Source of the DNA: Planctomycetota bacterium
Lineage (GTDB): Bacteria; Planctomycetota; Phycisphaerae; Phycisphaerales; SM1A02
Assembly: GCA_022560875.1 (NCBI GenBank)
Contig: JADFSH010000002.1
Location: 1 to 64,000, forward strand
Direction: 5' to 3'
DNA length: 64,000 nt
Shown here piece by piece: positions 1 to 64,000 of this stretch. A model generated the notes under the pieces. That model saw only the letters and a list, made by a program, of their open reading frames with translations. It was not told where the DNA came from and searched no databases. Both the position numbers and the translations under genes were made by a program. Every line of letters starts with the position of its first letter. The stretch's first letter is position 1.

Positions 1-1599
1 GTTGGCGAGCGAACCTTCCACCAGAGACGGCATGACGTTTTCGTTATCCCGCGCGGCGCGGCGGATTTCGTCGAGGGCGGTCTTCACGCCGCCCGCGTCT
101 CGGCGCTTCTTGAAGTCCGCCAGCACGTCGCACTGGTCCGTCTCGACCTGGTGCGGGATCTGGAGAATCTCGACCTGGTGCTCATCCTCACCCTCGTGGT
201 AGGCGTTCACGCCCACGATGATCCGGTCCCCCGCTTCCATCTCCTGGCCGTAGCGGTAGCTCGCCTCGGCGATCGCGCGGCGGAAGTAGCCCTTGTGAAT
301 CCCCTCCACTACGCCGCCCATGTCGTCGATCTCAGTGATGATGTCCATCGCGTCTTTTTCAATCTGGTCGGTGAGGGCCTCGACGTACCACGAGCCGCCC
401 AGCGGATCGACAGTGCGATGCACGCCCGTCTCGTGGGCGAGGATCTGCTGGGTCCGCAGGGCCACCAGCGCGGCCTGGTCGGTCGGCAACCCCAGCGTCT
501 CATCCATGGAGTCGGTGTGCAGGCTCTGGCACCCCCCCAGAACGCCCGCCATGGCCTGGAAAGCCACGCGGACGACGTTGTTGATCGGCTGCTGCTCCGT
601 GAGGGAGCAGCCGGCAGTCTGCACGTGAGTCCGCATGAGCAGAGATTTCGGATTCTTCGCCCCATAGCGGTCGCGCATGATCGTGGCCCAAATGCGACGT
701 GCCGCCCGGAGCTTGCAGATTTCCTCGAAGAACTCGTTATGGCTGTTGAAGAAGAAGCTCAAGCGCGGGGCGAAGTCATCGACATCCATCCCCCGCTCGA
801 CCGCCGCCTCGACGTACTCCATCCCGTCGCGGAGCGTGAAGGCCAGTTCCTGGGTCGCGGTCGAGCCGGCCTCGCGGATGTGATAGCCGGATATGGACAC
901 GCTGTTCCAGCGGGGAACGTGCTGGACCTGAAATTCAATGGTGTCCGTCACCAGCTTCACGCTCGCCTCCGGCGGATAGATGAACTCGTTCTGGGAGTGA
1001 AACTCCTTGAGGATGTCGTTCTGAAGCGTGCCCCCGAGATTTTTCCAGTCCATGTCCCGCTGCCTGGCCATGCCCAGGTACATCGCCCAGATCACCGCGG
1101 CGGGGCCGTTGATGGTCTGGCTCACCGTGACCTGATCGACGGGAATGTCGGCGTAGAGACGGTGCATATCCTCGATCGTGTCGATCGCCACTCCGCAGCG
1201 TCCGACCTCACCCGCCGCGAGCGGATCGTCGGAATCTCGTCCCATGAGCGTGGGCAGGTCGAAAGCGGTGGAGAGGCCGGTATTGGCGTTGGTCCCTTTG
1301 GCGTTCTCCAGCAGGTACTTGAACCGTCGGTTGGTATCGTCGGCAGAGCCGAAGCCCGCAAACTGCCGCATGGTCCAGAGGCGTGAGCGATACATTGTCT
1401 TGTGGATGCCCCGTGTGTAAGGGAACTCGCCAGGCACGCCAATACGCTCATGAGGCGTCTGGGGATTGTCGGAGGAGGTTGCATTGGCCTCCAGGGGCCC
1501 GTATAGCTCTCTGACCACGTAGCCTGAGATAGTGACTGTCTCCGGATCGGGCTTGGGCTGAGGCGTGACGGGGGCCGTGGTGGGTTGCAGCGTGCTCAT
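1..1599 (-). CDS. Methylmalonyl-CoA mutase large subunit (acyl-CoA mutase), 3' end cut by window edge
   Basis: Reading the minus strand from ATG at 1599 gives 533 open codons to the window edge. The product isomerises methylmalonyl-CoA and succinyl-CoA with adenosylcobalamin. Near the N-terminus it has the family signature YTRGIHKTMYRSRLWTMRQF, then a substrate-binding block NTGLSTAFDLP and the barrel motif ISGYHIREAGSTA, followed by RTHVQTAGCSLTEQQP and DPLGGSWYVE. All are typical of the TIM-barrel substrate domain. The frame reaches ENVMPSLVEGSLAN at the edge, which in two-subunit mutases lies just before the end of the large chain. Only a few residues are therefore probably missing, and the B12-binding domain is likely a separate gene further left. 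The start is preceded by GAGG. Several long plus-strand open frames here are shadows of this gene. Confidence 0.93.
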   Translation of the reverse strand, partial: MSTLQPTTAPVTPQPKPDPETVTISGYVVRELYGPLEANATSSDNPQTPHERIGVPGEFPYTRGIHKTMYRSRLWTMRQFAGFGSADDTNRRFKYLLENAKGTNANTGLSTAFDLPTLMGRDSDDPLAAGEVGRCGVAIDTIEDMHRLYADIPVDQVTVSQTINGPAAVIWAMYLGMARQRDMDWKNLGGTLQNDILKEFHSQNEFIYPPEASVKLVTDTIEFQVQHVPRWNSVSISGYHIREAGSTATQELAFTLRDGMEYVEAAVERGMDVDDFAPRLSFFFNSHNEFFEEICKLRAARRIWATIMRDRYGAKNPKSLLMRTHVQTAGCSLTEQQPINNVVRVAFQAMAGVLGGCQSLHTDSMDETLGLPTDQAALVALRTQQILAHETGVHRTVDPLGGSWYVEALTDQIEKDAMDIITEIDDMGGVVEGIHKGYFRRAIAEASYRYGQEMEAGDRIIVGVNAYHEGEDEHQVEILQIPHQVETDQCDVLADFKKRRDAGGVKTALDEIRRAARDNENVMPSLVEGSLAN

Positions 1600-1716
1600 G
1601 GTGGACCTCAAGGGTTACAGGCGATTATTCGCTTGTCTATCCTAGCGAGGACAGGGATGGAAGGCATCTGCTCGCGGGCTGGAATGCCGTGTCATCTTTC
1701 GGTCAGGCATACAAAG

Positions 1717-1743
1717 TAAAACGCCGCCTTCAATCGGGCGGCG
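1717..1743 (-). terminator. Rho-independent terminator after the 1779-2285 lipoprotein gene
   Basis: On the minus strand CGCCGCC pairs with GGCGGCG across an eight-base loop and is followed by TTTTAC. It lies about 35 nt past the stop of the lipoprotein gene and before the mutase gene, so the two minus-strand genes are probably separate transcripts. Confidence 0.65.
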
Positions 1744-1778
1744 CTCATTTTGGCTTGATATTACGCAGGTTTCAGCGA

Positions 1779-2285
1779 TTACTTATCGTAATCCGGTACC
1801 CTGGTGATACGCTGGCGGGGGATCGGGCCGCCGTTCGGTGTCCACCATTCGGGTTGGTTCATGATCTGATCAGCACGGAGCTGCGTGTCGCTGATGACGT
1901 CACGATACTCGTAGTTCTCTCGATAACTCACGTCGATCCGTCGGGCGTTTGCTGGGGGCACGGTAAGGGAGTTGCGCAGCTTGCCCGAATTCGTGCGCAT
2001 GGCGAAGACTTCGTAGCGCATGAGATCGGGGTTATAGACCGGGTCATCGCCGAGTCCTTCCTTGAAGTCGAAGGTGAGCTGCTTGCCCGGAGGCACGTTC
2101 ATCGAAAAGATCTTCTCGTTCGTGCGGAGATCGATGATCGTGATCGTTACTGGTCGCGTTTCGTAGGAGAAGTACGTGTTCGAGCCGCCGGTGTAGGGCA
2201 TGATCCCGCCCGCCGGAGTATGACAGCCGGTAATGAACATCGCGATGGTCAGGGCGATGAATCCGGTCGAGATCCTCTTGGTCAT
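1779..2285 (-). CDS. Hypothetical lipoprotein
   Basis: A 168-residue protein with a type II signal peptide: MTKR, a hydrophobic stretch, then lipobox ITGC with the cysteine near residue 21. It should be lipid-anchored in the cell envelope. The mature part is mostly beta-like, with short stretches such as YFSYETRPVTITIID and FSMNVPPGKQLTFDF, and no motif was recognised. It stands alone between the mutase and the sulfotransferase and has its own hairpin terminator. An upstream AAGGAG-like element sits before the ATG at 2285. Function unknown. The signal peptide and coding nature are well supported. Confidence 0.8.
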   Translation of the reverse strand: MTKRISTGFIALTIAMFITGCHTPAGGIMPYTGGSNTYFSYETRPVTITIIDLRTNEKIFSMNVPPGKQLTFDFKEGLGDDPVYNPDLMRYEVFAMRTNSGKLRNSLTVPPANARRIDVSYRENYEYRDVISDTQLRADQIMNQPEWWTPNGGPIPRQRITRVPDYDK

Positions 2286-2460
2286 GAGAAAAGGCTCCTC
2301 TGCATGCGTTTATGGATCGGACAGAGTCGATCCGGGAAGCATTATCGGTCAGGTTGGATTGTGGATTCTGTGAAATCTGACAATCCTGAGGCCATGTCCG
2401 AGAACATGCCTGGCCGGCCCCGCTTCATGGATGCTCGTTCCGGGGCCGATAAGGGATGCC

Positions 2461-2772
2461 ATGCCCCTTCCCTCGTGGTACGGCCGATGGATAGAAGAGG
2501 CCATTAACGTCAATGGTCGGACGATCTTTTTCATTCTCGGATGCCAGAAATCCGGAACGACGTGGGTGCAGCATCTACTTGATGCCCATCCGAATATCGC
2601 ATGCGCGGGTGAAGGGCATATCACCGACCTGATCATGCCGCTTCTGAAGCAGTCGTTTGAAGCGTATGAGGAGCGACAACGCCGTCGCCCGCCGGGGCTT
2701 GAGGTGATGTTTTCGTCTGAGGATCTGGCTGGCGTTATCAAGCTCCTGTCCGACCGTTTACTCGCGCAATAG
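2461..2772 (+). CDS. Sulfotransferase, N-terminal half (interrupted by an in-frame TAG)
   Basis: First 103 residues of a P-loop sulfotransferase that would transfer sulfate from PAPS to an acceptor hydroxyl or amine. The 5'-phosphosulfate-binding loop is clear: FILGCQKSGTTWVQHLLDAH. The frame ends at TAG 2770-2772, but the same frame continues immediately with the rest of the enzyme (2773-3369). ATG 2461 is preferred because AAGGG lies five bases upstream; ATG 2431 is an in-frame alternative. The interruption could be a true nonsense mutation, a sequencing error or a recent pseudogenisation. Without the second half this fragment lacks the 3'-phosphate-binding segment and would not be active. 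Confidence 0.75.
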   Translation: MPLPSWYGRWIEEAINVNGRTIFFILGCQKSGTTWVQHLLDAHPNIACAGEGHITDLIMPLLKQSFEAYEERQRRRPPGLEVMFSSEDLAGVIKLLSDRLLAQ

Positions 2773-3369
2773 TTGCGTGAAGGGGGAGGCTCGGATCGCG
2801 TCCTCGCACTTGGCGACAAGACACCGGAGTACGCGATGGCGATGAGACTGCTCAATGACATGTACCCGGCGGCGAAATTTGTTCACGTCATCCGAGATGG
2901 GCGTGATGCCGCAGTCTCCGGCTGGGCGCATGTAGGACGACAGGGGGGAAATGAGCAATTCAGATCATTTGGTGCCTATGCGGAGTACTTTGCAGAGTAC
3001 CACTGGGTTCCTTATATCACCTGTGCCCGAGAGGCGGGAAAGGGATTCCCGGATCGCTATCTGGAAATTCGCTATGAAAATCTTCACGATAATCCGGCGC
3101 AGGAAGTACAGCGGCTCCTCGGATTTCTTGAGATGGACGCGGGTGGGGAAGCGATTGCCCGATGTCTCGAAGGTGGATCGTTTGAGAAGCTCAGCGGCGG
3201 TCGCGCACGCGGCGAGGAGGACGCTACCTCTTTCTTTCGCAAGGGCGTCACCGGGGATTGGAAACTGGGGTTCGATGAGGAGACGCTTGAAGGATTTGAA
3301 AAGCATGCCGGGAAGCTGCTCGAAGAGTTGGGATACGAGCGTCACCCGGTCGGGTCAGGGATTGAATAA
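2773..3369 (+). CDS. Sulfotransferase, C-terminal half (same frame as 2461-2772)
   Basis: 198 codons in the same frame directly after the TAG, beginning with TTG, so low-level reinitiation is conceivable. It holds the 3'-phosphate-binding segment KFVHVIRDGRDAAVSGW, the conserved YLEIRYENL block and a C-terminal FFRKGVTGDWK motif (the KGxxGDWK signature of sulfotransferases). Joined to the upstream half the protein would be about 302 residues, normal for the family. Codon use and conservation continue undisturbed past the stop, which argues that the interruption is recent or an assembly or base-call error. The acceptor is unknown. A role in sulfating the exopolysaccharide made by the locus 16 kb away is only a guess. 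Confidence 0.75.
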   Translation: MREGGGSDRVLALGDKTPEYAMAMRLLNDMYPAAKFVHVIRDGRDAAVSGWAHVGRQGGNEQFRSFGAYAEYFAEYHWVPYITCAREAGKGFPDRYLEIRYENLHDNPAQEVQRLLGFLEMDAGGEAIARCLEGGSFEKLSGGRARGEEDATSFFRKGVTGDWKLGFDEETLEGFEKHAGKLLEELGYERHPVGSGIE

Positions 3370-3432
3370 CGCTGAGGATCCGCGCCGGCCGGCTCGTCTC
3401 GATCGGCCACCGGAATCCGCTACAGTGTGGGT

Positions 3433-3954
3433 ATGAGTGAAGCGGATCCTCAGTCAGTTCGGATCGGTCACGGCTATGACCTCCATCGCCTGGAACCGAT
3501 CGCACCGATGGGTCAGGGTCGTCCCTTCATCCTGGCCGGGATCGTCTTCGACCACCCGGTCGGCCCCGTCGGGCATTCCGATGGCGATGCGGTCTATCAC
3601 GCTCTTACCGACGCCCTGCTCGGGGCGATCGGGCATCCGGATATCGGGCAGCTCTTTCCAGATGACGACCCCCGGCATGAAGCTGCGGACTCATCTGGCT
3701 TCCTTATCGAGGCGTACCGACGAGTCGAGGAGGCGGGGTATCGGGTGGGTAATGCGGATATCACCGTGATTTGCGAGCGTCCCAAGATCGGTCTCCGAAA
3801 GTCGGAGATGATCGCCAACATCGCCCGGTTGCTGCAATGCGCCCCGGATCAGATCAACGTCAAGGGGAAAACCCATGAGAAAATGGATTCGATCGGCGCG
3901 GGCCGGGCGATCGAGGTTCATGTCGTGGTTCTGCTGAGGAGGATGTCATCATGA
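3433..3954 (+). CDS. ispF: 2-C-methyl-D-erythritol 2,4-cyclodiphosphate synthase
   Basis: A 173-residue enzyme that cyclises 4-diphosphocytidyl-methylerythritol 2-phosphate in the MEP isoprenoid pathway. The metal-binding motif GHGYDLHR gives Asp16 and His18, and PVGHSDGD supplies His48. DALLGAIGHPDIGQLFPD and the late NVKGKTHEKM/GAGRAIEVH segments are also standard. Length is close to the usual 155-160, with a short N-terminal extension. ATG 3433 is chosen over an in-frame GTG six bases earlier. The stop overlaps the next gene by four bases, so it is probably co-translated with the HD hydrolase. Isoprenoid precursors made here also feed undecaprenyl phosphate, the lipid carrier used by the polysaccharide locus. 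Confidence 0.96.
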   Translation: MSEADPQSVRIGHGYDLHRLEPIAPMGQGRPFILAGIVFDHPVGPVGHSDGDAVYHALTDALLGAIGHPDIGQLFPDDDPRHEAADSSGFLIEAYRRVEEAGYRVGNADITVICERPKIGLRKSEMIANIARLLQCAPDQINVKGKTHEKMDSIGAGRAIEVHVVVLLRRMSS

Positions 3955-4481
3955 CGGCTGCACACCCTTGGCAGGAGGCCGCGGCATTTTCCGCCCGTGC
4001 TCATCGCCATCAGTTTCGTCGCGACAAACAGACTCCCTACGCTTCGCATCCCGTACGGGTCGCACTGACGATTGCTTGTGTGTTTGGGATCACGGATGAG
4101 GCGATTCTTACCGCGGCGCTTTTGCATGATGTCATTGAGGATTGCGATGTGGATTACGACGATATTCACGAGCGATTCGGCGCGCAAGTGGCGGATCTCG
4201 TTGCATGCCTCACCAAGGACATGCGGTTGATCGAACCTGAGCGGGAGAAGGCGTACGATGCTCAACTTGCCGCCGGTTCATGGCAAGCAAGGCTCATCAA
4301 GCTTGCGGATGTCTACGACAATCTTTCCGACGCGGAAAATGCGAGTTCAAAGCGATCGATGATAGTCAGGGCGAAAAGGGCGATTTCGCTTGCCGAGGGC
4401 TGCCCGGAACTGGTTCCGGCATCGTCAATGGTTGAAAAGCTGGTGGAAAAAGTGGAATTGGCGCTGAAATCCCCAAGTTGA
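3951..4481 (+). CDS. HD-domain (p)ppGpp-hydrolase-like protein (RelA/SpoT HD family)
   Basis: A 176-residue single-domain protein. It carries the HD-superfamily metal motifs in the RelA/SpoT/Mesh1 arrangement: an early HRHQFRRDKQTPYASHPVRVA block, LLHDVIED (the HD pair) and a late RLIKLADVYDNLSDA segment giving the distal Asp. No synthetase or TGS/ACT domains are present, so it is a small stand-alone hydrolase like Mesh1/SAH, predicted to remove the 3'-pyrophosphate of (p)ppGpp or act on a related nucleotide. The start overlaps the ispF stop (ATGA). Substrate is inferred from family only. Confidence 0.85.
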   Translation: MTAAHPWQEAAAFSARAHRHQFRRDKQTPYASHPVRVALTIACVFGITDEAILTAALLHDVIEDCDVDYDDIHERFGAQVADLVACLTKDMRLIEPEREKAYDAQLAAGSWQARLIKLADVYDNLSDAENASSKRSMIVRAKRAISLAEGCPELVPASSMVEKLVEKVELALKSPS

Positions 4482-4531
4482 TCTCCGGTCAAAGGGGAAC
4501 GGAAACAGTACCCGATGTGTCCAAAGATACG

Positions 4532-5476
4532 ATGGTTGAAAGTGAGATTCTCCCCATGCCTTTGCTCTTTTCAAAATGCGTGATGCTTCTGGCCCTTCTG
4601 GGATGTTCGGTCTTCAACGCCTTTTGTGCAATGGAGACTACGACCTCGGAACCAGAGATCCTTCCGGTGAATTCAACCACCCTGGTCCGCCAGGAGACTC
4701 AACCGGAAGTGAAGCGGCAAGAGGTTGCTGAAGAGATCAGTGAACCGGAAATTCCTCGGGAGATTGAGGCCCTGCTCGATCGGTTAGAGGCTCGGTCCGC
4801 CGAGTTGAGCGGCTTTGTCGCCAAAATCACCTATGAAAAATACGATGATCTGCTCGGTCGCCGGGAGATCCGTAGCGGAGAACTTCTCTATCGTGTCAAT
4901 TCGGAAACCGCCAATAAGACATTTGCCATTCTCTTTGACAAGCTCATTATCAATCGCCGACAGAGCAACCATCTGCAACACTTCATCTTCGACGGTCGCT
5001 GGCTGGCGGAGATTGACCACGAATCGACGCCGAAACAGTTCATCAAGCGCGAACTCGTCGCGCCGGGCGAGACATTTGATCCTCTCAAGCTCGGTGAGGG
5101 GCCGATCCCGCTTCCTATCGGACAGTCCAAAAGCGATGTCTTGGCACGATTCAACGTAGCCAAAGCGTCATTGCCTGAGCTGGGGCTGCTCTCCCGGCTG
5201 GATCCTGAGTCAGTCAACCCGCTACGGCTGGTGCCGAAAGAGCACACGCCGGAAGCGCAGGAATTCAGCTGGATCGACATTTTTTATGATCGCAAGACGG
5301 ATCTGCCGGTTGGGATTCTCGTTCTCCAACACAACCAGAATCGCAAGACGGTATTGCTCCGCGAGGTGAAGCGTGATCCCGAGTTTGATGAGGACATGCT
5401 GGCGAAGCTGGACATTACCGATCCGGATCCGGGGGAATGGAAGATTGATATCCAGCCCTGGCATCCGCGGCCCTGA
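4532..5476 (+). CDS. Exported LolA-like protein of unknown function
   Basis: About 314 residues. A hydrophobic segment LFSKCVMLLALLGCSVF near the N-terminus is a signal peptide; LLGC could serve as a weak lipobox. The mature part begins with an acidic, low-complexity linker rich in Glu and Pro. From about residue 95 it has alternating beta-strand segments such as FVAKITYEKYDDLLGRREI and HLQHFIFDGRWLAEID, which resemble the LolA/outer-membrane-lipoprotein-sorting fold seen in many planctomycete proteins. The start is uncertain: TTG 4478, ATG 4532 and ATG 4556 are all in frame, and 4556 would give the most compact signal peptide. The LolA assignment rests on pattern only. Confidence 0.7.
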   Translation: MVESEILPMPLLFSKCVMLLALLGCSVFNAFCAMETTTSEPEILPVNSTTLVRQETQPEVKRQEVAEEISEPEIPREIEALLDRLEARSAELSGFVAKITYEKYDDLLGRREIRSGELLYRVNSETANKTFAILFDKLIINRRQSNHLQHFIFDGRWLAEIDHESTPKQFIKRELVAPGETFDPLKLGEGPIPLPIGQSKSDVLARFNVAKASLPELGLLSRLDPESVNPLRLVPKEHTPEAQEFSWIDIFYDRKTDLPVGILVLQHNQNRKTVLLREVKRDPEFDEDMLAKLDITDPDPGEWKIDIQPWHPRP

Positions 5477-5614
5477 ACGAGAGCCGATTCCGGACAAGAT
5501 AAAGCAAGATTTGGAAGGGCAAGTCGCTGTCAACCGATAACAATTGACGCATCTCTTCCGATCGGTCCGCATAGACTGTGGATGAGAATCGGATGCACCA
5601 ATCGAGGAGCGACC

Positions 5615-8338
5615 ATGCATCATCCGCGACAACCCGTACTGCTCGCCCTTGCCATTGGGTTGGGAATGTTGCTCATCAGCAGCCAGATTCAGGCGCAATC
5701 CCGCCAGCGCCCGCTAGTACCGGAGAGCTTCGTTCTCAATGAGGCGGCGAGCAAGGTGATCAGCGCCGAATGGCTGACCGACGATGAGCGACGTGAACGA
5801 CGCCTTTTTCATGGCGTGTGGGATCAACGAGATCTGGTTACGGCAACAGACCGGGCCCGCGTCGCCTTGAACGCCTGGGATTTCGACCACCCCTCACTCT
5901 CGGACCCGACGGTTCCGGTGGAAATCCGCGCCGAAGCAAGGCTGAAGCAGGGGGAGATTCAGGCGGCACTGGAACTTCTCAGCAACACCGAGTCAATCCT
6001 TGCGGCCCGCCTTCGGGCTGAGGCTTATGAGATTCTGGGCGATCATCGCGCCGCGGAACGTGCCGTGGAACCCGTGATCGAGTCACTACTTGAGGAAACG
6101 AAGGAAGAAGCGGACGCATTGACAGACGGTGTGGCGGCCATGGTCGTTCGGGCCCGCATTCAGGGTCAACCGGCCCGGGACTTCCAGACCATGATGACCC
6201 TGCTGGCAAGGGCGCACCAGTTCATCGATCGACTGTACTGGCCGGCGCGTCTGGAGGAGGCGAAACTGCTTCTGGACAAGGACAAGACCAAAGACGCGGT
6301 CGCGGCCCTGCATGAAACCTTGGAACTGAACCCGCGTTGTGCGGAGGCATGGTACGAACTGGGGCGTGTCGCGCTGCGTCGATTCGACTTTGATTCGGCA
6401 TTAGTGGCGTCGGCAGCGTTATCGAGGTTCAATCCTGAACACCCGCTGGCGGCCATTCTCATCGCCGAATCGCGGCTTATTCAGGATGATCCGGATGGGG
6501 CTATGGAACTGCTCGAACCGGTGGTCGTCCGCTGGCCGAAACTGCGTCTTGCTCATGCTTACATTGCCGCAGCCCGGGCGCTGTCTTACGACGAGGAGGC
6601 TCTCAAGGAGGCACTGGATCGTTTTGAAGCGCTCTCTCCGGGTAGTGCGATGGCCCATTATGTGGTCGGCAGGCATCTGACGCTGAATCGCCAGTACGTA
6701 GCGGCGGCGAGCGTCCTGGAAGAGGCGATCCGTCGCCAGCCCGCCTGGCCGGCCCCGCAGATCGAGTTGGGCCTTATGGAGCTTCAGGCCGGCCGTGACG
6801 ATCATGCCCTCGCTGCCCTGCAGTCAGTCGTTCAGCTCGATCCGTTCAACAAGCGTGCCGCCAACAGCCTGTTTCTGCTGAAGGAACTTGCTGAATACCA
6901 GCGGATTGAATCGGAGCATTTCATCGTGCGTTTCAAGCCGGGGGAAGATGAAGTGATGGCCGATCTCATGCTTGAGCAATTGGAGCGCATCCACGCCATT
7001 GTCTCGAATCGCTTTCAGTTCGAGCCTGAACGCAAGACGGTTATCGAACTGATGCCGGACCACGAGCGATTCGCTGTGCGCATCACGGGAATGCCGTTCA
7101 TCCATACTATCGCGGCGTGTACGGGACCGGTGATCGCGATTGAGGTACCCCGGGAGGGGCCGCCGAAAAAGCATCAGGGGCGGTTTGACTGGCGGCGCGT
7201 CATTCAACATGAATACACCCATACTATCACCCTCGCCCAGTCGCATTATCGCATACCCCACTGGCTGACCGAGGCGGCGGCGGTGAGCATGGAACTCTCG
7301 CCCCGCAAGTATGAAACATGCCGCATTCTTGCCGATGCCTATGCCAGAAGCACGTTGTTTGATCTTGACGAGATAAAGTGGGCCTTCGTACGTCCGAAAA
7401 AACCAAGCGATCGAGGCAAGGCATACGCTCAATCCCATTGGATGGTGGAATTCATGGACGAGCGGTTCGGCACATCGGCCCTGATCAGATTGCTGGGACG
7501 ATATTTTGAGGGTGAGCGCGAGCAGGAGGCGATTCCCAACGCCCTGGGTGTCAGCCGCAAGCAGTTTTTTGAAGAATTTGTCGATTGGGCGGCGACTCAG
7601 GTTGCGTCCTGGGGACTGGCCGCGGAGCCGTCCATGCAGGTTTTGCTTGATGAGCTTCGTATGGGTGATCCCAAGCTTGCCGAGCAAATGCAAAAAAGCC
7701 GACTGGCCCGGCTCGAAGTGATCGTGCGTCGCATGACGGATCAAATTGGCGAACCTTCTCGCCAGCGTTCTCGTTCTCTGACGGGTAATGACTGGCCGGA
7801 ACTGGCCCGACCGAAGATTGAAATTACCGACGAGCAGCTTGATGTCTGGCTGGCGGAGTATCCGGATCATCCCGATCTACTTGAGATCAGGTTGCGACGT
7901 CGATTGAAGGCGACGAACACCGTGAGCGACGACATCCTGCCTATGTTGGAGCGTTATGTGAAGCTCCGGCCGGTTGATCCTTTCCCGCATCGAAAGCTTG
8001 CCCAATACTGGCTGAGCAGCGACATGCCGGAGAAGGCGATTCCCCACCTGGAAATACTGGATATCAGCCAGGAGAAGAACCCGGTTTTCACGACCCGGCT
8101 GGCGATGCTCTATCGCCAGAACGGAGAAAAGCAACGAGCCCTGGTCAAGGCCCGCCGGGCTTTGCATTTCGATCCCTACCACGCTCCCAGCCGTGAGCTG
8201 GTGGCAGCCATCGCCATTGAAAACAGCGATTTTGACCTTGCCCGACGTCATATCTGGGCCTTAACGATCATCGAGCCCGATCGTCCCCAGCATCAACGCC
8301 GACTGGATGCGATCGACAAAATGCTCCAATCCCGCTGA
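5615..8338 (+). CDS. Exported TPR protein with gluzincin (peptidase MA-like) domain
   Basis: A 907-residue protein with an N-terminal signal peptide (hydrophobic core LLALAIGLGMLLIS, cleavage near AQS). Residues about 70-440 form a series of TPR helices, for example AEAWYELGRVALRRFDFDSAL. A zinc metallopeptidase domain then carries HEYTH at 532-536 and a downstream Glu in HWLTEAAAV (about residue 553), the HExxH...E layout of gluzincins. More TPRs follow to the C-terminus. The cell location is the periplasm or outer surface, and the TPRs probably mediate protein contacts. ATG 5615 is chosen because GGAG precedes it by four bases and it places the signal peptide at the start. Substrate unknown. 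Confidence 0.88.
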   Translation: MHHPRQPVLLALAIGLGMLLISSQIQAQSRQRPLVPESFVLNEAASKVISAEWLTDDERRERRLFHGVWDQRDLVTATDRARVALNAWDFDHPSLSDPTVPVEIRAEARLKQGEIQAALELLSNTESILAARLRAEAYEILGDHRAAERAVEPVIESLLEETKEEADALTDGVAAMVVRARIQGQPARDFQTMMTLLARAHQFIDRLYWPARLEEAKLLLDKDKTKDAVAALHETLELNPRCAEAWYELGRVALRRFDFDSALVASAALSRFNPEHPLAAILIAESRLIQDDPDGAMELLEPVVVRWPKLRLAHAYIAAARALSYDEEALKEALDRFEALSPGSAMAHYVVGRHLTLNRQYVAAASVLEEAIRRQPAWPAPQIELGLMELQAGRDDHALAALQSVVQLDPFNKRAANSLFLLKELAEYQRIESEHFIVRFKPGEDEVMADLMLEQLERIHAIVSNRFQFEPERKTVIELMPDHERFAVRITGMPFIHTIAACTGPVIAIEVPREGPPKKHQGRFDWRRVIQHEYTHTITLAQSHYRIPHWLTEAAAVSMELSPRKYETCRILADAYARSTLFDLDEIKWAFVRPKKPSDRGKAYAQSHWMVEFMDERFGTSALIRLLGRYFEGEREQEAIPNALGVSRKQFFEEFVDWAATQVASWGLAAEPSMQVLLDELRMGDPKLAEQMQKSRLARLEVIVRRMTDQIGEPSRQRSRSLTGNDWPELARPKIEITDEQLDVWLAEYPDHPDLLEIRLRRRLKATNTVSDDILPMLERYVKLRPVDPFPHRKLAQYWLSSDMPEKAIPHLEILDISQEKNPVFTTRLAMLYRQNGEKQRALVKARRALHFDPYHAPSRELVAAIAIENSDFDLARRHIWALTIIEPDRPQHQRRLDAIDKMLQSR

Positions 8339-8458
8339 AGGCCGACGAGGGCAATTGCCAAAAGCGTCCGTACTTTCTAGTCTCTGCCGCTTCTCTTGGT
8401 GGACAGGACGAATCGTTCTCAACCCGATCAGAAATTGGTTGCCAGAGCCAATGTTGCC

Positions 8459-8878
8459 ATGAAATTTATCCTCCTGGATGACATTCTCGAACAGACGCCA
8501 GATCGTATTGTCGTGTTGAAGCAGGTCAGCCTCGCCGAGGAATATCTGGCTGATCATTTTCCGACGTTCCCGGTTATGCCTGGAGTCTTGATGATCGAAA
8601 CGATGGTTCAGGCCGCCCGGCGCATGTTGGGAGATCGGGGAGACGCCAGGCTGGTGCTGGGGGAAGTTAAGGCGCTGAAATTCGGATCAATGGTTCGACC
8701 CGGAGAGACGCTTGAGGTAGAGGTAACCCTGTTGAAATCGCTTGAGGACGGCTCGTATGCCTGCAAGGGAATCGGCAGAGTACGGCGGATCAGAAGTGAA
8801 GAGAATGAGACTTCTTTGCCGACGGGCGAGACAGCCGTCTCCGGGCGGTTTACCATGAGGCCCATCCGCAAGGGATAG
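8459..8878 (+). CDS. FabZ-like 3-hydroxyacyl-ACP dehydratase
   Basis: A 139-residue hotdog-fold protein. DHFPTFPVMPGVLMIETMVQA matches the FabZ active-site helix, with the catalytic His in DHFP and the acidic residue in MIE. FabZ removes water from 3-hydroxyacyl-ACP. ATG 8459 is chosen because family members begin with MKF/L and the D.I..PDRI block just afterwards; an in-frame TTG lies at 8396. It heads a three-gene set with an ACP and a second dehydratase, with no ketosynthase or ketoreductase next to it. This suggests a specialised acyl chain rather than the housekeeping fatty-acid pathway. Confidence 0.85.
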   Translation: MKFILLDDILEQTPDRIVVLKQVSLAEEYLADHFPTFPVMPGVLMIETMVQAARRMLGDRGDARLVLGEVKALKFGSMVRPGETLEVEVTLLKSLEDGSYACKGIGRVRRIRSEENETSLPTGETAVSGRFTMRPIRKG

Positions 8879-8928
8879 ACGGATGCGTTCTCTGATCCGG
8901 CCATTCGGCATGAAACGGAGTTCAACAG

Positions 8929-9345
8929 ATGCAGGAAACGATGACCATGACGCGGGATGAGTTATTCAAGAAGGTTCAGGAAGTGCTGGAAGAGGCCCTG
9001 GGGGCTGATGAAGATGAGATCACGCTCGAAACAAGCCTGACCCGCGACCTCGAAGCCGAATCCATCGATTTTCTCGACATTGTCTTTCGCCTGGAGAAGA
9101 CTTTTTCCACCTCCGACAAGCCCTTCAAGGTTGGCCAGGGTGAACTGTTCCCGGAAAACCTGATGGAAAATCCCGAATGGGTGCAGGATGGCAAACTCAC
9201 TGACGTCGGGATGAGCATGTTGAAGGAACGCATGCCCCATGTCGATTTTTCGCAGTTTGAGAGCGACCGGGAAGTCAGTAAAGTTGCCGAACTCATCACC
9301 GTCAATTCGATCGTCGAATTCGTCGAGCGAAAGCTCGCCGCCTGA
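8929..9345 (+). CDS. Acyl carrier protein with internal insertion
   Basis: A 138-residue protein. The ACP core LFKKVQEVLEEALG...LTRDLEAESIDFLDIVF contains the serine that would carry phosphopantetheine (in AESID). Unlike a normal 80-residue ACP, about 45 residues are inserted between helices II and III (roughly residues 60-105, including a GELFPENLMENPEW segment). The last helix, VNSIVEFVERKL, then completes the fold. Enlarged ACPs of this kind occur beside FabZ-like genes in several Gram-negative groups. GGAG lies eight bases before ATG 8929; ATG 8941 and 8947 are also in frame. It sits between the two dehydratase genes. Confidence 0.88.
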   Translation: MQETMTMTRDELFKKVQEVLEEALGADEDEITLETSLTRDLEAESIDFLDIVFRLEKTFSTSDKPFKVGQGELFPENLMENPEWVQDGKLTDVGMSMLKERMPHVDFSQFESDREVSKVAELITVNSIVEFVERKLAA

Positions 9346-9383
9346 GACGGGTGCATTCCTTTCGATGAGCGATGTGAATTGCC

Positions 9384-9902
9384 ATGCGTTGGATGTGGAT
9401 CGACAGGATCGTGGAGTATGAGCCCGAGCGGTTCATGGCAGCGATCAAGAATGTTTCCCTCGCCGAAGAACATCTTCACGACCATTTTCCCGCCTGCGGT
9501 TCGGATGAAGCCCTGCCGCTCATGCCCGCCTCGCTCATGATCGAAGGCATGGCCCAGACGGCGGGCATTCTCGTGGGAACGGTCAGTCGATTTCGTGAGA
9601 AAGTGATCCTGGCCAAGGTGGGTGCGGCCCGCTTCGAGCGGGATGTCTTTCCCGGTCAGACGATTCGCTATGAAGCACATCTCGAACGCTTTGATCCTGC
9701 GGGTGCCCTGACGAAAGGCGTGATTCTGTGCCTGACGCACCCCGCCTTGGAATGGCAGGAGATCGGGCAGGTCGAACTCATGTTCAGCCATATCGATCAG
9801 AATATGTCCGGGATCAAATTTCCCGAGGAGAACTTTGTCTTCTCCGAGAATTTCCGTACCATCTTGCGTACGGCGGGACTTTTAGAACTGGTGGATGAGT
9901 GA
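9384..9902 (+). CDS. Second FabZ/FabA-like hotdog dehydratase
   Basis: A 172-residue hotdog-fold protein related to the 8459 gene (both have IKNVSLAEE/LKQVSLAEE-type segments). The active-site stretch is DHFPACGSDEALPLMPASLMIEGMAQTAG: the catalytic His and the Glu in the helix are present, but seven residues are inserted between HFP and LMP. This differs from standard FabZ and may reshape the acyl pocket. A likely partner of the neighbouring ACP. The start at 9384 has no strong ribosome-binding site, and the gene may rely on coupling to the ACP gene 38 bases upstream. The pathway product is unknown. Confidence 0.82.
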   Translation: MRWMWIDRIVEYEPERFMAAIKNVSLAEEHLHDHFPACGSDEALPLMPASLMIEGMAQTAGILVGTVSRFREKVILAKVGAARFERDVFPGQTIRYEAHLERFDPAGALTKGVILCLTHPALEWQEIGQVELMFSHIDQNMSGIKFPEENFVFSENFRTILRTAGLLELVDE

Positions 9903-10016
9903 ATGCCTGATTCAATCATCGGCAGTGCCGGCAGATATTCATGCGAATTCACACATCAGGTGTTATGTGTTGAAATTCATTGAACCAAGCAATGTTCTTT
10001 TTGAAAGGTGATTGCC

Positions 10017-10547
10017 ATGCCACGTTTGAAAGCAGTTGACCCAACCACAGATTCCGGACCCGGTGCTGATATTCTCAATGGCCCGCTCAAGGATAAGCAG
10101 ATCAATATTTTCAAGGGCATGGCCGCGAATCCCGGAGTGCTTGAGGCGTTTCTGGGCTTCGCCGGTGGTGTCAAGACCGGAGCGTTGTCCGCTCAGGAGC
10201 ATGAGATCATCGCCTTGACCACGGCACAGAAACGAAATTGTGAATACTGCCTTGCCGCGCATACCCAGATCGCTCAAGGTGCGGGTTTCGACGAGGAGAC
10301 GGTGCTGACCATACGCCGGGGATCCACCGACAACGAGAAGCATCAGTCTCTGATCGATTTCGTCTCAGCCATTCTGGACACGAATGGCTTCGTGTCAGAT
10401 CAGCAGCTTGAAGAGTTCAAGAAGGCTGGTTACGACGATGCCGCGATCGTCGAAGTGATTGGCGGCATCACGGTCAACACCTTCACGAATTTTTTCAATC
10501 ACGTCCACGAAACCGAGATCGATTTTCCCGTGGTTGCCACGGTGTGA
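10017..10547 (+). CDS. AhpD/carboxymuconolactone-decarboxylase-family peroxidase-like protein
   Basis: A 176-residue alpha-helical protein of the CMD/AhpD superfamily. The CxxC redox pair and following His are visible in NCEYCLAAHTQIA, typical of alkylhydroperoxidase-like proteins that reduce peroxides or act with a peroxiredoxin. The N-terminal MAANPGVLEAFLGFAGGV and the later VNTFTNFFNHV helix fit the family. AAAGG lies eight bases before ATG 10017; an in-frame GTG at 10008 is less likely. It is followed by a strong hairpin terminator, so it probably forms a single-gene unit. Likely cytoplasmic antioxidant role. Confidence 0.88.
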   Translation: MPRLKAVDPTTDSGPGADILNGPLKDKQINIFKGMAANPGVLEAFLGFAGGVKTGALSAQEHEIIALTTAQKRNCEYCLAAHTQIAQGAGFDEETVLTIRRGSTDNEKHQSLIDFVSAILDTNGFVSDQQLEEFKKAGYDDAAIVEVIGGITVNTFTNFFNHVHETEIDFPVVATV

Positions 10548-10872
10548 GTCGTCGGCGAGAATCGACGTTTTCGTGAGGAATCGCTCATCAGGTCCGGCCC
10601 CAACTTGGCCCCGGCCCATGGTGAGCGATTCTTTTTTGACATCTGATAAGCGCAGAAAAATGGCCCCGACCGGGGAGGCAAACCAGACGGGGCCGATCCA
10701 GGGGCTGAAAAGACCAAAGACACATTGACCGTGTGAAGTATTGAATTCGGGGGCGGGAAGCGGTAGCTGCTTGTTTGAGTAGAGACCGCCTTTCTTGGTT
10801 TGTCGGGGTTAGATTGCTTGCACTGCCCCGATAATCAGCACATTCCCGGGATGAGAGACTACAATCGCGGCC
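10548..10872. other. Non-coding interval between the AhpD-like gene and coaD
   Basis: This 325-base stretch holds the terminator listed separately and a second inverted repeat (GGCCCCG near 10663, CGGGGCC near 10690). No open frame with a ribosome-binding site and coding character was found. The coaD promoter is presumably within the last 100 bases. Confidence 0.55.
10578..10637 (+). terminator. Rho-independent terminator after the AhpD-like gene
   Basis: GAATCGCTCA (10578-10587) pairs perfectly with TGAGCGATTC (10622-10631), and six T residues follow at once. The 34-base loop contains its own GGCC...GGCC repeat, so a branched stem is possible. It lies 30 bases past the stop codon. Confidence 0.85.
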
Positions 10873-11454
10873 ATGTCCCCCTCCGCTCAGAATATGGGTC
10901 AAAAACACATCGCGATCTATGCCGGATCGTTCGATCCGATAACCTATGGACATCTTGATGTGCTTGCCCGGGCCAGGTGCCTCTTCGATTCCATTGTGCT
11001 GGGGATAGGCATTAACCCTGAGAAATCGCCCATGTTCAGTCTGGAGGAACGCGTCACCATGGCTCGTACGCTGGTCGAGGAGATAGTTCGTAAGGATCCC
11101 GACCAGGCACCGGTCACGGTTGAACACTATCATGGCCTGACCGTGGATTTCGCCACAGCCCGCGGGGCGTCGGCAATACTCCGTGGCATCCGGAATATCA
11201 CTGACCTTGCCGATGAATGCCAGCTTGCCGTGACGAATCGCCATGTGGCGGACATTGAGACGATTTTCATCTTCACTGCCGAGCAATACGCATTTACCAG
11301 CTCCAGTCTGATCCGCCAGATTGCGGCCATGGGTGGCCCGCTTGAGCGATTGTCGTATATTCTGCCTCCCTTGGTGTTGGAGCAACTGAAGATCAAGCAG
11401 CAGGATCCGGACAGCCCCCTCACTCGTATGGCGCATGATCAGCACATAGACTGA
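10873..11454 (+). CDS. coaD: Phosphopantetheine adenylyltransferase
   Basis: Transfers AMP from ATP to 4'-phosphopantetheine, the fourth step of coenzyme A synthesis. The nucleotidyl-transferase motif AIYAGSFDPITYGHLDVL contains the T/HxGH-type signature, and the substrate/product motif FTSSSLIRQIAAMGG lies near the C-terminus. At 193 residues it is about 30 longer than E. coli CoaD. A start at ATG 10894 would give 186 residues and begin right before the conserved strand, so the true start may be 10894. Ten bases separate it from the next gene, so the two are probably co-transcribed. Confidence 0.93.
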   Translation: MSPSAQNMGQKHIAIYAGSFDPITYGHLDVLARARCLFDSIVLGIGINPEKSPMFSLEERVTMARTLVEEIVRKDPDQAPVTVEHYHGLTVDFATARGASAILRGIRNITDLADECQLAVTNRHVADIETIFIFTAEQYAFTSSSLIRQIAAMGGPLERLSYILPPLVLEQLKIKQQDPDSPLTRMAHDQHID

Positions 11455-11464
11455 TGGCGACGTT

Positions 11465-12151
11465 ATGAGCATTGATTCTCGCCTCATCTCCATCGGTACT
11501 CTCGCGGCCCATCCGCTTTGGAATGAAAAAGGCCAGGTACGCACCGGACACGCGACGACGATGCTTATTTCGGCGGGGGATACGCATATTCTCGTCAATC
11601 CTTCGCTTCCCGCCCCCGCGTTGCTGGCGAGGATTTCCGAGCGCACAAGCCTTCAACCGGAAGATATCACGCATATCTTTCTGACATCTTTTCAGGCGGA
11701 CCAGAGACGGGCGCTACGAGCGTTCGATATGGCCATCTGGCTTCTTTACGAAGCGGAACGCCAGTCAATGGAAGAAACGTTTCAGACGCAAATCGCCGAG
11801 GCGGAGGATGGGGACGATGAGGAACTGGTCGCTCTGATCGAAGCGGAAAGCGAGCTATTGACTCGCTGCGAAGTTGCTCCGGACTCGCTTGCTCCCGGAG
11901 TGGATCTCTTTCCCCTGCCGGGGGTGACCCCGGGAACCTGCGGCCTGCTGCTGGCGCAACCAAACATGACCACGCTGATTTGTGGCGATGCGGTGGCGAC
12001 GTCCGAGCATCTCGAACAGGGCAAGGTGCTTCCGAATTGCGTCTCGATCGAGCAAGCTCAGGAATCATTTCGTGAGGCGATTGAGATCGCCGATGTCATT
12101 GTCCCCGGGCGGGACAACATTCTGCTGAACCCCCTGCGTCATTTTCTCTGA
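11465..12151 (+). CDS. Metallo-beta-lactamase-fold protein with degenerate metal site
   Basis: A 228-residue protein whose strand order and landmarks follow the MBL fold: GHATTMLISAGDTHILVNPS at the start, THIFLTSFQADQRRAL where the HxHxDH loop belongs, LPGVTPGTCGLL where PGHTPG belongs, LICGDAV for the conserved Asp, and IVPGRDN where PGH usually sits. Every metal-binding His is replaced (the loop reads S-F-Q-A-D-Q, PGH becomes PGV, the last His becomes Arg); only the Asp residues remain. It is thus probably a non-hydrolytic pseudo-enzyme or a binding protein. A long acidic insertion (EAEDGDDEE) lies between the first two motifs. Co-directional with coaD. Confidence 0.75.
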   Translation: MSIDSRLISIGTLAAHPLWNEKGQVRTGHATTMLISAGDTHILVNPSLPAPALLARISERTSLQPEDITHIFLTSFQADQRRALRAFDMAIWLLYEAERQSMEETFQTQIAEAEDGDDEELVALIEAESELLTRCEVAPDSLAPGVDLFPLPGVTPGTCGLLLAQPNMTTLICGDAVATSEHLEQGKVLPNCVSIEQAQESFREAIEIADVIVPGRDNILLNPLRHFL

Positions 12152-12231
12152 TTGATGGCCGGGCGGATTGACCTGCCTGAAACAAGCGAATCCAACCCAA
12201 CCCTGCCTGTCAATACCCATACAATCAATTC

Positions 12232-14214
12232 GTGAACAGCCGTTTCCTGTTGATTCTCATCTCCGGGTTTTTGTCATGGGCTCAGGGTGCGCAGGCCGTA
12301 CAGGAGCAGGCTCTGGCACCTCCCGAGGAACAGGCTCCGGTTCACTGGGCGACGAAACTCGGATTGCGTGCGCTTCAAGCCGAACTTTCATGCCCCCTGA
12401 CTGATCGGGTGGTTCTGGTTCCTGACGGGGCGACCTATCTCGATGAACTGTCGAAATGGTCACTTGACGGACGATGGCCGGTGTTGATCGAGGATGATTT
12501 CCTGACGCCGATGTTTCTGCGGCGTTTTCGACCGGCGGAGATTATTCTGAGGGATTCCGTGGGGGAATGGAAAGGTAATGTAACCGGGAAAAGGGCCGTG
12601 CTTGAAGCAATTGTAATTGGAGCCTGGGGGGGTGATCCGGATTCACAATCAACGACGGAAACCCTTGCGGCGCTGGGATATTCATCTCCGGGGGTGATTG
12701 TGACCTCGGTGCATGATCCTGCCTGGACCGCGGCGGTCGCCCTGGCGGCGGGCAGAGGGCAGCTGCTGCTCTGGCTGGATGGGCAATACGGAACCCCCAA
12801 CGCCACCCTGGGTGATGAGAGAGCCCGACAACTGAGAAAAAAGGTAGAAGATCTCATTATTGAAACCGGGCTGCCCTATCAGGACATCGGCGATGCGATT
12901 GACACGCTTACGATCTGTCGCTCGATGGCGGGAAAGGTCGGGCTTCAGCTTCCGAACGATCAGCGTGTTCCCGCGCCGGAAAAATACCGCGAAGGCCCGG
13001 TTGCCCTGACGGATTATCTCTCCCGGCGCGAGGACTGGAGTCGCTATGCCTTTACAGGATGGATATTCGGCTCCGAAGTCCGCTGCGCATATGTCGCCAT
13101 GTGTTCGCTGTTTCTCCCCCGGGAATCCATCGCCCTCATCAACACCTATCCGGATCAAGGTAACTGGAAAGCATACGCCATGGGGAAGGCCGCCGAATCC
13201 CTGCATGAGCAGGGATTCGACGTACTGCACACGCAAGGCACAGCCGCGAGTAGAGTCGCGTGGATGGAATCGCTTGCCGGGGGATTCGGACGTGATGTGT
13301 TGATCATGAATTCCAAGGGAAATGCCGGAGATTTTCATCTTTCAGACACGGTGGCGATGGCGATTGACGTGCCTCTTTGCGCTGTTCCCACGGTCGTGCA
13401 TTTCACGCACAGTTGGGCAATGCGCGCGCCGGCCAACTCCGCCACCGTGGCGGGCAGGTGGCTCGATCATGGCGCCTACGCCTTTGTCGGCTCCGTCCAT
13501 GAACCCCTGTTATCGGCCTTTGTGCCGCCGGAAAGGCTGGCTGGCCGGCTGATCGGGATGGCGCCCCTGCTGGTGGCGTGTCGGTGGTGGGTGGAAGACG
13601 GCATTCTCGCCCGACCGTGGCGCGTCAACACATTTGGCGATCCCCTGATGACTTTCCCATCGCCGAAAATAGTAAAAAGGCAACGCATCCAGCAGCCGGC
13701 GGCATACGGAACGAAGCTGGCCGATCATACCCGCACGCTTATGGGATTGATTCAAGCCAAACCATCTGGGGATGTGTACAGGGAAGCGGTCAAATCACTG
13801 GTACTTCTCGGACGCGATGATCTGGCCATTCAGCTCTGGCGTATGGCGGCACAACAGGAGGTTGGAGATCACGCCGCGGAAGCGGTGCTCGGAAGTCTTT
13901 TTCGTGCCGGATTGTCAGATGACTTCCTCGAAGCCTGGAAGCACGTGAGCGAACCTCAAGAGCGGGAGCGAGACATGCTATGGCATCTGATGGAGAGTCG
14001 AGTAACTCCGGGTATCAAGGCGGATCTGCTGGAGATATTGCTCCTCGCCCTGCGTCGTTCGATGCCCCATGAAGATGTGAAACGACTTGCGCCCTATGTG
14101 GACCGGATTTTTGGTCGCCGCAGCGTTCAGGAACTCATTACCCGTGAACTTGAGCGGTCACCTCAAGCCGACGTTGAGCGTGCGCTCAATCGGCTTCTCA
14201 AACAGTATCCGTGA
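12232..14214 (+). CDS. Large exported protein, possibly with a C25/caspase-like C-terminal region
   Basis: 660 residues from GTG 12232, with a signal peptide (LLILISGFLSWAQGAQA). The first third contains RVVLVPDGATYLDELSKWSLDGRWPVLIEDD, which resembles strands of cell-wall-binding-repeat-2-like proteins. Residues about 370-480 (VVHFTHSWAMRAP, GAYAFVGSVHEPLLSAF, then TFGDPLM) resemble the end of gingipain-like C25 peptidases, where a GDP motif closes the domain. However, I could not place a catalytic His-Cys pair with confidence. The remaining helical C-terminus looks repeat-like. No close family recognised. The start lacks a clear ribosome-binding site. Confidence 0.7.
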   Translation: MNSRFLLILISGFLSWAQGAQAVQEQALAPPEEQAPVHWATKLGLRALQAELSCPLTDRVVLVPDGATYLDELSKWSLDGRWPVLIEDDFLTPMFLRRFRPAEIILRDSVGEWKGNVTGKRAVLEAIVIGAWGGDPDSQSTTETLAALGYSSPGVIVTSVHDPAWTAAVALAAGRGQLLLWLDGQYGTPNATLGDERARQLRKKVEDLIIETGLPYQDIGDAIDTLTICRSMAGKVGLQLPNDQRVPAPEKYREGPVALTDYLSRREDWSRYAFTGWIFGSEVRCAYVAMCSLFLPRESIALINTYPDQGNWKAYAMGKAAESLHEQGFDVLHTQGTAASRVAWMESLAGGFGRDVLIMNSKGNAGDFHLSDTVAMAIDVPLCAVPTVVHFTHSWAMRAPANSATVAGRWLDHGAYAFVGSVHEPLLSAFVPPERLAGRLIGMAPLLVACRWWVEDGILARPWRVNTFGDPLMTFPSPKIVKRQRIQQPAAYGTKLADHTRTLMGLIQAKPSGDVYREAVKSLVLLGRDDLAIQLWRMAAQQEVGDHAAEAVLGSLFRAGLSDDFLEAWKHVSEPQERERDMLWHLMESRVTPGIKADLLEILLLALRRSMPHEDVKRLAPYVDRIFGRRSVQELITRELERSPQADVERALNRLLKQYP

Positions 14215-14290
14215 AAGGGGAAGCAGCGTGTAGTGGTCGTGTTTTTGGCGGTCGGGCCAATGTCCGAAGACTCGACCTCAGGAAAGACGC

Positions 14291-14563
14291 TTACTCGTTA
14301 TTCGGCGAGGGATCCTGACCGGTGGTGTAGTACTCACCAGCGTTGTTTTCGAGATAGGTCAGGTATTGAACAAAAATCTTGCGTCCAAGCTCGTCCCCGG
14401 CACCGAGGTGGAAAACACCAATTTCGCGGTATTCAGATCCATCATTTGGGCTGAATTGGGCGAGTGCGATTTTGTCCTGAGCCTGGCCCGGGATTGTCGG
14501 CGTGGATGAACAACCGGCGAAAAAGGCTACCACGCATCCTGCAACTAACTTCAGTGATCTCAT
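14291..14563 (-). CDS. Small hypothetical lipoprotein
   Basis: 90 residues, with a short signal peptide ending in lipobox FFAGC, so a 70-residue lipid-anchored envelope protein is expected. A strong AAAGGAG lies about nine bases before ATG 14563, which makes the gene convincing despite its size. The mature part (EYREIGVFHLGAGDELGRKIF) matches nothing I recognise. It points toward, and ends about 75 bases from, the 660-residue exported protein gene. Confidence 0.78.
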   Translation of the reverse strand: MRSLKLVAGCVVAFFAGCSSTPTIPGQAQDKIALAQFSPNDGSEYREIGVFHLGAGDELGRKIFVQYLTYLENNAGEYYTTGQDPSPNNE

Positions 14564-14900
14564 GGAGTTACGCTCCTTTGCTGGTTCGGACGATCTGCCC
14601 GAATCTCAATGCTCATCGACATGGCTAACGGAACAGTGAAGCGTGAGTCACGTCTGAGCGGAAGACATGGAGGAGATGCCAGCACTTCCAGAAATCTCTC
14701 TGTAATCCACGGAACCGGCGCATATTCTCTGTCTTCCGCGGCCTTGCTTCTGTAACGATTATGCGGATCCTGTCGATTGGATAACGAGTCACGGATTCAA
14801 TAGCAGGCCGATTGTCTAATTCGCAGAGGCTGGCAAAACGATAACTGTTGAAAGACTCCTTTTCCTAGGCACTGACGAGAAATAAGGCGGTGGATAGAAA
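14564..14900. other. Divergent intergenic region between lipoprotein and TpsB-like gene
   Basis: A 337-base gap between divergent genes that must hold both promoters. No credible open frame, hairpin terminator or repeat was seen. AAGG followed by GGTGG precedes ATG 14901. I could not assign -35 and -10 boxes with confidence. Confidence 0.5.
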
Positions 14901-16871
14901 ATGTCCCAAGAGCAGGTATCGCTGGGTTTCCGTGATTGGAAACGCGTCTATCCACGTTTCGCGGTGATCGCTTTCTGTGTCCTGTTAACCGGCACGGTTT
15001 TCGCGCAGGATCAGAATGATCAGACTGAAGATCAGACTGAGGATACCACTCAGGAAACCGTCCCTGCCCCGATGCCTCTGCCTGAAGATGGCCCGGCTTA
15101 TCCAGTCAGCGAATTTATCCCGCTGTTCGTACGTCAGCATGAAGGCCTGCCGTCCATCGAAGATGTCCTTGAGACCCATGTCAGGCTCGGTCTGACTGCT
15201 GAGGGTTATGTCGCTCCGCGTGTGGACATGCCGGTCGTGTTATTGCGTCTGGGCGATCTCGCCGAGAGGCCAGTGGTGATTTTTTACGCCAGTGCGGTGC
15301 AGCAGGTACTTGAGGCAGTCCGGGATACACTGGTGGCCGGGGAACTGATGGGGGTCTTCGTCGCTCCTTATCCCGAAGACATCAGCGATTTGGGTGAGGA
15401 TCTTCGCGTCGAGGGAGATGATTCCCTGCGACTGCTTATGACTACCGGAATCGTCACTGAGTTGCGGACGCTGGCTTCGGGGGAGCGGATCAAAGCGTTT
15501 GAACGCATTAATCATCCTCTCCACGAACAGATTCGCCGTCAGTCTCCGATCCAACCAGTCGAAGCCGGCGAAGAGATCGAAGATCTGGCTCTCCTGCGCA
15601 AGGACGAGTTGGATCGTTATATCTATCACCTCAGTCGCCATCCGGGGCGACGCGTTGATGTCTCGATTGCTGCAGCACTCGAGCCGGGAGGAGTCGCTCT
15701 GGACTATCTCATCACTGAGAATCGACCCCTCGTGACGTATTTCCAGATCTCCAATACCGGAACGCGACAGACCGACCGGGTGCGTGAGCGTATCGGGTTC
15801 ATTCACAGCCAACTCACGAATAACGACGACATCCTGAGCTTTGATTACATCACCGCGGGTTTCGATGACGACGCCAACGCCCTGGTCGGATCCTATGAGG
15901 CTCCATGGGATGACGAAGGTCGGATTCGTTGGCGTGTGTTTGGCAATTGGAGTGAATTTACCGCCGATCAAGTCGGCTTCTTTGGCCAGAATTTTACGGG
16001 AGAGAGTTGGTCGGTGGGGGGTGAGGTGATCGTTAATATCTACCAGCAGCGCGAGATGTTTGTCGATTTTGTCGCAGCCTTGCGCTACCTCGACGTTCAT
16101 GTGGATAATGGAGGCGGAACGCTGGGCGATGAGGCTTTTGTTCTTCCCTCCCTCGGGCTGCGCGTCGATCAAACCACCGAATGGTTCAGCACGCGCGGGA
16201 GTTTGAAACTGGAATTCAACATTACGAACCTCGATCCCGTCGAAGTGGTGAAGTTGGGAAGAACGGGCACCGACGATGACTGGGTGGTGCTGCAAGGAAA
16301 TTTATCGCATTCGTTCTATCTCGAACCAGCATTCAATCGCAAGGCCTGGGAAGATCCCACGACTCCCAAAAGCTCGACCTTGGCGCATGAGTTATCAGCT
16401 GATTTACGCTGGCAATTCGCCTTTGGAAAGCGTCTTGTGCCTCAGGCCGAGGCGGTGGCGGGAGGCCTGTATACGGTGCGCGGCTATCCGGAATCCGCGG
16501 TGGCGGGCGACGACATCATCATCGCGCGATTTGAATATCGATATCACGTACCTCGCGCCTTTGATATTGATCCCGAACCGGAAGAGTTGTTTGGAGAGCC
16601 ATTTCGCTCCGCGCCGCAATATGTTTACGGTCGACCGGATTGGGATTTGATCCTCAAGGGATTCTTCGACGTCGCTCGGGTATCGCTCAACGATCGACTG
16701 TCATTCGAGAAAAACGAAACCCTGATCGGGGTGGGCGTGGGGGCGGAGTTCATTTTCAAACGCAATTTCAACGTGCGTCTGGACTGGGGATTCGCATTGG
16801 AGGATGTTACGACGGCCAGTGTGAATTCAGGATCCAATCGCCTGCATGTCCTCGCCACGATTCTGTTCTGA
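14901..16871 (+). CDS. Outer-membrane TpsB/ShlB-type (Omp85 superfamily) transporter
   Basis: 656 residues. The signal peptide (FAVIAFCVLLTGTVFAQ) is followed by a short acidic repeat (DQTEDQTED) and a POTRA-like region at about residues 70-190. From about residue 250 there is a long series of amphipathic strands. The hallmark L6 motif is present as YTVRGYPESAVAGDD, followed by IARFEYRYHVP, and the chain ends in an aromatic/hydrophobic strand (LHVLATILF), as expected of a beta-barrel. TpsB proteins secrete one large partner across the outer membrane. No such partner (filamentous haemagglutinin-like gene) is in the window. It could also serve another secretion or assembly role. Confidence 0.82.
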   Translation: MSQEQVSLGFRDWKRVYPRFAVIAFCVLLTGTVFAQDQNDQTEDQTEDTTQETVPAPMPLPEDGPAYPVSEFIPLFVRQHEGLPSIEDVLETHVRLGLTAEGYVAPRVDMPVVLLRLGDLAERPVVIFYASAVQQVLEAVRDTLVAGELMGVFVAPYPEDISDLGEDLRVEGDDSLRLLMTTGIVTELRTLASGERIKAFERINHPLHEQIRRQSPIQPVEAGEEIEDLALLRKDELDRYIYHLSRHPGRRVDVSIAAALEPGGVALDYLITENRPLVTYFQISNTGTRQTDRVRERIGFIHSQLTNNDDILSFDYITAGFDDDANALVGSYEAPWDDEGRIRWRVFGNWSEFTADQVGFFGQNFTGESWSVGGEVIVNIYQQREMFVDFVAALRYLDVHVDNGGGTLGDEAFVLPSLGLRVDQTTEWFSTRGSLKLEFNITNLDPVEVVKLGRTGTDDDWVVLQGNLSHSFYLEPAFNRKAWEDPTTPKSSTLAHELSADLRWQFAFGKRLVPQAEAVAGGLYTVRGYPESAVAGDDIIIARFEYRYHVPRAFDIDPEPEELFGEPFRSAPQYVYGRPDWDLILKGFFDVARVSLNDRLSFEKNETLIGVGVGAEFIFKRNFNVRLDWGFALEDVTTASVNSGSNRLHVLATILF

Positions 16872-16972
16872 ATCAAATGACGTACGCCTCTTCCATTTCC
16901 AGGGTCAGATCTGATTTCAGCATGTCGCCGTGACGATCTTTTCGGGTACTCTGAAGCGTCAGGCGGTTACGA

Positions 16973-17590
16973 TCACCTGATCCCGCAGTTCGCCATTATC
17001 GGCTCAGCGAACCGCCAACGCACATTCCAGCCGGCAGCGATGGCGACCAGGGATATTCCACCCAGTTCCAGAATCCAGTTGACGGTCATGCTTCCCAGAT
17101 GCCAGTGAAGCAGGGTATCCAGGTGGTGAAACGATGCGGCACGGGTGATGATCAAGGAGGTCAGAAACACAGCGCCAAGTAAGGCCAACCGGTGACGTCG
17201 TGAGGTTCGGGGGAAATGAGTGACAATCATCTTGACACTTGAAACGAACGCCAGAGCCATCAATGCGATGAAGACAACCTGAACGGTGCGACGTTGGTCG
17301 TACCAGCCCTGGGTATACGCCCACGATCTTCCCAGACCCGTCAACAGACTTAGAAGGTCAAGTTGCTTGCTTACCCCCAAGGCGCAGAACAGAAGCGACA
17401 GGCCGGACCAGAGGATAATGGCGGGTTGTCGGATGGCCTGTCGGCGATGGGCTTTCAGTCGCCAAAGCTGGCGGAAGCACAGCACGGAAGTCAGAAAATA
17501 GCATCCGACTGTTATCCAGCCCGTGAATCCCGGGTCATTAATACCCGCTTGCCATCCATTATTTGTCATGACCGCCAGGAGGTTTTGCAT
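16973..17590 (-). CDS. Five-helix integral membrane protein of unknown function
   Basis: About 205 residues from ATG 17590; an upstream in-frame start at 17668 and a downstream ATG at 17566 are alternatives. Hydrophobic segments are WITVGCYFLTSVLCF, AIILWSGLSLLFCALGV, VQVVFIALMALAFVSSV, ALLGAVFLTSLIITRAA and WILELGGISLVAIAAGW, giving about five transmembrane helices. His residues lie in a loop (SFHHLDTLLHWHLG). No family recognised. It is convergent with the TpsB-like gene and divergent from the polysaccharide locus. Confidence 0.7.
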   Translation of the reverse strand: MQNLLAVMTNNGWQAGINDPGFTGWITVGCYFLTSVLCFRQLWRLKAHRRQAIRQPAIILWSGLSLLFCALGVSKQLDLLSLLTGLGRSWAYTQGWYDQRRTVQVVFIALMALAFVSSVKMIVTHFPRTSRRHRLALLGAVFLTSLIITRAASFHHLDTLLHWHLGSMTVNWILELGGISLVAIAAGWNVRWRFAEPIMANCGIR

Positions 17591-17668
17591 GAAGTGTTGC
17601 TTATCTTGATATGTCTCGGGTGCAATCTGTCTCACATTCGTGAGGCAATCAGCGAGAATCGCTTCCAC

Positions 17669-18025
17669 CCACCGGCAAATCGATCGGCAGTCAAAAGAGC
17701 AGTTCTTCGCTTTTCCGGTGGGAGATCACGATCAGAGATCGAGGTCCAGTATCAACATACTCCGGATTTGGGTTGATGGAAAAGGAAATCATCGTTCCCG
17801 GACAACGACATCGTCAGGGAATTGTCATACCCGACATGTTCGTGATAATCGAACTGGACGTTGCAGGTGATTCTTCTGTTGGGAATGGAACAACCGGAAT
17901 AATCCGACCTTCTGATTGTTCCGATAGCACCTTCGATGAAACAGATTGTTCAGCCGCTTCGCAGAGAACGAAGCTGGAAGGCGGCCATTCGCTCCGTAGA
18001 GGGCGGAAGCGATGAGGAGTCCGTG
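17669..18025. other. Upstream region of the polysaccharide locus
   Basis: 357 bases between the membrane-protein gene and the NusG-like gene. Short open frames exist on the plus strand but lack ribosome-binding sites and family resemblance. This interval should hold the promoter of the 31-kb locus. No JUMPstart element was found. Confidence 0.45.
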
Positions 18026-18637
18026 ATGACGCTCATACCCATGAAGCAATGCAGGCAGGGACAACGAAGCACGCAAAGGGTGCTGCCCTTGGGTCGGCTA
18101 ACAGAGATATCAGTTACGGAACGTCCCGTGACGTCCGGTAACGCAAAGAGCGCTTCGCTCTGGCATGTCCTGCATACCAGGAGCCGCCAGGAAAAATCCC
18201 TGGCCCGAGTGCTCCATGCCGCGGGCATCGAGTACTACCTGCCCCTCGTCGATCGAGTCCGGTTTTACGGACATCGAAAGCGAACCGTCACCGTGCCGCT
18301 GTTTAGCAACTATCTTTTTGTGAATGGTCCTCTGGAGGTGGTGTATTTCGCAACCTCGACCCAGAGGGTAGCCAATGTCATCCTCGTTCTCGATCAGACG
18401 GGCTTTGCCTCTGATCTTGAACAAATCCGTCGGGCGCTCTCGGGCGGAGCTGACCTGAGTCCCTATCGTTATCTTGAAATCGGCCTGCGCGTTCGTGTGA
18501 CATCCGGTCCCTTTCGGGATATCGAGGGGCTCATCGAGAATCATCATCGACCCGACCGTCTGATTCTCCAGATAGATACGCTCGGTCGGGCGGCAAGCCT
18601 GGAGATTGATGCCAGCTTGCTGGAATTAGTGGATTAG
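18026..18637 (+). CDS. NusG/RfaH/UpxY-like transcription antiterminator
   Basis: 203 residues. The NusG N-terminal domain starts at about residue 45 (LWHVLHTRSRQEKSLARVL, then GIEYYLPLVDRVRFYGHRKRTVTVPLFSNYLFV). The C-terminal KOW motif is in VRVTSGPFRDIEGLIENHHRPDRLILQIDTLGR. Such paralogues bind RNA polymerase and let it read through long, weakly translated polysaccharide operons. ATG 18026 is chosen because GAGGAG lies six bases upstream; longer in-frame starts exist at 17936. It is the first gene before the locus, which is the typical position for such operon-specific regulators. Which nucleic-acid element it recognises is not visible. Confidence 0.9.
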   Translation: MTLIPMKQCRQGQRSTQRVLPLGRLTEISVTERPVTSGNAKSASLWHVLHTRSRQEKSLARVLHAAGIEYYLPLVDRVRFYGHRKRTVTVPLFSNYLFVNGPLEVVYFATSTQRVANVILVLDQTGFASDLEQIRRALSGGADLSPYRYLEIGLRVRVTSGPFRDIEGLIENHHRPDRLILQIDTLGRAASLEIDASLLELVD

Positions 18638-18777
18638 CGACCTCGCGGGTAAGCCTGCGCGAAATCCACTGAATAGATCATGGTTACGTCGATACCGGAA
18701 CCTTCCGGTGCGCGCGACGCAGACGAAGTCCGCCCATTTTGCATTATCATCCTGAAGCAACCGATTTTCGGGGGTCG

Positions 18778-18838
18778 GAGAATCCGGAGAATCCGGAGAA
18801 TCCGGGGAATTCGGGGGGGTCCGGGGGAGGACCAGGGG
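18778..18838 (+). repeat. 9-bp direct repeats running into a G-quadruplex-prone tract
   Basis: Three tandem AGAATCCGG-type units (about 18779-18806) lead into four G-runs: GGGG 18804-18807, GGGGGGG 18813-18819, GGGGG 18823-18827 and GGGG 18835-18838, with loops of 5, 3 and 7 bases. This meets the usual G-quadruplex pattern on the coding strand. It lies in the 220-base leader between the antiterminator gene and the first biosynthetic gene. Confidence 0.7.
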
Positions 18839-18857
18839 CGCGGGATTGGTATCGATC

Positions 18858-19547
18858 ATGCTGACGTTCAAACATTCCGCTGATCCACAGCGTGCAAATT
18901 CACTCTCCGCCCGAATGAGAGGCCGTCGCTTTGAAATCTTTGAACGACTGGCGGCAGCCCTGCCTCGACCGCTTCGCATCATCGATATCGGTGGCACCCC
19001 GATTTTCTGGGAGCTCCAGGGATGGCACGAACGACACGATGTGAGAATCACATTGGTCAATCACATTCCGCAGATCTCCCATCACCCCAATATCGAAACC
19101 CGCCAGGGCAATGCGATAGATCTCAGTGAATTCGACGACAACAGCTTTGATATCGCATTCTGCAATTCCGTCATCGAGCATGTGTTTACGTTGGACAACC
19201 AAATGGCGATGGCCCGTGAAATCCAGCGAATCGCCCCGAATTACTTTGTCCAGACACCCAACTACTGGTTTCCGATCGAGCCCCATTTCCATGTACCGGG
19301 ATGGCAATGGCTGCCCCGCTGGACCCGGATCGAGCTTCTGCGACGTGTCCGCTGCGGATGGCGGGGGCCCTGTCGTGACATAGTGAAGGCGACAGAACTG
19401 GTGGATGAGGTTCGCCTGATGACGAGGGATGAACTTGAAGCTTTATTTCCCGGGGCGACCATTGTGTCGGAGAGGTTTGCAGGACTGGTCAAATCCTGGA
19501 TGGTGTACAAGGGGTACGAAGGGGAGACGCAGGGAAAGGTAACATGA
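18858..19547 (+). CDS. Class I SAM-dependent methyltransferase
   Basis: 229 residues from ATG 18858. The glycine-rich SAM loop is RIIDIGGTPIFW, with the acidic end of strand 2 replaced by an ITLVNH segment. FDIAFCNSVIEHV is the motif 2/3 region of Methyltransf_11-like enzymes. It probably methylates a sugar or a modified residue in the polysaccharide. A TTG start at 18846 is in frame but less likely. The stop overlaps the next start (ATGA), making it the first of a chain of translationally coupled genes. Confidence 0.85.
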   Translation: MLTFKHSADPQRANSLSARMRGRRFEIFERLAAALPRPLRIIDIGGTPIFWELQGWHERHDVRITLVNHIPQISHHPNIETRQGNAIDLSEFDDNSFDIAFCNSVIEHVFTLDNQMAMAREIQRIAPNYFVQTPNYWFPIEPHFHVPGWQWLPRWTRIELLRRVRCGWRGPCRDIVKATELVDEVRLMTRDELEALFPGATIVSERFAGLVKSWMVYKGYEGETQGKVT

Positions 19548-20779
19548 TACTCAAGCCTCATGAAAGTCCGTCGGATGCATTCACGATACCTCGCGGGAAG
19601 GAGGATTTTCTTGTTTTCGGAGCGCCGGTGATTGAGCAGGATGAAATCGACGAGGTCGTGGCCTGCCTCAAAAGCGGCTGGCTCGGTACCGGCCCGCGGG
19701 TCACGCGATTCGAGGAGTGCTTCCGTGATTACAAGGGCGTGAACCATGCGCTTGCGGTTAACTCTTGCACCGCGGCGCTGCATCTGAGCCTGCTCACGAT
19801 CGACATCGAACCGGGCGACGAAGTTATCACGACGCCGCTGACATTCTGCGCAACGATTAATGCGATCATTCATGCGGGAGCGATTCCCGTCCTTGCAGAT
19901 GTCGATCCGGTGACAATGAACATCGATCCCGTCGAGGTTGAGCGTCGCATCACGCAACGCACCCGGGCGATCATACCAGTTCACTTTGCCGGTCGGCCCT
20001 GTGATATGACGGCCATTCGGCAGGTCGCGACAAAGAACGACCTGCTCATCATTGAGGACTGTGCCCACGCGATCGAGACGGAATACCGGGGTGAAAAGGC
20101 CGGAACACTTGGCGATCTCGGCTGCTTCAGCTTCTATGTCACCAAGAACATCTCCACCGGCGAGGGAGGCATGGTGATTACCGACAATGAAGAATGGGCG
20201 AACCGCATCAAGATACTCGCCCTGCACGGCCTCTCGCGCGACGCCTGGAAACGCTACAGCGATGAGGGATATAAACATTACTACGTCAGTGAAGCAGGCT
20301 TCAAATACAACATGATGGACATTCAGGCCGCCTTGGGCATCCACCAGCTTGCCCGGGTGGAGACGAACTGGCAAAAACGCAAGGCGTTGTGGGATTTCTA
20401 CCAGCGGGAACTGATCGATTTGCCCGTGACACTGCCCGCCGAGCCGGAAGCCGACACGAAACACGGCTATCACCTCTTCACCCTGCTCATCGACGAACCG
20501 CGGTCGGGGATCTCCCGCGACGAGTTTCTCGAGGCGATGTACGAGCAGTGCATCGGCACGGGCGTGCATTACCTCAGCATGCCGGAACATCCGTATTACC
20601 AGCAGCGTTTCGGCTGGCGTCTGGAGGCATGGCCCCACGCGATGCGGATCGGACGACAAACGGTAAGCCTACCCTTCTCGCCAAAGCTGAATGAGCAGGA
20701 TGCGGCCCGGGTCGTGGCGGCGATTCGATGCTCGCTCAGCGCTGAGCGTGAGCGCCCTACCATGCGGAGGGCGGCATGA
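19544..20779 (+). CDS. DegT/DnrJ/EryC1/StrS aminotransferase (first copy)
   Basis: 411 residues. A PLP enzyme that aminates keto sugars bound to nucleotides. Typical blocks are SGWLGTGPRVTRFEE, AVNSCTAALHLSL, GDEVITTPLTFCATINAI, IIEDCAHA (the Asp that contacts the PLP nitrogen) and CFSFYVTKNISTGEGGM, with the PLP lysine in VTKN. The later HYLSMPEHPYY and SLPFSPKL motifs are also normal. Full length for the family. It ends in MRRAA, one of seven R-x-A-A tails in this locus. The last codons contain GGAGG, which serves as ribosome-binding site for the overlapping next gene. Confidence 0.95.
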   Translation: MILKPHESPSDAFTIPRGKEDFLVFGAPVIEQDEIDEVVACLKSGWLGTGPRVTRFEECFRDYKGVNHALAVNSCTAALHLSLLTIDIEPGDEVITTPLTFCATINAIIHAGAIPVLADVDPVTMNIDPVEVERRITQRTRAIIPVHFAGRPCDMTAIRQVATKNDLLIIEDCAHAIETEYRGEKAGTLGDLGCFSFYVTKNISTGEGGMVITDNEEWANRIKILALHGLSRDAWKRYSDEGYKHYYVSEAGFKYNMMDIQAALGIHQLARVETNWQKRKALWDFYQRELIDLPVTLPAEPEADTKHGYHLFTLLIDEPRSGISRDEFLEAMYEQCIGTGVHYLSMPEHPYYQQRFGWRLEAWPHAMRIGRQTVSLPFSPKLNEQDAARVVAAIRCSLSAERERPTMRRAA

Positions 20780-21492
20780 CCGCAACGATAAATGACATCC
20801 GGTCGTTTTGGGATGATCGGGCTCGACAGTTCGGTAGCAAGGCGAGAGCGACGCTCAACGAGAGCCCTCTACGCCGTCTGGAGATACGCACCATGATCGG
20901 GCAGATCGCAGCCTGCAGGCCCCGGCGGGTGCTGGATGTCGGGTGCGGCAACGGCTTTTCCACCAAGCAATTCGCTGCTCGTTTTCCGGAGATCGAGTTT
21001 TTCGGCGTCGATTACAGCGAAGAGATGATTCGCCATGCCGGGGATGACGGGCCGGACAATTGTCGCTTTATGGTGGCTGATGTCCTGAAGCCCCAAACCC
21101 TTCCCAAGGGGACGTTTGACCTCATCATCACCCAGCGCTGCCTGCAAAACATTCCCGATTATTCCCTGCAAAAGCAGGCCATCGAAAACCTGCGAAAACT
21201 CCTCTCCTCACCCGGAAAACTGCTGTTGATGGAATGCTCCAAGAACGGGGTGCGACAATTGAACAAGGTCCGTCTCGCGTTGGGCCGCGAGACCATCGGG
21301 AATATCCAGCCCTGGCACAACCGGTTCTTTCTCGACGGAAGAATGGTCCGGTGCTACGGGGCGAAGATCATCCATTTCAGTTCGACCTACATGTTCCTTG
21401 TCAAGGTGGTTCATCCCCGGCTGGCGAAGATCGCCTTGGTCCTGCCGCCGGTCGGACGATTCGGCTACGACAAACTGTACGTCATCGATTGA
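20776..21492 (+). CDS. Class I SAM-dependent methyltransferase
   Basis: 238 residues. SAM-binding motif I is RVLDVGCGNGFSTKQFA, followed by FFGVDYSEEMI (acidic end of strand 2) and FDLIITQRCLQNI. It begins with a FWDDRARQFGSKA segment, as in many small-molecule methyltransferases. It overlaps the aminotransferase gene by ATGA, with GGAGG just upstream, so the pair may act in sequence on the same amino sugar (N- or O-methylation). The substrate is inferred only from context. Confidence 0.88.
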   Translation: MTATINDIRSFWDDRARQFGSKARATLNESPLRRLEIRTMIGQIAACRPRRVLDVGCGNGFSTKQFAARFPEIEFFGVDYSEEMIRHAGDDGPDNCRFMVADVLKPQTLPKGTFDLIITQRCLQNIPDYSLQKQAIENLRKLLSSPGKLLLMECSKNGVRQLNKVRLALGRETIGNIQPWHNRFFLDGRMVRCYGAKIIHFSSTYMFLVKVVHPRLAKIALVLPPVGRFGYDKLYVID

Positions 21493-21552
21493 AGTCAACC
21501 TGATGTCACAGGCAAGAGCACAACGATTGCCCGGCGCGATGCGGGCAACAGC

Positions 21553-22593
21553 ATGAAGAACGACTTGCCCCCTGCTCACTTGACAATTCGACCGGCCACA
21601 CCCGAGGAATGGGACTGCCATTGGAATGCGTGTCCTCACGCGACGTATTTCCAGTCAAGGCAGTGGTCCGAGGTCTGGCGGGAATATACCGAGGGTGCGA
21701 TGCAACCGGAGCCCTGCCACATAACACTTGCGAATGGGACGAGTCTCGTGCTCCCGCTAACCGCGAGTAAGAGCATTAAGGGTCTCAATAGAAACTACTT
21801 TATGTGTCCGGGCAGCACCTACGGGGGATGGCTTGGGGAAACAACGCCTGATGCCAAGACAATTCGATCGCTTACGGAAATGATCCTCAAACAATGCGGC
21901 AATCTGACCTGGCGTCTGAGTCCGATTGATCCGTCGGCGGGGCAGATCGATCTCGAATGGTACCTGGATGAAACGACCCATATCCTCGATCTTGAAGTCG
22001 GGCCTGAGCGCCTCTTGCGCAGCATGAGCAGAGGACACCGCTCGTCCATCAAAAAGGCGACCCGGGAAGGCGTCGAGATCGGTCAGGCGGAGACCATCGA
22101 CGACTGGTATGAGTATTACGAGGTGTATGTCGATTCGCTGAGGCGATGGGGATCGCGGACGACCTCGAATTATCACTGGCGTATGTTTGAATCGCTGTTC
22201 CAGCGATCGGGGCAGAACGTCCGTTTGTGGGTCGCCCGGGTGCAAAGGAGAATCGTCGCCGGGGCGGTGTGCTTCTCAGCAAAGCATCACGTGGTGTACT
22301 GGCACGGCGCGGCCTTAGAATCTTTTTTCCATTTGCGTCCCGTGAATCTGCTTTTTTTTGAAGTCATCCGGCATTCCGAAGCGGAACAAAAACACTGGTT
22401 CGACTTCAATCCCAGCGGACGACTTGAAGGCGTCGCCCGCTTCAAACGGGGTTTCGGAGCCATCGAGACGCCGAGTCCCGTGCATCTGCATCATGACATG
22501 ATGACCCGATTGTGGAAGACGATTCAAAGTCGATCGGGACGACCAGTCCGGGGGGCTGCTGTAGTTGCGAAGCCGGGCCGGAAAGCGGCCTGA
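21553..22593 (+). CDS. FemAB/CelD-like GNAT acyltransferase (first of three)
   Basis: 346 residues with a double GNAT-like layout. The N-terminal half has FQSRQWSEVWREYTEG, and the C-terminal half has MSRGHRSSIKKATREGVEI, the RxxIKKA-type motif shared by FemX and CelD-like proteins. YWHGAALESFF, WFDFNPSGRLEGVARFKRGFG completes the fold. FemAB enzymes transfer an amino acid from aminoacyl-tRNA; CelD/BcsL relatives are found in exopolysaccharide loci and probably acylate sugars. It ends in GRKAA, and here no overlap with the next gene explains that tail. Confidence 0.85.
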   Translation: MKNDLPPAHLTIRPATPEEWDCHWNACPHATYFQSRQWSEVWREYTEGAMQPEPCHITLANGTSLVLPLTASKSIKGLNRNYFMCPGSTYGGWLGETTPDAKTIRSLTEMILKQCGNLTWRLSPIDPSAGQIDLEWYLDETTHILDLEVGPERLLRSMSRGHRSSIKKATREGVEIGQAETIDDWYEYYEVYVDSLRRWGSRTTSNYHWRMFESLFQRSGQNVRLWVARVQRRIVAGAVCFSAKHHVVYWHGAALESFFHLRPVNLLFFEVIRHSEAEQKHWFDFNPSGRLEGVARFKRGFGAIETPSPVHLHHDMMTRLWKTIQSRSGRPVRGAAVVAKPGRKAA

Positions 22594-22643
22594 GCAGGCT
22601 GCAGAATTGTGATTGCGAATTCAATCCAAGTAGAGAGCACTGA

Positions 22644-23678
22644 ATGTCAGGTTCGATTGAACACATCATCTCGAAGTCAGTGAAATCCATGGTTCCCGCC
22701 AGCGTGAAGGATACGCTGCGGAAACTGAAGCCGCGCACGAGGCTGCAGAAAGACCTTGAGCTGTTCGTGCTGGATGGCATCCGCTTCACGCCGCCACTGG
22801 CGGACTTTCCGCCGATGGTCATGCTGGACACGACCACCCGCTGCAACCTGACCTGCGGGCATTGCCCCAACAGCGTGCTTTCCAAGGATGCGGGTTTTCT
22901 TGGCGACATGTCTGATGAGATTGCCCACAAGGTGCTGGATGAGATCGCCCGCGAGGCCCCGAACACACTTACCCGGTTATTCGATGGCGGCGAGCCGCTG
23001 GTCCGCAAGGACATTCACAAATTGATCCGTTTCGCGACGGAGCGCGGCATTCGCACCGTCTCGATCAACACCAACGGCACAATGCTGGTCAAGAAGCGTC
23101 GAATGGAGATCATCGAGGCGGGTCTGCAGCATATAGAAGTCAGCCTCGACGCGACCACCCCCGAGACGTTTCTCAAGATCAGGGAGTCTCCGCTGTTCGA
23201 CCGCGTAGTGGAGAACACCCTTGCCTACGTTGAAGAATCGAAAGCATTCAATCCCAAGAATCGGGTCACGGTCAGTTTCGTGCTCCAGACTGACAATCGT
23301 CATGAAGTAGAGGCGTTCAAGTCGTTCTGGGAGGACAAGGTGGACAAGGTTTATATCCGAGAGTACCACCAGCACAACAACTACATGGATGATCACGGGC
23401 TGTTCAAGAATCATGGCAACCCGGATCGCCACCCGTGTCCGTTCCTCTGGGATCGCATCATCGTCTTCCATGACGGGCGAGTCAGGTTCTGTGAATTCGA
23501 CTGGAAGGCCGATCATGCGATCGGTGATATCAGCCGCCAGACCCTCAAGGAGATCTGGCATGGCGAAGCCTATCGAAATCTGCGTGAGTCGCACGTGCGT
23601 GGTACTTTCTGTCATGATTTCTGTCGCGAATGCACCGACTGGCGACAGGTTAACTGGGATGGCAACCGAAAAAAATGA
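22644..23678 (+). CDS. Radical SAM protein with SPASM domain
   Basis: 344 residues. The radical-SAM cluster motif CNLTCGHC (CxxxCxxC) is at about residue 70, after MVMLDTTTR. The SAM-binding GGEP motif occurs as LFDGGEPLVRKD, and SVSINTNGTML follows. A C-terminal SPASM/twitch region has cysteines in HPCPFLWDR, VRFCEFDW and FCHDFCRECTDW for auxiliary iron-sulfur clusters. SPASM proteins modify peptides or sugars by radical chemistry. Here it would probably epimerise, dehydrogenate or otherwise alter a sugar or aminoacyl group. It overlaps the following methyltransferase by ATGA. Confidence 0.9.
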   Translation: MSGSIEHIISKSVKSMVPASVKDTLRKLKPRTRLQKDLELFVLDGIRFTPPLADFPPMVMLDTTTRCNLTCGHCPNSVLSKDAGFLGDMSDEIAHKVLDEIAREAPNTLTRLFDGGEPLVRKDIHKLIRFATERGIRTVSINTNGTMLVKKRRMEIIEAGLQHIEVSLDATTPETFLKIRESPLFDRVVENTLAYVEESKAFNPKNRVTVSFVLQTDNRHEVEAFKSFWEDKVDKVYIREYHQHNNYMDDHGLFKNHGNPDRHPCPFLWDRIIVFHDGRVRFCEFDWKADHAIGDISRQTLKEIWHGEAYRNLRESHVRGTFCHDFCRECTDWRQVNWDGNRKK

Positions 23679-24361
23679 AATCAATGTTTGATTCGCCGAC
23701 TCAGGAACGCAAAGGCATCATGCGGGCCGTCAATTACTCGCTGCACAGCGTGACGGACCGGATAGCGCGTTCGCTCACCTATAAAGGTCGTGTCATCGAT
23801 CTGGGGTGCGGTTCCGCGCCGTACAAGGATATTATTCTCGAGCAGGCTGATGAATATGTGGGAGTGGATTGGAAACACAGCCTGCACGACCAAAGCAACG
23901 TCGATGTTCTTGCCGATCTCATGAAAGGCGTGCCTCTGGACAGCGAGTGCGCCGACACCTTGGTGTCGTTCCAGGTGATGGAGCATCTTCCCGATACGAA
24001 GTTTTTCCTTTCGGAATGTCACCGGCTGCTGAAGCCGGGCGGGCGAATCTTCATCACCGTGCCCTTCATGTGGCAAGTCCACGAGGCGCCGTACGATTAC
24101 TATCGGTTCACGCGCCACGGCCTGGACTACTTGTTGAAGCACGCGGGGTTCGACGAAATCGATATCACCGAATATGCCTGTTTCTGGCAGATGTGGGTGT
24201 TGAAATTCAACTATCACACGATGCGTTTCGCGCGAGGCCCGTTCAAGTACGCGCTGGCGATGCTTTGGATATTCGGACAGATGGTGTCCGTCTTGCTTGA
24301 TCGCATCGACCCGCATCCGCAGGATGCAATCGGGTATGTGGTGAAAGCGATCAAGGTATGA
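23675..24361 (+). CDS. Class I SAM-dependent methyltransferase
   Basis: 228 residues. Motif I is GRVIDLGCGSAPYKDII, strand 2 ends in YVGVDWKHS, and the later ADTLVSFQVMEHLPD and RLLKPGGRIFITVPF segments are typical of Methyltransf_11 enzymes. EAPYDYYRFTRHGLDYLL is a common C-terminal signature in polysaccharide-locus methyltransferases. Coupled to both neighbours by ATGA overlaps. Confidence 0.9.
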   Translation: MKSMFDSPTQERKGIMRAVNYSLHSVTDRIARSLTYKGRVIDLGCGSAPYKDIILEQADEYVGVDWKHSLHDQSNVDVLADLMKGVPLDSECADTLVSFQVMEHLPDTKFFLSECHRLLKPGGRIFITVPFMWQVHEAPYDYYRFTRHGLDYLLKHAGFDEIDITEYACFWQMWVLKFNYHTMRFARGPFKYALAMLWIFGQMVSVLLDRIDPHPQDAIGYVVKAIKV

Positions 24362-25833
24362 CCTCGCTTCGACGACAGGCCGCGCGCGGGGTGCTCTGGA
24401 CCGGGACAGGCTCTGCCGTCACAACCACCTTGCAGTTCATTCAGTGGGCGGTTCTCGCTCGTCTGTTGGCGCCTGAAGATTTTGGCCTGATGAGCATGGC
24501 GATGATTGTGATCGGCATGGCCGATGCCTTTACAGACATGGGCGTCAGTAGTGCGATTATCCATCGTAGGGACGCCACCCGCCGCCAGCTCTCCAGCTTG
24601 TATTGGCTCAACATCGTCCTCGGCGTGGTGGTGTTTCTTCTGGTGGCGGGGCTGAGTCCCCTGATCGCGAAGTTCTTCAACGAGCCGGAGGTTGCCCGGC
24701 TGCTGACGCTTGCCGCCATCGTCTTTCTTATCGCTCCACTCGGCCAGCAGTTTCGCGTACTTTTGGAAAAGGAACTTCAGTTCAACCGGCTGGCGCGGAT
24801 CGACATGATCGGCGCGGCAGGCGGAGCGGGCACCGCCATTACTACCGCCCTCCTCGGCTATGGTGTCTATTCACTTATCTGGGGAGCGCTGGCCGGACAT
24901 GTGATCAGGGCGGGATGGTATGTGGCAATCGGATGGAGAACCTGGCGGCCTCAACTGCGGTTCCGCGTTGGCGATCTTGATGGCTATCTTTCCTTTGGCT
25001 TGTTTCAAACCGGCGAACGGATCGTCAATTCATTTGCGGCATATGTTGACTATCTCATCATCGGGCGCTTTCTGGGAGCGGAGGCGCTGGGTTTCTACAC
25101 CCTGGCGTATCAGCTTGTGGTCGTTCCGTTATCGAAACTCAATCCGGTCCTGACCCGGGTGGCATTTCCCCTCTTTTCACTCCGGCAGGACGATGATGCC
25201 GCGCTGCGTCGCGGCTATACGGAAATGACCCGTCTCCTCGCGTTTATTCTGTGTCCGGCGATCATCGGCCTCGCGATCACCGCTCCGCTGCTCATCCCGG
25301 TCCTGGTGGGAGAAGCCTGGACGCCGTCGATCGTTTTGCTTCAGATTCTCAGCATGCTGGGTCTGATCAAGGCGCTCGGGAATCCTTCCGGCTCGATCCT
25401 TCTGGCGAAGGGGCGCCCCGACATCGGTTTCATCTGGAACTTCATCATCGCCATTATCAACACGGTGGTCTTTCTGGCCGTGGTGGATTTCGGTCTTCAG
25501 GCGGTAGCTTGGGCGTACATGATTCTGTCCCTGATTTACTTCGTTATTTTCCATCGCTTTGTCCTCAAGGCGGTGATCGGTCTTCGCCTGGGCGCATATC
25601 TCGCGTCGATCTCCCGGCCCGCGCTGCTGAGCGTGATCATGGGTCTGATCGTCGGGACGGGTTACGTGGTGATCATGCCCCTCGCGTTCCAGAACGTCAC
25701 CAAGCTGGTGTGCCTGGTGGCCACCGGGATTTTGACCTACGCGACGCTGGCCCTGGTGATGGAGTCTACCTATCTCAGTGAACTCAGGAATCTCCTGATT
25801 CGCCGGCAAGTCGGGAGGCAATCAGAGATTTAG
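24358..25833 (+). CDS. Wzx-type polysaccharide flippase (MOP superfamily)
   Basis: 491 residues with about 12-14 hydrophobic helices. The N-terminus (RQAARGVLWTGTGSAVTT..QFIQWAVLARLLAPEDFGLMSMA) is characteristic of WzxC/RfbX-like lipopolysaccharide flippases, as is GRFLGAEALGFYTLAYQLV in the middle. It moves undecaprenyl-diphosphate-linked repeat units across the inner membrane. Its place between decoration and polymerisation genes fits. Overlaps the upstream methyltransferase by ATGA. Confidence 0.93.
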   Translation: MTSLRRQAARGVLWTGTGSAVTTTLQFIQWAVLARLLAPEDFGLMSMAMIVIGMADAFTDMGVSSAIIHRRDATRRQLSSLYWLNIVLGVVVFLLVAGLSPLIAKFFNEPEVARLLTLAAIVFLIAPLGQQFRVLLEKELQFNRLARIDMIGAAGGAGTAITTALLGYGVYSLIWGALAGHVIRAGWYVAIGWRTWRPQLRFRVGDLDGYLSFGLFQTGERIVNSFAAYVDYLIIGRFLGAEALGFYTLAYQLVVVPLSKLNPVLTRVAFPLFSLRQDDDAALRRGYTEMTRLLAFILCPAIIGLAITAPLLIPVLVGEAWTPSIVLLQILSMLGLIKALGNPSGSILLAKGRPDIGFIWNFIIAIINTVVFLAVVDFGLQAVAWAYMILSLIYFVIFHRFVLKAVIGLRLGAYLASISRPALLSVIMGLIVGTGYVVIMPLAFQNVTKLVCLVATGILTYATLALVMESTYLSELRNLLIRRQVGRQSEI

Positions 25834-25835
25834 TC

Positions 25836-27677
25836 ATGCCCGGTCTTGTCGGATTCACATTTGATCCCCAGAATTGCCCGGAAGCCTCGGAAGCACACGA
25901 ATCGCAAGTGGTGCTGAGGCGAATGCGCGATTCGATCGTGCATCGAGAAGAGAGTGTTCTCGATGAGCTTGTCATCGCGGAACGGGTCGCGGCGACGCGG
26001 GTCCATCTTGACGTCATTCAAAAGCAGCCCCAGCCCTGCATCAGCGGCGGGGTATCCGTCTGGATTGACGGCGAGTTCAATAATCGCGATGAACTTGCCC
26101 GGCGCAAGAAACTCAACGTGAGTTCGGACGCTGAGCTGCTTCTCGCCCTCATCGCCCAGGACGACTCGTATGCATCTCTGGGCGAGATTGACGGTTTTTA
26201 TGCCGCAGTCATCCTCGATGCGCGAAGACAGCGTTTGCGGATGATCTCTGATCGTTACGGGTTGCGTCACCTCTACTGGACGGTCATTAACGGACAACTC
26301 ACCTGGAGCAGCGAGGTCAAGGCGTTTCTCGAACATCCGGCTATGACACCGGTAATCGATCAAACCGCTCTGAAGCAGTTCATGAGCATCGGATGCCTGC
26401 TGAATGACCGTACCTGGTTCCGAGATGTCCATCTACTCGATTCCGGTACGGTGCTTGAATGGAATCTCTTTCGGGGCGAATTCGTCAAGCAACATCAGTA
26501 CTGGAGTTGGGGCTGCATACCTCAACGTTCTGAGCACGAAATCACGGATGACCTGATCGATGAACTTGGTCATTTGTTTCGCCGGGCCGTGGAGCGTCGT
26601 TGTCATCCAGCCGAGCGGATTGGTCTTACCCTGAGCGGCGGACTGGATTCGCGGGCGATTCTCGCCACCATCCCCGAGGAATTTGATCCGATCCCCGCGA
26701 TTACCTTCGGTGAAGCGAATTGTCAGGATGCTCGGATTGCCCGCCTGGCTGCTGCTCAGCGTGGAGCGCATCATCATGTCGTTGATATCGGTGGTGACAA
26801 CTGGCTCCAAGATCGTATCGCCGGGGTCTGGTGGACCGATGGGCATCTCGACCTTCAGCACATGCACGGCATCGAAGCCCGCCACCACATGCGGCGCCAT
26901 CTCGACATCAGCCTCAATGGCTACGCCGGTGATCTCATACTGGGCGGCAGCTATCTGCCTGAACAGCCAGTAGAAGCATCGCAGCAAAAAGCCTTCACCG
27001 CCAGGTTCATGGGCTGCGACGAGTCCGCGCTTGAGGGATGGGATCAGGTGCAGGGACATCCGAGCACGGACATCTATTTTCTCCAGCATCGCGTTCGGCG
27101 GTTCACCTATTACGGCACGCAGCATTGCCTGAATTCATTTGCCCTCCGCAAGCCGTTCTATGACAACGATGTGATCGACTTCGCTTATGGCCTGCCGGAT
27201 GATCTTCGACGGGGGGGAAACCTTTATCACGCCATGCTTCTACGATTTCTGCCGGAGTATTTCGAGCATATTCCCTATCAGGCCTGGGGGGTGCCGATTT
27301 CCGCGTCAACAGGCGGACGCTGGCGGGCAAGATTCCTCCGCCGATTGACTCACAGACTCAATCGCTCGCTGGGGAAGCTGGGGCCGCAGATTGGTTCGCC
27401 TTTGCAGTACTCCAATTATGCCAATTGGCTTCGTCATGAGTCCGCGAGTTCATTTATTCACGACACGCTTGGATCGAAAACGGCGCTCTACGGAGAGTAT
27501 CTGTCGGTGGACGCAACGCTTGATGCTCTCCAAAGACATCTCCGCGGCGAGAATCATACCGATCTGATCTGTCGGAGCCTGACCCTCGAGATCTGGCTCC
27601 AGCAGGTGTACGCCGGGCGATTTCGAGATTTCGATTCCCCCTTCACATGCGAAGAGAGCACGAGAAGGGCGGCATGA
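25836..27677 (+). CDS. Asparagine-synthetase-like protein lacking the glutaminase nucleophile
   Basis: 613 residues. The C-terminal synthetase domain has a perfect PP-loop (LTLSGGLDSRAIL), so ATP-dependent adenylation and amidation chemistry is possible. The N-terminal class II glutaminase domain is recognisable (SVWIDGEFNNRDEL, ISDRYGLRHLYW), but the chain starts MPGLVGF instead of MCGI. The catalytic Cys2 is therefore absent and no nearby substitute start would restore it. It may use free ammonia or another amine, as lasso-peptide cyclases of the AsnB type do. It ends in TRRAA; the same bases (AGAAGGGCGGC) act as ribosome-binding site for the overlapping next gene. Confidence 0.88.
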   Translation: MPGLVGFTFDPQNCPEASEAHESQVVLRRMRDSIVHREESVLDELVIAERVAATRVHLDVIQKQPQPCISGGVSVWIDGEFNNRDELARRKKLNVSSDAELLLALIAQDDSYASLGEIDGFYAAVILDARRQRLRMISDRYGLRHLYWTVINGQLTWSSEVKAFLEHPAMTPVIDQTALKQFMSIGCLLNDRTWFRDVHLLDSGTVLEWNLFRGEFVKQHQYWSWGCIPQRSEHEITDDLIDELGHLFRRAVERRCHPAERIGLTLSGGLDSRAILATIPEEFDPIPAITFGEANCQDARIARLAAAQRGAHHHVVDIGGDNWLQDRIAGVWWTDGHLDLQHMHGIEARHHMRRHLDISLNGYAGDLILGGSYLPEQPVEASQQKAFTARFMGCDESALEGWDQVQGHPSTDIYFLQHRVRRFTYYGTQHCLNSFALRKPFYDNDVIDFAYGLPDDLRRGGNLYHAMLLRFLPEYFEHIPYQAWGVPISASTGGRWRARFLRRLTHRLNRSLGKLGPQIGSPLQYSNYANWLRHESASSFIHDTLGSKTALYGEYLSVDATLDALQRHLRGENHTDLICRSLTLEIWLQQVYAGRFRDFDSPFTCEESTRRAA

Positions 27678-29632
27678 CCATGACGAAACATCAGAACCCG
27701 CCAGCAAATGAGTTGACGACCTTGTCATTGAAAGGTGATCGAGGCGCGCGATTGTGCGTGATTCATTCTGTGCCGGGCTCGTGGATCGAGTCAACGCAGA
27801 CCTGGCTCTACAACCAGGTTCGCTTCCTGCCCGAAACGGTTGAGAGCCATGTCGTTTGCCCGATGACTCAGAATCTCGATCGCTTCGGGGTTGCAAATCT
27901 CCATGCCGAAGCGGATCAACATCGGTTGCGCCGGGTTGTCGATAGCCTTTCAAGGCAGCTTCGACTCCGTCGCCATGCGAGTTTGCTGGAGCGTGTCGCT
28001 CGGGAGTCGGGGGAGCCGGGGGGGGCGAAGGTTTTACACTCCCATTTCGGTCCTACGGGCTGGGAAAACCTCCGGGTGGCCCGCAAGCTGGGAGTGAAGC
28101 ATGTTGTCACTTTTTACGGCCTGGATGTCAACTATCTCCCCCAGGTGGGTTGGCAAAGTCGCTATCAGGAGTTGTTTGAGCAGGTGGATGCCGTGCTCTG
28201 CGAAGGGCCGCACATGGCCCGTTGCATCGCCGGTCTGGGATGTTCGCCGGAGAAAGTTCACGTTCATCATCTCGGGATTGATGTGGATTCAATCGAGTTC
28301 GCCCCAAAGGCATGGCGTGAAGACGAGCCGCTGCGAATCCTGATCGCCGCGTCCTTCCGGGAGAAGAAGGGGATTCTCTACGCACTGGAAGCGATCGCCA
28401 GACTTCGCCGGGACGTTGATTGTGAAGTCACGATCATCGGTGATGCGAGCGATTCCAACTCGAGTCGATCGGAAAAACAACGCATCCTCGAGACGATAGA
28501 TCGTCTTGAGCTGCGCTCCTGCCTGCGTATGCTCGGTTTCCAGTCTTATCAGCGTCTGATGGAGGAAGCGAAGCATCATCATGTCTTCTGCTCGCCCAGT
28601 GTGACCGCATCCAATGGTGACACCGAAGGCGGCGCACCCGTGAGCCTCCTCGACATGAAAGCTTCTGGTCTCATGATCGTGGGCACGAATCATTGCGATA
28701 TCCCGGAAATCGTGCGCGATGACGAGACGGGTTGGCTTGCCGATGAACGGGATATCGAAGGTCTTGAGAATTGCTTTCGACGCATGATTGATCAGCACCA
28801 ACAGTGGAACAAGATTGCTCGTCGGGGTCGGGATGATATCGAAGCCAGATTCAACGCCCGAGTGCAGGGGGAGAGACTCGCCTCAATCTATTCAAATCTC
28901 GTGGAAGAGAAGAAAGCGCTGTCTGACCAGGCTGGTAATGAGGATGGCGGGGCGGAGGGGAGGAGAGATGTTGAAACAAGTTCCCTGTTGATTCATCCCA
29001 TGGTGGAAAAATCCCTGGTCAAGCCCGTTTCGGTCAGGCCGATTCGGCGCTCGCTGATGCACCGTCTGGGTGAGAGAGGAGGTCGTCTGACTCGTTCGTT
29101 CGTCTGGCGGAGACGCTTGCAGTCATTCGGGCGGGGTTCGGTGATTGCGAGACCGGCGTGGGTGGTCGGAGGTGAAGCGATCCGTATTGGCGCTGAAGTC
29201 ACCATCTGGCGTCATGCGCGGCTCGAAGCCCTCAATACCGCGCGAAATGTCACTCGGATCGATATCGGCGACGGTACGGTGATTCAACCCTATGTTCACA
29301 TCGGCGCGATTGAGTCGGTTCACATCGGGCGTGGCGTGTTGATGGCGTCGCAGGTCTATGTTACCGACCACGATCATGATTTCAGGAATCTACAGGAGCC
29401 GGTGATTGAAAATTCCCGGGTTCTGGCCGCCCCGGTGTCGATAGGCGACTACGTATGGCTGGGAGAGCGGGTGATGGTGCTCAAGGGTGTGACCATCGGT
29501 GCGCACGCCGTGATCGGAGCGGGAAGTATCGTGACCCGTGATATTCCCGTGGGGACCATCGCGGTAGGTACACCGGCTCGAGTCATTCGTCGTTATGACG
29601 AACGGGCGTGTGAATGGAGATCCGCCGCATGA
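27674..29632 (+). CDS. Glycosyltransferase family 4 fused to a left-handed beta-helix acyltransferase
   Basis: 652 residues. Residues about 15-415 are a GT4 glycosyltransferase: VLHSHFGPTGWENLRVARKL, VHVHHLGIDVDSIEF, ILIAASFREKKGILYALEAIA and the donor-site ENFCRR/EGGAPVSLLDMKASG region with its acidic motif. After a variable linker, from about residue 480, hexapeptide repeats begin (IRIGAEVTIWRHARLE, IDIGDGTVIQPYVHIGA, VTIGAHAVIGAGSIVTRDIPVGTIAVGTPARVI), the fold of NodL/LacA/CysE acetyltransferases, with a catalytic-type His in TDHDHDF. One chain may thus add a sugar and acylate it. ATG 27674 overlaps the preceding stop; it ends in WRSAA. Confidence 0.9.
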   Translation: MTMTKHQNPPANELTTLSLKGDRGARLCVIHSVPGSWIESTQTWLYNQVRFLPETVESHVVCPMTQNLDRFGVANLHAEADQHRLRRVVDSLSRQLRLRRHASLLERVARESGEPGGAKVLHSHFGPTGWENLRVARKLGVKHVVTFYGLDVNYLPQVGWQSRYQELFEQVDAVLCEGPHMARCIAGLGCSPEKVHVHHLGIDVDSIEFAPKAWREDEPLRILIAASFREKKGILYALEAIARLRRDVDCEVTIIGDASDSNSSRSEKQRILETIDRLELRSCLRMLGFQSYQRLMEEAKHHHVFCSPSVTASNGDTEGGAPVSLLDMKASGLMIVGTNHCDIPEIVRDDETGWLADERDIEGLENCFRRMIDQHQQWNKIARRGRDDIEARFNARVQGERLASIYSNLVEEKKALSDQAGNEDGGAEGRRDVETSSLLIHPMVEKSLVKPVSVRPIRRSLMHRLGERGGRLTRSFVWRRRLQSFGRGSVIARPAWVVGGEAIRIGAEVTIWRHARLEALNTARNVTRIDIGDGTVIQPYVHIGAIESVHIGRGVLMASQVYVTDHDHDFRNLQEPVIENSRVLAAPVSIGDYVWLGERVMVLKGVTIGAHAVIGAGSIVTRDIPVGTIAVGTPARVIRRYDERACEWRSAA

Positions 29633-30993
29633 AAGCCCGCGTGCTTGTGATCAGTTATTTCTTTCCGCCCGATGGAGGTCCGGGAACGCAACGCGTAGCG
29701 AAATTCTGCAAGTATCTCTGGCGCTACGGCTGGTCGCCGACCGTACTCACGCGGACAATACCTGCCACGCGGGGGCGCTGGGATCCTGAAGATTGCTCAT
29801 TGATGCGCGACATACCGTCATCTGTCCGCGTGATTCGTGTGGATGAGACTGACAGCGAGCTGAAATGGGCTGCTCATCTTCCCGTTCTCGATTCACCCCA
29901 CATAATGCGCTGGAATGCCGCGGCCTTTGCCCGGACAAAGAAGCTGCTCGAGACGGAGCAATTCGATCTGGTGTTCATCACCATGTCACCTTTCGATCTT
30001 GCCCATCTGGGACGTCGGATCCAGACCCAACTCGGGGTTCCGGTGATCTACGACCTGCGTGATCCTTGGGCGCTGGATGGCTGGCGGTCGCACCGAACCC
30101 GCAAGCATTGGCGCAGGGACTTCGACTGCATGCGTGCGACGTTGATGAATGCGGATGGTGTCATTGCCAACACGCCCGAGGCGAAGAAGGTGATACAGCG
30201 TGAGTGCCGTGAAGTTAACCCCTTGCGTTTCTACGTGATACCCAACGGCTATGATGAATCTGACCTGACGGATCCTTTCCACTCGGCCAATCATCGCGAC
30301 CCGTCAATTTTCCGAATCGTCCACTCCGGATCGCTGCACTCCCGTGAGTTGTATGCGAGGAAGAATCTCAAAGGTAAGCTGCGTTCGTTATTTGAGTACT
30401 CAGGCGAACGGATCGATCCGACGGGTCGGACACCTTTTTATCTGCTCAAAGCACTGCAACGCCTCAATCGACGCGGCCATCCACTGGTGAAGCATGTTCA
30501 ACTCAGGCTCATTGGAACGATTGACGATGCGACCCGGCAATGTGTGACAGAATCCAGACTGCAGCATCTCGTAGAGCTGGTGGATTATCTGCCCCATCAG
30601 GAATCTGTTGAACAACTGCGAACCGCCGATGCCCTGTTCCTACCCTTGCATGGTCTCCCCCCGGGACAGCGGAGTCGCATTGTGCCGGGGAAAACCTACG
30701 AATATCTGGCCGCCCGAAGACCGATTCTTGCGTGCCTTCCGGAGGGAGATGCCCGGGAACTCATCGAAAGAAGCGGCAACGGGTGGTGCGCTGATCCATG
30801 CGATGAGGCTGCCATCGCAGATGCACTAGCCTCTCTCTACGAAGCATGGGAACGGGGCGATCTGGATCGTCTGCAAATCCCAAGCTGGCTTCGGAATTAT
30901 GAGCGTCGTCAACTCACGGCACGACTTGCCGAAGCGTTCGACGAGATTGTCGAGCCTCAATATGCCCAGGGAGTCTGGCGCACCGCCGCTTGA
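29629..30993 (+). CDS. Glycosyltransferase family 4
   Basis: 454 residues. The N-terminus (VLVISYFFPPDGGPGTQRVAKFCKYL) is the classic GT4 acceptor-domain start, followed by PVIYDLRDPWALDGWR and VIPNGYDESDL. In the donor domain, FRIVHSGSLHSREL, HVQLRLIGTIDDA and VEQLRTADALFLPLHGLPPGQRSRIVPGKTYEYLAARRPILA are standard. ATG 29629 overlaps the stop of the fusion gene, with GGAG nine bases upstream; an in-frame ATG at 29614 is less likely. It ends in WRTAA with no downstream overlap. Confidence 0.9.
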   Translation: MKARVLVISYFFPPDGGPGTQRVAKFCKYLWRYGWSPTVLTRTIPATRGRWDPEDCSLMRDIPSSVRVIRVDETDSELKWAAHLPVLDSPHIMRWNAAAFARTKKLLETEQFDLVFITMSPFDLAHLGRRIQTQLGVPVIYDLRDPWALDGWRSHRTRKHWRRDFDCMRATLMNADGVIANTPEAKKVIQRECREVNPLRFYVIPNGYDESDLTDPFHSANHRDPSIFRIVHSGSLHSRELYARKNLKGKLRSLFEYSGERIDPTGRTPFYLLKALQRLNRRGHPLVKHVQLRLIGTIDDATRQCVTESRLQHLVELVDYLPHQESVEQLRTADALFLPLHGLPPGQRSRIVPGKTYEYLAARRPILACLPEGDARELIERSGNGWCADPCDEAAIADALASLYEAWERGDLDRLQIPSWLRNYERRQLTARLAEAFDEIVEPQYAQGVWRTAA

Positions 30994-31155
30994 TCGCCTT
31001 CCGATCGCGCCGGCATTCACCTCACGAATGTCAGAATTCAAACCAATGATTCTTTTTCAGTTGAATTGTCCTGATTCGGAGAACAGCTTCACTGCTATGC
31101 GCGGGATTGTCTTGGCGGAAACGGATTGCGTTTCGCCTCGACGGAGTACAGAACG

Positions 31156-32574
31156 ATGTTAGATGGAATGGTACAGAACGAATGGTTCAATCAGACGATG
31201 TTGCATCCATTGGGTCTTGTGGCCATCGGCGTGCTCGGCCTGCTCATGCTGCTCCTGCCACGACGTTATGCCATGATACCTTTTCTCATCATGGTGTGTT
31301 TCATGAGTCCGGCCCAGCGCATCGTTGTACTGACGCTTGATTTTACGCTGATACGAGTCATCGTTCTTTTCGGTTGGTTACGTATCATACTCAGAGGTGA
31401 GGGTCGCGATTTCACGTGGCAGACCCTGGACAAGGTTGTCCTGTTATGGGCATTCAGCGGCACAATCGCCATGATGCTGCTGCACGGAACGATTGGCGTA
31501 TTCATTTATCGCCTGGGACTGATGTTCGACGCGGTGGGTATGTATTTTCTCTTTCGTATTCTTATCCGCGACTGGAGGGACATTGAAACCATTGCCACCA
31601 GCGTCGTAGTCATCAGCATTCCCCTGGCAGGTGCATTCCTCCTTGAGAAATACACCGGTCGCAACATCTTTTCCATATTCGGCGGCGTACCCGAATACAC
31701 GCTGGTGAGGAACGGCGTACTTCGTTGTCAGGGGGCGTTTGCGCATCCGATATTGGCCGGCTCATTTTGGGCCGCACTGCTTCCGATCATCGGGGCGTTG
31801 TGGTTTCATAATGACTGGCGACGCATACTGGCCCCGATCGGTATCACCGCATCCCTGACCATCATCTGGACTTGCGGCTCGACCACACCCCTGGCCGCCG
31901 TGGTACTGGGAGTGCTTGTGGTCATGCTTTATCCGATCCGGAAACAACTCATCTGGATTCGCTGGGGGGGTGTTGCCGGATTGTTCCTCTTGCACATCGC
32001 GATGACATCGCCCGTTTGGCATCTTTTGGCCCGTATCGAACTCACCAAGGGGTCCAATGGGTGGTATCGATACAAACTCATCGATGATTTCATCCGGCAT
32101 TTCTCTGAATGGTGGCTTGTCGGCACGAAATCGACGAAGCACTGGTGGGAATGGGGCAGTAACGACGTGACGAACCAGTATGTGCTCGAAGGTGTCACGG
32201 GAGGTTTGCTGACTCTGGTGCTCTTCATCCTGTCGATCGTGATCGCATTCCGCAGCATCGGACGGTTTGAGGAGTGCGTGGGAACCAGTCAGATCAAGCG
32301 GGCCATGTCTTGGGCGCTCGGAGTGTCTTTGTTCATCCATTGCGTCATTTTCATCGGCGTGTCGTATTTCGGGCAGAGCATGATGATGTGGTATCTCATG
32401 CTCGCGATGATCGGTAGTCTTTCCGCGCTGCACGCGGTTCAATCACAAAGATCGATTTTACAGGCGCGGGATATTCATTCCGGACGCTTGAAGCGGTTCG
32501 CCGTTCGGGTCACGAAAGGCTCCCAAAATACCTCGGGGAATGCTGCTCTGGACCATACATCTGCTCGTGGGTGA
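31156..32574 (+). CDS. Wzy/WaaL-type O-antigen polymerase or ligase (copy 1)
   Basis: 472 residues with about 10-12 transmembrane helices. The central motif RCQGAFAHPILAGSFWAALLP is the conserved periplasmic-loop signature of O-antigen ligase/polymerase family proteins, and a large loop (IELTKGSNGWYRYKLIDDF...WWLVGTKSTKHWWEWGSNDVTNQYVLEG) follows. It would join lipid-linked repeat units in the periplasm. ATG 31156 is chosen with GGAG nine bases upstream; a TTG at 31126 is in frame. It is followed by a closely related second copy. Confidence 0.88.
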   Translation: MLDGMVQNEWFNQTMLHPLGLVAIGVLGLLMLLLPRRYAMIPFLIMVCFMSPAQRIVVLTLDFTLIRVIVLFGWLRIILRGEGRDFTWQTLDKVVLLWAFSGTIAMMLLHGTIGVFIYRLGLMFDAVGMYFLFRILIRDWRDIETIATSVVVISIPLAGAFLLEKYTGRNIFSIFGGVPEYTLVRNGVLRCQGAFAHPILAGSFWAALLPIIGALWFHNDWRRILAPIGITASLTIIWTCGSTTPLAAVVLGVLVVMLYPIRKQLIWIRWGGVAGLFLLHIAMTSPVWHLLARIELTKGSNGWYRYKLIDDFIRHFSEWWLVGTKSTKHWWEWGSNDVTNQYVLEGVTGGLLTLVLFILSIVIAFRSIGRFEECVGTSQIKRAMSWALGVSLFIHCVIFIGVSYFGQSMMMWYLMLAMIGSLSALHAVQSQRSILQARDIHSGRLKRFAVRVTKGSQNTSGNAALDHTSARG

Positions 32575-32675
32575 TGAGGGAAGGCTCCGGGTGAACCATG
32601 AGATTTCCCGCTTCGTGAGGCAAGACAACCATTTTCCCGATCAATGACTGGAACAATCAGACGATCTTACATCCA

Positions 32676-34055
32676 TTGGGAGTTGTGGCGGTTGTCATTC
32701 TCGGGCTGGCCTTGATCCTGCTGCCGCGACGATATGCGGTCATCCCGATGATCATAATGGCCTGCTTCATCGCCCCGGCGCAGCGCATTGTCTTTTTGAC
32801 GCTCGATTTCAATCTCCTGCGTCTCATGGTGCTGTTCGGGTGGATGAGGTTGATGCTTCGACAAGAGGTGAGGGGCTTGAGATGGAGGACCATTGACTAT
32901 GTGATCATCCTCTGGTTGTTGAGCGGCACTATGGCCATGACGCTGCTTCACTTCTCTTCGCAGACATTCATCTATCGACTGGGGATCATGTTCGACGCGG
33001 CGGGAATGTACTTCTTGTTTCGATGTCTGATCAGGGATTGGAGCGATATCGACACCATCGCCGTCAGCGTGGTGTGGATCAGCATCCCGGTGGCTTTTGC
33101 GTTCTTGCTGGAGAGACATACCGGCAGGAATATCTTTTCCATATTCGGCGGCGTGCCGGAATATACCCTCATCCGAAACGGCTCATTGCGCTGCCAGGGC
33201 GCGTATGCCCATCCCATTCTCGCCGGTGCTTTCTGGGCCTCTCTTCTGCCGATCATCATCGCGCTCGGCGCAAAATGCGACTGGAGAAGGCCGCTGGCAG
33301 TGCTCGGTCTGGTGACCTCTTCGGTCATGATTGTCACGAGTGGGTCGAGCACGCCGATATTTGCGGCCATCATCGCCCTTGTCGTCATGGCGATGTATCC
33401 CCTGAGAATGACGATGGTCTATCTACGATGGGGGGCGGTGGCGGGCATCCTTATCCTGCACATGGTCATGAACAATCCAGTCTGGCATCTGCTGGCGAGG
33501 ATCGATCTGGCCGGCGGATCCACAGGCTGGTACCGATTCAAGTTGATTGATGATTTTTTCACGCATTTTGGTGAATGGTGGTTGCTGGGAACCAAATCGA
33601 CGGCGCACTGGTGGGATTGGGGGAGCAATGATATCACCAACCAATATGTCCTGGAGGGTGTCAACGGCGGCCTCCTGACCCTTACCCTGTTCATCCTACT
33701 CATCATTCTGGCATTCCGGGGAGTGAAGCGGTTTCAAAGCCGCATCGACACTAACATGGCACGCCGGGTCATGGCCTGGGCAGTGGGGGCTTCACTGTTC
33801 GTACATTGTGTGATATTTATCGGGGTCTCGTATTTCGGGCAGATTCAATTGCTCTGGTTCCTTACTCTCGCTATGACGGGAAGCCTCGCTTCTGCGTCCG
33901 ATTCCATCCGCCGAATCGTGGTGTTTCTGGGCAACAATAAACCGCAGGGTGTTCTCACCCGGGCTTCGGACACCCCAACATCCCCGATCTATCGCTTAGC
34001 GGGGGGAGCAGGCAAGCGACCACAGGAACAGAAAGCGAAAGGACTCACATCATGA
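32676..34055 (+). CDS. Wzy/WaaL-type polymerase or ligase (copy 2, tandem paralogue)
   Basis: 459 residues, very similar along the whole length to the preceding protein: LPRRYAVIPMIIMACF, FIYRLGIMFDAAGMYFLFR, GRNIFSIFGGVPEYTLIRNG, RCQGAYAHPILAGAFWA and HWWDWGSNDITNQYVLEG all have near-identical counterparts. TTG 32676 is the first standard start in frame. Yet similarity to copy 1 continues upstream in frame (NDWNNQTILHPLG) with no ATG, GTG or TTG between it and the TGA at 32616. A rare ATT start at 32631, with GAGG ten bases before it, or a damaged start are the options. It overlaps the next gene by ATGA. Confidence 0.87.
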   Translation: MGVVAVVILGLALILLPRRYAVIPMIIMACFIAPAQRIVFLTLDFNLLRLMVLFGWMRLMLRQEVRGLRWRTIDYVIILWLLSGTMAMTLLHFSSQTFIYRLGIMFDAAGMYFLFRCLIRDWSDIDTIAVSVVWISIPVAFAFLLERHTGRNIFSIFGGVPEYTLIRNGSLRCQGAYAHPILAGAFWASLLPIIIALGAKCDWRRPLAVLGLVTSSVMIVTSGSSTPIFAAIIALVVMAMYPLRMTMVYLRWGAVAGILILHMVMNNPVWHLLARIDLAGGSTGWYRFKLIDDFFTHFGEWWLLGTKSTAHWWDWGSNDITNQYVLEGVNGGLLTLTLFILLIILAFRGVKRFQSRIDTNMARRVMAWAVGASLFVHCVIFIGVSYFGQIQLLWFLTLAMTGSLASASDSIRRIVVFLGNNKPQGVLTRASDTPTSPIYRLAGGAGKRPQEQKAKGLTS

Positions 34056-34924
34056 GTCTCACGTTCAAGCTCTCCAAGGAAATCGGCAAGAGTGTGGCCG
34101 GCATCATGCGGGGACGCTCCGCCATCATCATTCCTGATGTCCCCACGCTTGTTTCCCGATACGGCCACGGCAAACCGTCCCATCCTCAACTCTCAGACAG
34201 CATCAAGCGGGGGAGAGATCGCTATCGGGCTATTCTCGAAGGCTTTCTCGCATATGAAGACCTCTACGCCGCCATCCCGCGACAGCACTCCGGAGCGAAA
34301 GAGTCATTCGAACCGAACTGGGATAACGACTGGCTTCCCGGATTGGACAGCGCCTGTCTGTACGGCATCATCGCCTCACGGCTTCCGGCGCGATATATCG
34401 AAATCGGTTCCGGCATCTCCACCAGGTTTGCACGTCGTGCCGTGGACGACCATCAGCTTGCGACGACCATCACCTCGATCGATCCGGAACCCCGGGCGAG
34501 CATCGATTCGATATGCGATCAGGTCCATCGGGTACCCGTTCAGCAGGTTGATCTCGAACTGTTCGATACCTTGGAAGCCGGAGACATCCTGTTCGTGGAC
34601 AGCTCGCATCGCGTGTTTACGAACTCGGATGTCACGGTGATCTTCATGGATATTCTGCCCCGGCTCAAGGCCGGGGTGATTGTCCATTTTCATGACATCT
34701 GGCTGCCGGATGACTATCAGCCGGCCTGGTCGGATCGCTACTACTCGGAACAGTACATGTTGGCGATGCTGCTGATGTTCTCCGATCAATTTGAAATCAT
34801 GCTTCCCAACCATTTCATCACCCACGATCAGGAATTGTCAAGCGTGCTCGCTCCTCTCTGGGAGCGTCCCGAAATGCAGGGGGTACGGACGGATGGGGCT
34901 TCGTTCTGGCTGGAAAAGAAATGA
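34052..34924 (+). CDS. Class I SAM-dependent methyltransferase (Methyltransf_24-like)
   Basis: 290 residues. SAM motif I is ARYIEIGSGISTRFARRAV, strand 2 ends at TSIDPEPRA, and DILFVDSSHRVFTNSDV with a following VIVHFHDIWLP is the signature of small O-methyltransferase-like enzymes in glycan loci. The approximately 90-residue N-terminal extension (SDSIKRGRDRYRAILEGFL) has no clear motif. ATGA overlaps at both ends. Confidence 0.85.
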   Translation: MSLTFKLSKEIGKSVAGIMRGRSAIIIPDVPTLVSRYGHGKPSHPQLSDSIKRGRDRYRAILEGFLAYEDLYAAIPRQHSGAKESFEPNWDNDWLPGLDSACLYGIIASRLPARYIEIGSGISTRFARRAVDDHQLATTITSIDPEPRASIDSICDQVHRVPVQQVDLELFDTLEAGDILFVDSSHRVFTNSDVTVIFMDILPRLKAGVIVHFHDIWLPDDYQPAWSDRYYSEQYMLAMLLMFSDQFEIMLPNHFITHDQELSSVLAPLWERPEMQGVRTDGASFWLEKK

Positions 34925-35937
34925 CCACGGTTACGCGACATAAAAGCGAGAAGATCGATCTTGCCATTCAGGAGCAACCGAGACGGGATCTCTCTGTCAT
35001 GGATCTCGCCGTCGTGATCGTGAACTGGAACACGTGCGACCTGCTGAGGGATTGTCTTCGCTCCGTCTACGCTTCTCTCGATGTTCTCGACGTAGAAATT
35101 CTGGTCGTTGACAATGCCTCGTCAGATGGCTCCGCCGCCATGGTTGAGAATGAATTTCCGGGGGTGCGGCTCATCACCAATCACGACAATCGCGGCTTCG
35201 CGGCCGCCAATAACCAGGCCATGAAACTGAGCAGTGGGCGTTACGTACTCCTGCTGAACCCGGACACCATCGTGGCTCCCGATACGCTGAACCGGATGAT
35301 TCGCTACGCAGATGAGAATCCTGACGCTGCCGTCATCGGCTGTCAGGTGTATGAGACCGAACACTGCATTCAGCAGACATGCTTTCGATACCCGGACCCC
35401 GTCAATACGCTTCTTATCGAAACGGGCCTGAGTCGCCTTTTTTCCGGTTCCCGACTTTTTGGCAGATCCTGGATGGGTGACTGGGATCGGAGAACCGAGC
35501 GCGAGGTCGATGTCGTCTCGGGCATGTTCATGCTCGTGAGATGCGAGGCGATCGAACAGGTCGGTTTCATGGACGAGGATTATTTCATCTATGCCGAGGA
35601 AGCCGACTGGTGCCATCGGTTTCGGCGGGCAGGGTGGAGATGTGTCTTCACTCCCGCAGCGCGGATCATCCATCGAGACGGAGGGGGCAAGAGCACCGAG
35701 CAGATGAGTGTGCGTATGTACGTGCAGATGCAAAAAAGCCTGCTCATGTTTCAGCGCAAGAATCTTGGTCGCATGGCATGGTTGATGAGTTGGCTGATCT
35801 ATGTGATTTCGACCTCATTGCGCACTGTGCTGTGGACTGGTTTGGGAGTCCTGCGAATCGGGACACGATCCGCCCACCGGCGGCAACAGGCCGCGGCCGC
35901 GCTTCGTTTTCATCTCACCGGGAGAGAGCCCGTCTGA
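34921..35937 (+). CDS. Glycosyltransferase family 2 (WbbL/rhamnosyltransferase-like)
   Basis: 338 residues of GT-A type. Residues 27-130 give LAVVIVNWNTCDLLRDCLRS, ILVVDNASSDGSAAMVE and NRGFAAANNQAM. YVLLLNPDTIV supplies the DxD-like metal site, and EVDVVSGMFMLVRCEAIEQVGFMDEDYFIYAEEADWCHRF is the acceptor/catalytic ED motif of WbbL-like transferases. A C-terminal hydrophobic pair may dock on the membrane. It overlaps the preceding methyltransferase (ATGA) and the next gene (TGATG). Confidence 0.93.
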   Translation: MTTVTRHKSEKIDLAIQEQPRRDLSVMDLAVVIVNWNTCDLLRDCLRSVYASLDVLDVEILVVDNASSDGSAAMVENEFPGVRLITNHDNRGFAAANNQAMKLSSGRYVLLLNPDTIVAPDTLNRMIRYADENPDAAVIGCQVYETEHCIQQTCFRYPDPVNTLLIETGLSRLFSGSRLFGRSWMGDWDRRTEREVDVVSGMFMLVRCEAIEQVGFMDEDYFIYAEEADWCHRFRRAGWRCVFTPAARIIHRDGGGKSTEQMSVRMYVQMQKSLLMFQRKNLGRMAWLMSWLIYVISTSLRTVLWTGLGVLRIGTRSAHRRQQAAAALRFHLTGREPV

Positions 35938-37181
35938 TGACAGTCGTTGAGACATCACAGCCGTCGGTAGTGAAAGTTCCCTTTACACCCACACTCGAAA
36001 TGTGCGTGTTTCGATCCTTTGACGACATTGATCTCACCTGTGAAGTGTGGGATGACTTTGTTCAGTCGGTGCAAAGCGATCTTTATTCCTCATACCACTG
36101 GTGCCGAACGTGGTGGGATCACTACGGCGCAGGTCGCGAGCTGCGTATCCTGGTTTTTCGATCAGGACACTCACTCGCCGGGATCATCCCGCTGCTGATA
36201 GATAATACCGGTTTCGGCCCGGGGAGGATTCGATTGGCCAAGCCCTTGGGGACGGACTCGACCACAGCCTTCTGGACTCCGGCCCTCAAGCTGGATCATG
36301 CCGATACCATCGTCGCCCGGACTATCGAGTACATCATTGACGAGGAACATTGCGATGCGATCAACTTCGGGCCGATGCCGGTTCGTAATCGAGTGATTGA
36401 TGCGTTGCGGCGGGCGGAGAGTAATCTGGCTGATCTGGCCGAAATAATCCGGGACGAACCGGGAATGTCACTGATTATGTTTCGTCTTCCTGCCGATTTT
36501 GACGGTTACCTGTCCGGCTTATCGAAGAAGCAACGGACGACGATTCTTCAGGAGATGCGCCGTCTCGAGCGCGATTGCGGGCTGGAGACGCGCGTGATCA
36601 AGAAGCCGGGAAAAATTGAAGCCGCATACGAAGCGTTCGTCGAACTGCATGGCCGGCAATGGCGGGCACAGGGCAAGCTGGGACATTTCGGCGACTGGCC
36701 CGGTGCGGAAATGTTCAATCTCGACCTTATTCAAAAGCTGGCCGGAGAGAATCGCGCCCGGATCATCGAGTTGCGGGCAGACGGTGAGCTTGTTTCATCG
36801 CAGATCGTGCTGAGGTTTGGCAATCAGGACCATTGGCGTCTTCCGGCACGATCGCCTGATTCATGCTGGGAAAAATACAGTCTCGGAAGAGTGGGACTGG
36901 CAAAGATCATCGAGATCGCCATCAACGATGATGTGAGATCTATCGAAGCGGGGACCGGGCATTACGAATACAAGATTCGCATGGGCGGAGAGGAGAACAC
37001 GCTGCATTCGATCATGTTCGTGGCTCGGAAGCGTCACTCGCAACGACGCGTGAAATGGTTTATCCGGGGGGCGGCGTTTCTTCATCGCTGGTACTACCGG
37101 ATCTGGTTCTGTCGGATCGCTCCCCGGATGCCCCGGATGCAGGGACCGCTCTGGAAAGTCTGGAGGCACAGCCGCCTATGA
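35937..37181 (+). CDS. CelD/BcsL-like GNAT acyltransferase (second of three)
   Basis: 414 residues from ATG 35937, whose first base is the last base of the previous stop (TGATG). The N-terminal half has YSSYHWCRTWWDHYGAGREL and LAGIIPLLI. The C-terminal half has YLSGLSKKQRTTILQEMRRLE, the family basic motif, then FVELHGRQWRAQGKLGHF and AGTGHYEYKIRMGGEE. These are hallmarks of the CelD/cellulose-biosynthesis acetyltransferase group common in exopolysaccharide loci. A basic, aromatic C-terminus (FLHRWYYRIWF) may associate with the membrane. The donor (acyl-CoA or aminoacyl-tRNA) is unknown. Confidence 0.87.
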   Translation: MTVVETSQPSVVKVPFTPTLEMCVFRSFDDIDLTCEVWDDFVQSVQSDLYSSYHWCRTWWDHYGAGRELRILVFRSGHSLAGIIPLLIDNTGFGPGRIRLAKPLGTDSTTAFWTPALKLDHADTIVARTIEYIIDEEHCDAINFGPMPVRNRVIDALRRAESNLADLAEIIRDEPGMSLIMFRLPADFDGYLSGLSKKQRTTILQEMRRLERDCGLETRVIKKPGKIEAAYEAFVELHGRQWRAQGKLGHFGDWPGAEMFNLDLIQKLAGENRARIIELRADGELVSSQIVLRFGNQDHWRLPARSPDSCWEKYSLGRVGLAKIIEIAINDDVRSIEAGTGHYEYKIRMGGEENTLHSIMFVARKRHSQRRVKWFIRGAAFLHRWYYRIWFCRIAPRMPRMQGPLWKVWRHSRL

Positions 37182-38443
37182 CGACCAGACGCGATCACTA
37201 TTGCGGGGGACCGGGCTGCGGGCTGGGAGCGATGTTGGCCGCGGGACTCCGTGCGCCGTCATTGCTTCCGAGTTGGCTTCAAACTCGAGGCGGGCAAGTG
37301 ATTCCCACCAACTCCGGACGCACGGCCATTGCCCTGATCGCCCAAATTTTTGAACTCGCCTCCGGCGATGAAGTTCTCGTCCCGTCGTACAACTGCGGCA
37401 CGGAAATAGACGCGATCATCTCGACCGGGGCGACGCCGGTGCCATACCGCATTACGCGCGAATTGAGCATTGACGAAGCGGATATCGAACTTCGCATCAC
37501 CTCCCGGACTCGGGCGGTGTATGTCACGCATTATTTCGGCAGATGTCATGACTTGGATAATCTTGCCGCCTTGTGTCGCCAGCGGGGGGTGAAGCTGATC
37601 GAGGATTGTGCGATTTCCTTATTCTCCGGGCTGCGATCCTGCGATGACAAAATGCAGGCGGATGCGGCCATCTTCAGTTTTCCGAAGTGGTTCGCGGTGC
37701 CGGATGGCGGAGCGTTGGTGTTGAAAGATGACCATCAGGGCGTCGAAACGATGCTCAAACCCCCGTCTTTGCCGCGGGTAGTGCGTCAATGCCTTCCCCT
37801 GCTGAAATCGGCGGCATTGCGTGGTCGTGTTTCCGGCCGAATCCTGAAACGCTCCGGGCGTAATCGCAAATATGATGACGCCACAAGTCTTCAGGTTCCG
37901 GCTCCATCCCGTCCGGATATGCCTCAACACTACTACTTTGATCATCATGTTCATCTGCATCGCATGTCGCGGATAACGAGAGGGTTGCTCAATCGTGTTC
38001 AAACAGGTCGTTTAATTGAGACCCGCCAGCATAACTGGGAGCAGCTACGGGTAGGCATAAGTGATATCCCCGCCATCCAGCCGCTCTTCAATACGCTCGG
38101 GGAAGATGAATGCCCGCTCGTGCTGCCCCTGATGGTGAATAACCGAAACCGGTGGCTAAGCGAGCTTCATACCCGACGAATCAACGCCATCGGTTGGTGG
38201 GCGGGTTATTACCGGGATCTGTCTTGGGATGAATTTCCGGAGTCATGCGCGCTGAAGGACCAGGTGCTGGCCTTGCCCGTGCATCAGGAACTTGGTGAGT
38301 TTGAAATTGAGCATATTGTCCGGTCGATTTGCGAAATCGCCTATTTCTGCGAGGAAGCACCGGCAAATGCCAACCGACTGGTCGATGTCAAGCCTTTGGT
38401 GAGTGAGTTTCCTCAGTCACAGAGGATGAGCGTCAGATCATGA
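37178..38443 (+). CDS. DegT/DnrJ/EryC1/StrS aminotransferase-like protein (second copy)
   Basis: 421 residues from ATG 37178, overlapping the previous stop (ATGA). VIPTNSGRTAIALIAQIF, GDEVLVPSYNCGTEIDAI, RAVYVTHYFGRCHDLDNL and LIEDCAISLFSG are family blocks. The PLP lysine is probably the one in FSFPKWFAVPDGGAL. It is more distant from the consensus than the 19544 copy. The variant VPSYNCGTE segment and FPKW lysine context belong to a subgroup often found with CelD-like proteins. It would aminate a different keto sugar or act in a related PLP reaction. Confidence 0.87.
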   Translation: MTTRRDHYCGGPGCGLGAMLAAGLRAPSLLPSWLQTRGGQVIPTNSGRTAIALIAQIFELASGDEVLVPSYNCGTEIDAIISTGATPVPYRITRELSIDEADIELRITSRTRAVYVTHYFGRCHDLDNLAALCRQRGVKLIEDCAISLFSGLRSCDDKMQADAAIFSFPKWFAVPDGGALVLKDDHQGVETMLKPPSLPRVVRQCLPLLKSAALRGRVSGRILKRSGRNRKYDDATSLQVPAPSRPDMPQHYYFDHHVHLHRMSRITRGLLNRVQTGRLIETRQHNWEQLRVGISDIPAIQPLFNTLGEDECPLVLPLMVNNRNRWLSELHTRRINAIGWWAGYYRDLSWDEFPESCALKDQVLALPVHQELGEFEIEHIVRSICEIAYFCEEAPANANRLVDVKPLVSEFPQSQRMSVRS

Positions 38444-39186
38444 ACATCATCATTTCAAGACCATTTCGTTACCGGCTTCGCAGCCTCATCTACCACACGC
38501 CGCTCCGGACGCTGTTTGCGAAACTGCGTCAGGCTCTGCGACAACCGCCTGCACATGAGGATTCCGGCTGGTGGGATAACGCGTTGAAGTCTGAAAAATC
38601 ATCCTATCTGGGGGAGGCGGCGAGCATTGGGTTGCGCGAGGCCATCATTGGGGAACTCCTCTGCCAGTTCCAGATCACCCCCCGAGCCATTCTCGACATG
38701 GGGTGCGGCGGGGGAACACTCTGTCGCTCACTCGCTCAATTCAAGCCGGAAACCTACACCGGAGTTGATATCAGCCGTTACGCCATTGAGCGGAATATCA
38801 GCACTGACGCCAACGGGAAGAACGGGCATGGGATGGCTATCTCCTTTGTCGAATCGAGCCTGCAAACGTATGCCCCTCCCAACGGGGTGGTCTTTGATGT
38901 CATCGCGTTCAATGAAGTGCTTTACTACCTGGACGTTCATGAAGCGTGTCAACAAGTCAAGCGCTATTGCCAGCATCTCGATCACAATGGGGTGATAGCC
39001 GTCACCATGAAAGATGATCCCAAGTCTCATGCGATCTTTCGCAAGCTGACACGGGAATTCGACTGGGTGGGCGGCACGCTGTTTCAGGAATGCGGCAGCC
39101 AGCCGCATTTCCGTATCAAGATGAATGAAAAATCGCCGGCCTATGTCATCGGTCTCCTTCGCCCAAAGAGTTTGCTTCAGTCATGA
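38440..39186 (+). CDS. Class I SAM-dependent methyltransferase
   Basis: 248 residues. Motif I is AILDMGCGGGTLCRSLAQF, followed by YTGVDISRYAIE and FDVIAFNEVLYYLDVHEACQ. The late NGVIAVTMKDD strand fits. The N-terminal 55 residues are basic and poorly conserved. It is the fifth methyltransferase in the locus. ATGA overlaps at both ends couple it to the aminotransferase and deacetylase. Confidence 0.88.
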   Translation: MNIIISRPFRYRLRSLIYHTPLRTLFAKLRQALRQPPAHEDSGWWDNALKSEKSSYLGEAASIGLREAIIGELLCQFQITPRAILDMGCGGGTLCRSLAQFKPETYTGVDISRYAIERNISTDANGKNGHGMAISFVESSLQTYAPPNGVVFDVIAFNEVLYYLDVHEACQQVKRYCQHLDHNGVIAVTMKDDPKSHAIFRKLTREFDWVGGTLFQECGSQPHFRIKMNEKSPAYVIGLLRPKSLLQS

Positions 39187-40034
39187 GTCCTTACGGAAAA
39201 CAAGGATTCATCGTGCAGCTCGTGTACCTTCTCCTTGCGATCGTCTGGTGGGCGGGTACGGGATTCGGTTTTGCCTTGCGACGACGGGTGGTGGTCCTGT
39301 GCTATCACAACGTGAGAGACAATCAGCGTGAGCGATTTGGTCGGCAGATGCGTCACATCGCAGATCGGGCCAGACGCTTGACGACGTGCGAGACTGTCGG
39401 GTGGTTGGGGCGGCCGCAGATGGTTGTAACGTTCGATGACGCCTTTGCCGGGCTCCTCCTGAACGCACTTCCCGTGACCCGCGACTTGGAAATTCCCATC
39501 ACTATCTTTGCGGTGACGGAGAATCTCGGCGGAGTACCGAAATGGCCCATGCCCGAAGACCATCGTGACCGAGACGAACGCACCATGACAGATCTCGAGT
39601 TGCAAACCGTTGACAAGGATTCACGGTGTCGAGTGGAATCACACACCGCGACCCACGCAAATCTGGCCGGGATATCAAAGCAATGTGTCCGCGAAGAATT
39701 CGTTAGGTCCCGACTCAGACTCGAAAAGATTCTTGGTCGTGATGTGACCATGCTCGCCTTTCCTTTTGGCGCATACGGGGATGATATTATTCGAGAAGCG
39801 CGTGCGGCGGGTTACACGGACCTGTTTACACTCCAGCCGACCCTCGGGCGAACTTCGGAATCCAATCCGTTGCAGGGGCGATTCCCGGCTGATCCGGACA
39901 TGTGGCCGGCGGAGTTTTATCTGACAACTGCGGGGGCGTATGCCTGGCTCGGACCCTGGCGACGGCTGCTCGCCCGGCTGCGAAAGTCTTTTCTGGTTCA
40001 CTCAAAGCCTGCCCAGGCTCCGAAGACAACATGA
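39183..40034 (+). CDS. Membrane-anchored polysaccharide deacetylase (NodB family)
   Basis: 283 residues with one N-terminal transmembrane segment (VQLVYLLLAIVWWAGTGFGF). The NodB catalytic motifs are present: MVVTFDDAFAGLL with the Asp pair, ESHTATHANL with the HxxxH zinc ligands, and LAFPFGAYGDDIIREARAAGYT as motifs 3 and 4. It removes acetyl groups from N-acetyl amino sugars, presumably on the polymer or lipid-linked unit. This exposes free amines that could be re-acylated by the FemAB-like enzymes. Both ends overlap neighbours by ATGA. Confidence 0.9.
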   Translation: MSPYGKQGFIVQLVYLLLAIVWWAGTGFGFALRRRVVVLCYHNVRDNQRERFGRQMRHIADRARRLTTCETVGWLGRPQMVVTFDDAFAGLLLNALPVTRDLEIPITIFAVTENLGGVPKWPMPEDHRDRDERTMTDLELQTVDKDSRCRVESHTATHANLAGISKQCVREEFVRSRLRLEKILGRDVTMLAFPFGAYGDDIIREARAAGYTDLFTLQPTLGRTSESNPLQGRFPADPDMWPAEFYLTTAGAYAWLGPWRRLLARLRKSFLVHSKPAQAPKTT

Positions 40035-41110
40035 CCTCTACCGACCTCGAAAACGTGAGACTCATCGATCGTACAGAGTGGGACCAGCGTGCCGGGTCGT
40101 TTGCCGATTACAATTATCGCCAACTCTGGCCCTTTGGCGAGGCATCCGCCCGTCGTATCGGGGCATCGTGTGAGCACCTGGTGATTGAAACCCGGGAAGG
40201 AGTGATCGGGCTTGTGGATGTGCGTATCAAACGCCTGCCGGTCACCGGAGGCATCGCTTATATCACCGGCGGCCCGATTGTGCGTCAAATGGATGCTCCC
40301 CTTTCGCCCGAAGAGGCCCTCCGGATTTCCCTGCAAGCTCTGAGACGGGAGTATGTGGAAAAACGCGGACTCATCCTTCGGATCGCGCCGGCGGCCGGGG
40401 GCGACAATTGGCAGGCGGCGCAGGAGCGAGCATTTGAGTCAGTGGGATTCACAACCAGCGATGCGATGCGAAAATACCGTACCGTTCTTCTCGATCTGGA
40501 TTGTCCCGCTTCTGTAATCCGTGCCGGTTTCTCGCAGAAGTGGCGTAACTGCCTGAACGCTTCGGAGCGATCGGGGCTCATGATCGAGATGGAGATCGGG
40601 ACGGGCTTGTTTCAGGAGTTCGGACGCCTTTTTGCCGAGACCCGTAAGCGTAAGGAATTCTCAGTCGATCTCGATGCGGTGTTCTATGAGGCCCTGCAGT
40701 CCGATCTGGTTGGGAGGGATCAATTTGTACTCACTATCGCCAGACTCAACGGCGAGCCGGTAGCGGGCCATGTAGCGAGTCTGCTGGGGGATACGTGCGT
40801 ATATCTCCTCGGGGCCTCCAATGCTGAGGGGCGAGGGGCCAAGGCGTCGTATCTCTTGCAATGGAAGGTCATTGAGGAGGCGCGGCAACGGGGTTGCATT
40901 CACTTTGATCTAGGAGGCATCGATGTAAAGGCGAACCCGGGGGTCGCGCGATTCAAACTGCGGATGGGGGGCTCGGTCGTGCAGGCGTCGGGGCCATACG
41001 AACTTCCACCCCGAGGACTCAATCGCATCCTGACGCTGAGCGCGGAAAAATTGTACGGTTTCGTACGCGGCAATCGCACCCGCGCAAAAATTGCGGCCTG
41101 CGAAAAGTGA
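40031..41110 (+). CDS. FemAB-like aminoacyl/acyltransferase (third of three)
   Basis: 359 residues from ATG 40031. NYRQLWPFGEASARRIG, IAYITGGPIVR, GFSQKWRNCLNASERSGLMIE, EPVAGHVASLLGDTCVYLLGASNAEGRGAKASYLLQW and HFDLGGIDVKANPGVARFKLRMGG align with the FemAB/peptidoglycan-bridge family better than with CelD. Transfer of an amino acid to an amine on the glycan is the likely role. It directly follows the deacetylase gene (ATGA overlap), which would generate such amines. This is the last gene of the tightly overlapping block; a 154-base gap follows. Confidence 0.87.
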   Translation: MTSTDLENVRLIDRTEWDQRAGSFADYNYRQLWPFGEASARRIGASCEHLVIETREGVIGLVDVRIKRLPVTGGIAYITGGPIVRQMDAPLSPEEALRISLQALRREYVEKRGLILRIAPAAGGDNWQAAQERAFESVGFTTSDAMRKYRTVLLDLDCPASVIRAGFSQKWRNCLNASERSGLMIEMEIGTGLFQEFGRLFAETRKRKEFSVDLDAVFYEALQSDLVGRDQFVLTIARLNGEPVAGHVASLLGDTCVYLLGASNAEGRGAKASYLLQWKVIEEARQRGCIHFDLGGIDVKANPGVARFKLRMGGSVVQASGPYELPPRGLNRILTLSAEKLYGFVRGNRTRAKIAACEK

Positions 41111-41264
41111 GCCCTCGGAAACGCCTGATGAACTCTGATCAGTCACATGATTCCGAAGACGCGATGAAGCGGTCAATTCGACCAGCCGATAGACACCATG
41201 TCGTGTGATTTCTAGTCAGTCGGCCGCGCAAAAATGGCCTTGAGCGTCATTTCGGGAAGGATGA

Positions 41265-42671
41265 ATGGACGTGAACGTGTCTGGAAAATCGTCGCCGACA
41301 GATTTCATGCAAGGCAATGTTCCATCGTCGGAGAGCGCTGACCCAGTCGCGTCCGCCGACACCACGAATTTCACTCCCGATCTTCACCTGACCGACCGGG
41401 CGCACCGCGGGCATATCGTCATTCTGGTTGAGAATCTTCCCGTGCCCTTCGATCGAAGGGTGTGGTTGGAGTCTCTCGCGTTGAAAGAGGCGGGATACCG
41501 GGTAAGTGTCGTTTCACCCTGTCCCCCCGATGATGCGGAGCCGAATCGGGTTATAGAAGGGGTGCGTGTCTATCGGTATCCCATGCCCTCGCCAAGCCGG
41601 GGCCATTTGAGCTTTGTTCGTGAGTTTGCCTATTGCTACTGGCAGACGCGGCGTATCGTCAAACGCATATGGCGGAACGATCCCTTCGATGTCATTCACT
41701 CCTGCAATCCGCCGGATATGTTCTGGGCGCTCGCCCGCCCCTACAAGAAAAAAGGCGTGCGGTTTGTCTTCGATCATCATGATGTCTGCCCGGAACTGTA
41801 TCTCTCGAAATTCGGCAAACGCGATGTTTTCTACCGGGGGCTCTGTTGGCTGGAAAAGAGGCAATTTGCGGAAGCTGACGTGGTGATTGCGACCAATGAA
41901 AGCTATCGGAGAATCGCCATCGACCGAGGCGGGAAGCATCCGCGTGATGTGACCGTGGTCCGCAGTGGGCCGCAGTTGTCCCGTTTTCAGCGGTTGCGAA
42001 AAGAGCTGGTGCTGAAGCAGGGGCGGAAGCATCTGTGCGTGTACCTGGGGGTCATGGGCAAACAGGATGGCGTTGATTATGCGCTGCGGGCAATTCGCAA
42101 CGCCATCAACAACGGTCTTCAGGATACGCTGTTCGCCTTCATCGGCGATGGGGATCATTACGAGGAAGTCATCAAGCTGTCTTGTCAGCTTAGTCTTCAG
42201 GAGCACGTGATCTTCACCGGCCGCATCTCTGACGAAGTCTTATGCAGCTATCTTTCCACTGCCGATCTTGCCCTCGCCCCGGATCCGAAAAACCCGCTCA
42301 ATGACATCAGCACCATGAACAAGGTTGTTGAATACATGTCCATGAGCCTTCCCATCATCAGCTTTGATCTCAAGGAAACCAGATTCAGTGCCGGTGATGC
42401 GGCGGTGTATATCCCCGATAACGACGTGCTGCGTATGGGACACGCCATTATCGAGATTCTTAAGGATCCGATCCGACGCGAGATCATGGGCTTGGTCGGC
42501 AGAAAACGGGTTGAATCAATGCTGTCCTGGGACCACAGCCGTGAATGCCTGATCAGGCTCTACGATCAACTGCTCGAAAACAAGATACAGGAGGAGAGCT
42601 TCGACCTGCGCTTGCTGAGTGAACAGGCACTCGCGGCCACGTATGAGCCTCCTCTTCGACGCGCGGCATAA
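41265..42671 (+). CDS. Glycosyltransferase family 4
   Basis: 468 residues, with a disordered 45-residue N-terminus rich in Ser/Asp. The GT4 domain starts at IVILVENLPVPFDRRVWLESLALKEAGY and continues with FDVIHSCNPPDMFWAL, VRFVFDHHDVCPELYL and the donor-domain KHLCVYLGVMGKQDGVDYALRAI, then APDPKNPLNDISTMNKVVEYMSMSLPIISFDLKETR, which carries the acidic catalytic region. Similar proteins sit in many exopolysaccharide loci. GGAAGG lies a few bases before ATG 41265. It ends in LRRAA although no gene overlaps. Confidence 0.92.
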   Translation: MDVNVSGKSSPTDFMQGNVPSSESADPVASADTTNFTPDLHLTDRAHRGHIVILVENLPVPFDRRVWLESLALKEAGYRVSVVSPCPPDDAEPNRVIEGVRVYRYPMPSPSRGHLSFVREFAYCYWQTRRIVKRIWRNDPFDVIHSCNPPDMFWALARPYKKKGVRFVFDHHDVCPELYLSKFGKRDVFYRGLCWLEKRQFAEADVVIATNESYRRIAIDRGGKHPRDVTVVRSGPQLSRFQRLRKELVLKQGRKHLCVYLGVMGKQDGVDYALRAIRNAINNGLQDTLFAFIGDGDHYEEVIKLSCQLSLQEHVIFTGRISDEVLCSYLSTADLALAPDPKNPLNDISTMNKVVEYMSMSLPIISFDLKETRFSAGDAAVYIPDNDVLRMGHAIIEILKDPIRREIMGLVGRKRVESMLSWDHSRECLIRLYDQLLENKIQEESFDLRLLSEQALAATYEPPLRRAA

Positions 42672-42711
42672 ACGCAGACGTCAGGCCGCGTGTGCGTGAT
42701 GAAGTGGTTGC

Positions 42712-45162
42712 GTGATTCGGACGATACGACAAGCACTAACTCGTCGTCGTAGGCGATTTATGCTGTATCCAGATCACAATCAAGAAAATGAACGGCATGT
42801 GAGTACGGATCGACCGGGACACAATGTGAATCCGTTTATGCATCTCGAAACCGAAGACATCATAAGCGGCCCTCTGTCGTCAAAACGGAAGCATTTCGAT
42901 GGTGTGATCTGCTTTGGGGGCGAAGACTGGTGGTACCACAATCGTGGGCACTATGACCTCCAGATCATGCGCGAGCTTTCAAAGCACTTCCCGGTGCTCT
43001 ATGTCAATTCCATCGGGATGCGATTGCCTTGCATTGCTGAAGGGAAAATGTTCTTCCACCGCATCAGGCGAAAACTGAAAAGCCTTGGTCGGGGATACCG
43101 ACAAATCAACGATCACTTTGCCGTCTGCAGCCCCTTTATTCTCCCGGGGCGAATCGGCATGAAAATCACGGGGCGAATGCTTGCCCCCCAGGTTCGACGA
43201 TGGGCCGAGAGAATGGGTTTAAATAACCCACTGGTATGGGTGGCCTGCCCATCTGCGGCAGTGGCCATTGATGGCGTGAAGCCTTCCGCCGTAGTGTATC
43301 AGCGCACGGATCGGCATGAATGCTTCTCAGAAGCCGTCCATGATATGATCAAAGGTGACGACGACTGGTTGAAAGCGAGGTCTGACCTGACGGTATTTTG
43401 CTCCTCGTTTCTCTACGAGCAGGAGTTTAATCAATGCCGCAACGCCTGCCTGATCGATCATGGCGTTGATTTTGAACAGTTTTCAACCGTCGAGGAAAAT
43501 CCGAATCAGGAGCCGGAAGATATCCGGGCATTGGGAAGGCCACGGGTGGGATTTGTCGGGGGTATCGATAACCACACATTCGATCCGGATCTGTTTCTGA
43601 ATGTTGCCCGTCTGCTGAGTGATGTTCAATTTGTTCTGGTTGGAGCCTGTTCATTACCCAAGGGCTGGTGTCACCAGTCGAATGTCGCGATGCTGGGTAA
43701 GAAGCCATATTCCGAAGTGGCGCGATACATGGCGGCGTGCGACGTATTGATCATGCCCTGGAACCACAGTCGGTGGATTGAAGCCTGCAACCCGGTCAAG
43801 CTCAAGGAATACCTGGCCGCGGGCAGGCCGATTATAAGTACGAGCTTTCCCGAACTTGTGAGATACCGGAAGTATGTCAATGTCGCGGACACGCCGGAAG
43901 AGTTTGCCCGGGCGATACGCCATGCTCTCACCGCCAGGGTCGATCCATCCCAAGGACGGGATCTGGTCCGGAACGACACGTGGACCGCAAAAGCGGATGA
44001 GGTACTCGCGCACCTCGCTCAGCGCGGCATTGTTGCGAAGGGGAGCACATTACTTTTGCATAACATTCAGGGGAACATGCAAAGACTCACCCTTGGAGAG
44101 CAGGAAGTGAAGTTCAGCGGCTCCCCCCACCGTCAGCCTGATTCGTCTGATGTCCTTGCCGTCATCGGATCCCAGGAGACGCGGACGATCAGCCTTCATC
44201 TTACCTGCGGCGAGGACGGTGTCAGGGATTCCGGCAAGCGATCGCAGAAGACATACGGTCACGACTGGGATATTGATATTGCCGCCTGCATCATACTGGC
44301 CGGAACATTACGCAATTCACCGCTGGTCGAAGCGACGAATATGTCGGTGCTGGATTTACCTATAACGACAGAAGAAACCTTGCTTGATACCTGGGTGAGC
44401 TTGATACGGAGGCTTCCTCAATGTGCTGAAGCGGAGATTCGTGTCATCTGCTACGATCGTTCGCCTTCGCCTTCTGTGGTGCATGATCATCATGGTCGAA
44501 TCCGAATCGAGCGCAATCCGCAGTCGTACCGCGGTTCGGCCGGTCTCGTTCGAGACATGTGTCGCCATTACCATCGCAATCAATCGGTCCTCGTGATCGA
44601 GGGAAGTCGTTATGGTGTGAGTTCACTCGAGGGGATGTTTGACCGTCATTCACAGACCGAAGCGGATGTGACCGTCGGATGCAATCCGGATCGGTCGCCG
44701 GCGGGAATATACCTGATTCGCGTCGAGGCGTTTCGCAGCATTGCCGATGACGGTTTTGTGGATCTCAAGGAGCAGTGGCTGGGGAGTGTTAGGGAAAAAG
44801 GTATGAAAATTGAGATTCACGGACTGGACGCCCCTGGATTTCTTCCCGTAAGAACGCTCGAACAGTTTCTTGTCGCGGCCAGGTACGCAAGGCATGCAGC
44901 AGGTCAATGGGGCGGAGTAGAGAACGATGTGCGAGGGCTGGTCAGGAGTGATGATGCGCGGGGTTTGCGCGTTATCTGTCAGGGCGCACTGATTGCGCCA
45001 GGGGCAAGAGTGATCGACTCCATTGTCATGGGTGACACCATCGTGTCGGCCAATGCTACCGTCGTTCGTTGTCTGATTTGCTCCGGAACCCGGATTCAGT
45101 CCGGCGTTGAAGTAGCCGATTCGGTGATCAGTGATCGTAATTGTCTATCTGACCATGGTTAG
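42712..45162 (+). CDS. Three-part protein: GT4-like transferase, degenerate nucleotidyltransferase, beta-helix repeats
   Basis: 816 residues from GTG 42712; ATG 42760 is an alternative. Residues about 60-440 form a GT-B glycosyltransferase (DGVICFGGEDWWYHNRGHYD, RVGFVGGIDNHTFDPDLFL, ACDVLIMPWNHSRWIEACNPVKLKEYLAAGRPII). Residues about 525-730 look like a sugar nucleotidyltransferase (IAACIILAGTLRNSPLVEAT, SVLDLPITTEETLLDTW), but the GG-x-GTR phosphate loop is missing. The last 60 residues carry hexapeptide-like repeats (APGARVIDSIVMGDTIVSANATVVRC), as in GlmU/ManC-type enzymes. The middle domain is likely structural or regulatory rather than catalytic. Confidence 0.82.
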   Translation: MIRTIRQALTRRRRRFMLYPDHNQENERHVSTDRPGHNVNPFMHLETEDIISGPLSSKRKHFDGVICFGGEDWWYHNRGHYDLQIMRELSKHFPVLYVNSIGMRLPCIAEGKMFFHRIRRKLKSLGRGYRQINDHFAVCSPFILPGRIGMKITGRMLAPQVRRWAERMGLNNPLVWVACPSAAVAIDGVKPSAVVYQRTDRHECFSEAVHDMIKGDDDWLKARSDLTVFCSSFLYEQEFNQCRNACLIDHGVDFEQFSTVEENPNQEPEDIRALGRPRVGFVGGIDNHTFDPDLFLNVARLLSDVQFVLVGACSLPKGWCHQSNVAMLGKKPYSEVARYMAACDVLIMPWNHSRWIEACNPVKLKEYLAAGRPIISTSFPELVRYRKYVNVADTPEEFARAIRHALTARVDPSQGRDLVRNDTWTAKADEVLAHLAQRGIVAKGSTLLLHNIQGNMQRLTLGEQEVKFSGSPHRQPDSSDVLAVIGSQETRTISLHLTCGEDGVRDSGKRSQKTYGHDWDIDIAACIILAGTLRNSPLVEATNMSVLDLPITTEETLLDTWVSLIRRLPQCAEAEIRVICYDRSPSPSVVHDHHGRIRIERNPQSYRGSAGLVRDMCRHYHRNQSVLVIEGSRYGVSSLEGMFDRHSQTEADVTVGCNPDRSPAGIYLIRVEAFRSIADDGFVDLKEQWLGSVREKGMKIEIHGLDAPGFLPVRTLEQFLVAARYARHAAGQWGGVENDVRGLVRSDDARGLRVICQGALIAPGARVIDSIVMGDTIVSANATVVRCLICSGTRIQSGVEVADSVISDRNCLSDHG

Positions 45163-45307
45163 CGATGCGCCCTTGAAAGGGAATATGTCGAATCAAAACG
45201 ATGCTAACTCAAAAGAATGAGAACTCACGTCGCCGATCAAATCGGTTTCGTGTTGCACACGGTGAAAGAATCAACAAGTCCATCATCAACTCGCGGGAGG
45301 GAGATCA

Positions 45308-47545
45308 ATGAGTGATGCTCCCGATCATGGCAATAATCTGCGATTTGAATTGATCGCAGACAAAAGTGAGCAGATTGCAGAAGATCCGCTTCAGTTCGTT
45401 CGACGCAAACTTCGTGGTCGATATCGACTGACGATCCTTCTGGCGCTCCTGCTGGCGCTGTGTGGTTCGCTGATTGGTTATTCCGCCGCTCCGGTCAAGT
45501 ATGAAAGCACAGGCCTGATCCAGTTCAAGCCCGTCTTGCCGACGATACTTTACAAGAGCGTGGAAAATCAGCCCACTCCGCTGTACGATTCGTTCGTATC
45601 GGCCCAGGCTACGTTGATTCGGAATAGCAATGTCATTGAGGAGGCTCTCAAGGATACATCGCTAGCGTCATGGGATATTCCGTTGGGTCCGGAAGGTGTC
45701 GAAAGGATTCGGGGCATGATCTCGGTGCATCACCGTCGGGGTGATCAGATAGTAAGGGTGACCGCGACGCACCGCGATCCTCAATTTGCGCATGCGACGG
45801 TTAACGCCGTTCTGAAGGCATATAACCGAAATTACCACGAAACGATTCGATTGAGTCCCAGCGAGCGGGAACGGAAACTCAAGCAGCGCGTAAGTCTACT
45901 CAAGAAAGATCTGTTGGTTGTCGGAGAGACAATCCTTGAGATTTCCGATCAATACGGGGTGGACACCATCAAGCGTCTGCACAATGAAAAAATTCAGGCA
46001 CTGATCGCCACTGATCAAAAACTGGCGGAGTTGAATCTTGCCCTCACGACACTGGAAGTGCAGAGTGAGCGTAGGGCGGCGGGGTTGCACATTGACAATG
46101 CCCGGGAGTTCGACTCATTTGCCGGCGCGTTCATAAGCAGCAATACTGATTCCATCGGTGGTTTGCAAAAAGAAGAGCGGGCCATTATGGCCGAGATGAA
46201 AAGTTTCGAAGGCAAGTTCGGCAGGAAGCATCCACGCATGCGCACCTTGGAGAGAAAGCTCAAGATGGCGCGTATTCAGATATCACTGTTTGAACAAGCC
46301 AATGGCGTCAATACTCCCTTTAACGTTGATCAGGGCAATCCTGAGCCTTCCGTTCTCGCGCAGGCGTCGATGGATAGGATTCGTGAAATCGAATCGCAAT
46401 ACCAGAAGTTGCGAGATCGGTTACGTGTCGAGGCGACAGAACTGGGCAGCAGGAGCATCACTCTCTCGAATCTCCAGGAGCAGGAAACAACGATCAAGAT
46501 GCGCCTCAAGGACACGGAGAAGGCGCTGGATGTAATCAGGGTGGAGAGCGATCGCGAAGAATCCGCGAGGATCCTGATTGCCTCCCTGGGCGATCTGCCC
46601 ACGGTGCCCACGACGGATCGTCGTTTTTCTCTGGCCTTTGCCGCGGGTTTGTTCGGAGTGGGGATGGCAGTCTGTCTGGTGGTCGTGATCGGCATTTTCG
46701 ATCCGCGTTGTCGTTTCGCCCAGGAATTGCAGGCAATCGACGAGTCCGCCCAGGTCATTAGCCTGATACCCGACATCTCGGTGAATTGCGCTGAGATCGA
46801 TCAACTCGCCGCCCTGGGCGTGCATCAGCTTCGCAATCTGCTTGAGTTGCAGCAGGACGAGCCGTCACAGATCGTATTCACCATCACCAGCCCGGGTCGG
46901 AGTGAAGGGAAAACTAGTCTTGTGCTCGCGCTTGGCGCGTCCTTTGCTATCGCTGGTCGAAAAACATTGATTATCGATGCGGACTTAACACACGCAGGTC
47001 TGACCCGCGATCTTGATATGGAAAAACTTCCCGGATTATGGGAAGCCATCAATTCCAACTGCAATGATGGTGAAATCCATCAGACGGACAATGACAACCT
47101 CTGGGCACTGCCGGTTGGGGATTCCGTCAATTCTGATCCCCGCGATATCGCCCGAGACAAGCTGTTGAAACTGCTCGAGGCCGTCAGAAGCCGGTTTGAC
47201 GTGATCATCTTTGATACCGGACCGGTCATGACCAGCCTGGAGGCGTCGCTGGTCTCGTCGATCTCGGATCGCGTGATCATGACCGTCGCGCGGAATCAGC
47301 ACACCGAGCAGGTCCGGGCTTCACTTGAACGGTTGCGTCGGATCGGCTCCGAGTGTAAGGGACTCGTGTTCAATCTGGCTCCGCCGTCCGACTTCGATCG
47401 TCGCGACTGGCATGTTGCCCAGACTCCGGCCCAAGCCGCTCCGCTTATTCCTGACACCCCGGCGCATGACCGAAACCTGGTGGGCACCATCGGAAAAATC
47501 AACGGCATACGGGCACGCTCCGAATCGCTGAGGAATGCGGCGTGA
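45308..47545 (+). CDS. Wzc-like chain-length determinant with BY-kinase-type ATPase domain
   Basis: 745 residues. The Wzz domain has transmembrane helices at about residues 40-58 and 437-456 and a long coiled periplasmic segment between them. The cytoplasmic ATPase carries Walker A (SPGRSEGKTS), Walker A' (TLIIDADLTHAG) and Walker B (VIIFDTGP). Such proteins control polymer length and export. Unlike most bacterial tyrosine kinases there is no tyrosine cluster at the C-terminus: the last 60 residues have no Tyr. Regulation by autophosphorylation there is therefore unlikely. GGGAGG lies six bases before ATG 45308. It ends in LRNAA and overlaps the next gene by GTGA. Confidence 0.92.
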   Translation: MSDAPDHGNNLRFELIADKSEQIAEDPLQFVRRKLRGRYRLTILLALLLALCGSLIGYSAAPVKYESTGLIQFKPVLPTILYKSVENQPTPLYDSFVSAQATLIRNSNVIEEALKDTSLASWDIPLGPEGVERIRGMISVHHRRGDQIVRVTATHRDPQFAHATVNAVLKAYNRNYHETIRLSPSERERKLKQRVSLLKKDLLVVGETILEISDQYGVDTIKRLHNEKIQALIATDQKLAELNLALTTLEVQSERRAAGLHIDNAREFDSFAGAFISSNTDSIGGLQKEERAIMAEMKSFEGKFGRKHPRMRTLERKLKMARIQISLFEQANGVNTPFNVDQGNPEPSVLAQASMDRIREIESQYQKLRDRLRVEATELGSRSITLSNLQEQETTIKMRLKDTEKALDVIRVESDREESARILIASLGDLPTVPTTDRRFSLAFAAGLFGVGMAVCLVVVIGIFDPRCRFAQELQAIDESAQVISLIPDISVNCAEIDQLAALGVHQLRNLLELQQDEPSQIVFTITSPGRSEGKTSLVLALGASFAIAGRKTLIIDADLTHAGLTRDLDMEKLPGLWEAINSNCNDGEIHQTDNDNLWALPVGDSVNSDPRDIARDKLLKLLEAVRSRFDVIIFDTGPVMTSLEASLVSSISDRVIMTVARNQHTEQVRASLERLRRIGSECKGLVFNLAPPSDFDRRDWHVAQTPAQAAPLIPDTPAHDRNLVGTIGKINGIRARSESLRNAA

Positions 47546-48972
47546 CGGCACTCGGTGTCAGAGCAGCTCCCTCGTTTTCTCCACGCAGCACGTCATCCGA
47601 AAGACGGATTTGGGGGTTTGATGTGCGCGAGTTGTATGGCCGCTACTGGAGCGCAAAGGGCTGGAAGACGGTCGTGCGGGGAGCAAGAGAAATTCCCGGC
47701 CCCGATAAACGGGGATACATGCTGATCGAGCCGGATGAATTCGTCTTTTTCGATCCTCCCCTGTCGCTTCGACCCACACCCAAACGACCGACAACGACAG
47801 TTCGAGTCTCGGTTATTCAATACGAAACACAATCGTACGATGTGATCGTGGAAGCGGATGAGAGCGGGCGATTTGAAAGGATCCGTCGGCGGTATTCACC
47901 AAAAATCCGCGCGGAAGTGAAGGTTGTTTTCACCGATGATCCGACGATCGCTCTGGCCTGGAGCCGGGCGGAAAACACGAGGATTGGCCAGGTGGAAATC
48001 CGCACCTCGAAAAACATCTCTCCTTCGCGCACCATGACCATCGAGGGGGTTGTGATCGAATCCGGCGACAAGAAATCGTATGAACGTCTCCAACGGGAAC
48101 TCACCTCACGCTGTGGCGGGTTGGAAACGCCTGACGATCGTTTGACGGAAATCAGCCCTGCGGTCTGGGTTGACAAGTCCGCCCACATCGGATCCGGCGT
48201 GACATTTGTGGGGCCGGTCTGGATCGGCGCGGGACAGATACTCGTGCCGGGGGATACCGTAATCGGTCCCTGTGTGTTGCCGGATGTGATTGCGACGAAC
48301 GGGAAAGCAGATGTAACGTTTCGCGACCTGATTGAACCGATACCCGCGGACCATGCCGCGACGATTTCACGCCAATTGCCGTTCGAGCGTTCGTTTAACC
48401 TGCTCTTCAGCCTGGCGGCACTGCTATTGACCCTGCCTCTCTATCCGCTGATCATGCTGCTGATCTGGCTTGAGGACGGTAGACCGTTTTTCTTCCGGCA
48501 CATGAGACAAACGAGGGGGGGGCGCGAGTTCGGCTGCTACAAATTCCGGACGATGTGTCGAGATGCCGAAAAGCTGAAGGCCAGACTGAAACAGGCGAAT
48601 GCGTCTGATGGCCCTCAGTTCCATATGCCCGATGATCCCCGGTTGCTGCGCGTCGGCAAATTCCTCAGACGATTCTATCTCGATGAACTCCCCCAGTTTT
48701 ATAACATGCTGAAAGGCGACATGAATCTTGTCGGCCCGAGGCCCAGTCCGGATGCGGAAAATCAATTCTGCCCCGCCTGGCGTGAGGCCAGACTGAGCGT
48801 CAAACCGGGTATCACCGGATTGTGGCAGGTCTGTCGCACTCGACGACCCAATGTCGATTTTCAGGAGTGGATTCGATTTGATCTTGAATACGTTCAGAAA
48901 CGATCCTGGCGTCTAGACCTCTGGATCATCATGAAGACCTTTCGGAAAGTCATAAGCCAGAGTAACAGGTGA
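47542..48972 (+). CDS. Undecaprenyl-phosphate sugar-1-phosphate transferase with N-terminal beta-helix segment
   Basis: 476 residues from GTG 47542, overlapping the Wzc-like stop. The C-terminal 200 residues are the WbaP/PglC catalytic domain: a single hydrophobic hairpin (LLFSLAALLLTLPLYPLIMLL), FRHMRQTRGGREFGCYKFRTM, RRFYLDELPQFYNMLKGDMNLVGPRP and KPGITGLWQV. It starts repeat-unit synthesis by loading sugar-1-phosphate on the lipid carrier. Instead of the usual four-helix CoA-binding-like domain, the N-terminal 250 residues are soluble and include hexapeptide-like strands (VDKSAHIGSGVTFVGPVWIGAGQILVPGDTVIG). This is the last gene of the locus. Confidence 0.92.
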   Translation: MTALGVRAAPSFSPRSTSSERRIWGFDVRELYGRYWSAKGWKTVVRGAREIPGPDKRGYMLIEPDEFVFFDPPLSLRPTPKRPTTTVRVSVIQYETQSYDVIVEADESGRFERIRRRYSPKIRAEVKVVFTDDPTIALAWSRAENTRIGQVEIRTSKNISPSRTMTIEGVVIESGDKKSYERLQRELTSRCGGLETPDDRLTEISPAVWVDKSAHIGSGVTFVGPVWIGAGQILVPGDTVIGPCVLPDVIATNGKADVTFRDLIEPIPADHAATISRQLPFERSFNLLFSLAALLLTLPLYPLIMLLIWLEDGRPFFFRHMRQTRGGREFGCYKFRTMCRDAEKLKARLKQANASDGPQFHMPDDPRLLRVGKFLRRFYLDELPQFYNMLKGDMNLVGPRPSPDAENQFCPAWREARLSVKPGITGLWQVCRTRRPNVDFQEWIRFDLEYVQKRSWRLDLWIIMKTFRKVISQSNR

Positions 48973-49044
48973 ACGGAAACACACCAACAGGCAGAGAATC
49001 CCCGGATTCTCAATCAAGTCTGAACCGTCAGGGGTGCACTGGAA

Positions 49045-49080
49045 AAGGGTCGATCGCAAGATCGGCCCTTCTTGTCATTT
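49045..49080 (+). terminator. GNRA-loop hairpin at the end of the polysaccharide locus
   Basis: AAGGGTCGATC and GATCGGCCCTT form an 11-bp stem with one T-G pair and a GCAA tetraloop (49045-49070). It is followed by CTTGTCATTT, a weak U-tract. It lies between two converging genes and may stop transcription from both sides. Confidence 0.7.
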
Positions 49081-49126
49081 ACCGCAGTGATGGATGGTCC
49101 ACGTAACCTGAACCCGACCTTGATCA

Positions 49127-50257
49127 TCATTGTGAATCGAACCAGGCCTTGAGAATCCTGGACTCGCGATCAGGACTGATCCCGGAGGATTGCTGCCTCT
49201 GCTTCTCCCGCATGGCTTCCGACAGACTGGAAAACCAATCGAAGGTGTCCTTGGCGGTGACCGCATACGTTCGGAAACGAATGCCTTTTTCCCTCGCTCG
49301 ATCGTTGCTCACGGTGCTTAATCCCCCGGATGTCACCCAGACCGGCATGTCGGTCCATTCGGATACGCCTTGGGCGATGAGAAAGCCACCAGGCACCCAG
49401 GTATAGGTACAGCAGCCGCCAATCACGGCCTTACAGCCGTGGACCAGCTCGGCCATGGTGAAGCGGCATTCGGGTCCAACGGCGTTGTACACGCCCGTGT
49501 GGCCCTTCTCGAGGCAGTGAATCGAGAAGTCGGCGAGATCGCGGACATCGATGATCTGGACGGGGTCGTGACCGTCGCCCGGAGCGAGTACTTCGCCGCC
49601 CCGCGCGATGCGATCCGGCCAGTAGGTGTATCGGTAGGTTGTATCGAGGGGTCCGACGATAAGGCCGGGGCGAATGATCGTCGATCGTCCGGGAAGAGCG
49701 GTTTCCACGGCCTGTTCACACAACGCTTTAAGAGGGCCGAAGGATCCGTCTGTGATTACCTCGATCGAAGGATCATCGAGTTGTCCAACCGGCGACTCCT
49801 CGTTGATGCCGGACTGGAGGGACTCGTCGTAGACCGAGATGGTTGAAATGAAGACGTACTGCCCGACAACCTCAGCCAGCAATTCGGCGGAGGCTCGCGC
49901 ATGACGCGTGATATAGCCTGACGTATCGACGACCGCATCCCAGGTGCGCCCTTCAAGCGCCTTCAAGCCATCATTCTTCTCCGGATCACGATCTCCGATG
50001 AGTTTCTCGATGTCGGGGAAAAGATGGGGATTGGACCGTCCTCGATTGAACAGGGTGACTTCATGACCACGAGCCTGAGCGGATTTGACGAGGGCGGGGC
50101 CAAGAAACCTTGTGCCGCCGAGAATCAGGATCTTGAGCTTCTTCGCAGGTCGCCGGTTCGATGGAAGGGCCATCACGCGGCTGGTGGCCGAACCCAAACC
50201 GACCAGAGAGGCTGCCACCGCGGAAGCCTGGAGAAAATCTCTTCGTGTCGTGTTCAT
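49127..50257 (-). CDS. Tat-exported NAD-dependent epimerase/dehydratase-like protein
   Basis: 376 residues from ATG 50257, where a twin-arginine signal (TTRRDFLQASAVAASLVGLG) begins at once; GAGAGG precedes it. The Rossmann motif is KILILGGTRFLGPALVK, and FNRGRSN, VVDTSGY and FISTISVYDE follow, as in extended SDR proteins. The usual YxxxK pair reads SFGPLKALCEQ, so the catalytic Tyr is Phe while Lys is kept. This suggests altered or lost redox chemistry. A Tat signal is logical for a protein folded with NAD before export. It faces away from the sugar-transferase gene, and a link to the polysaccharide locus is not shown. Confidence 0.85.
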   Translation of the reverse strand: MNTTRRDFLQASAVAASLVGLGSATSRVMALPSNRRPAKKLKILILGGTRFLGPALVKSAQARGHEVTLFNRGRSNPHLFPDIEKLIGDRDPEKNDGLKALEGRTWDAVVDTSGYITRHARASAELLAEVVGQYVFISTISVYDESLQSGINEESPVGQLDDPSIEVITDGSFGPLKALCEQAVETALPGRSTIIRPGLIVGPLDTTYRYTYWPDRIARGGEVLAPGDGHDPVQIIDVRDLADFSIHCLEKGHTGVYNAVGPECRFTMAELVHGCKAVIGGCCTYTWVPGGFLIAQGVSEWTDMPVWVTSGGLSTVSNDRAREKGIRFRTYAVTAKDTFDWFSSLSEAMREKQRQQSSGISPDRESRILKAWFDSQ

Positions 50258-50597
50258 CGGTCGGCTAACCTCTCTGTGAGGTGCTTTGACGGTCGCGGGG
50301 GGGGGTTCAATCGGGAAAACGTGCTTATCGCAGATGCTGATTGTACCGTCTGTTTCCCCGCAAGCTTCAGCCTTGATGGCGAGCTGATTCCTTTGGGATA
50401 TGACCCATTTCCGGGAAATCAATTCCCCCGGCAAGTGTCGTTTATAGCAGCCGCAGAAGCCCTCTGGTTGGATGCCACCAGTATGGTCTGGGACTGTTGA
50501 GGCTTCCTTTCTGTTGTCTTCTTGAGATTCAGGCTCTGCTGCCAGGCTTTATCATGAGCGAGGCGGACCTTTGAGCCGGAAAGGAGTGATCCTTCGC
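50258..50597. other. Divergent intergenic region, epimerase / ATP-ADP carrier-like gene
   Basis: About 340 bases with no convincing gene. A run of nine or more G residues begins near 50289. Promoters for the two divergent neighbours should lie here. Open frames that continue from the epimerase gene upstream of its Tat start lack a ribosome-binding site. Confidence 0.45.
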
Positions 50598-51980
50598 GTG
50601 ACTGATTTTCGGAGTCTTGTCCATCGAGTCCTCAAGACCCGGCCCGGCGAGCATGCGCTGCTCGCCTGGGCTGCCGCCTATTTCTACTTCCTCATGGCGA
50701 GCTATTACGTGATGCGCCCGTTGCGCGATGAACTTGGCACGGCGGGTGGCGTGGACGACCTCAAATGGTTGTTTTCCTGTTCTCTGCTGGCCATGCTGAT
50801 CCTGAACCCCGTCTACTCCTGGCTCGTGGCGAGATTCCGGCGCGAGGTCTTCATCCCGCTCGTCTACGTCTTTTTCGCGATCAATATTTTCATCTTCTTT
50901 GTGCTTTTCCGCACGGCGTCAGATCAGGGGCTCATCTACCTCGGACGCACCTTCTACGTCTGGTGCGCCGTCTTCATCCTCTTTGTCGTGTCGGTCTTCT
51001 GGAGCCTGATGGTTGACCTGCTCACCTCCGATCAGGCCAAACGGCTGTTCGGCTCCATCGCCGTGGGCGGTACACTGGGGGCGATATCCGGTTCGGCGAT
51101 CACGCGCTCGTACATCAAGTCGGTCGGCATGCAGAATTTCTTCCTCCTCGCCGTCGTCCTCCTGCTCCTGAGCGTGGTGTGCATGCTCGCTTTGACCTGG
51201 ATCGTAAACAAACGGCAAATGGGAGAGGAATCTTCGCCATGCCGGACTCCGGTTACGAAGGCCATCGGGGGCAGCGTCTGGTCCGGTATCGGTCAGGTGT
51301 TCCGCTCCCGCTACCTGCTCGGCATCTGCGGCTTCGTCCTGATTTACACAATCACCAACACCTATGTCTATCTGGCCAAGATCCAGCTTGGTCGAGAGAT
51401 GATCGAGCGAAGCACGGATCGCATCGCGTTCTTTGCCAATATCGACCTGTTCGCCAACGTGCTGACGGTGCTGGTGCAGGTCTTTCTCACCAGTCGCCTC
51501 CTGACTCGTTTGGGCATTGGTATTACGTTGACGATCCTCCCCGGCATTTCCGTGATCGGGTTTGTCGTGCTGGCATGGTCGTTTCGGGATATAGACCCGG
51601 CCCTCTCCACGACCGCGGGGAGCGCGGCACTGGTGATCACCGGTTTTGAATCCATCCGTCGCGCCTGCAATTACGCGCTGGCCCGACCGGCCCGAGAAGC
51701 CTTGTTTACCGTGCTGGGCCGGGAGGAAACCTACAAGTCCAAGAGCTTCATCGATACGTTCATCTATCGCGGCGGAGATCAGGTCGGGGTCTGGTCGCAC
51801 GGCCTGATGTCCGAGGTGATGTTGCTTTCGATGGCTACGATCGCCTTGATTGCTGTGCCGCTGGCCGGCATCTGGCTTGTGCTCGGGCTGAGACTCGGTC
51901 GAACCCAGCATCAACTCGACCGGCAAATGAAAACCGCCTCCGCCCCCGGAATCACCCCCGTATCAACCATCGCGGATTGA
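50598..51980 (+). CDS. ATP/ADP-carrier-like (NTT/TLC) MFS transporter
   Basis: About 460 residues with 11-12 transmembrane helices. YYVMRPLRDELGT near the N-terminus is the RPLRDE-type motif shared by nucleotide transporters of the NTT/TLC group and related MFS proteins, and FANIDLFANVLTVLVQ and KSFIDTFIYRGGDQVGVW are typical of the later half. Bacterial relatives of parasite ATP/ADP translocases occur in free-living planctomycetes, where the substrate is unknown. GTG 50598 has AAGGAG 12 bases upstream; TTG 50571 is an alternative. Its 3' end overlaps the convergent next gene by 18 bases. Confidence 0.83.
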   Translation: MTDFRSLVHRVLKTRPGEHALLAWAAAYFYFLMASYYVMRPLRDELGTAGGVDDLKWLFSCSLLAMLILNPVYSWLVARFRREVFIPLVYVFFAINIFIFFVLFRTASDQGLIYLGRTFYVWCAVFILFVVSVFWSLMVDLLTSDQAKRLFGSIAVGGTLGAISGSAITRSYIKSVGMQNFFLLAVVLLLLSVVCMLALTWIVNKRQMGEESSPCRTPVTKAIGGSVWSGIGQVFRSRYLLGICGFVLIYTITNTYVYLAKIQLGREMIERSTDRIAFFANIDLFANVLTVLVQVFLTSRLLTRLGIGITLTILPGISVIGFVVLAWSFRDIDPALSTTAGSAALVITGFESIRRACNYALARPAREALFTVLGREETYKSKSFIDTFIYRGGDQVGVWSHGLMSEVMLLSMATIALIAVPLAGIWLVLGLRLGRTQHQLDRQMKTASAPGITPVSTIAD

Positions 51981-54419
51981 GCGCTTCGCCAGCATCATCT
52001 GCTCTTCGGAGAGCAGGAGTTCGATGCGGGTTCTGGTCCGCTCGCTGGTTTCGTTCCGCTCGTATTTCAGTTTCTCGTTGTGAAGTTCCCGCAGGATCAT
52101 GTCAATGGGAATCGCGCCATTAAACACCTGATCCGGGCGTTGTCTTACGATGTCCACCATCTCCTGGCTCAGGCCGTAGTAGCGGTCCCGAAACGCTGCC
52201 GCGAGATGAAGGATGCCTTCTCGTTGCGACGAGGTGAGATCATCAAGCTGGAGAGCCGAGTCAATCAGTTTTTCCGCGGAGCGATCGTCCCGGTAAATCT
52301 CCGGATACGCCTGTTCGTTGTAGCGTCTCGCAAATCTCCACCGGGCATCTTCGCTGAGCTTTTCCTGCAGCTTCGCGAGGTGAGTCCGGTTAATGGTCAT
52401 CAGCGTTTTGTTTGTTTCACGGAGCGCGTCGTAGCTCTTTTGCATACGTGGCTCCAGTGCTTTGGCCGCGGTGGGTCGCTCGCGTTTGATGACATCGCGG
52501 AGTGCATACATCCGCTCAAGCTCCATTGTCACCTCGCTTAGAAGTTCCAGCATCACCACGGACTTCTGCTCATATTCCTGCAGCGGTGCTTCAGTGGTCC
52601 TGCGGTCAATGTCCGACAGGCTGATATCATCGAGTAAATGCGTCAGGTCGATCAGGGTCTCGTTGAAATCGCTGTTGAAGCGAGAGGGGCGTGAAAGGCT
52701 GTTGAGGCTGATCTCACGCCTGCGCTTCAGGTGAAACCTTTCGATAGCGACCTCTGATTGATCGCCTTCCAACACCAAGCCAAGGTTGGCAATGAATGTC
52801 GCATCCAGATCCTGGATCGAGATGAATGTTTCTATCCGGGACTTGGCCTTCTCCAGGGCCACTCGGTTTTCATCAGGCTCCTCTTCCGCTGCGGACGGAT
52901 TTGCTTCCGGAGCATCCGGGGGGGCAAGCAAGGCGTCGAAGCTGATGCGATAGTCGTCATACAGTGAATCAAGGATCGACCGCTGACTTGCATCCAGCTT
53001 CAGCGTGGCGGCATATTCGTCTACTCGTCGAGGCGGTATCGGCTGAAAGCGGGGCGGATCGACTTTCTTGTAACTGGTGACCACGCCTCCGAAGCCTTCA
53101 ATCCGCTGATCAACATCGTCTCCATACTGCTTCCGAAAATCCTCCCGTTCGAGCTGTTGATCGGTCGGTGTGTCTCCGAGCCGGGCCACCAGTTCGGGTC
53201 CGAGGATGGCGTCGATCGTCTGCCTGGTCGTCTTTGTGATTTGCTCTCGGCGCTCCATGAGATTCCGGATTTTGTCTTCCTGCCGGCTGTTTCCTTCATC
53301 CTCAAGCTGCAGCATGGTGCGATAGCGCCGCGAATCCTCGATCAATCCCGCGATTTCGAGGATGACGGGTTCATTTCGAGTATTGAAAATTTCCTGAAGC
53401 TGCCTGATTTCGGCGCGCTGGGTATCAGTCGGGCCGGCAAGCTTTTCGATTCGCCGGAACCACTCCTGGGTGCCGCGCATTTTCCGAATCGAACGGGGAT
53501 AGGCTTTCCGAAAGTAGCCATTGCGCAGCTCATGCTTCTGGTCGGGGGCGAGCACTTTCACCAGCTTCCGGTAGGTGTCGAGATTCAGGCGGCTGATCTC
53601 GCTGGTGGCCTTCTGAAAGGGACGGCTGGCTTCATTGAAGATCCCCCTGATCGATTCCTGAAACGCCTCATCATTAAACCGCTCGCCCATCTCCAGGAAG
53701 CTCATGTCGCGGAGGCCGAGATCGTCGATGGTGTCGAGAACGATGGTCACGATTCCCTTCATTTCCCGATGCAGGTCGCGGACGCCTTCCAACAAGGCGG
53801 ATTCGTAACTGCGCATCATCGGATCGACCATGGCCTTGACAGAAGTTGTCAGATCGAGATCGCGGACCATCTCACTCAGATCAATGGCCGCTCCGGGATT
53901 GAACTCGCCGCCAACCTCAAGCGTTACCTGGCGATAGAGCGATCGCTCACGGGCACGTCTCACGAGGTCAACCAGAAGCATTTGCTCATCCGTAAGAATC
54001 GTGCGGATATCGTTAAACAACCGACGATCGACGGTTTGGATCTTTTCCAGAATCAGGTCGTATTGCCTGACGAGGGCCTCGATGTCCTCTCGAGGAGGGA
54101 TGGCAAGGGCCATGGGATTGATGGAGGCGATAAGCTCCAACAGGTCGTCCTGGATTTTCTGGATGTCGCGCTCCCGGAGCCGGGCGAACCGCGTGAAATA
54201 GGCATCGTGCATGGGCAGGATCGCCAGTTTCTGTTGGCGGGAAAGCGTCAACCGATCGGCATAATCCATCAGATCGCGGCTGTCGATCGGATCAGGAACC
54301 ATCGGCAGCCCCTGTGCGCAAACGCGATCCGGCGATGGAAGCAACACGAAAATCGCGATCAGCAAGACTGCGAATATCGACCGACAAGTCAATTCAACAC
54401 GCTCATGTTTCCACTGCAT
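51963..54419 (-). CDS. Large exported helical protein with repeated LTxxQ-like segments
   Basis: 818 residues. A signal peptide (IFAVLLIAIFVLLPSPDRVCAQ) is followed by almost entirely helical, charged sequence. Segments spaced along the chain resemble the LTxxQ motif of CpxP/Spy chaperones: LTLSRQQKLAI, LTDEQMLLVDLV, LAPDQKHEL, TDTQRAEIRQL, LDASQRSILDSL, LSEDARWRF, LTSSQREGILHL and LLSEEQMMLAK. It could be a giant Spy-like periplasmic protein or a structural coiled-coil protein. ATG 54419 is chosen to place the signal peptide first. Function unknown. Confidence 0.8.
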   Translation of the reverse strand: MQWKHERVELTCRSIFAVLLIAIFVLLPSPDRVCAQGLPMVPDPIDSRDLMDYADRLTLSRQQKLAILPMHDAYFTRFARLRERDIQKIQDDLLELIASINPMALAIPPREDIEALVRQYDLILEKIQTVDRRLFNDIRTILTDEQMLLVDLVRRARERSLYRQVTLEVGGEFNPGAAIDLSEMVRDLDLTTSVKAMVDPMMRSYESALLEGVRDLHREMKGIVTIVLDTIDDLGLRDMSFLEMGERFNDEAFQESIRGIFNEASRPFQKATSEISRLNLDTYRKLVKVLAPDQKHELRNGYFRKAYPRSIRKMRGTQEWFRRIEKLAGPTDTQRAEIRQLQEIFNTRNEPVILEIAGLIEDSRRYRTMLQLEDEGNSRQEDKIRNLMERREQITKTTRQTIDAILGPELVARLGDTPTDQQLEREDFRKQYGDDVDQRIEGFGGVVTSYKKVDPPRFQPIPPRRVDEYAATLKLDASQRSILDSLYDDYRISFDALLAPPDAPEANPSAAEEEPDENRVALEKAKSRIETFISIQDLDATFIANLGLVLEGDQSEVAIERFHLKRRREISLNSLSRPSRFNSDFNETLIDLTHLLDDISLSDIDRRTTEAPLQEYEQKSVVMLELLSEVTMELERMYALRDVIKRERPTAAKALEPRMQKSYDALRETNKTLMTINRTHLAKLQEKLSEDARWRFARRYNEQAYPEIYRDDRSAEKLIDSALQLDDLTSSQREGILHLAAAFRDRYYGLSQEMVDIVRQRPDQVFNGAIPIDMILRELHNEKLKYERNETSERTRTRIELLLSEEQMMLAKRSIRDG

Positions 54420-54557
54420 TGCCTGTTCCCATGTTTGAAACGGGGTCTGATATGAAGACCATCTTTGGTTGAAGCTGCTGTCGCCTTCTCGTGATAGTGT
54501 CCTATACAATCCGTTGAATGGCACGTTACGGGTAATAATCTTTTCCGTTTCGCTTGT

Positions 54558-56255
54558 TTACGAAGACGTGTCAGAAGGCTCCGCGCCGGCGATCAGACTT
54601 TGGCCGGTCATTTCCTCCGGCTGCTCCAGGCCCATCATCGCCAGCAGGGTGGGGGCAATATCAGACAGGCGACCTCCGGAGCGTAGCTCGACTTCCTGCA
54701 ACGATTTCCCGATGACCAGCAGCGGCACGTCATGCGTCGTATGAGCGGTATGCGGACAGTCATGGTCTGAATTCCACATCTGCTCGGCATTGCCGTGATC
54801 TGCGGTGACAATGAGCGAGCCATCCCGGGCGAGGGTCGCCTCGACGATCCGGCCCACGCATTCATCAACTGTCTCGACGGCGCGGATCACCGCTTCGAGC
54901 TTGCCGGTATGTCCGACCATGTCAGGATTGGCGAAATTGACCACGATGAGAGACTCACAATCATCCGCCCCGAGCCTTGCCAAGACGCCCTGACAGACCT
55001 CGGCGGCTGACATCTCCGGTTTCTGGTCATAGGTGGTCACATCCCGCGGACTGGGGACCAGCAGGCGGCTCTCGCCCTCGAATGGCTCCTCCAGATAGTC
55101 GTTGAAGAAAAACGTGATGTGGGGAAATTTCTCCGTTTCCGCACAGCGAAATTGTCGCAGCCCCGAGTCGCTCACCACCTGCCCGAGGATGTTTTTCATT
55201 TTCGGGGGCTTCTCAAACGCGATTGCCGAGACCGGCAGCCCCTGCTCATACGATGTCATGGTGCAGAAGAACAGATCACGTAATTGACGTCCCCGATCGA
55301 ACCCCCCCTCGCTTACGCCATTCCATGCCTGGTCGTCGAGCATGAAAGCCCGAGTGAGTTCGCGGGGTCGATCGCCTCGAAAGTTGAAAAAAATCACCGC
55401 GTCGCTGTCTTTTATGGCTCCGAGCGGCCTGCCGTCTTTCGGGGCGATGATTTGGGTGGGGGGGATGAACTCATCACCAATGCGACTGGTGTCCGCGGGG
55501 TGGTCGTAGTAACGCTGGATCGTTTCCTCAGCCGAGCGGGCGGTCTCAAGGACGCCGCCTTCCTCGGCCAGTAAGGGATGCTGGGTCTCGATTCCGGTGA
55601 TGCATTGATAGGCCCTGGCGACCCGTTGCCAGCGATGATCACGATCCATCGCGTAATAGCGGCCACTCACCGAAGCAATGTGTCCCACCCCCCGGTCCTT
55701 GAGACTCTCCTCGACGCGTCTGAGATAACCCAGACCGGTTTGCGGCCCGGTATCGCGTCCATCGGTAATCGCGTGGATAAACAGGCGATCGGACGGAAAA
55801 TTTAAATGGGCGGCAAGGTCGATCAGAGCCGACAGATGCTCCAGATCACTGTGGACCTGACCATCGCTGACAAGTCCCAGCAGATGGAGCCGGCTCCCAC
55901 GCAGAAAGGCATGGGCGAAGGCCTTGCGGAGGGCGGGATTTTTCTGAAATGAACCCTCCCGGATCGATCGCGTGATCCGGATGATCTCCTGGTCGACGAT
56001 TCGGCCCGCCCCGATATTCTGATGGCCGACTTCGGAATTTCCCATGGTTTGGGGGGGAAGTCCGACTTCTTCGCCGCTGGTCTGGATCAGGGTATTTGGC
56101 CAGCGGGCTTCGAGGTCATCAGCGACCGGTGTGTCGGCCAGTTTGATGGCATTGCATTCATCCTGCCGGGGATTGGGGTTTCTTCCCCATCCATCGCGGA
56201 TCAGGAGTACGACAGGAGGGTGGTTTTCCTCGGATTGGGCCATAAGTGGGGACAT
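54558..56255 (-). CDS. gpmI: 2,3-bisphosphoglycerate-independent phosphoglycerate mutase
   Basis: 565 residues. Interconverts 3- and 2-phosphoglycerate in glycolysis, using two manganese ions and a phosphoserine intermediate. The nucleophile serine is in TMGNSEVGHQNIGAG. VVLLIRDGWG, HAITDGRDT, SGRYYAMDRDHRW and the C-terminal VVNFANPDMVGHTG and VTADHGNAEQM metal-ligand motifs are all intact. The length is slightly above the usual 510-550. ATG 56255 is chosen over a longer frame start at 56318 that would overlap the divergent neighbour; MAQ at 56243 is another option. Confidence 0.95.
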   Translation of the reverse strand: MSPLMAQSEENHPPVVLLIRDGWGRNPNPRQDECNAIKLADTPVADDLEARWPNTLIQTSGEEVGLPPQTMGNSEVGHQNIGAGRIVDQEIIRITRSIREGSFQKNPALRKAFAHAFLRGSRLHLLGLVSDGQVHSDLEHLSALIDLAAHLNFPSDRLFIHAITDGRDTGPQTGLGYLRRVEESLKDRGVGHIASVSGRYYAMDRDHRWQRVARAYQCITGIETQHPLLAEEGGVLETARSAEETIQRYYDHPADTSRIGDEFIPPTQIIAPKDGRPLGAIKDSDAVIFFNFRGDRPRELTRAFMLDDQAWNGVSEGGFDRGRQLRDLFFCTMTSYEQGLPVSAIAFEKPPKMKNILGQVVSDSGLRQFRCAETEKFPHITFFFNDYLEEPFEGESRLLVPSPRDVTTYDQKPEMSAAEVCQGVLARLGADDCESLIVVNFANPDMVGHTGKLEAVIRAVETVDECVGRIVEATLARDGSLIVTADHGNAEQMWNSDHDCPHTAHTTHDVPLLVIGKSLQEVELRSGGRLSDIAPTLLAMMGLEQPEEMTGQSLIAGAEPSDTSS

Positions 56256-56340
56256 TGTACGACCGGGCGGTCTTTGGTTGTTCGTGACGACAAGATGAGA
56301 CGTGGTTGTGAGTCCCACAGTTTGCGCCTATGCTCGGATC

Positions 56341-57144
56341 ATGTCGATGACTGCAAGCAGACGCGTGGAGAAAGAGACAATTCCATCATTACAAGGACGT
56401 TACGAAGCGGTTCGCGAGCGTATTGAGCAGTCCGCTAAGCGTACGGGTCGTCGAGTTGAGGATATCATCCTCGTCGCAGTCACCAAGCACGCTTCATTCG
56501 ATCAGATCCGTGATCTCGTCGAACTTGGCCATATCGATCTCGGCGAGAACCGGATGCAGAACCTCGTCCAACGCGCCGCCCAGGTCGAAGAATATCTCTC
56601 TCGACTGCACCAGTTGGGGGCCGGAAAGAAATGCGATGTGCCCAAAGCGGTGCGCTGGCACATGATCGGTACCCTGCAACGGAACAAAGTCCGCAAGTTG
56701 CTCCCCCTGGTCAGGCTGATTCATTCCATTGACTCAATGCGACTCGCAGAGGAGATCCAGATTGCGGCGGGTCGTCGCGATGAAGTTATCGAAGTGCTGA
56801 TTCAGGTCAATACGTCATCGGACAAGAAAAAGAACGGCATCGCGCCCGCGGCGGCGCTGCATGTCATCGAGCAGATCGACACCATGGTCAACATCAAAGT
56901 CCGTGGCTTAATGTGCATGGCCCCCATGGTCGAGGATCCGGAGGAAGCGAGATCTGTTTTTGTCAGATGCCAGGAGCTTTTTGACGAAATCTCCAGTGAG
57001 GGGGCTGTGGATGAGAAGTTCAATCTCCTCTCAATGGGCATGAGCAACGACTTTGAGGTCGCCATCGAGTGCGGATCGAATCTCGTTCGTATCGGCTCCG
57101 AGATTTTCGGTCAACCCGAGACTATCGAAGCCGATCTCCAATAA
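56341..57144 (+). CDS. YggS/PLPBP-family pyridoxal-phosphate homeostasis protein
   Basis: 267 residues. A single-domain PLP-binding TIM barrel without known catalysis that keeps PLP and amino-acid pools balanced. The PLP lysine is in ILVAVTKHASFDQI; LGENRMQNL, RWHMIGTLQRNKVRKL, VLIQVNTSSDKKKNGI, VRGLMCMAPM and LSMGMSNDFEVAIECGSNLVRIGSEIFG are the standard blocks. An insertion of about 12 residues (LGAGKKCDVPKA) precedes the RWHMIG motif. ATG 56341 is chosen. It is divergent from gpmI. Confidence 0.93.
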   Translation: MSMTASRRVEKETIPSLQGRYEAVRERIEQSAKRTGRRVEDIILVAVTKHASFDQIRDLVELGHIDLGENRMQNLVQRAAQVEEYLSRLHQLGAGKKCDVPKAVRWHMIGTLQRNKVRKLLPLVRLIHSIDSMRLAEEIQIAAGRRDEVIEVLIQVNTSSDKKKNGIAPAAALHVIEQIDTMVNIKVRGLMCMAPMVEDPEEARSVFVRCQELFDEISSEGAVDEKFNLLSMGMSNDFEVAIECGSNLVRIGSEIFGQPETIEADLQ

Positions 57145-57160
57145 CCAACCCCGAGGGTTT

Positions 57161-58006
57161 CTATTGAAAGAATTCCCGTTCCATGTCCTGTGGCGTCAGG
57201 CGTGATTTGAGCGTGCGGATGATGGTGTCGAGTCTCTGGGAAATGCGTGATTCGGAGCAGCCGAGGGTGATGCCGACCTCCCTCATGGTCATGGACTCGT
57301 AGTAATAGAGGACGACGATGAGACGATCCCGGCGATCAAAGCCGTGGGTAAGCCAGTGCCTCAAGTCGTTCTTCTCCAGTCGGTAGAGAGGTGCCCGTTC
57401 ATGTTGATCGATGAAACTGTCCATGGCATCGCCTTCATCGTTCTGATCCGTGGACGATTGGGCGGTGTTGAAGGACACGGTGGCAGGGGGGGATCCCTGG
57501 AGAATCATCTGTCGGAGGGTGGATTCGGGCAGGTCGAGTTGATCTTTCAGTTCTGTCGCATCCGGCGGTCGTCCGTGGGATTTGCGGAAATCCTCGATGG
57601 CCCTGCGAACTCGTTTGGCCCGGGAACGCATCAACCGGGGCATGGGGTCGGTTGATCGAAGATAGTCCTGCATGGCCCCGTAAATACGACGGGAGGAGAA
57701 GGTTTCGAACTTGACCCCCCGATTTTCATCAAATCGATCAATCGCTTCGACCAACCCCAGGTATCCCTGTTGGGTGAGGTCATCGACATCCACCTGTACC
57801 GGGAGTGTCGCCCGCATACGCTCGGCGATGCGACGGACATGACCACTCATATAGTGCGTGATCAGGCGGTTACGCGACGACTCAGACCGACGTCGCCGGT
57901 AATCGCCCCAGATGTGATCAATGGGGGCGCGATCAGTGACGGGTTTCTTTCGCAGCGTATCGGGCGCAGCGCCATGATTGGCTCGGCCCGCCAGAGCGGT
58001 CGGCAT
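57161..58006 (-). CDS. FliA/WhiG-type alternative sigma factor (sigma-28 group)
   Basis: 281 residues. Region 2 contains DVDDLTQQGYLGLVEAIDRFDENRGVKFETFSSRRIYGAMQDYLR, and DPMPRLMRSRAKRV starts region 3, both in the FliA/WhiG pattern. The C-terminal region 4 helix-turn-helix is in MTMREVGITLGCSESRISQRL. It directs RNA polymerase to a specific promoter set, for example flagellar, stress or developmental genes. AGGGAAG precedes ATG 58006. No flagellar genes are in the window, so the regulon is unknown. Confidence 0.92.
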   Translation of the reverse strand: MPTALAGRANHGAAPDTLRKKPVTDRAPIDHIWGDYRRRRSESSRNRLITHYMSGHVRRIAERMRATLPVQVDVDDLTQQGYLGLVEAIDRFDENRGVKFETFSSRRIYGAMQDYLRSTDPMPRLMRSRAKRVRRAIEDFRKSHGRPPDATELKDQLDLPESTLRQMILQGSPPATVSFNTAQSSTDQNDEGDAMDSFIDQHERAPLYRLEKNDLRHWLTHGFDRRDRLIVVLYYYESMTMREVGITLGCSESRISQRLDTIIRTLKSRLTPQDMEREFFQ

Positions 58007-58157
58007 TGGCTTCTTCCCTGAAGTCCAGATTTACCACGTAAGGCGTTTTGTCGTCGTTTGTCAGCCTGCATCCTGCCGGCTTGTTGATCACGACGCGCGA
58101 CCTCAATGATCACTTCGGCAGGTGGTGTGGAGCTTCACCAAAGAGCCTTTTATATGC

Positions 58158-58182
58158 AAAAAACCCGTCCCTTTCCGGACGG
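58158..58182 (-). terminator. Rho-independent terminator after the two small membrane-protein genes
   Basis: On the minus strand CCGTCC pairs with GGACGG across a six-base loop (58165-58182), and a run of six T residues follows (58158-58163). It lies about 80 bases beyond the stop at 58261 and before the sigma-factor gene. Confidence 0.8.
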
Positions 58183-58260
58183 ATCACGCTCATAGTACAC
58201 CGGCATGTTCGTCAGGCAGCGGGGGTGTTGCCGCGTCTGACATCGTTGCGCTAAGCGAGT

Positions 58261-58512
58261 TCAATCAACGGGTAGTGCCGGGATGATCCACTGGACGAGG
58301 ATGAGCAGGGCGATGGCCAGGCCGATCATGCTCAGGATAATCTGAATGCTCATAATCACTACATTGTGCCAGAAGCGATCCAGCGAGCCGAGTCGAAGCG
58401 CCTTATAGATGATGGAGATGCCGATCGAAAGAGGCAGGATGAGAAGGTACCACCAGTCGTGAAAAAGACTGATCGGATAGAGAAAGGGAATGTAGGACAG
58501 GCAGATGTTCAT
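58261..58512 (-). CDS. Small membrane protein
   Basis: 83 residues, with two or three hydrophobic stretches (LSYIPFLYPISLF, WYLLILPLSIGISIIY and IQIILSMIGLAIALLILVQW). Its ATG overlaps the stop of the upstream gene (ATGA on the minus strand), so the two are made together. No family recognised. The overlap and the following terminator support that it is real. Confidence 0.75.
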   Translation of the reverse strand: MNICLSYIPFLYPISLFHDWWYLLILPLSIGISIIYKALRLGSLDRFWHNVVIMSIQIILSMIGLAIALLILVQWIIPALPVD

Positions 58513-59003
58513 GTGTCCGCCCCCCCCGCTTCCTCCGCTCCCCCCGAATCCCTCGAATCCCCGGGATCAGACTTTGGAGCCACCTGTCTCCGGGGTATGA
58601 AATGCAGCGCATCGATGATGACAATGAGGTTCATAAGACCTGCCAGGGCGATAAACAGGGTTCCCATTTCATTGACCCGGCCCAGGCTCTGGGTTCGCAA
58701 CTGATCAGGAGCGGGGAGCTGCTTGATATAGTTCTGATTGATAAAATCAGCGGCAAAGGCGATCGGTCCGCAGAGACCCTGAGCATAGAACCACAGACGA
58801 TCAGAGCCGGACAGTCGGTCCACCGCATCGAAACCTCCTACCAGCAGGCCACAGAAGAAGAGGAAGAGCACCCCGATCATAATATAGACACCCCGTTTTT
58901 TTTCGCCGAGGCTGATATGACCCAGTCCCGGCCAGATCCAGGCCAGAAATGCTGCCAAGAGGCTAAAACGTGCCTCATCCAGTTGAAATTGAGTATGGTT
59001 CAT
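58509..59003 (-). CDS. Membrane protein with TM2-like N-terminus and Gly/Asp/Ser tail
   Basis: 164 residues. The N-terminal LLAAFLAWIWPGLGHISLGEKKRGVYIMIGVLFLFF has the PGLGHxxLG-type turn of TM2/DUF-type planctomycete membrane proteins, and a second set of helices lies at about 75-95 and 118-135. The last 20 residues (DPGDSRDSGGAEEAGG) are low-complexity and encoded by a G-run-rich stretch. Co-translated with the 83-residue membrane protein. Function unknown. Confidence 0.8.
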   Translation of the reverse strand: MNHTQFQLDEARFSLLAAFLAWIWPGLGHISLGEKKRGVYIMIGVLFLFFCGLLVGGFDAVDRLSGSDRLWFYAQGLCGPIAFAADFINQNYIKQLPAPDQLRTQSLGRVNEMGTLFIALAGLMNLIVIIDALHFIPRRQVAPKSDPGDSRDSGGAEEAGGADT

Positions 59004-59143
59004 ACGAGGGCTTGTCCGAATACGATCCGTATGGCAACTTTTAACGGTCTAATTGATCGAAGGTCTGTAAGACAATGGGCTAAGATCGCCGAACTCTTTT
59101 AGTGTAGCCAATCAGTTTGAGTCTGCCCGACCAGGAGAGAGCC

Positions 59144-59554
59144 ATGTCTCAAAGCAGCGAAACGCCAAATCACCAGGATCGCAGTCCTGAACGCCGGGAA
59201 ACCGTCGTCGATCGTCGGACCGGACTGAAACGTCGTGAGCCGGTCGGGGGTTCTGCCTCCACAAACCTTGAACGTCGCCGGGGGCCCGGGCGTCGTCGCA
59301 CGGACTTTCTACGGGCCGCTGAAGAAGGAGAGATGACCCAGGAGCAGTTCATTTTCGTGATGGCCATCGACATCTTCAAGCGGGTGAACGGCAAGACCTT
59401 TCCGACTTGGACCGACGTTCTGGAGATTATCCGAAAGCTGGGATATCGGAAAACCATGCCCACCGAACTCATTCTGGGAGATCAGGTGGAGGACTGGACG
59501 GAGCGCGCCGATGCCCCGAGCGGCGTATTCAAGCTGACGGAAGATGATGAATGA
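59144..59554 (+). CDS. Small Arg-rich hypothetical protein
   Basis: 136 residues from ATG 59144, with AGGAGAG a few bases upstream. The first half repeats an RRxxxxxRR pattern (DRRTGLKRRE, LERRRGPGRRRTDF), which is probably disordered and basic. The second half (MTQEQFIFVMAIDIFKRVNGKTFPTWTDVLEIIRKLGYRK) looks like a compact helical domain. No family recognised. The arginine-rich half could bind nucleic acid or membranes; this is inference. Confidence 0.75.
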   Translation: MSQSSETPNHQDRSPERRETVVDRRTGLKRREPVGGSASTNLERRRGPGRRRTDFLRAAEEGEMTQEQFIFVMAIDIFKRVNGKTFPTWTDVLEIIRKLGYRKTMPTELILGDQVEDWTERADAPSGVFKLTEDDE

Positions 59555-59586
59555 CTATGTGATTCGGTGCGACAGGAAACGAAGCA

Positions 59587-59850
59587 TTATTCCTCTTCAA
59601 ACCACGCCGTATTGACCTCGAGATAATTCTTCCATTCCTCCGGGAGATCTTCCTCGGGAAATATCGCCTGAACCGGGCACTCATCGACACAGAGACCACA
59701 GTCGATACATGTGTCCGGGTCGATGTAGAGCATTTCCGCCGTCTCGAATTTCTCATTGTCCTTGGTGGGGTGGATGCAATCAACGGGGCAGACATCCACA
59801 CAAGATGTATCTTTGGTGCCGATACAGGGTTCGGCGATGATGTGAGTCAT
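59587..59850 (-). CDS. fdxA: 7Fe ferredoxin (FdxA-type)
   Basis: 87 residues. Cysteines at 9, 17, 21, 25, 48, 51, 54 and 58 follow the spacing of seven-iron ferredoxins (a [3Fe-4S] cluster from the first two and the last, and a [4Fe-4S] cluster from the others). CIGTKDTSCVDVCPVDCIH and CIDCGLCVDECPV are the two cluster motifs. A nine-residue insertion (about TKDNEKFET) separates them. It is a soluble electron carrier; the partner is unknown. The acidic C-terminus is usual. Confidence 0.92.
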   Translation of the reverse strand: MTHIIAEPCIGTKDTSCVDVCPVDCIHPTKDNEKFETAEMLYIDPDTCIDCGLCVDECPVQAIFPEEDLPEEWKNYLEVNTAWFEEE

Positions 59851-59964
59851 GTCGAGCTATCCTAAATAGGTCATTCGAGGCCATCTCTGGAGGCGGGATT
59901 GTAGCGACTTGGGGTGGTTTTGGGAGAGATTCAATCCGGAAGAAATCGCAAATGAGCGCATGAA

Positions 59965-59988
59965 ACAGGGCCGGTCTTCCGGCCCTGT
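59965..59988 (-). terminator. Probable terminator after the KKAT-repeat gene
   Basis: A perfect 10-bp inverted repeat (ACAGGGCCGG / CCGGCCCTGT) with a four-base loop, followed on the minus strand by TTTC. It lies about 80 bases past the stop of the minus-strand gene at 60070. The short T-run makes the call moderate. Confidence 0.6.
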
Positions 59989-60069
59989 CCCCAGTTCGTG
60001 AATCGGGGTGTCTTCGCCGGCATTCGCTCACAACGTGAGTCGGATGAGCCGGTGGGAAGAAGAATCTGG

Positions 60070-60330
60070 CTACCTCTTCTTGCGGGGACGGGCAGCTTTC
60101 TTGCGAGTCGCCTTCTTCTTGGTGGCCTTCTTCCTGGGAGTGGCCTTTTTCTTGGTGGCCTTCTTTCTGCGAGTGGCCTTTTTCTTGGTGGCCTTCTTCT
60201 TGGTGGCCTTCTTGCGAGTCGCTTTCTTCCTGGTGGATTTCTTGCGAGTCACCTTTTTGCGAGTGACCTTCTTTCGGGTGGCCTTTTTGCGAGTGGCCTT
60301 CTTCCTCGTGGCGCGTTTCTTCTTGGCCAT
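60070..60330 (-). CDS. Histone-H1-like Lys/Arg-rich KKAT-repeat protein
   Basis: 86 residues, almost entirely repeats of KKAT/RKKAT (also KKVT and KKST), about 15 units, ending in PRKKR. Over half of the residues are Lys or Arg. This composition matches bacterial histone-H1-like proteins that coat and condense DNA. A strong AAAGGAGG is eight bases before ATG 60330, and the gene stands alone. The repetitive DNA leaves long open frames on the other strand that are not genes. Repeat number is likely variable between strains. Confidence 0.85.
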   Translation of the reverse strand: MAKKKRATRKKATRKKATRKKVTRKKVTRKKSTRKKATRKKATKKKATKKKATRRKKATKKKATPRKKATKKKATRKKAARPRKKR

Positions 60331-60391
60331 TGGTATGACCTCCTTTGTACGCTAGCGTGTCGGAGCAAAACGCATAACAAGTAATGGCGGA

Positions 60392-60426
60392 ACGTCCGCA
60401 GTAAAATTGTTACCTCTATCGGACGT
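60392..60426. promoter_or_regulatory. Inverted repeat between divergent KKAT and dapB genes
   Basis: ACGTCCG at 60392-60398 and CGGACGT at 60420-60426 are a perfect 7-bp inverted repeat separated by 21 bases, centred between the two divergent starts. It could be an operator. It may also be chance. Confidence 0.3.
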
Positions 60427-60462
60427 CAGGTGATAGTATCTTGATAGAAAAAATTTCAAGTC

Positions 60463-61194
60463 ATGATTGTGGGTACTTCAACAACGACGTCAATTCGACT
60501 TGTGGTGACCGGTTCGGAAGGCCGAATGAGCTCTGCTTTGCGCGCTGTGTCGAGGAAAGACCAAAGGTTTGTTTTGCTTGAAACTATGGGGTTTCGCGGG
60601 TGCGCCAAGCGGAAATCGCAAGGGGAAAATCATCCCGACAACGCTGATGTCATTGTCGATTTTACAACCGAAGAAGGGACGGCTTTCGCATTGCAAATTG
60701 CCAGTCAGGAAAGCTGTGCATTTCTTGTCGGAACTACTGGTTTAAGTCGCAACATTATTGACAAAATTGAGAATTTCGCCGCTGAACATCCGGTTATGAT
60801 CGCTCCCAACACCTCTCTCGGTGCCGTTGTCATGAGATTTCTCGTTTCTCAGACCGCTCGGATTCTTCAAAGTCGTTGCCACATTGATCTTGTCGAGAGG
60901 CACCACATGCACAAGCGCGATGCTCCTTCGGGGACCGCAATTCGCCTCGTCGAGTCAATTCGGGAAAAAGCCGGCATCGAAATACCCCCGGAACGTGTTC
61001 ATTCCATACGTGCCGGGGATATCTGTGGCGAGCATGAAGTCGAATTTTCCTGTCCGGGTGAGCGTCTGAAAATTCTGCATACCGTCACTGATCGCAGGGT
61101 TTTTGCTCTGGGAGCGCTGGATGCCGCCGCTTGGCTGTATCAACAACCACCCGGGCTTCACACCCTCGAAGAATTTCTGGGAATCGAACCGTAA
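60463..61194 (+). CDS. dapB: 4-hydroxy-tetrahydrodipicolinate reductase
   Basis: 243 residues. Reduces the dihydrodipicolinate-type intermediate with NAD(P)H in the diaminopimelate/lysine pathway. The cofactor motif is VTGSEGRMSSAL; DVIVDFTTEEGTAFAL and FLVGTTGLS follow. The catalytic block VERHHMHKRDAPSGTA with its His pair and Lys is intact. The N-terminus has a short extension (MIVGTSTTTS) before the first strand. Diaminopimelate supply implies peptidoglycan synthesis. Confidence 0.95.
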   Translation: MIVGTSTTTSIRLVVTGSEGRMSSALRAVSRKDQRFVLLETMGFRGCAKRKSQGENHPDNADVIVDFTTEEGTAFALQIASQESCAFLVGTTGLSRNIIDKIENFAAEHPVMIAPNTSLGAVVMRFLVSQTARILQSRCHIDLVERHHMHKRDAPSGTAIRLVESIREKAGIEIPPERVHSIRAGDICGEHEVEFSCPGERLKILHTVTDRRVFALGALDAAAWLYQQPPGLHTLEEFLGIEP

Positions 61195-61255
61195 TTGTGT
61201 CCCCAGCGTCCAGGAGCAATTCCGGGATCCGGGATCCCCCAGATCACCGTACGTC

Positions 61256-61774
61256 TCAATTACCCTCAGCGATTGCCAATTCGTCACTCAGCGTTCTGGG
61301 CGCAAACAAGTCGGTCAGATCACTGGAATTGACATAGTTGTAGAGTTCGAGCGTTTCTGCATCTGAGAGGCCGGCGGGCACCCGCGCGCGCACGTTTCCA
61401 GTGAACGGGTTGTACCAGAACTTGGCGCTGGTGGAATCCGTCCCCACTCGTACGGGAGGATGCGTGAGATCCGCCTGAGCTATGCCCGCGATCTCGAGCC
61501 AGGGATGAGTGCCGTCAAGCAATGGATTTTCAGGAAGATCGCCGTTCTCCACACTGAACCATTCGGGATCGATTGTCGTCGGGAAGCCCCGGATACTGAC
61601 ATCAACCCTACCGAGCGCAGACTGAAGAATGACTTCATTATTGAATCGAATGACATCACCGCGAAGAACCTCACGATTCTGATCCTCCTGCTCGGTGGTG
61701 CGATAATACAGCATTACCCCGGCGACAACGCCTGAAATCATGATCGCCACCAAACTGTCAATTGCCCATCGCAT
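61256..61774 (-). CDS. Membrane-anchored pseudopilin-like hypothetical protein
   Basis: 172 residues from ATG 61774 (GGAG about ten bases upstream). The N-terminus MRWAIDSLVAIMISGVVAGVMLYY is one transmembrane helix with a very short cytoplasmic part, and TTEQEDQNREVLRGDVIRF continues as a helix. The rest (FWYNPFTGNVRARVP, LYNYVNSSDLTDLF) looks globular and would be outside the inner membrane. The layout resembles type II secretion pseudopilins, but there is no clear prepilin cleavage site, so the family is uncertain. Confidence 0.7.
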   Translation of the reverse strand: MRWAIDSLVAIMISGVVAGVMLYYRTTEQEDQNREVLRGDVIRFNNEVILQSALGRVDVSIRGFPTTIDPEWFSVENGDLPENPLLDGTHPWLEIAGIAQADLTHPPVRVGTDSTSAKFWYNPFTGNVRARVPAGLSDAETLELYNYVNSSDLTDLFAPRTLSDELAIAEGN

Positions 61775-62025
61775 GTTCTCTACTCCGTTTGAGTGTCCTT
61801 GACAATGAGGCACTTCTTCATCCTTAAAAACAGATATATAAGGCCTTCATCCAAGCTGCTCCTCGTTATCTTTCCGAATGCGGTTCAGTCTGTGAGGTCT
61901 GGGTTGAGTTGACGAGGGAGGACCTATCGCGTCTGTCCTGAGCCCGTCCGAGGAAGCAGAATTTCAGGATGCTACGCTGATTATCGGTCTCGTGTGCCTC
62001 CACGTTCGCTATCCTGATCTGTGAA

Positions 62026-63273
62026 ATGAGTCGAATTCACACCATCCAGCTTGAATGTGGCATGACCCTTGTTACCGAGTCCCTCACCAACGTATCTTCC
62101 GTCGCGATGAAATGGCTTTTGCCGGTCGGATCTGCTACTGATGCTGAAGATGAGGACGGTCAAGCGACCCTTCTTAGCGAGCTGATATTTCGTGGTGCCG
62201 GCGAAATGAACAGTCGGGAACACAGCGATGCCTTCGATCGCTGCGGGGTGGAGCGTTCCTGCGGGGTCCATTCTCATCATCTCAATCTGAGCACTATCCT
62301 GACGGCTGGTCGACTTGACGAAGCCTTGCCGCTCATTTGTCAGATGGTCATCAATCCGACCCTGCCGGACGACGCCTTGCCTCCCGTCAGGAGTCTGTGT
62401 CTTCAGTCGCTCGATTCACTCGAAGACAATCCCCAGCATCTGGTCATGTTGCGATTGAGACAGCGTCATCTTCCGTCACCGTTTAACCGCTCCGGATACG
62501 GTCTTCCCGGAGTCATCGAGAGTACGACCCCGGAAGCCCTGCGCGACGCCTGGTCAAGAAAATGTCGTCCGCAAAGTTCGATTCTTGGGGTGGCCGGCAG
62601 GATCGATCCGGATGAACTCGCCCGGCGTCTCGATCGGGCTTTGGCGGGGTGGTCAGGCCGGGTGGAGGAGCCGGTGGAATCCGCATCTCCGGAGCGAGGC
62701 ACCCTCACCATCCGACAACCCACATCTCAAGTTCATATCGGACTGGCTTTTGATGCGCCGCACGAAGCGAGTGAAGATGCCATGCTCGAGCGATTGGCAA
62801 TCGGGATACTGAGCGGCTCCTCCAGCGGCAGGCTCTTCACCGAAGTCCGCCAGAAGCGATCGCTCTGCTACAGCGTAGGAGCTTCATATCGAAGCGGGCG
62901 GGATTTTGGCATGGTAACGCTCTATGCGGGAACAACCCCGGAGCGGGCCCAGGAAACTCTGGATGTGTGTCTGAGAGAAATTCACCGTTTGAGCGAAGGG
63001 GTCAGTTCCGATGAATTCAGCCGTACCGTAACCTCCCTCAAAAGCAACCTGATCATGCAGGGAGAATCGACACCCGCCCGGGCCGCGGCGGTGGCGCAGG
63101 ATCATTTTCGACTTGGACGTGCTCGATCGCTGGAAGACATCGCCCATCAGATTGATGAGATTAGCCACGAGCAGTTGAACGAATACGTGCACGAGAGGGA
63201 AATTGATCATTTCACGCTCGTCTCCCTCGGCCCGGTGGCATTGGAGATGCCGAAACAGGTTGCGAGTCCCTGA
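62026..63273 (+). CDS. M16-family peptidase homologue lacking the zinc-binding motif
   Basis: 415 residues with the two-lobe M16 layout. Where active members have HxxEH, this protein reads ATLLSELIFRGAG, so all zinc ligands are absent. The second half keeps LSGSSSGRLFTEVRQKRSLCYSVGASYRSGRDFG, the R/Y pair and glycine-rich region that non-catalytic M16 subunits contribute to a shared active site. It is probably the inactive partner of a heterodimer like mitochondrial MPP-alpha. The active partner is not in the window. Confidence 0.87.
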   Translation: MSRIHTIQLECGMTLVTESLTNVSSVAMKWLLPVGSATDAEDEDGQATLLSELIFRGAGEMNSREHSDAFDRCGVERSCGVHSHHLNLSTILTAGRLDEALPLICQMVINPTLPDDALPPVRSLCLQSLDSLEDNPQHLVMLRLRQRHLPSPFNRSGYGLPGVIESTTPEALRDAWSRKCRPQSSILGVAGRIDPDELARRLDRALAGWSGRVEEPVESASPERGTLTIRQPTSQVHIGLAFDAPHEASEDAMLERLAIGILSGSSSGRLFTEVRQKRSLCYSVGASYRSGRDFGMVTLYAGTTPERAQETLDVCLREIHRLSEGVSSDEFSRTVTSLKSNLIMQGESTPARAAAVAQDHFRLGRARSLEDIAHQIDEISHEQLNEYVHEREIDHFTLVSLGPVALEMPKQVASP

Positions 63274-63425
63274 TTTCAGCGATGTCATGACTATACGGAC
63301 CGTCCCCGAGTCCGTTTCCTGATGGGGCTGGTAATTCGTGGCGGTTATGAATTGATCGAGATGTGGAATCGAGTCGCGATCGATCCGGTTTTGACTTTTC
63401 TTCAACGATCGATTCTCATTGGACT

Positions 63426-63698
63426 ATGGCGCTGGAAACATCGATTTATCAGCCTGGCAAACGTGTTCGAGTGACCCAACAGGTTCCCCGTCGGGAAGGG
63501 GCCTGGACGGAATCGACCGAGGGCGTTATCACGCGCTTTCAGCAGGAAAAAACCGGTTCGTGGTATGCCCATGCCAAGGATGACAAGCTCTGGCTCGATC
63601 GCCTGGAACTTCGTCTCGACGATGGCGAATGCACGATCCTCAATCTCGACCAGTATTCGTCCATCGAGGAACTGACGACGGATGAGAATCAGTCCTGA
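63426..63698 (+). CDS. Small hypothetical SH3-like protein
   Basis: 90 residues from ATG 63426; a longer in-frame start at 63363 is less likely. YQPGKRVRVTQQVPRREGAWTESTEGVITRF, then TGSWYAHAKDDKLWLDRLELRLDDGE, suggests a small five-strand barrel with a conserved Trp-Tyr surface. Similar small proteins occur widely without known function. Its stop overlaps the convergent partial gene by ten bases. Confidence 0.7.
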   Translation: MALETSIYQPGKRVRVTQQVPRREGAWTESTEGVITRFQQEKTGSWYAHAKDDKLWLDRLELRLDDGECTILNLDQYSSIEELTTDENQS

Positions 63699-64000
63699 GA
63701 TTTCGCGGGAGGGGTGAAATCGAGGATGATGGAGGCGTTGAAGACCTGCCCGTCCGCGGAGTTGAATTTTGCCACCAGTTCCATATTCTCGCGCAGCTTG
63801 TCGGTATCAAGCTTCAGCCTGAACAGGTACGTGCGGGTAATGACCGAGTACTGTGTCCGATTATCTTTTCGATTTTCCAGATCGATATCCCAGTTCTCAA
63901 TGAATTCGATAGCCCTGCCATCCGAGTGCATCTCGAACAACTTGATATTCATCTGCCCCAGAGCCTTGGAAATGTCTTCTTCCAGGTCTTTAAATTCGAT
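63689..64000 (-). CDS. Hypothetical protein, 5' end beyond window edge
   Basis: The minus-strand frame is open from the edge to the stop at 63689 (103 codons). IEFKDLEEDISKALGQ reads through the apparent start at 63952 in frame with no stop, so the gene most likely starts outside the window. The visible part alternates strands (YSVITRTYLFRLKLDTD, FNASIILDFTPP). No family recognised. Confidence 0.65.
   Translation of the reverse strand: MEFKDLEEDISKALGQMNIKLFEMHSDGRAIEFIENWDIDLENRKDNRTQYSVITRTYLFRLKLDTDKLRENMELVAKFNSADGQVFNASIILDFTPPAKSQD

Follow-up and report, generated by a model that had tools for sequence, protein, structure and literature searches.

The locus considered here raises a specific question: by what signal in its leader would a NusG paralogue, encoded upstream of a polysaccharide gene cluster, be loaded onto the RNA polymerase that enters that cluster? 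The window, that is, the whole 64,000-nt stretch of DNA that was analysed, is part of an assembly (3.66 Mb in 226 contigs) from a member of the Phycisphaerales (Planctomycetota), and the genes concerned are the following.

18026–18637, + strand: NusG paralogue (NGN plus KOW), the proposed antiterminator; its start codon is uncertain, 17936 being also a candidate, and the conserved domain runs from near 18161
18858–19547, + strand: methyltransferase-domain gene, the first gene past the leader; a relative in genome G031 aligns from the ATG
18846, + strand: TTG, an alternative start of the methyltransferase-domain gene
19544–48972, + strand: remaining genes of the apparent polysaccharide cluster

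The last of these regions includes genes for a DegT aminotransferase, a methyltransferase, a FemAB-like protein, a radical SAM protein, a Wzx-type flippase, an asparagine-synthase-like protein, and a glycosyltransferase, along with other + strand open reading frames (ORFs) that carry no individual annotation. Same-strand polysaccharide genes continue 3′ of the paralogue gene to about 49 kb, and we infer that the cluster is a single operon.

A specialised NusG paralogue is encoded by the gene that ends at 18637. It is distinct from the housekeeping NusG, and a second, stronger NusG match lies elsewhere in the same genome (C152:34476–34808). The paralogue scores 42.5 bits against Pfam NusG, above the cut-off, whereas the NCBIfam models of specialised paralogues all score below theirs: UpxY, the nearest of them, reaches 86.7 bits (cut-off 100), RfaH 50.1 bits (cut-off 144.5), and LoaP 27.1 bits (cut-off 125). 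An AlphaFold model comprises an NGN domain and a KOW domain, with residues 1–41 disordered, and structure matches include both NusG and RfaH; the KOW is modelled as a beta-barrel rather than in alpha-helical form, though a prediction of this kind may miss a fold switch. The named relatives of the protein come nearly all from metagenome assemblies of Phycisphaerales or other Planctomycetota.

A strand-corrected comparison of the leaders that follow such paralogue genes revealed an element of two hairpins (HP1 and HP2) joined by a linker. In the window it occupies 18693–18736, 56 nt past the paralogue stop and about 40 nt upstream of a set of G-rich repeats, and it is composed of the following parts.

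18693–18710, + strand: HP1, a hairpin of variable sequence, with the core ACCGGA-ACCT-TCCGGT at 18694–18709
18710–18719, + strand: conserved linker GCGCGCGACG, containing GCGCGAC, from alignments of 12 and 49 loci
18721–18731, + strand: HP2, a GAC-GAA-GTC hairpin, GACGAAGTC, with its core at 18722–18730

The leaders share the core consensus GTGCGCGCGACGnGGGCGAAGCCCGCGC (18708–18736 in the window), which is conserved among paralogues that are 38–70% identical to that of the window, and the A of the linker GAC is invariant in 49/49 loci. Scans for an intrinsic terminator or a sigma-70-type promoter, which suit planctomycetes poorly, found neither between the paralogue gene and the element.

The alignments establish the element itself and the conservation of both hairpins. 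Across 49 loci the HP1 stem is kept at the same position while its sequence varies. Its stability exceeds that of dinucleotide shuffles (mean z −1.79, Stouffer z −12.6), falling in the best 5% at 24 loci, whereas at control positions displaced by −120 to +400 nt the mean z stays between −0.34 and 0.28. HP2 is short, with 3–4 bp and a triloop that reads GGA or GAA, or AAC at two loci, and its version in the window is weak in isolation. Its middle pair is GC in 35, AU in 11, CG in two, and GU in one of the 49 loci, with the proviso that most of these loci were collected by a pattern requiring that pair; the first 12 loci, collected without the requirement, give GC 8, AU 3, and GU 1, and a covariation test on these 12 sequences is weak, as they are so few. 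An outer GUC/GAC helix closing HP1 was also considered and performed no better than swapped controls. A separate observation concerns 18689–18696 (TCGATACC), which touches HP1 and is perfectly complementary over 8 nt to 18848–18855 (GGTATCGA), shortly ahead of the ATG at 18858; such a long-range helix could compete with HP1, and the complementarity may be due to chance. Searches of Rfam returned no match to the window element at the gathering threshold and none to the element in 12 related loci at E values up to 0.5. Judged by sequence, it looks like an undescribed recruitment element.

Among the paralogue loci, all of which derive from metagenome assemblies, the element is present at 49 of 68, and its placement there establishes a fixed strand and position as well as linkage to the paralogue gene. 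In 43 of the 49 it lies 24–219 nt past the paralogue stop on the same strand (median 93); it precedes the paralogue gene in five loci and lies 3.7 kb downstream in one. The stretch first examined held no element at the other 19 loci, among which two genomes have a possible unlinked copy and one has a possible copy further upstream. Copies that do not adjoin the paralogue gene were located at L231:1788–1834 (G060) and L230:1907–1958 (G086); the former, unlinked to the paralogue, is followed by a gene for a family 4 glycosyltransferase, an arrangement consistent with action in trans. At four loci (L225, L226, L227, and L228, from G399, G293, G358, and G380, respectively) the paralogue is followed by a convergent gene with no adjacent element, and weak element-like matches, some overlapping ORFs, occur elsewhere in these genomes.

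Two models extended this survey beyond the aligned loci. The first (R1), a 29-nt model of the core, gave 13 matches outside its training set with E<5e-4 across 400 genomes of the order. Nine of these follow a same-strand paralogue gene at 60–84 nt and a tenth follows at 3.7 kb; the remaining three overlap long ORFs. Where model matches lie away from a paralogue, in G189 (C1), G201, G262, and G321, they overlap long ORFs; we treated these as chance matches. R1 finds a single copy in the genome of the window, which rules out an origin of the element as a dispersed repeat. The second model (R2), built on another flavour of the element, was run on 343 genomes of the phylum. Of its six matches beyond the order at E<3e-4, two lie 219 nt (G429) and 60 nt (G489) past paralogue genes, keep the HP1 pairing with a different sequence, and have flippase genes downstream; the other four are in genomes with no listed paralogue and may be chance.

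The genes located 3′ of the element include those for a DegT aminotransferase, polysaccharide pyruvyl transferases, a sulfotransferase, and flippases, as well as surface or dockerin proteins, and many first ORFs past it have no Pfam match. Downstream genes are often polysaccharide genes; they differ between loci, while the element stays with the paralogue.

The second flavour has the form CTGCGC-loop-GCGCAG-TTGAC-NN-HP2. Its HP1 is supported by the number of paired cells, reached by 0/500 shuffles, and by the covariation score, reached by 4/500, whereas pairs changed on both sides do not exceed shuffles (88/500). When the two flavours (a and b) are placed on a tree of the 68 paralogues, a quick tree that includes one very long row (G094), two changes suffice; taken group by group, a needs 2 changes and b 5, compared with shuffled means of 16.6 and 15.3, and as few changes as observed occur in 0/500 shuffles. 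Element flavour follows the protein tree, and co-inheritance of flavour and clade is thereby established at the level of sequence, although clustering of this kind would come largely from shared ancestry alone. Two genomes, G013 and G394, each carry two paralogues with one element flavour beside each, which suggests that element and paralogue form matched pairs.

Taken by analogy with specialised NusG systems, these features are best read as a two-part, single-strand leader signal, the site at which its cognate NusG paralogue, encoded just upstream, would be loaded for antitermination across the cluster, a reading to which we assign a probability of roughly 0.7. The signal would consist, in order, of HP1, GCGCGAC, and HP2 with its GRA triloop, and would fold, most likely within the nascent transcript, as the polymerase moves out of the leader. 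Once folded, it would be bound by the paralogue, which would exclude ordinary NusG and stay on the polymerase across the roughly 30 kb of polysaccharide genes, where it would suppress termination and polarity. We infer binding, the choice of RNA rather than non-template DNA, and antitermination; nascent RNA is favoured over the transcription bubble by the length of the element (about 45–50 nt) and by an HP1 conserved in structure and not in sequence. The fuller proposal is more tentative, and we place it slightly short of an even chance: a leader RNA with two hairpins would recruit the NusG paralogues of planctomycetes, and RNA and protein would co-evolve, their matched flavours numbering two or more.

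LoaP of Bacillus velezensis provides a close precedent, being a NusG paralogue that acts on the long dfn and mln biosynthetic operons and needs a small leader RNA hairpin (PMC12691694). The planctomycete locus likewise combines a NusG paralogue, a long biosynthetic operon, and a leader hairpin, with binding here putative, and differs in that its element has two hairpins and GRA triloops, whereas LoaP uses a single UNCG-type hairpin. UpxY of Bacteroides capsule operons resembles it in having a paralogue gene that adjoins a polysaccharide operon (PMC7819879); however, the leaders on which UpxY acts lie upstream of its own gene, whereas the planctomycete element is mostly downstream of the paralogue gene.

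The strongest competitor, which we nevertheless consider unlikely, retains the paralogue as the reader and changes the nucleic acid: the element would act as non-template DNA in the bubble, as an ops-like pause hairpin. RfaH is recruited in this manner, through ops in non-template DNA (PMC5995543), and HP2 and the linker together are roughly as long as a bubble; the conserved unit of about 45–50 nt, with its separate HP1, nevertheless exceeds one, and no ops-like sequence occurs in the leader. The likeness to RfaH and ops, namely a specialised NusG paralogue, a short leader element, and long surface-polymer operons (PMC5995543, PMC7819879), is accompanied by further differences, since the window leader lacks ops, the KOW of the window is predicted to be a beta-barrel rather than alpha-helical, and the planctomycete paralogue gene is linked to its putative target.

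It is improbable, with about one chance in ten by our estimate, that the element is instead a riboswitch or another leader RNA responding to a metabolite or to some protein other than the paralogue, its place beside the paralogue gene being incidental. A structured leader ahead of sugar-polymer genes does recall the EAR (epsC) RNA, a structured RNA of exopolysaccharide leaders (PMC2864571), yet the planctomycete element is short and matches no Rfam family, the relaxed threshold included, in which it differs from EAR and other Rfam leader RNAs; its constancy beside the paralogue while downstream genes differ, and a flavour that tracks paralogue clade, also argue against this reading. Still less credible is a duplex-DNA operator or promoter part for a conventional regulator: HP1 is indeed an inverted repeat, but the element has a fixed strand and position and a single copy in the genome, and an HP1 whose sequence varies while its pairing is kept is a poor fit to a sequence-specific operator.

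The G-rich repeats further along the leader had been put forward in the earlier note as a quadruplex at which polymerase could pause and the paralogue could be loaded, in place of a classical ops element. They comprise two overlapping features.

18776–18814, + strand: tandem array of a 9-mer (TRF: period 9, 4.3 copies, 93% matches, score 64)
18804–18838, + strand: four G-runs forming a canonical quadruplex (G4) motif with loops of 5, 3, and 7

As a description of the DNA, that account holds: three 9-mer repeats (AGAATCCGG x3) are present at 18778–18804, the four G-runs with the loops reported are found at 18804–18838 (GGGG-AATTC-GGGGGGG-TCC-GGGGG-AGGACCA-GGGG), and the leader contains no classical ops within 3 mismatches, the 64 kb window as a whole having 12 such ops-like matches against 18.8 expected by chance. 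G4Hunter scoring, which the note had advised, peaks at 2.36 over the G-runs and marks them as G4-prone, the second absolute value in the window after −2.40 at 58503–58566, and ViennaRNA with quadruplexes allowed prefers the quadruplex by about 5 kcal/mol in the leader; the window has only three canonical G4 motifs. The comparison of leaders goes the other way. The 350 nt past each paralogue stop were scanned, strand-corrected, in the 68 paralogue loci collected, two of which had no sequence there, leaving 65 besides the window, and a canonical G4 occurs in 0/22 loci with paralogues at least 51% identical and in 2/65 overall (G110 and G152). The 9-mer array was found in no other paralogue leader among the collected loci, and the one match to the 9-mer itself, in G056, sits in apparent coding sequence.

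Nor does the G-tract appear special to the leader. Similar tracts are scattered through the genome: TCCGGGG-N(0-3)-TCCGGGG occurs at 25 places, compared with 0 for the reversed pattern, and several of the copies examined fall within long open frames. A second tract of the same kind, at 58503–58566 on the minus strand, lies at the end of an open frame. Another long tandem array in the window, at 60098–60312, has periods of 15 and 33 nt and about 13 copies of GCCTTCTTCCTGGTG, and may encode a repetitive protein tail. The array in the leader is itself part of an open frame (18756–18857) in phase with the first gene; this frame reads GESGESGESGEF... and lacks any ATG, GTG, or TTG start upstream of 18846. 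On sequence grounds, the leader array is best explained as a simple repeat peculiar to this lineage and lacking a conserved role. Despite the strong quadruplex potential of the G-runs and their placement between the element and the first gene, loading by a quadruplex is the least probable of the alternatives, because the motif is missing from orthologous leaders (22/22 at 51% identity or more, 63/65 overall), which the earlier note itself had named as grounds for rejection, and because comparable tracts recur in the genome. The broader part of that proposal, a loading site in the leader other than ops, survives, with the element at 18693–18736 as a better candidate than the G-runs.

A literature search found no paper that joins planctomycetes, NusG, antitermination, and polysaccharide. 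If the proposal of an RNA-recruited planctomycete paralogue is true, LoaP would be joined by another class of NusG paralogues that RNA recruits. The element is short and accompanies its paralogue, and its flavours match in two-paralogue genomes, which makes both recruitment and its specificity directly testable in a phylum where the literature searched describes no such system.
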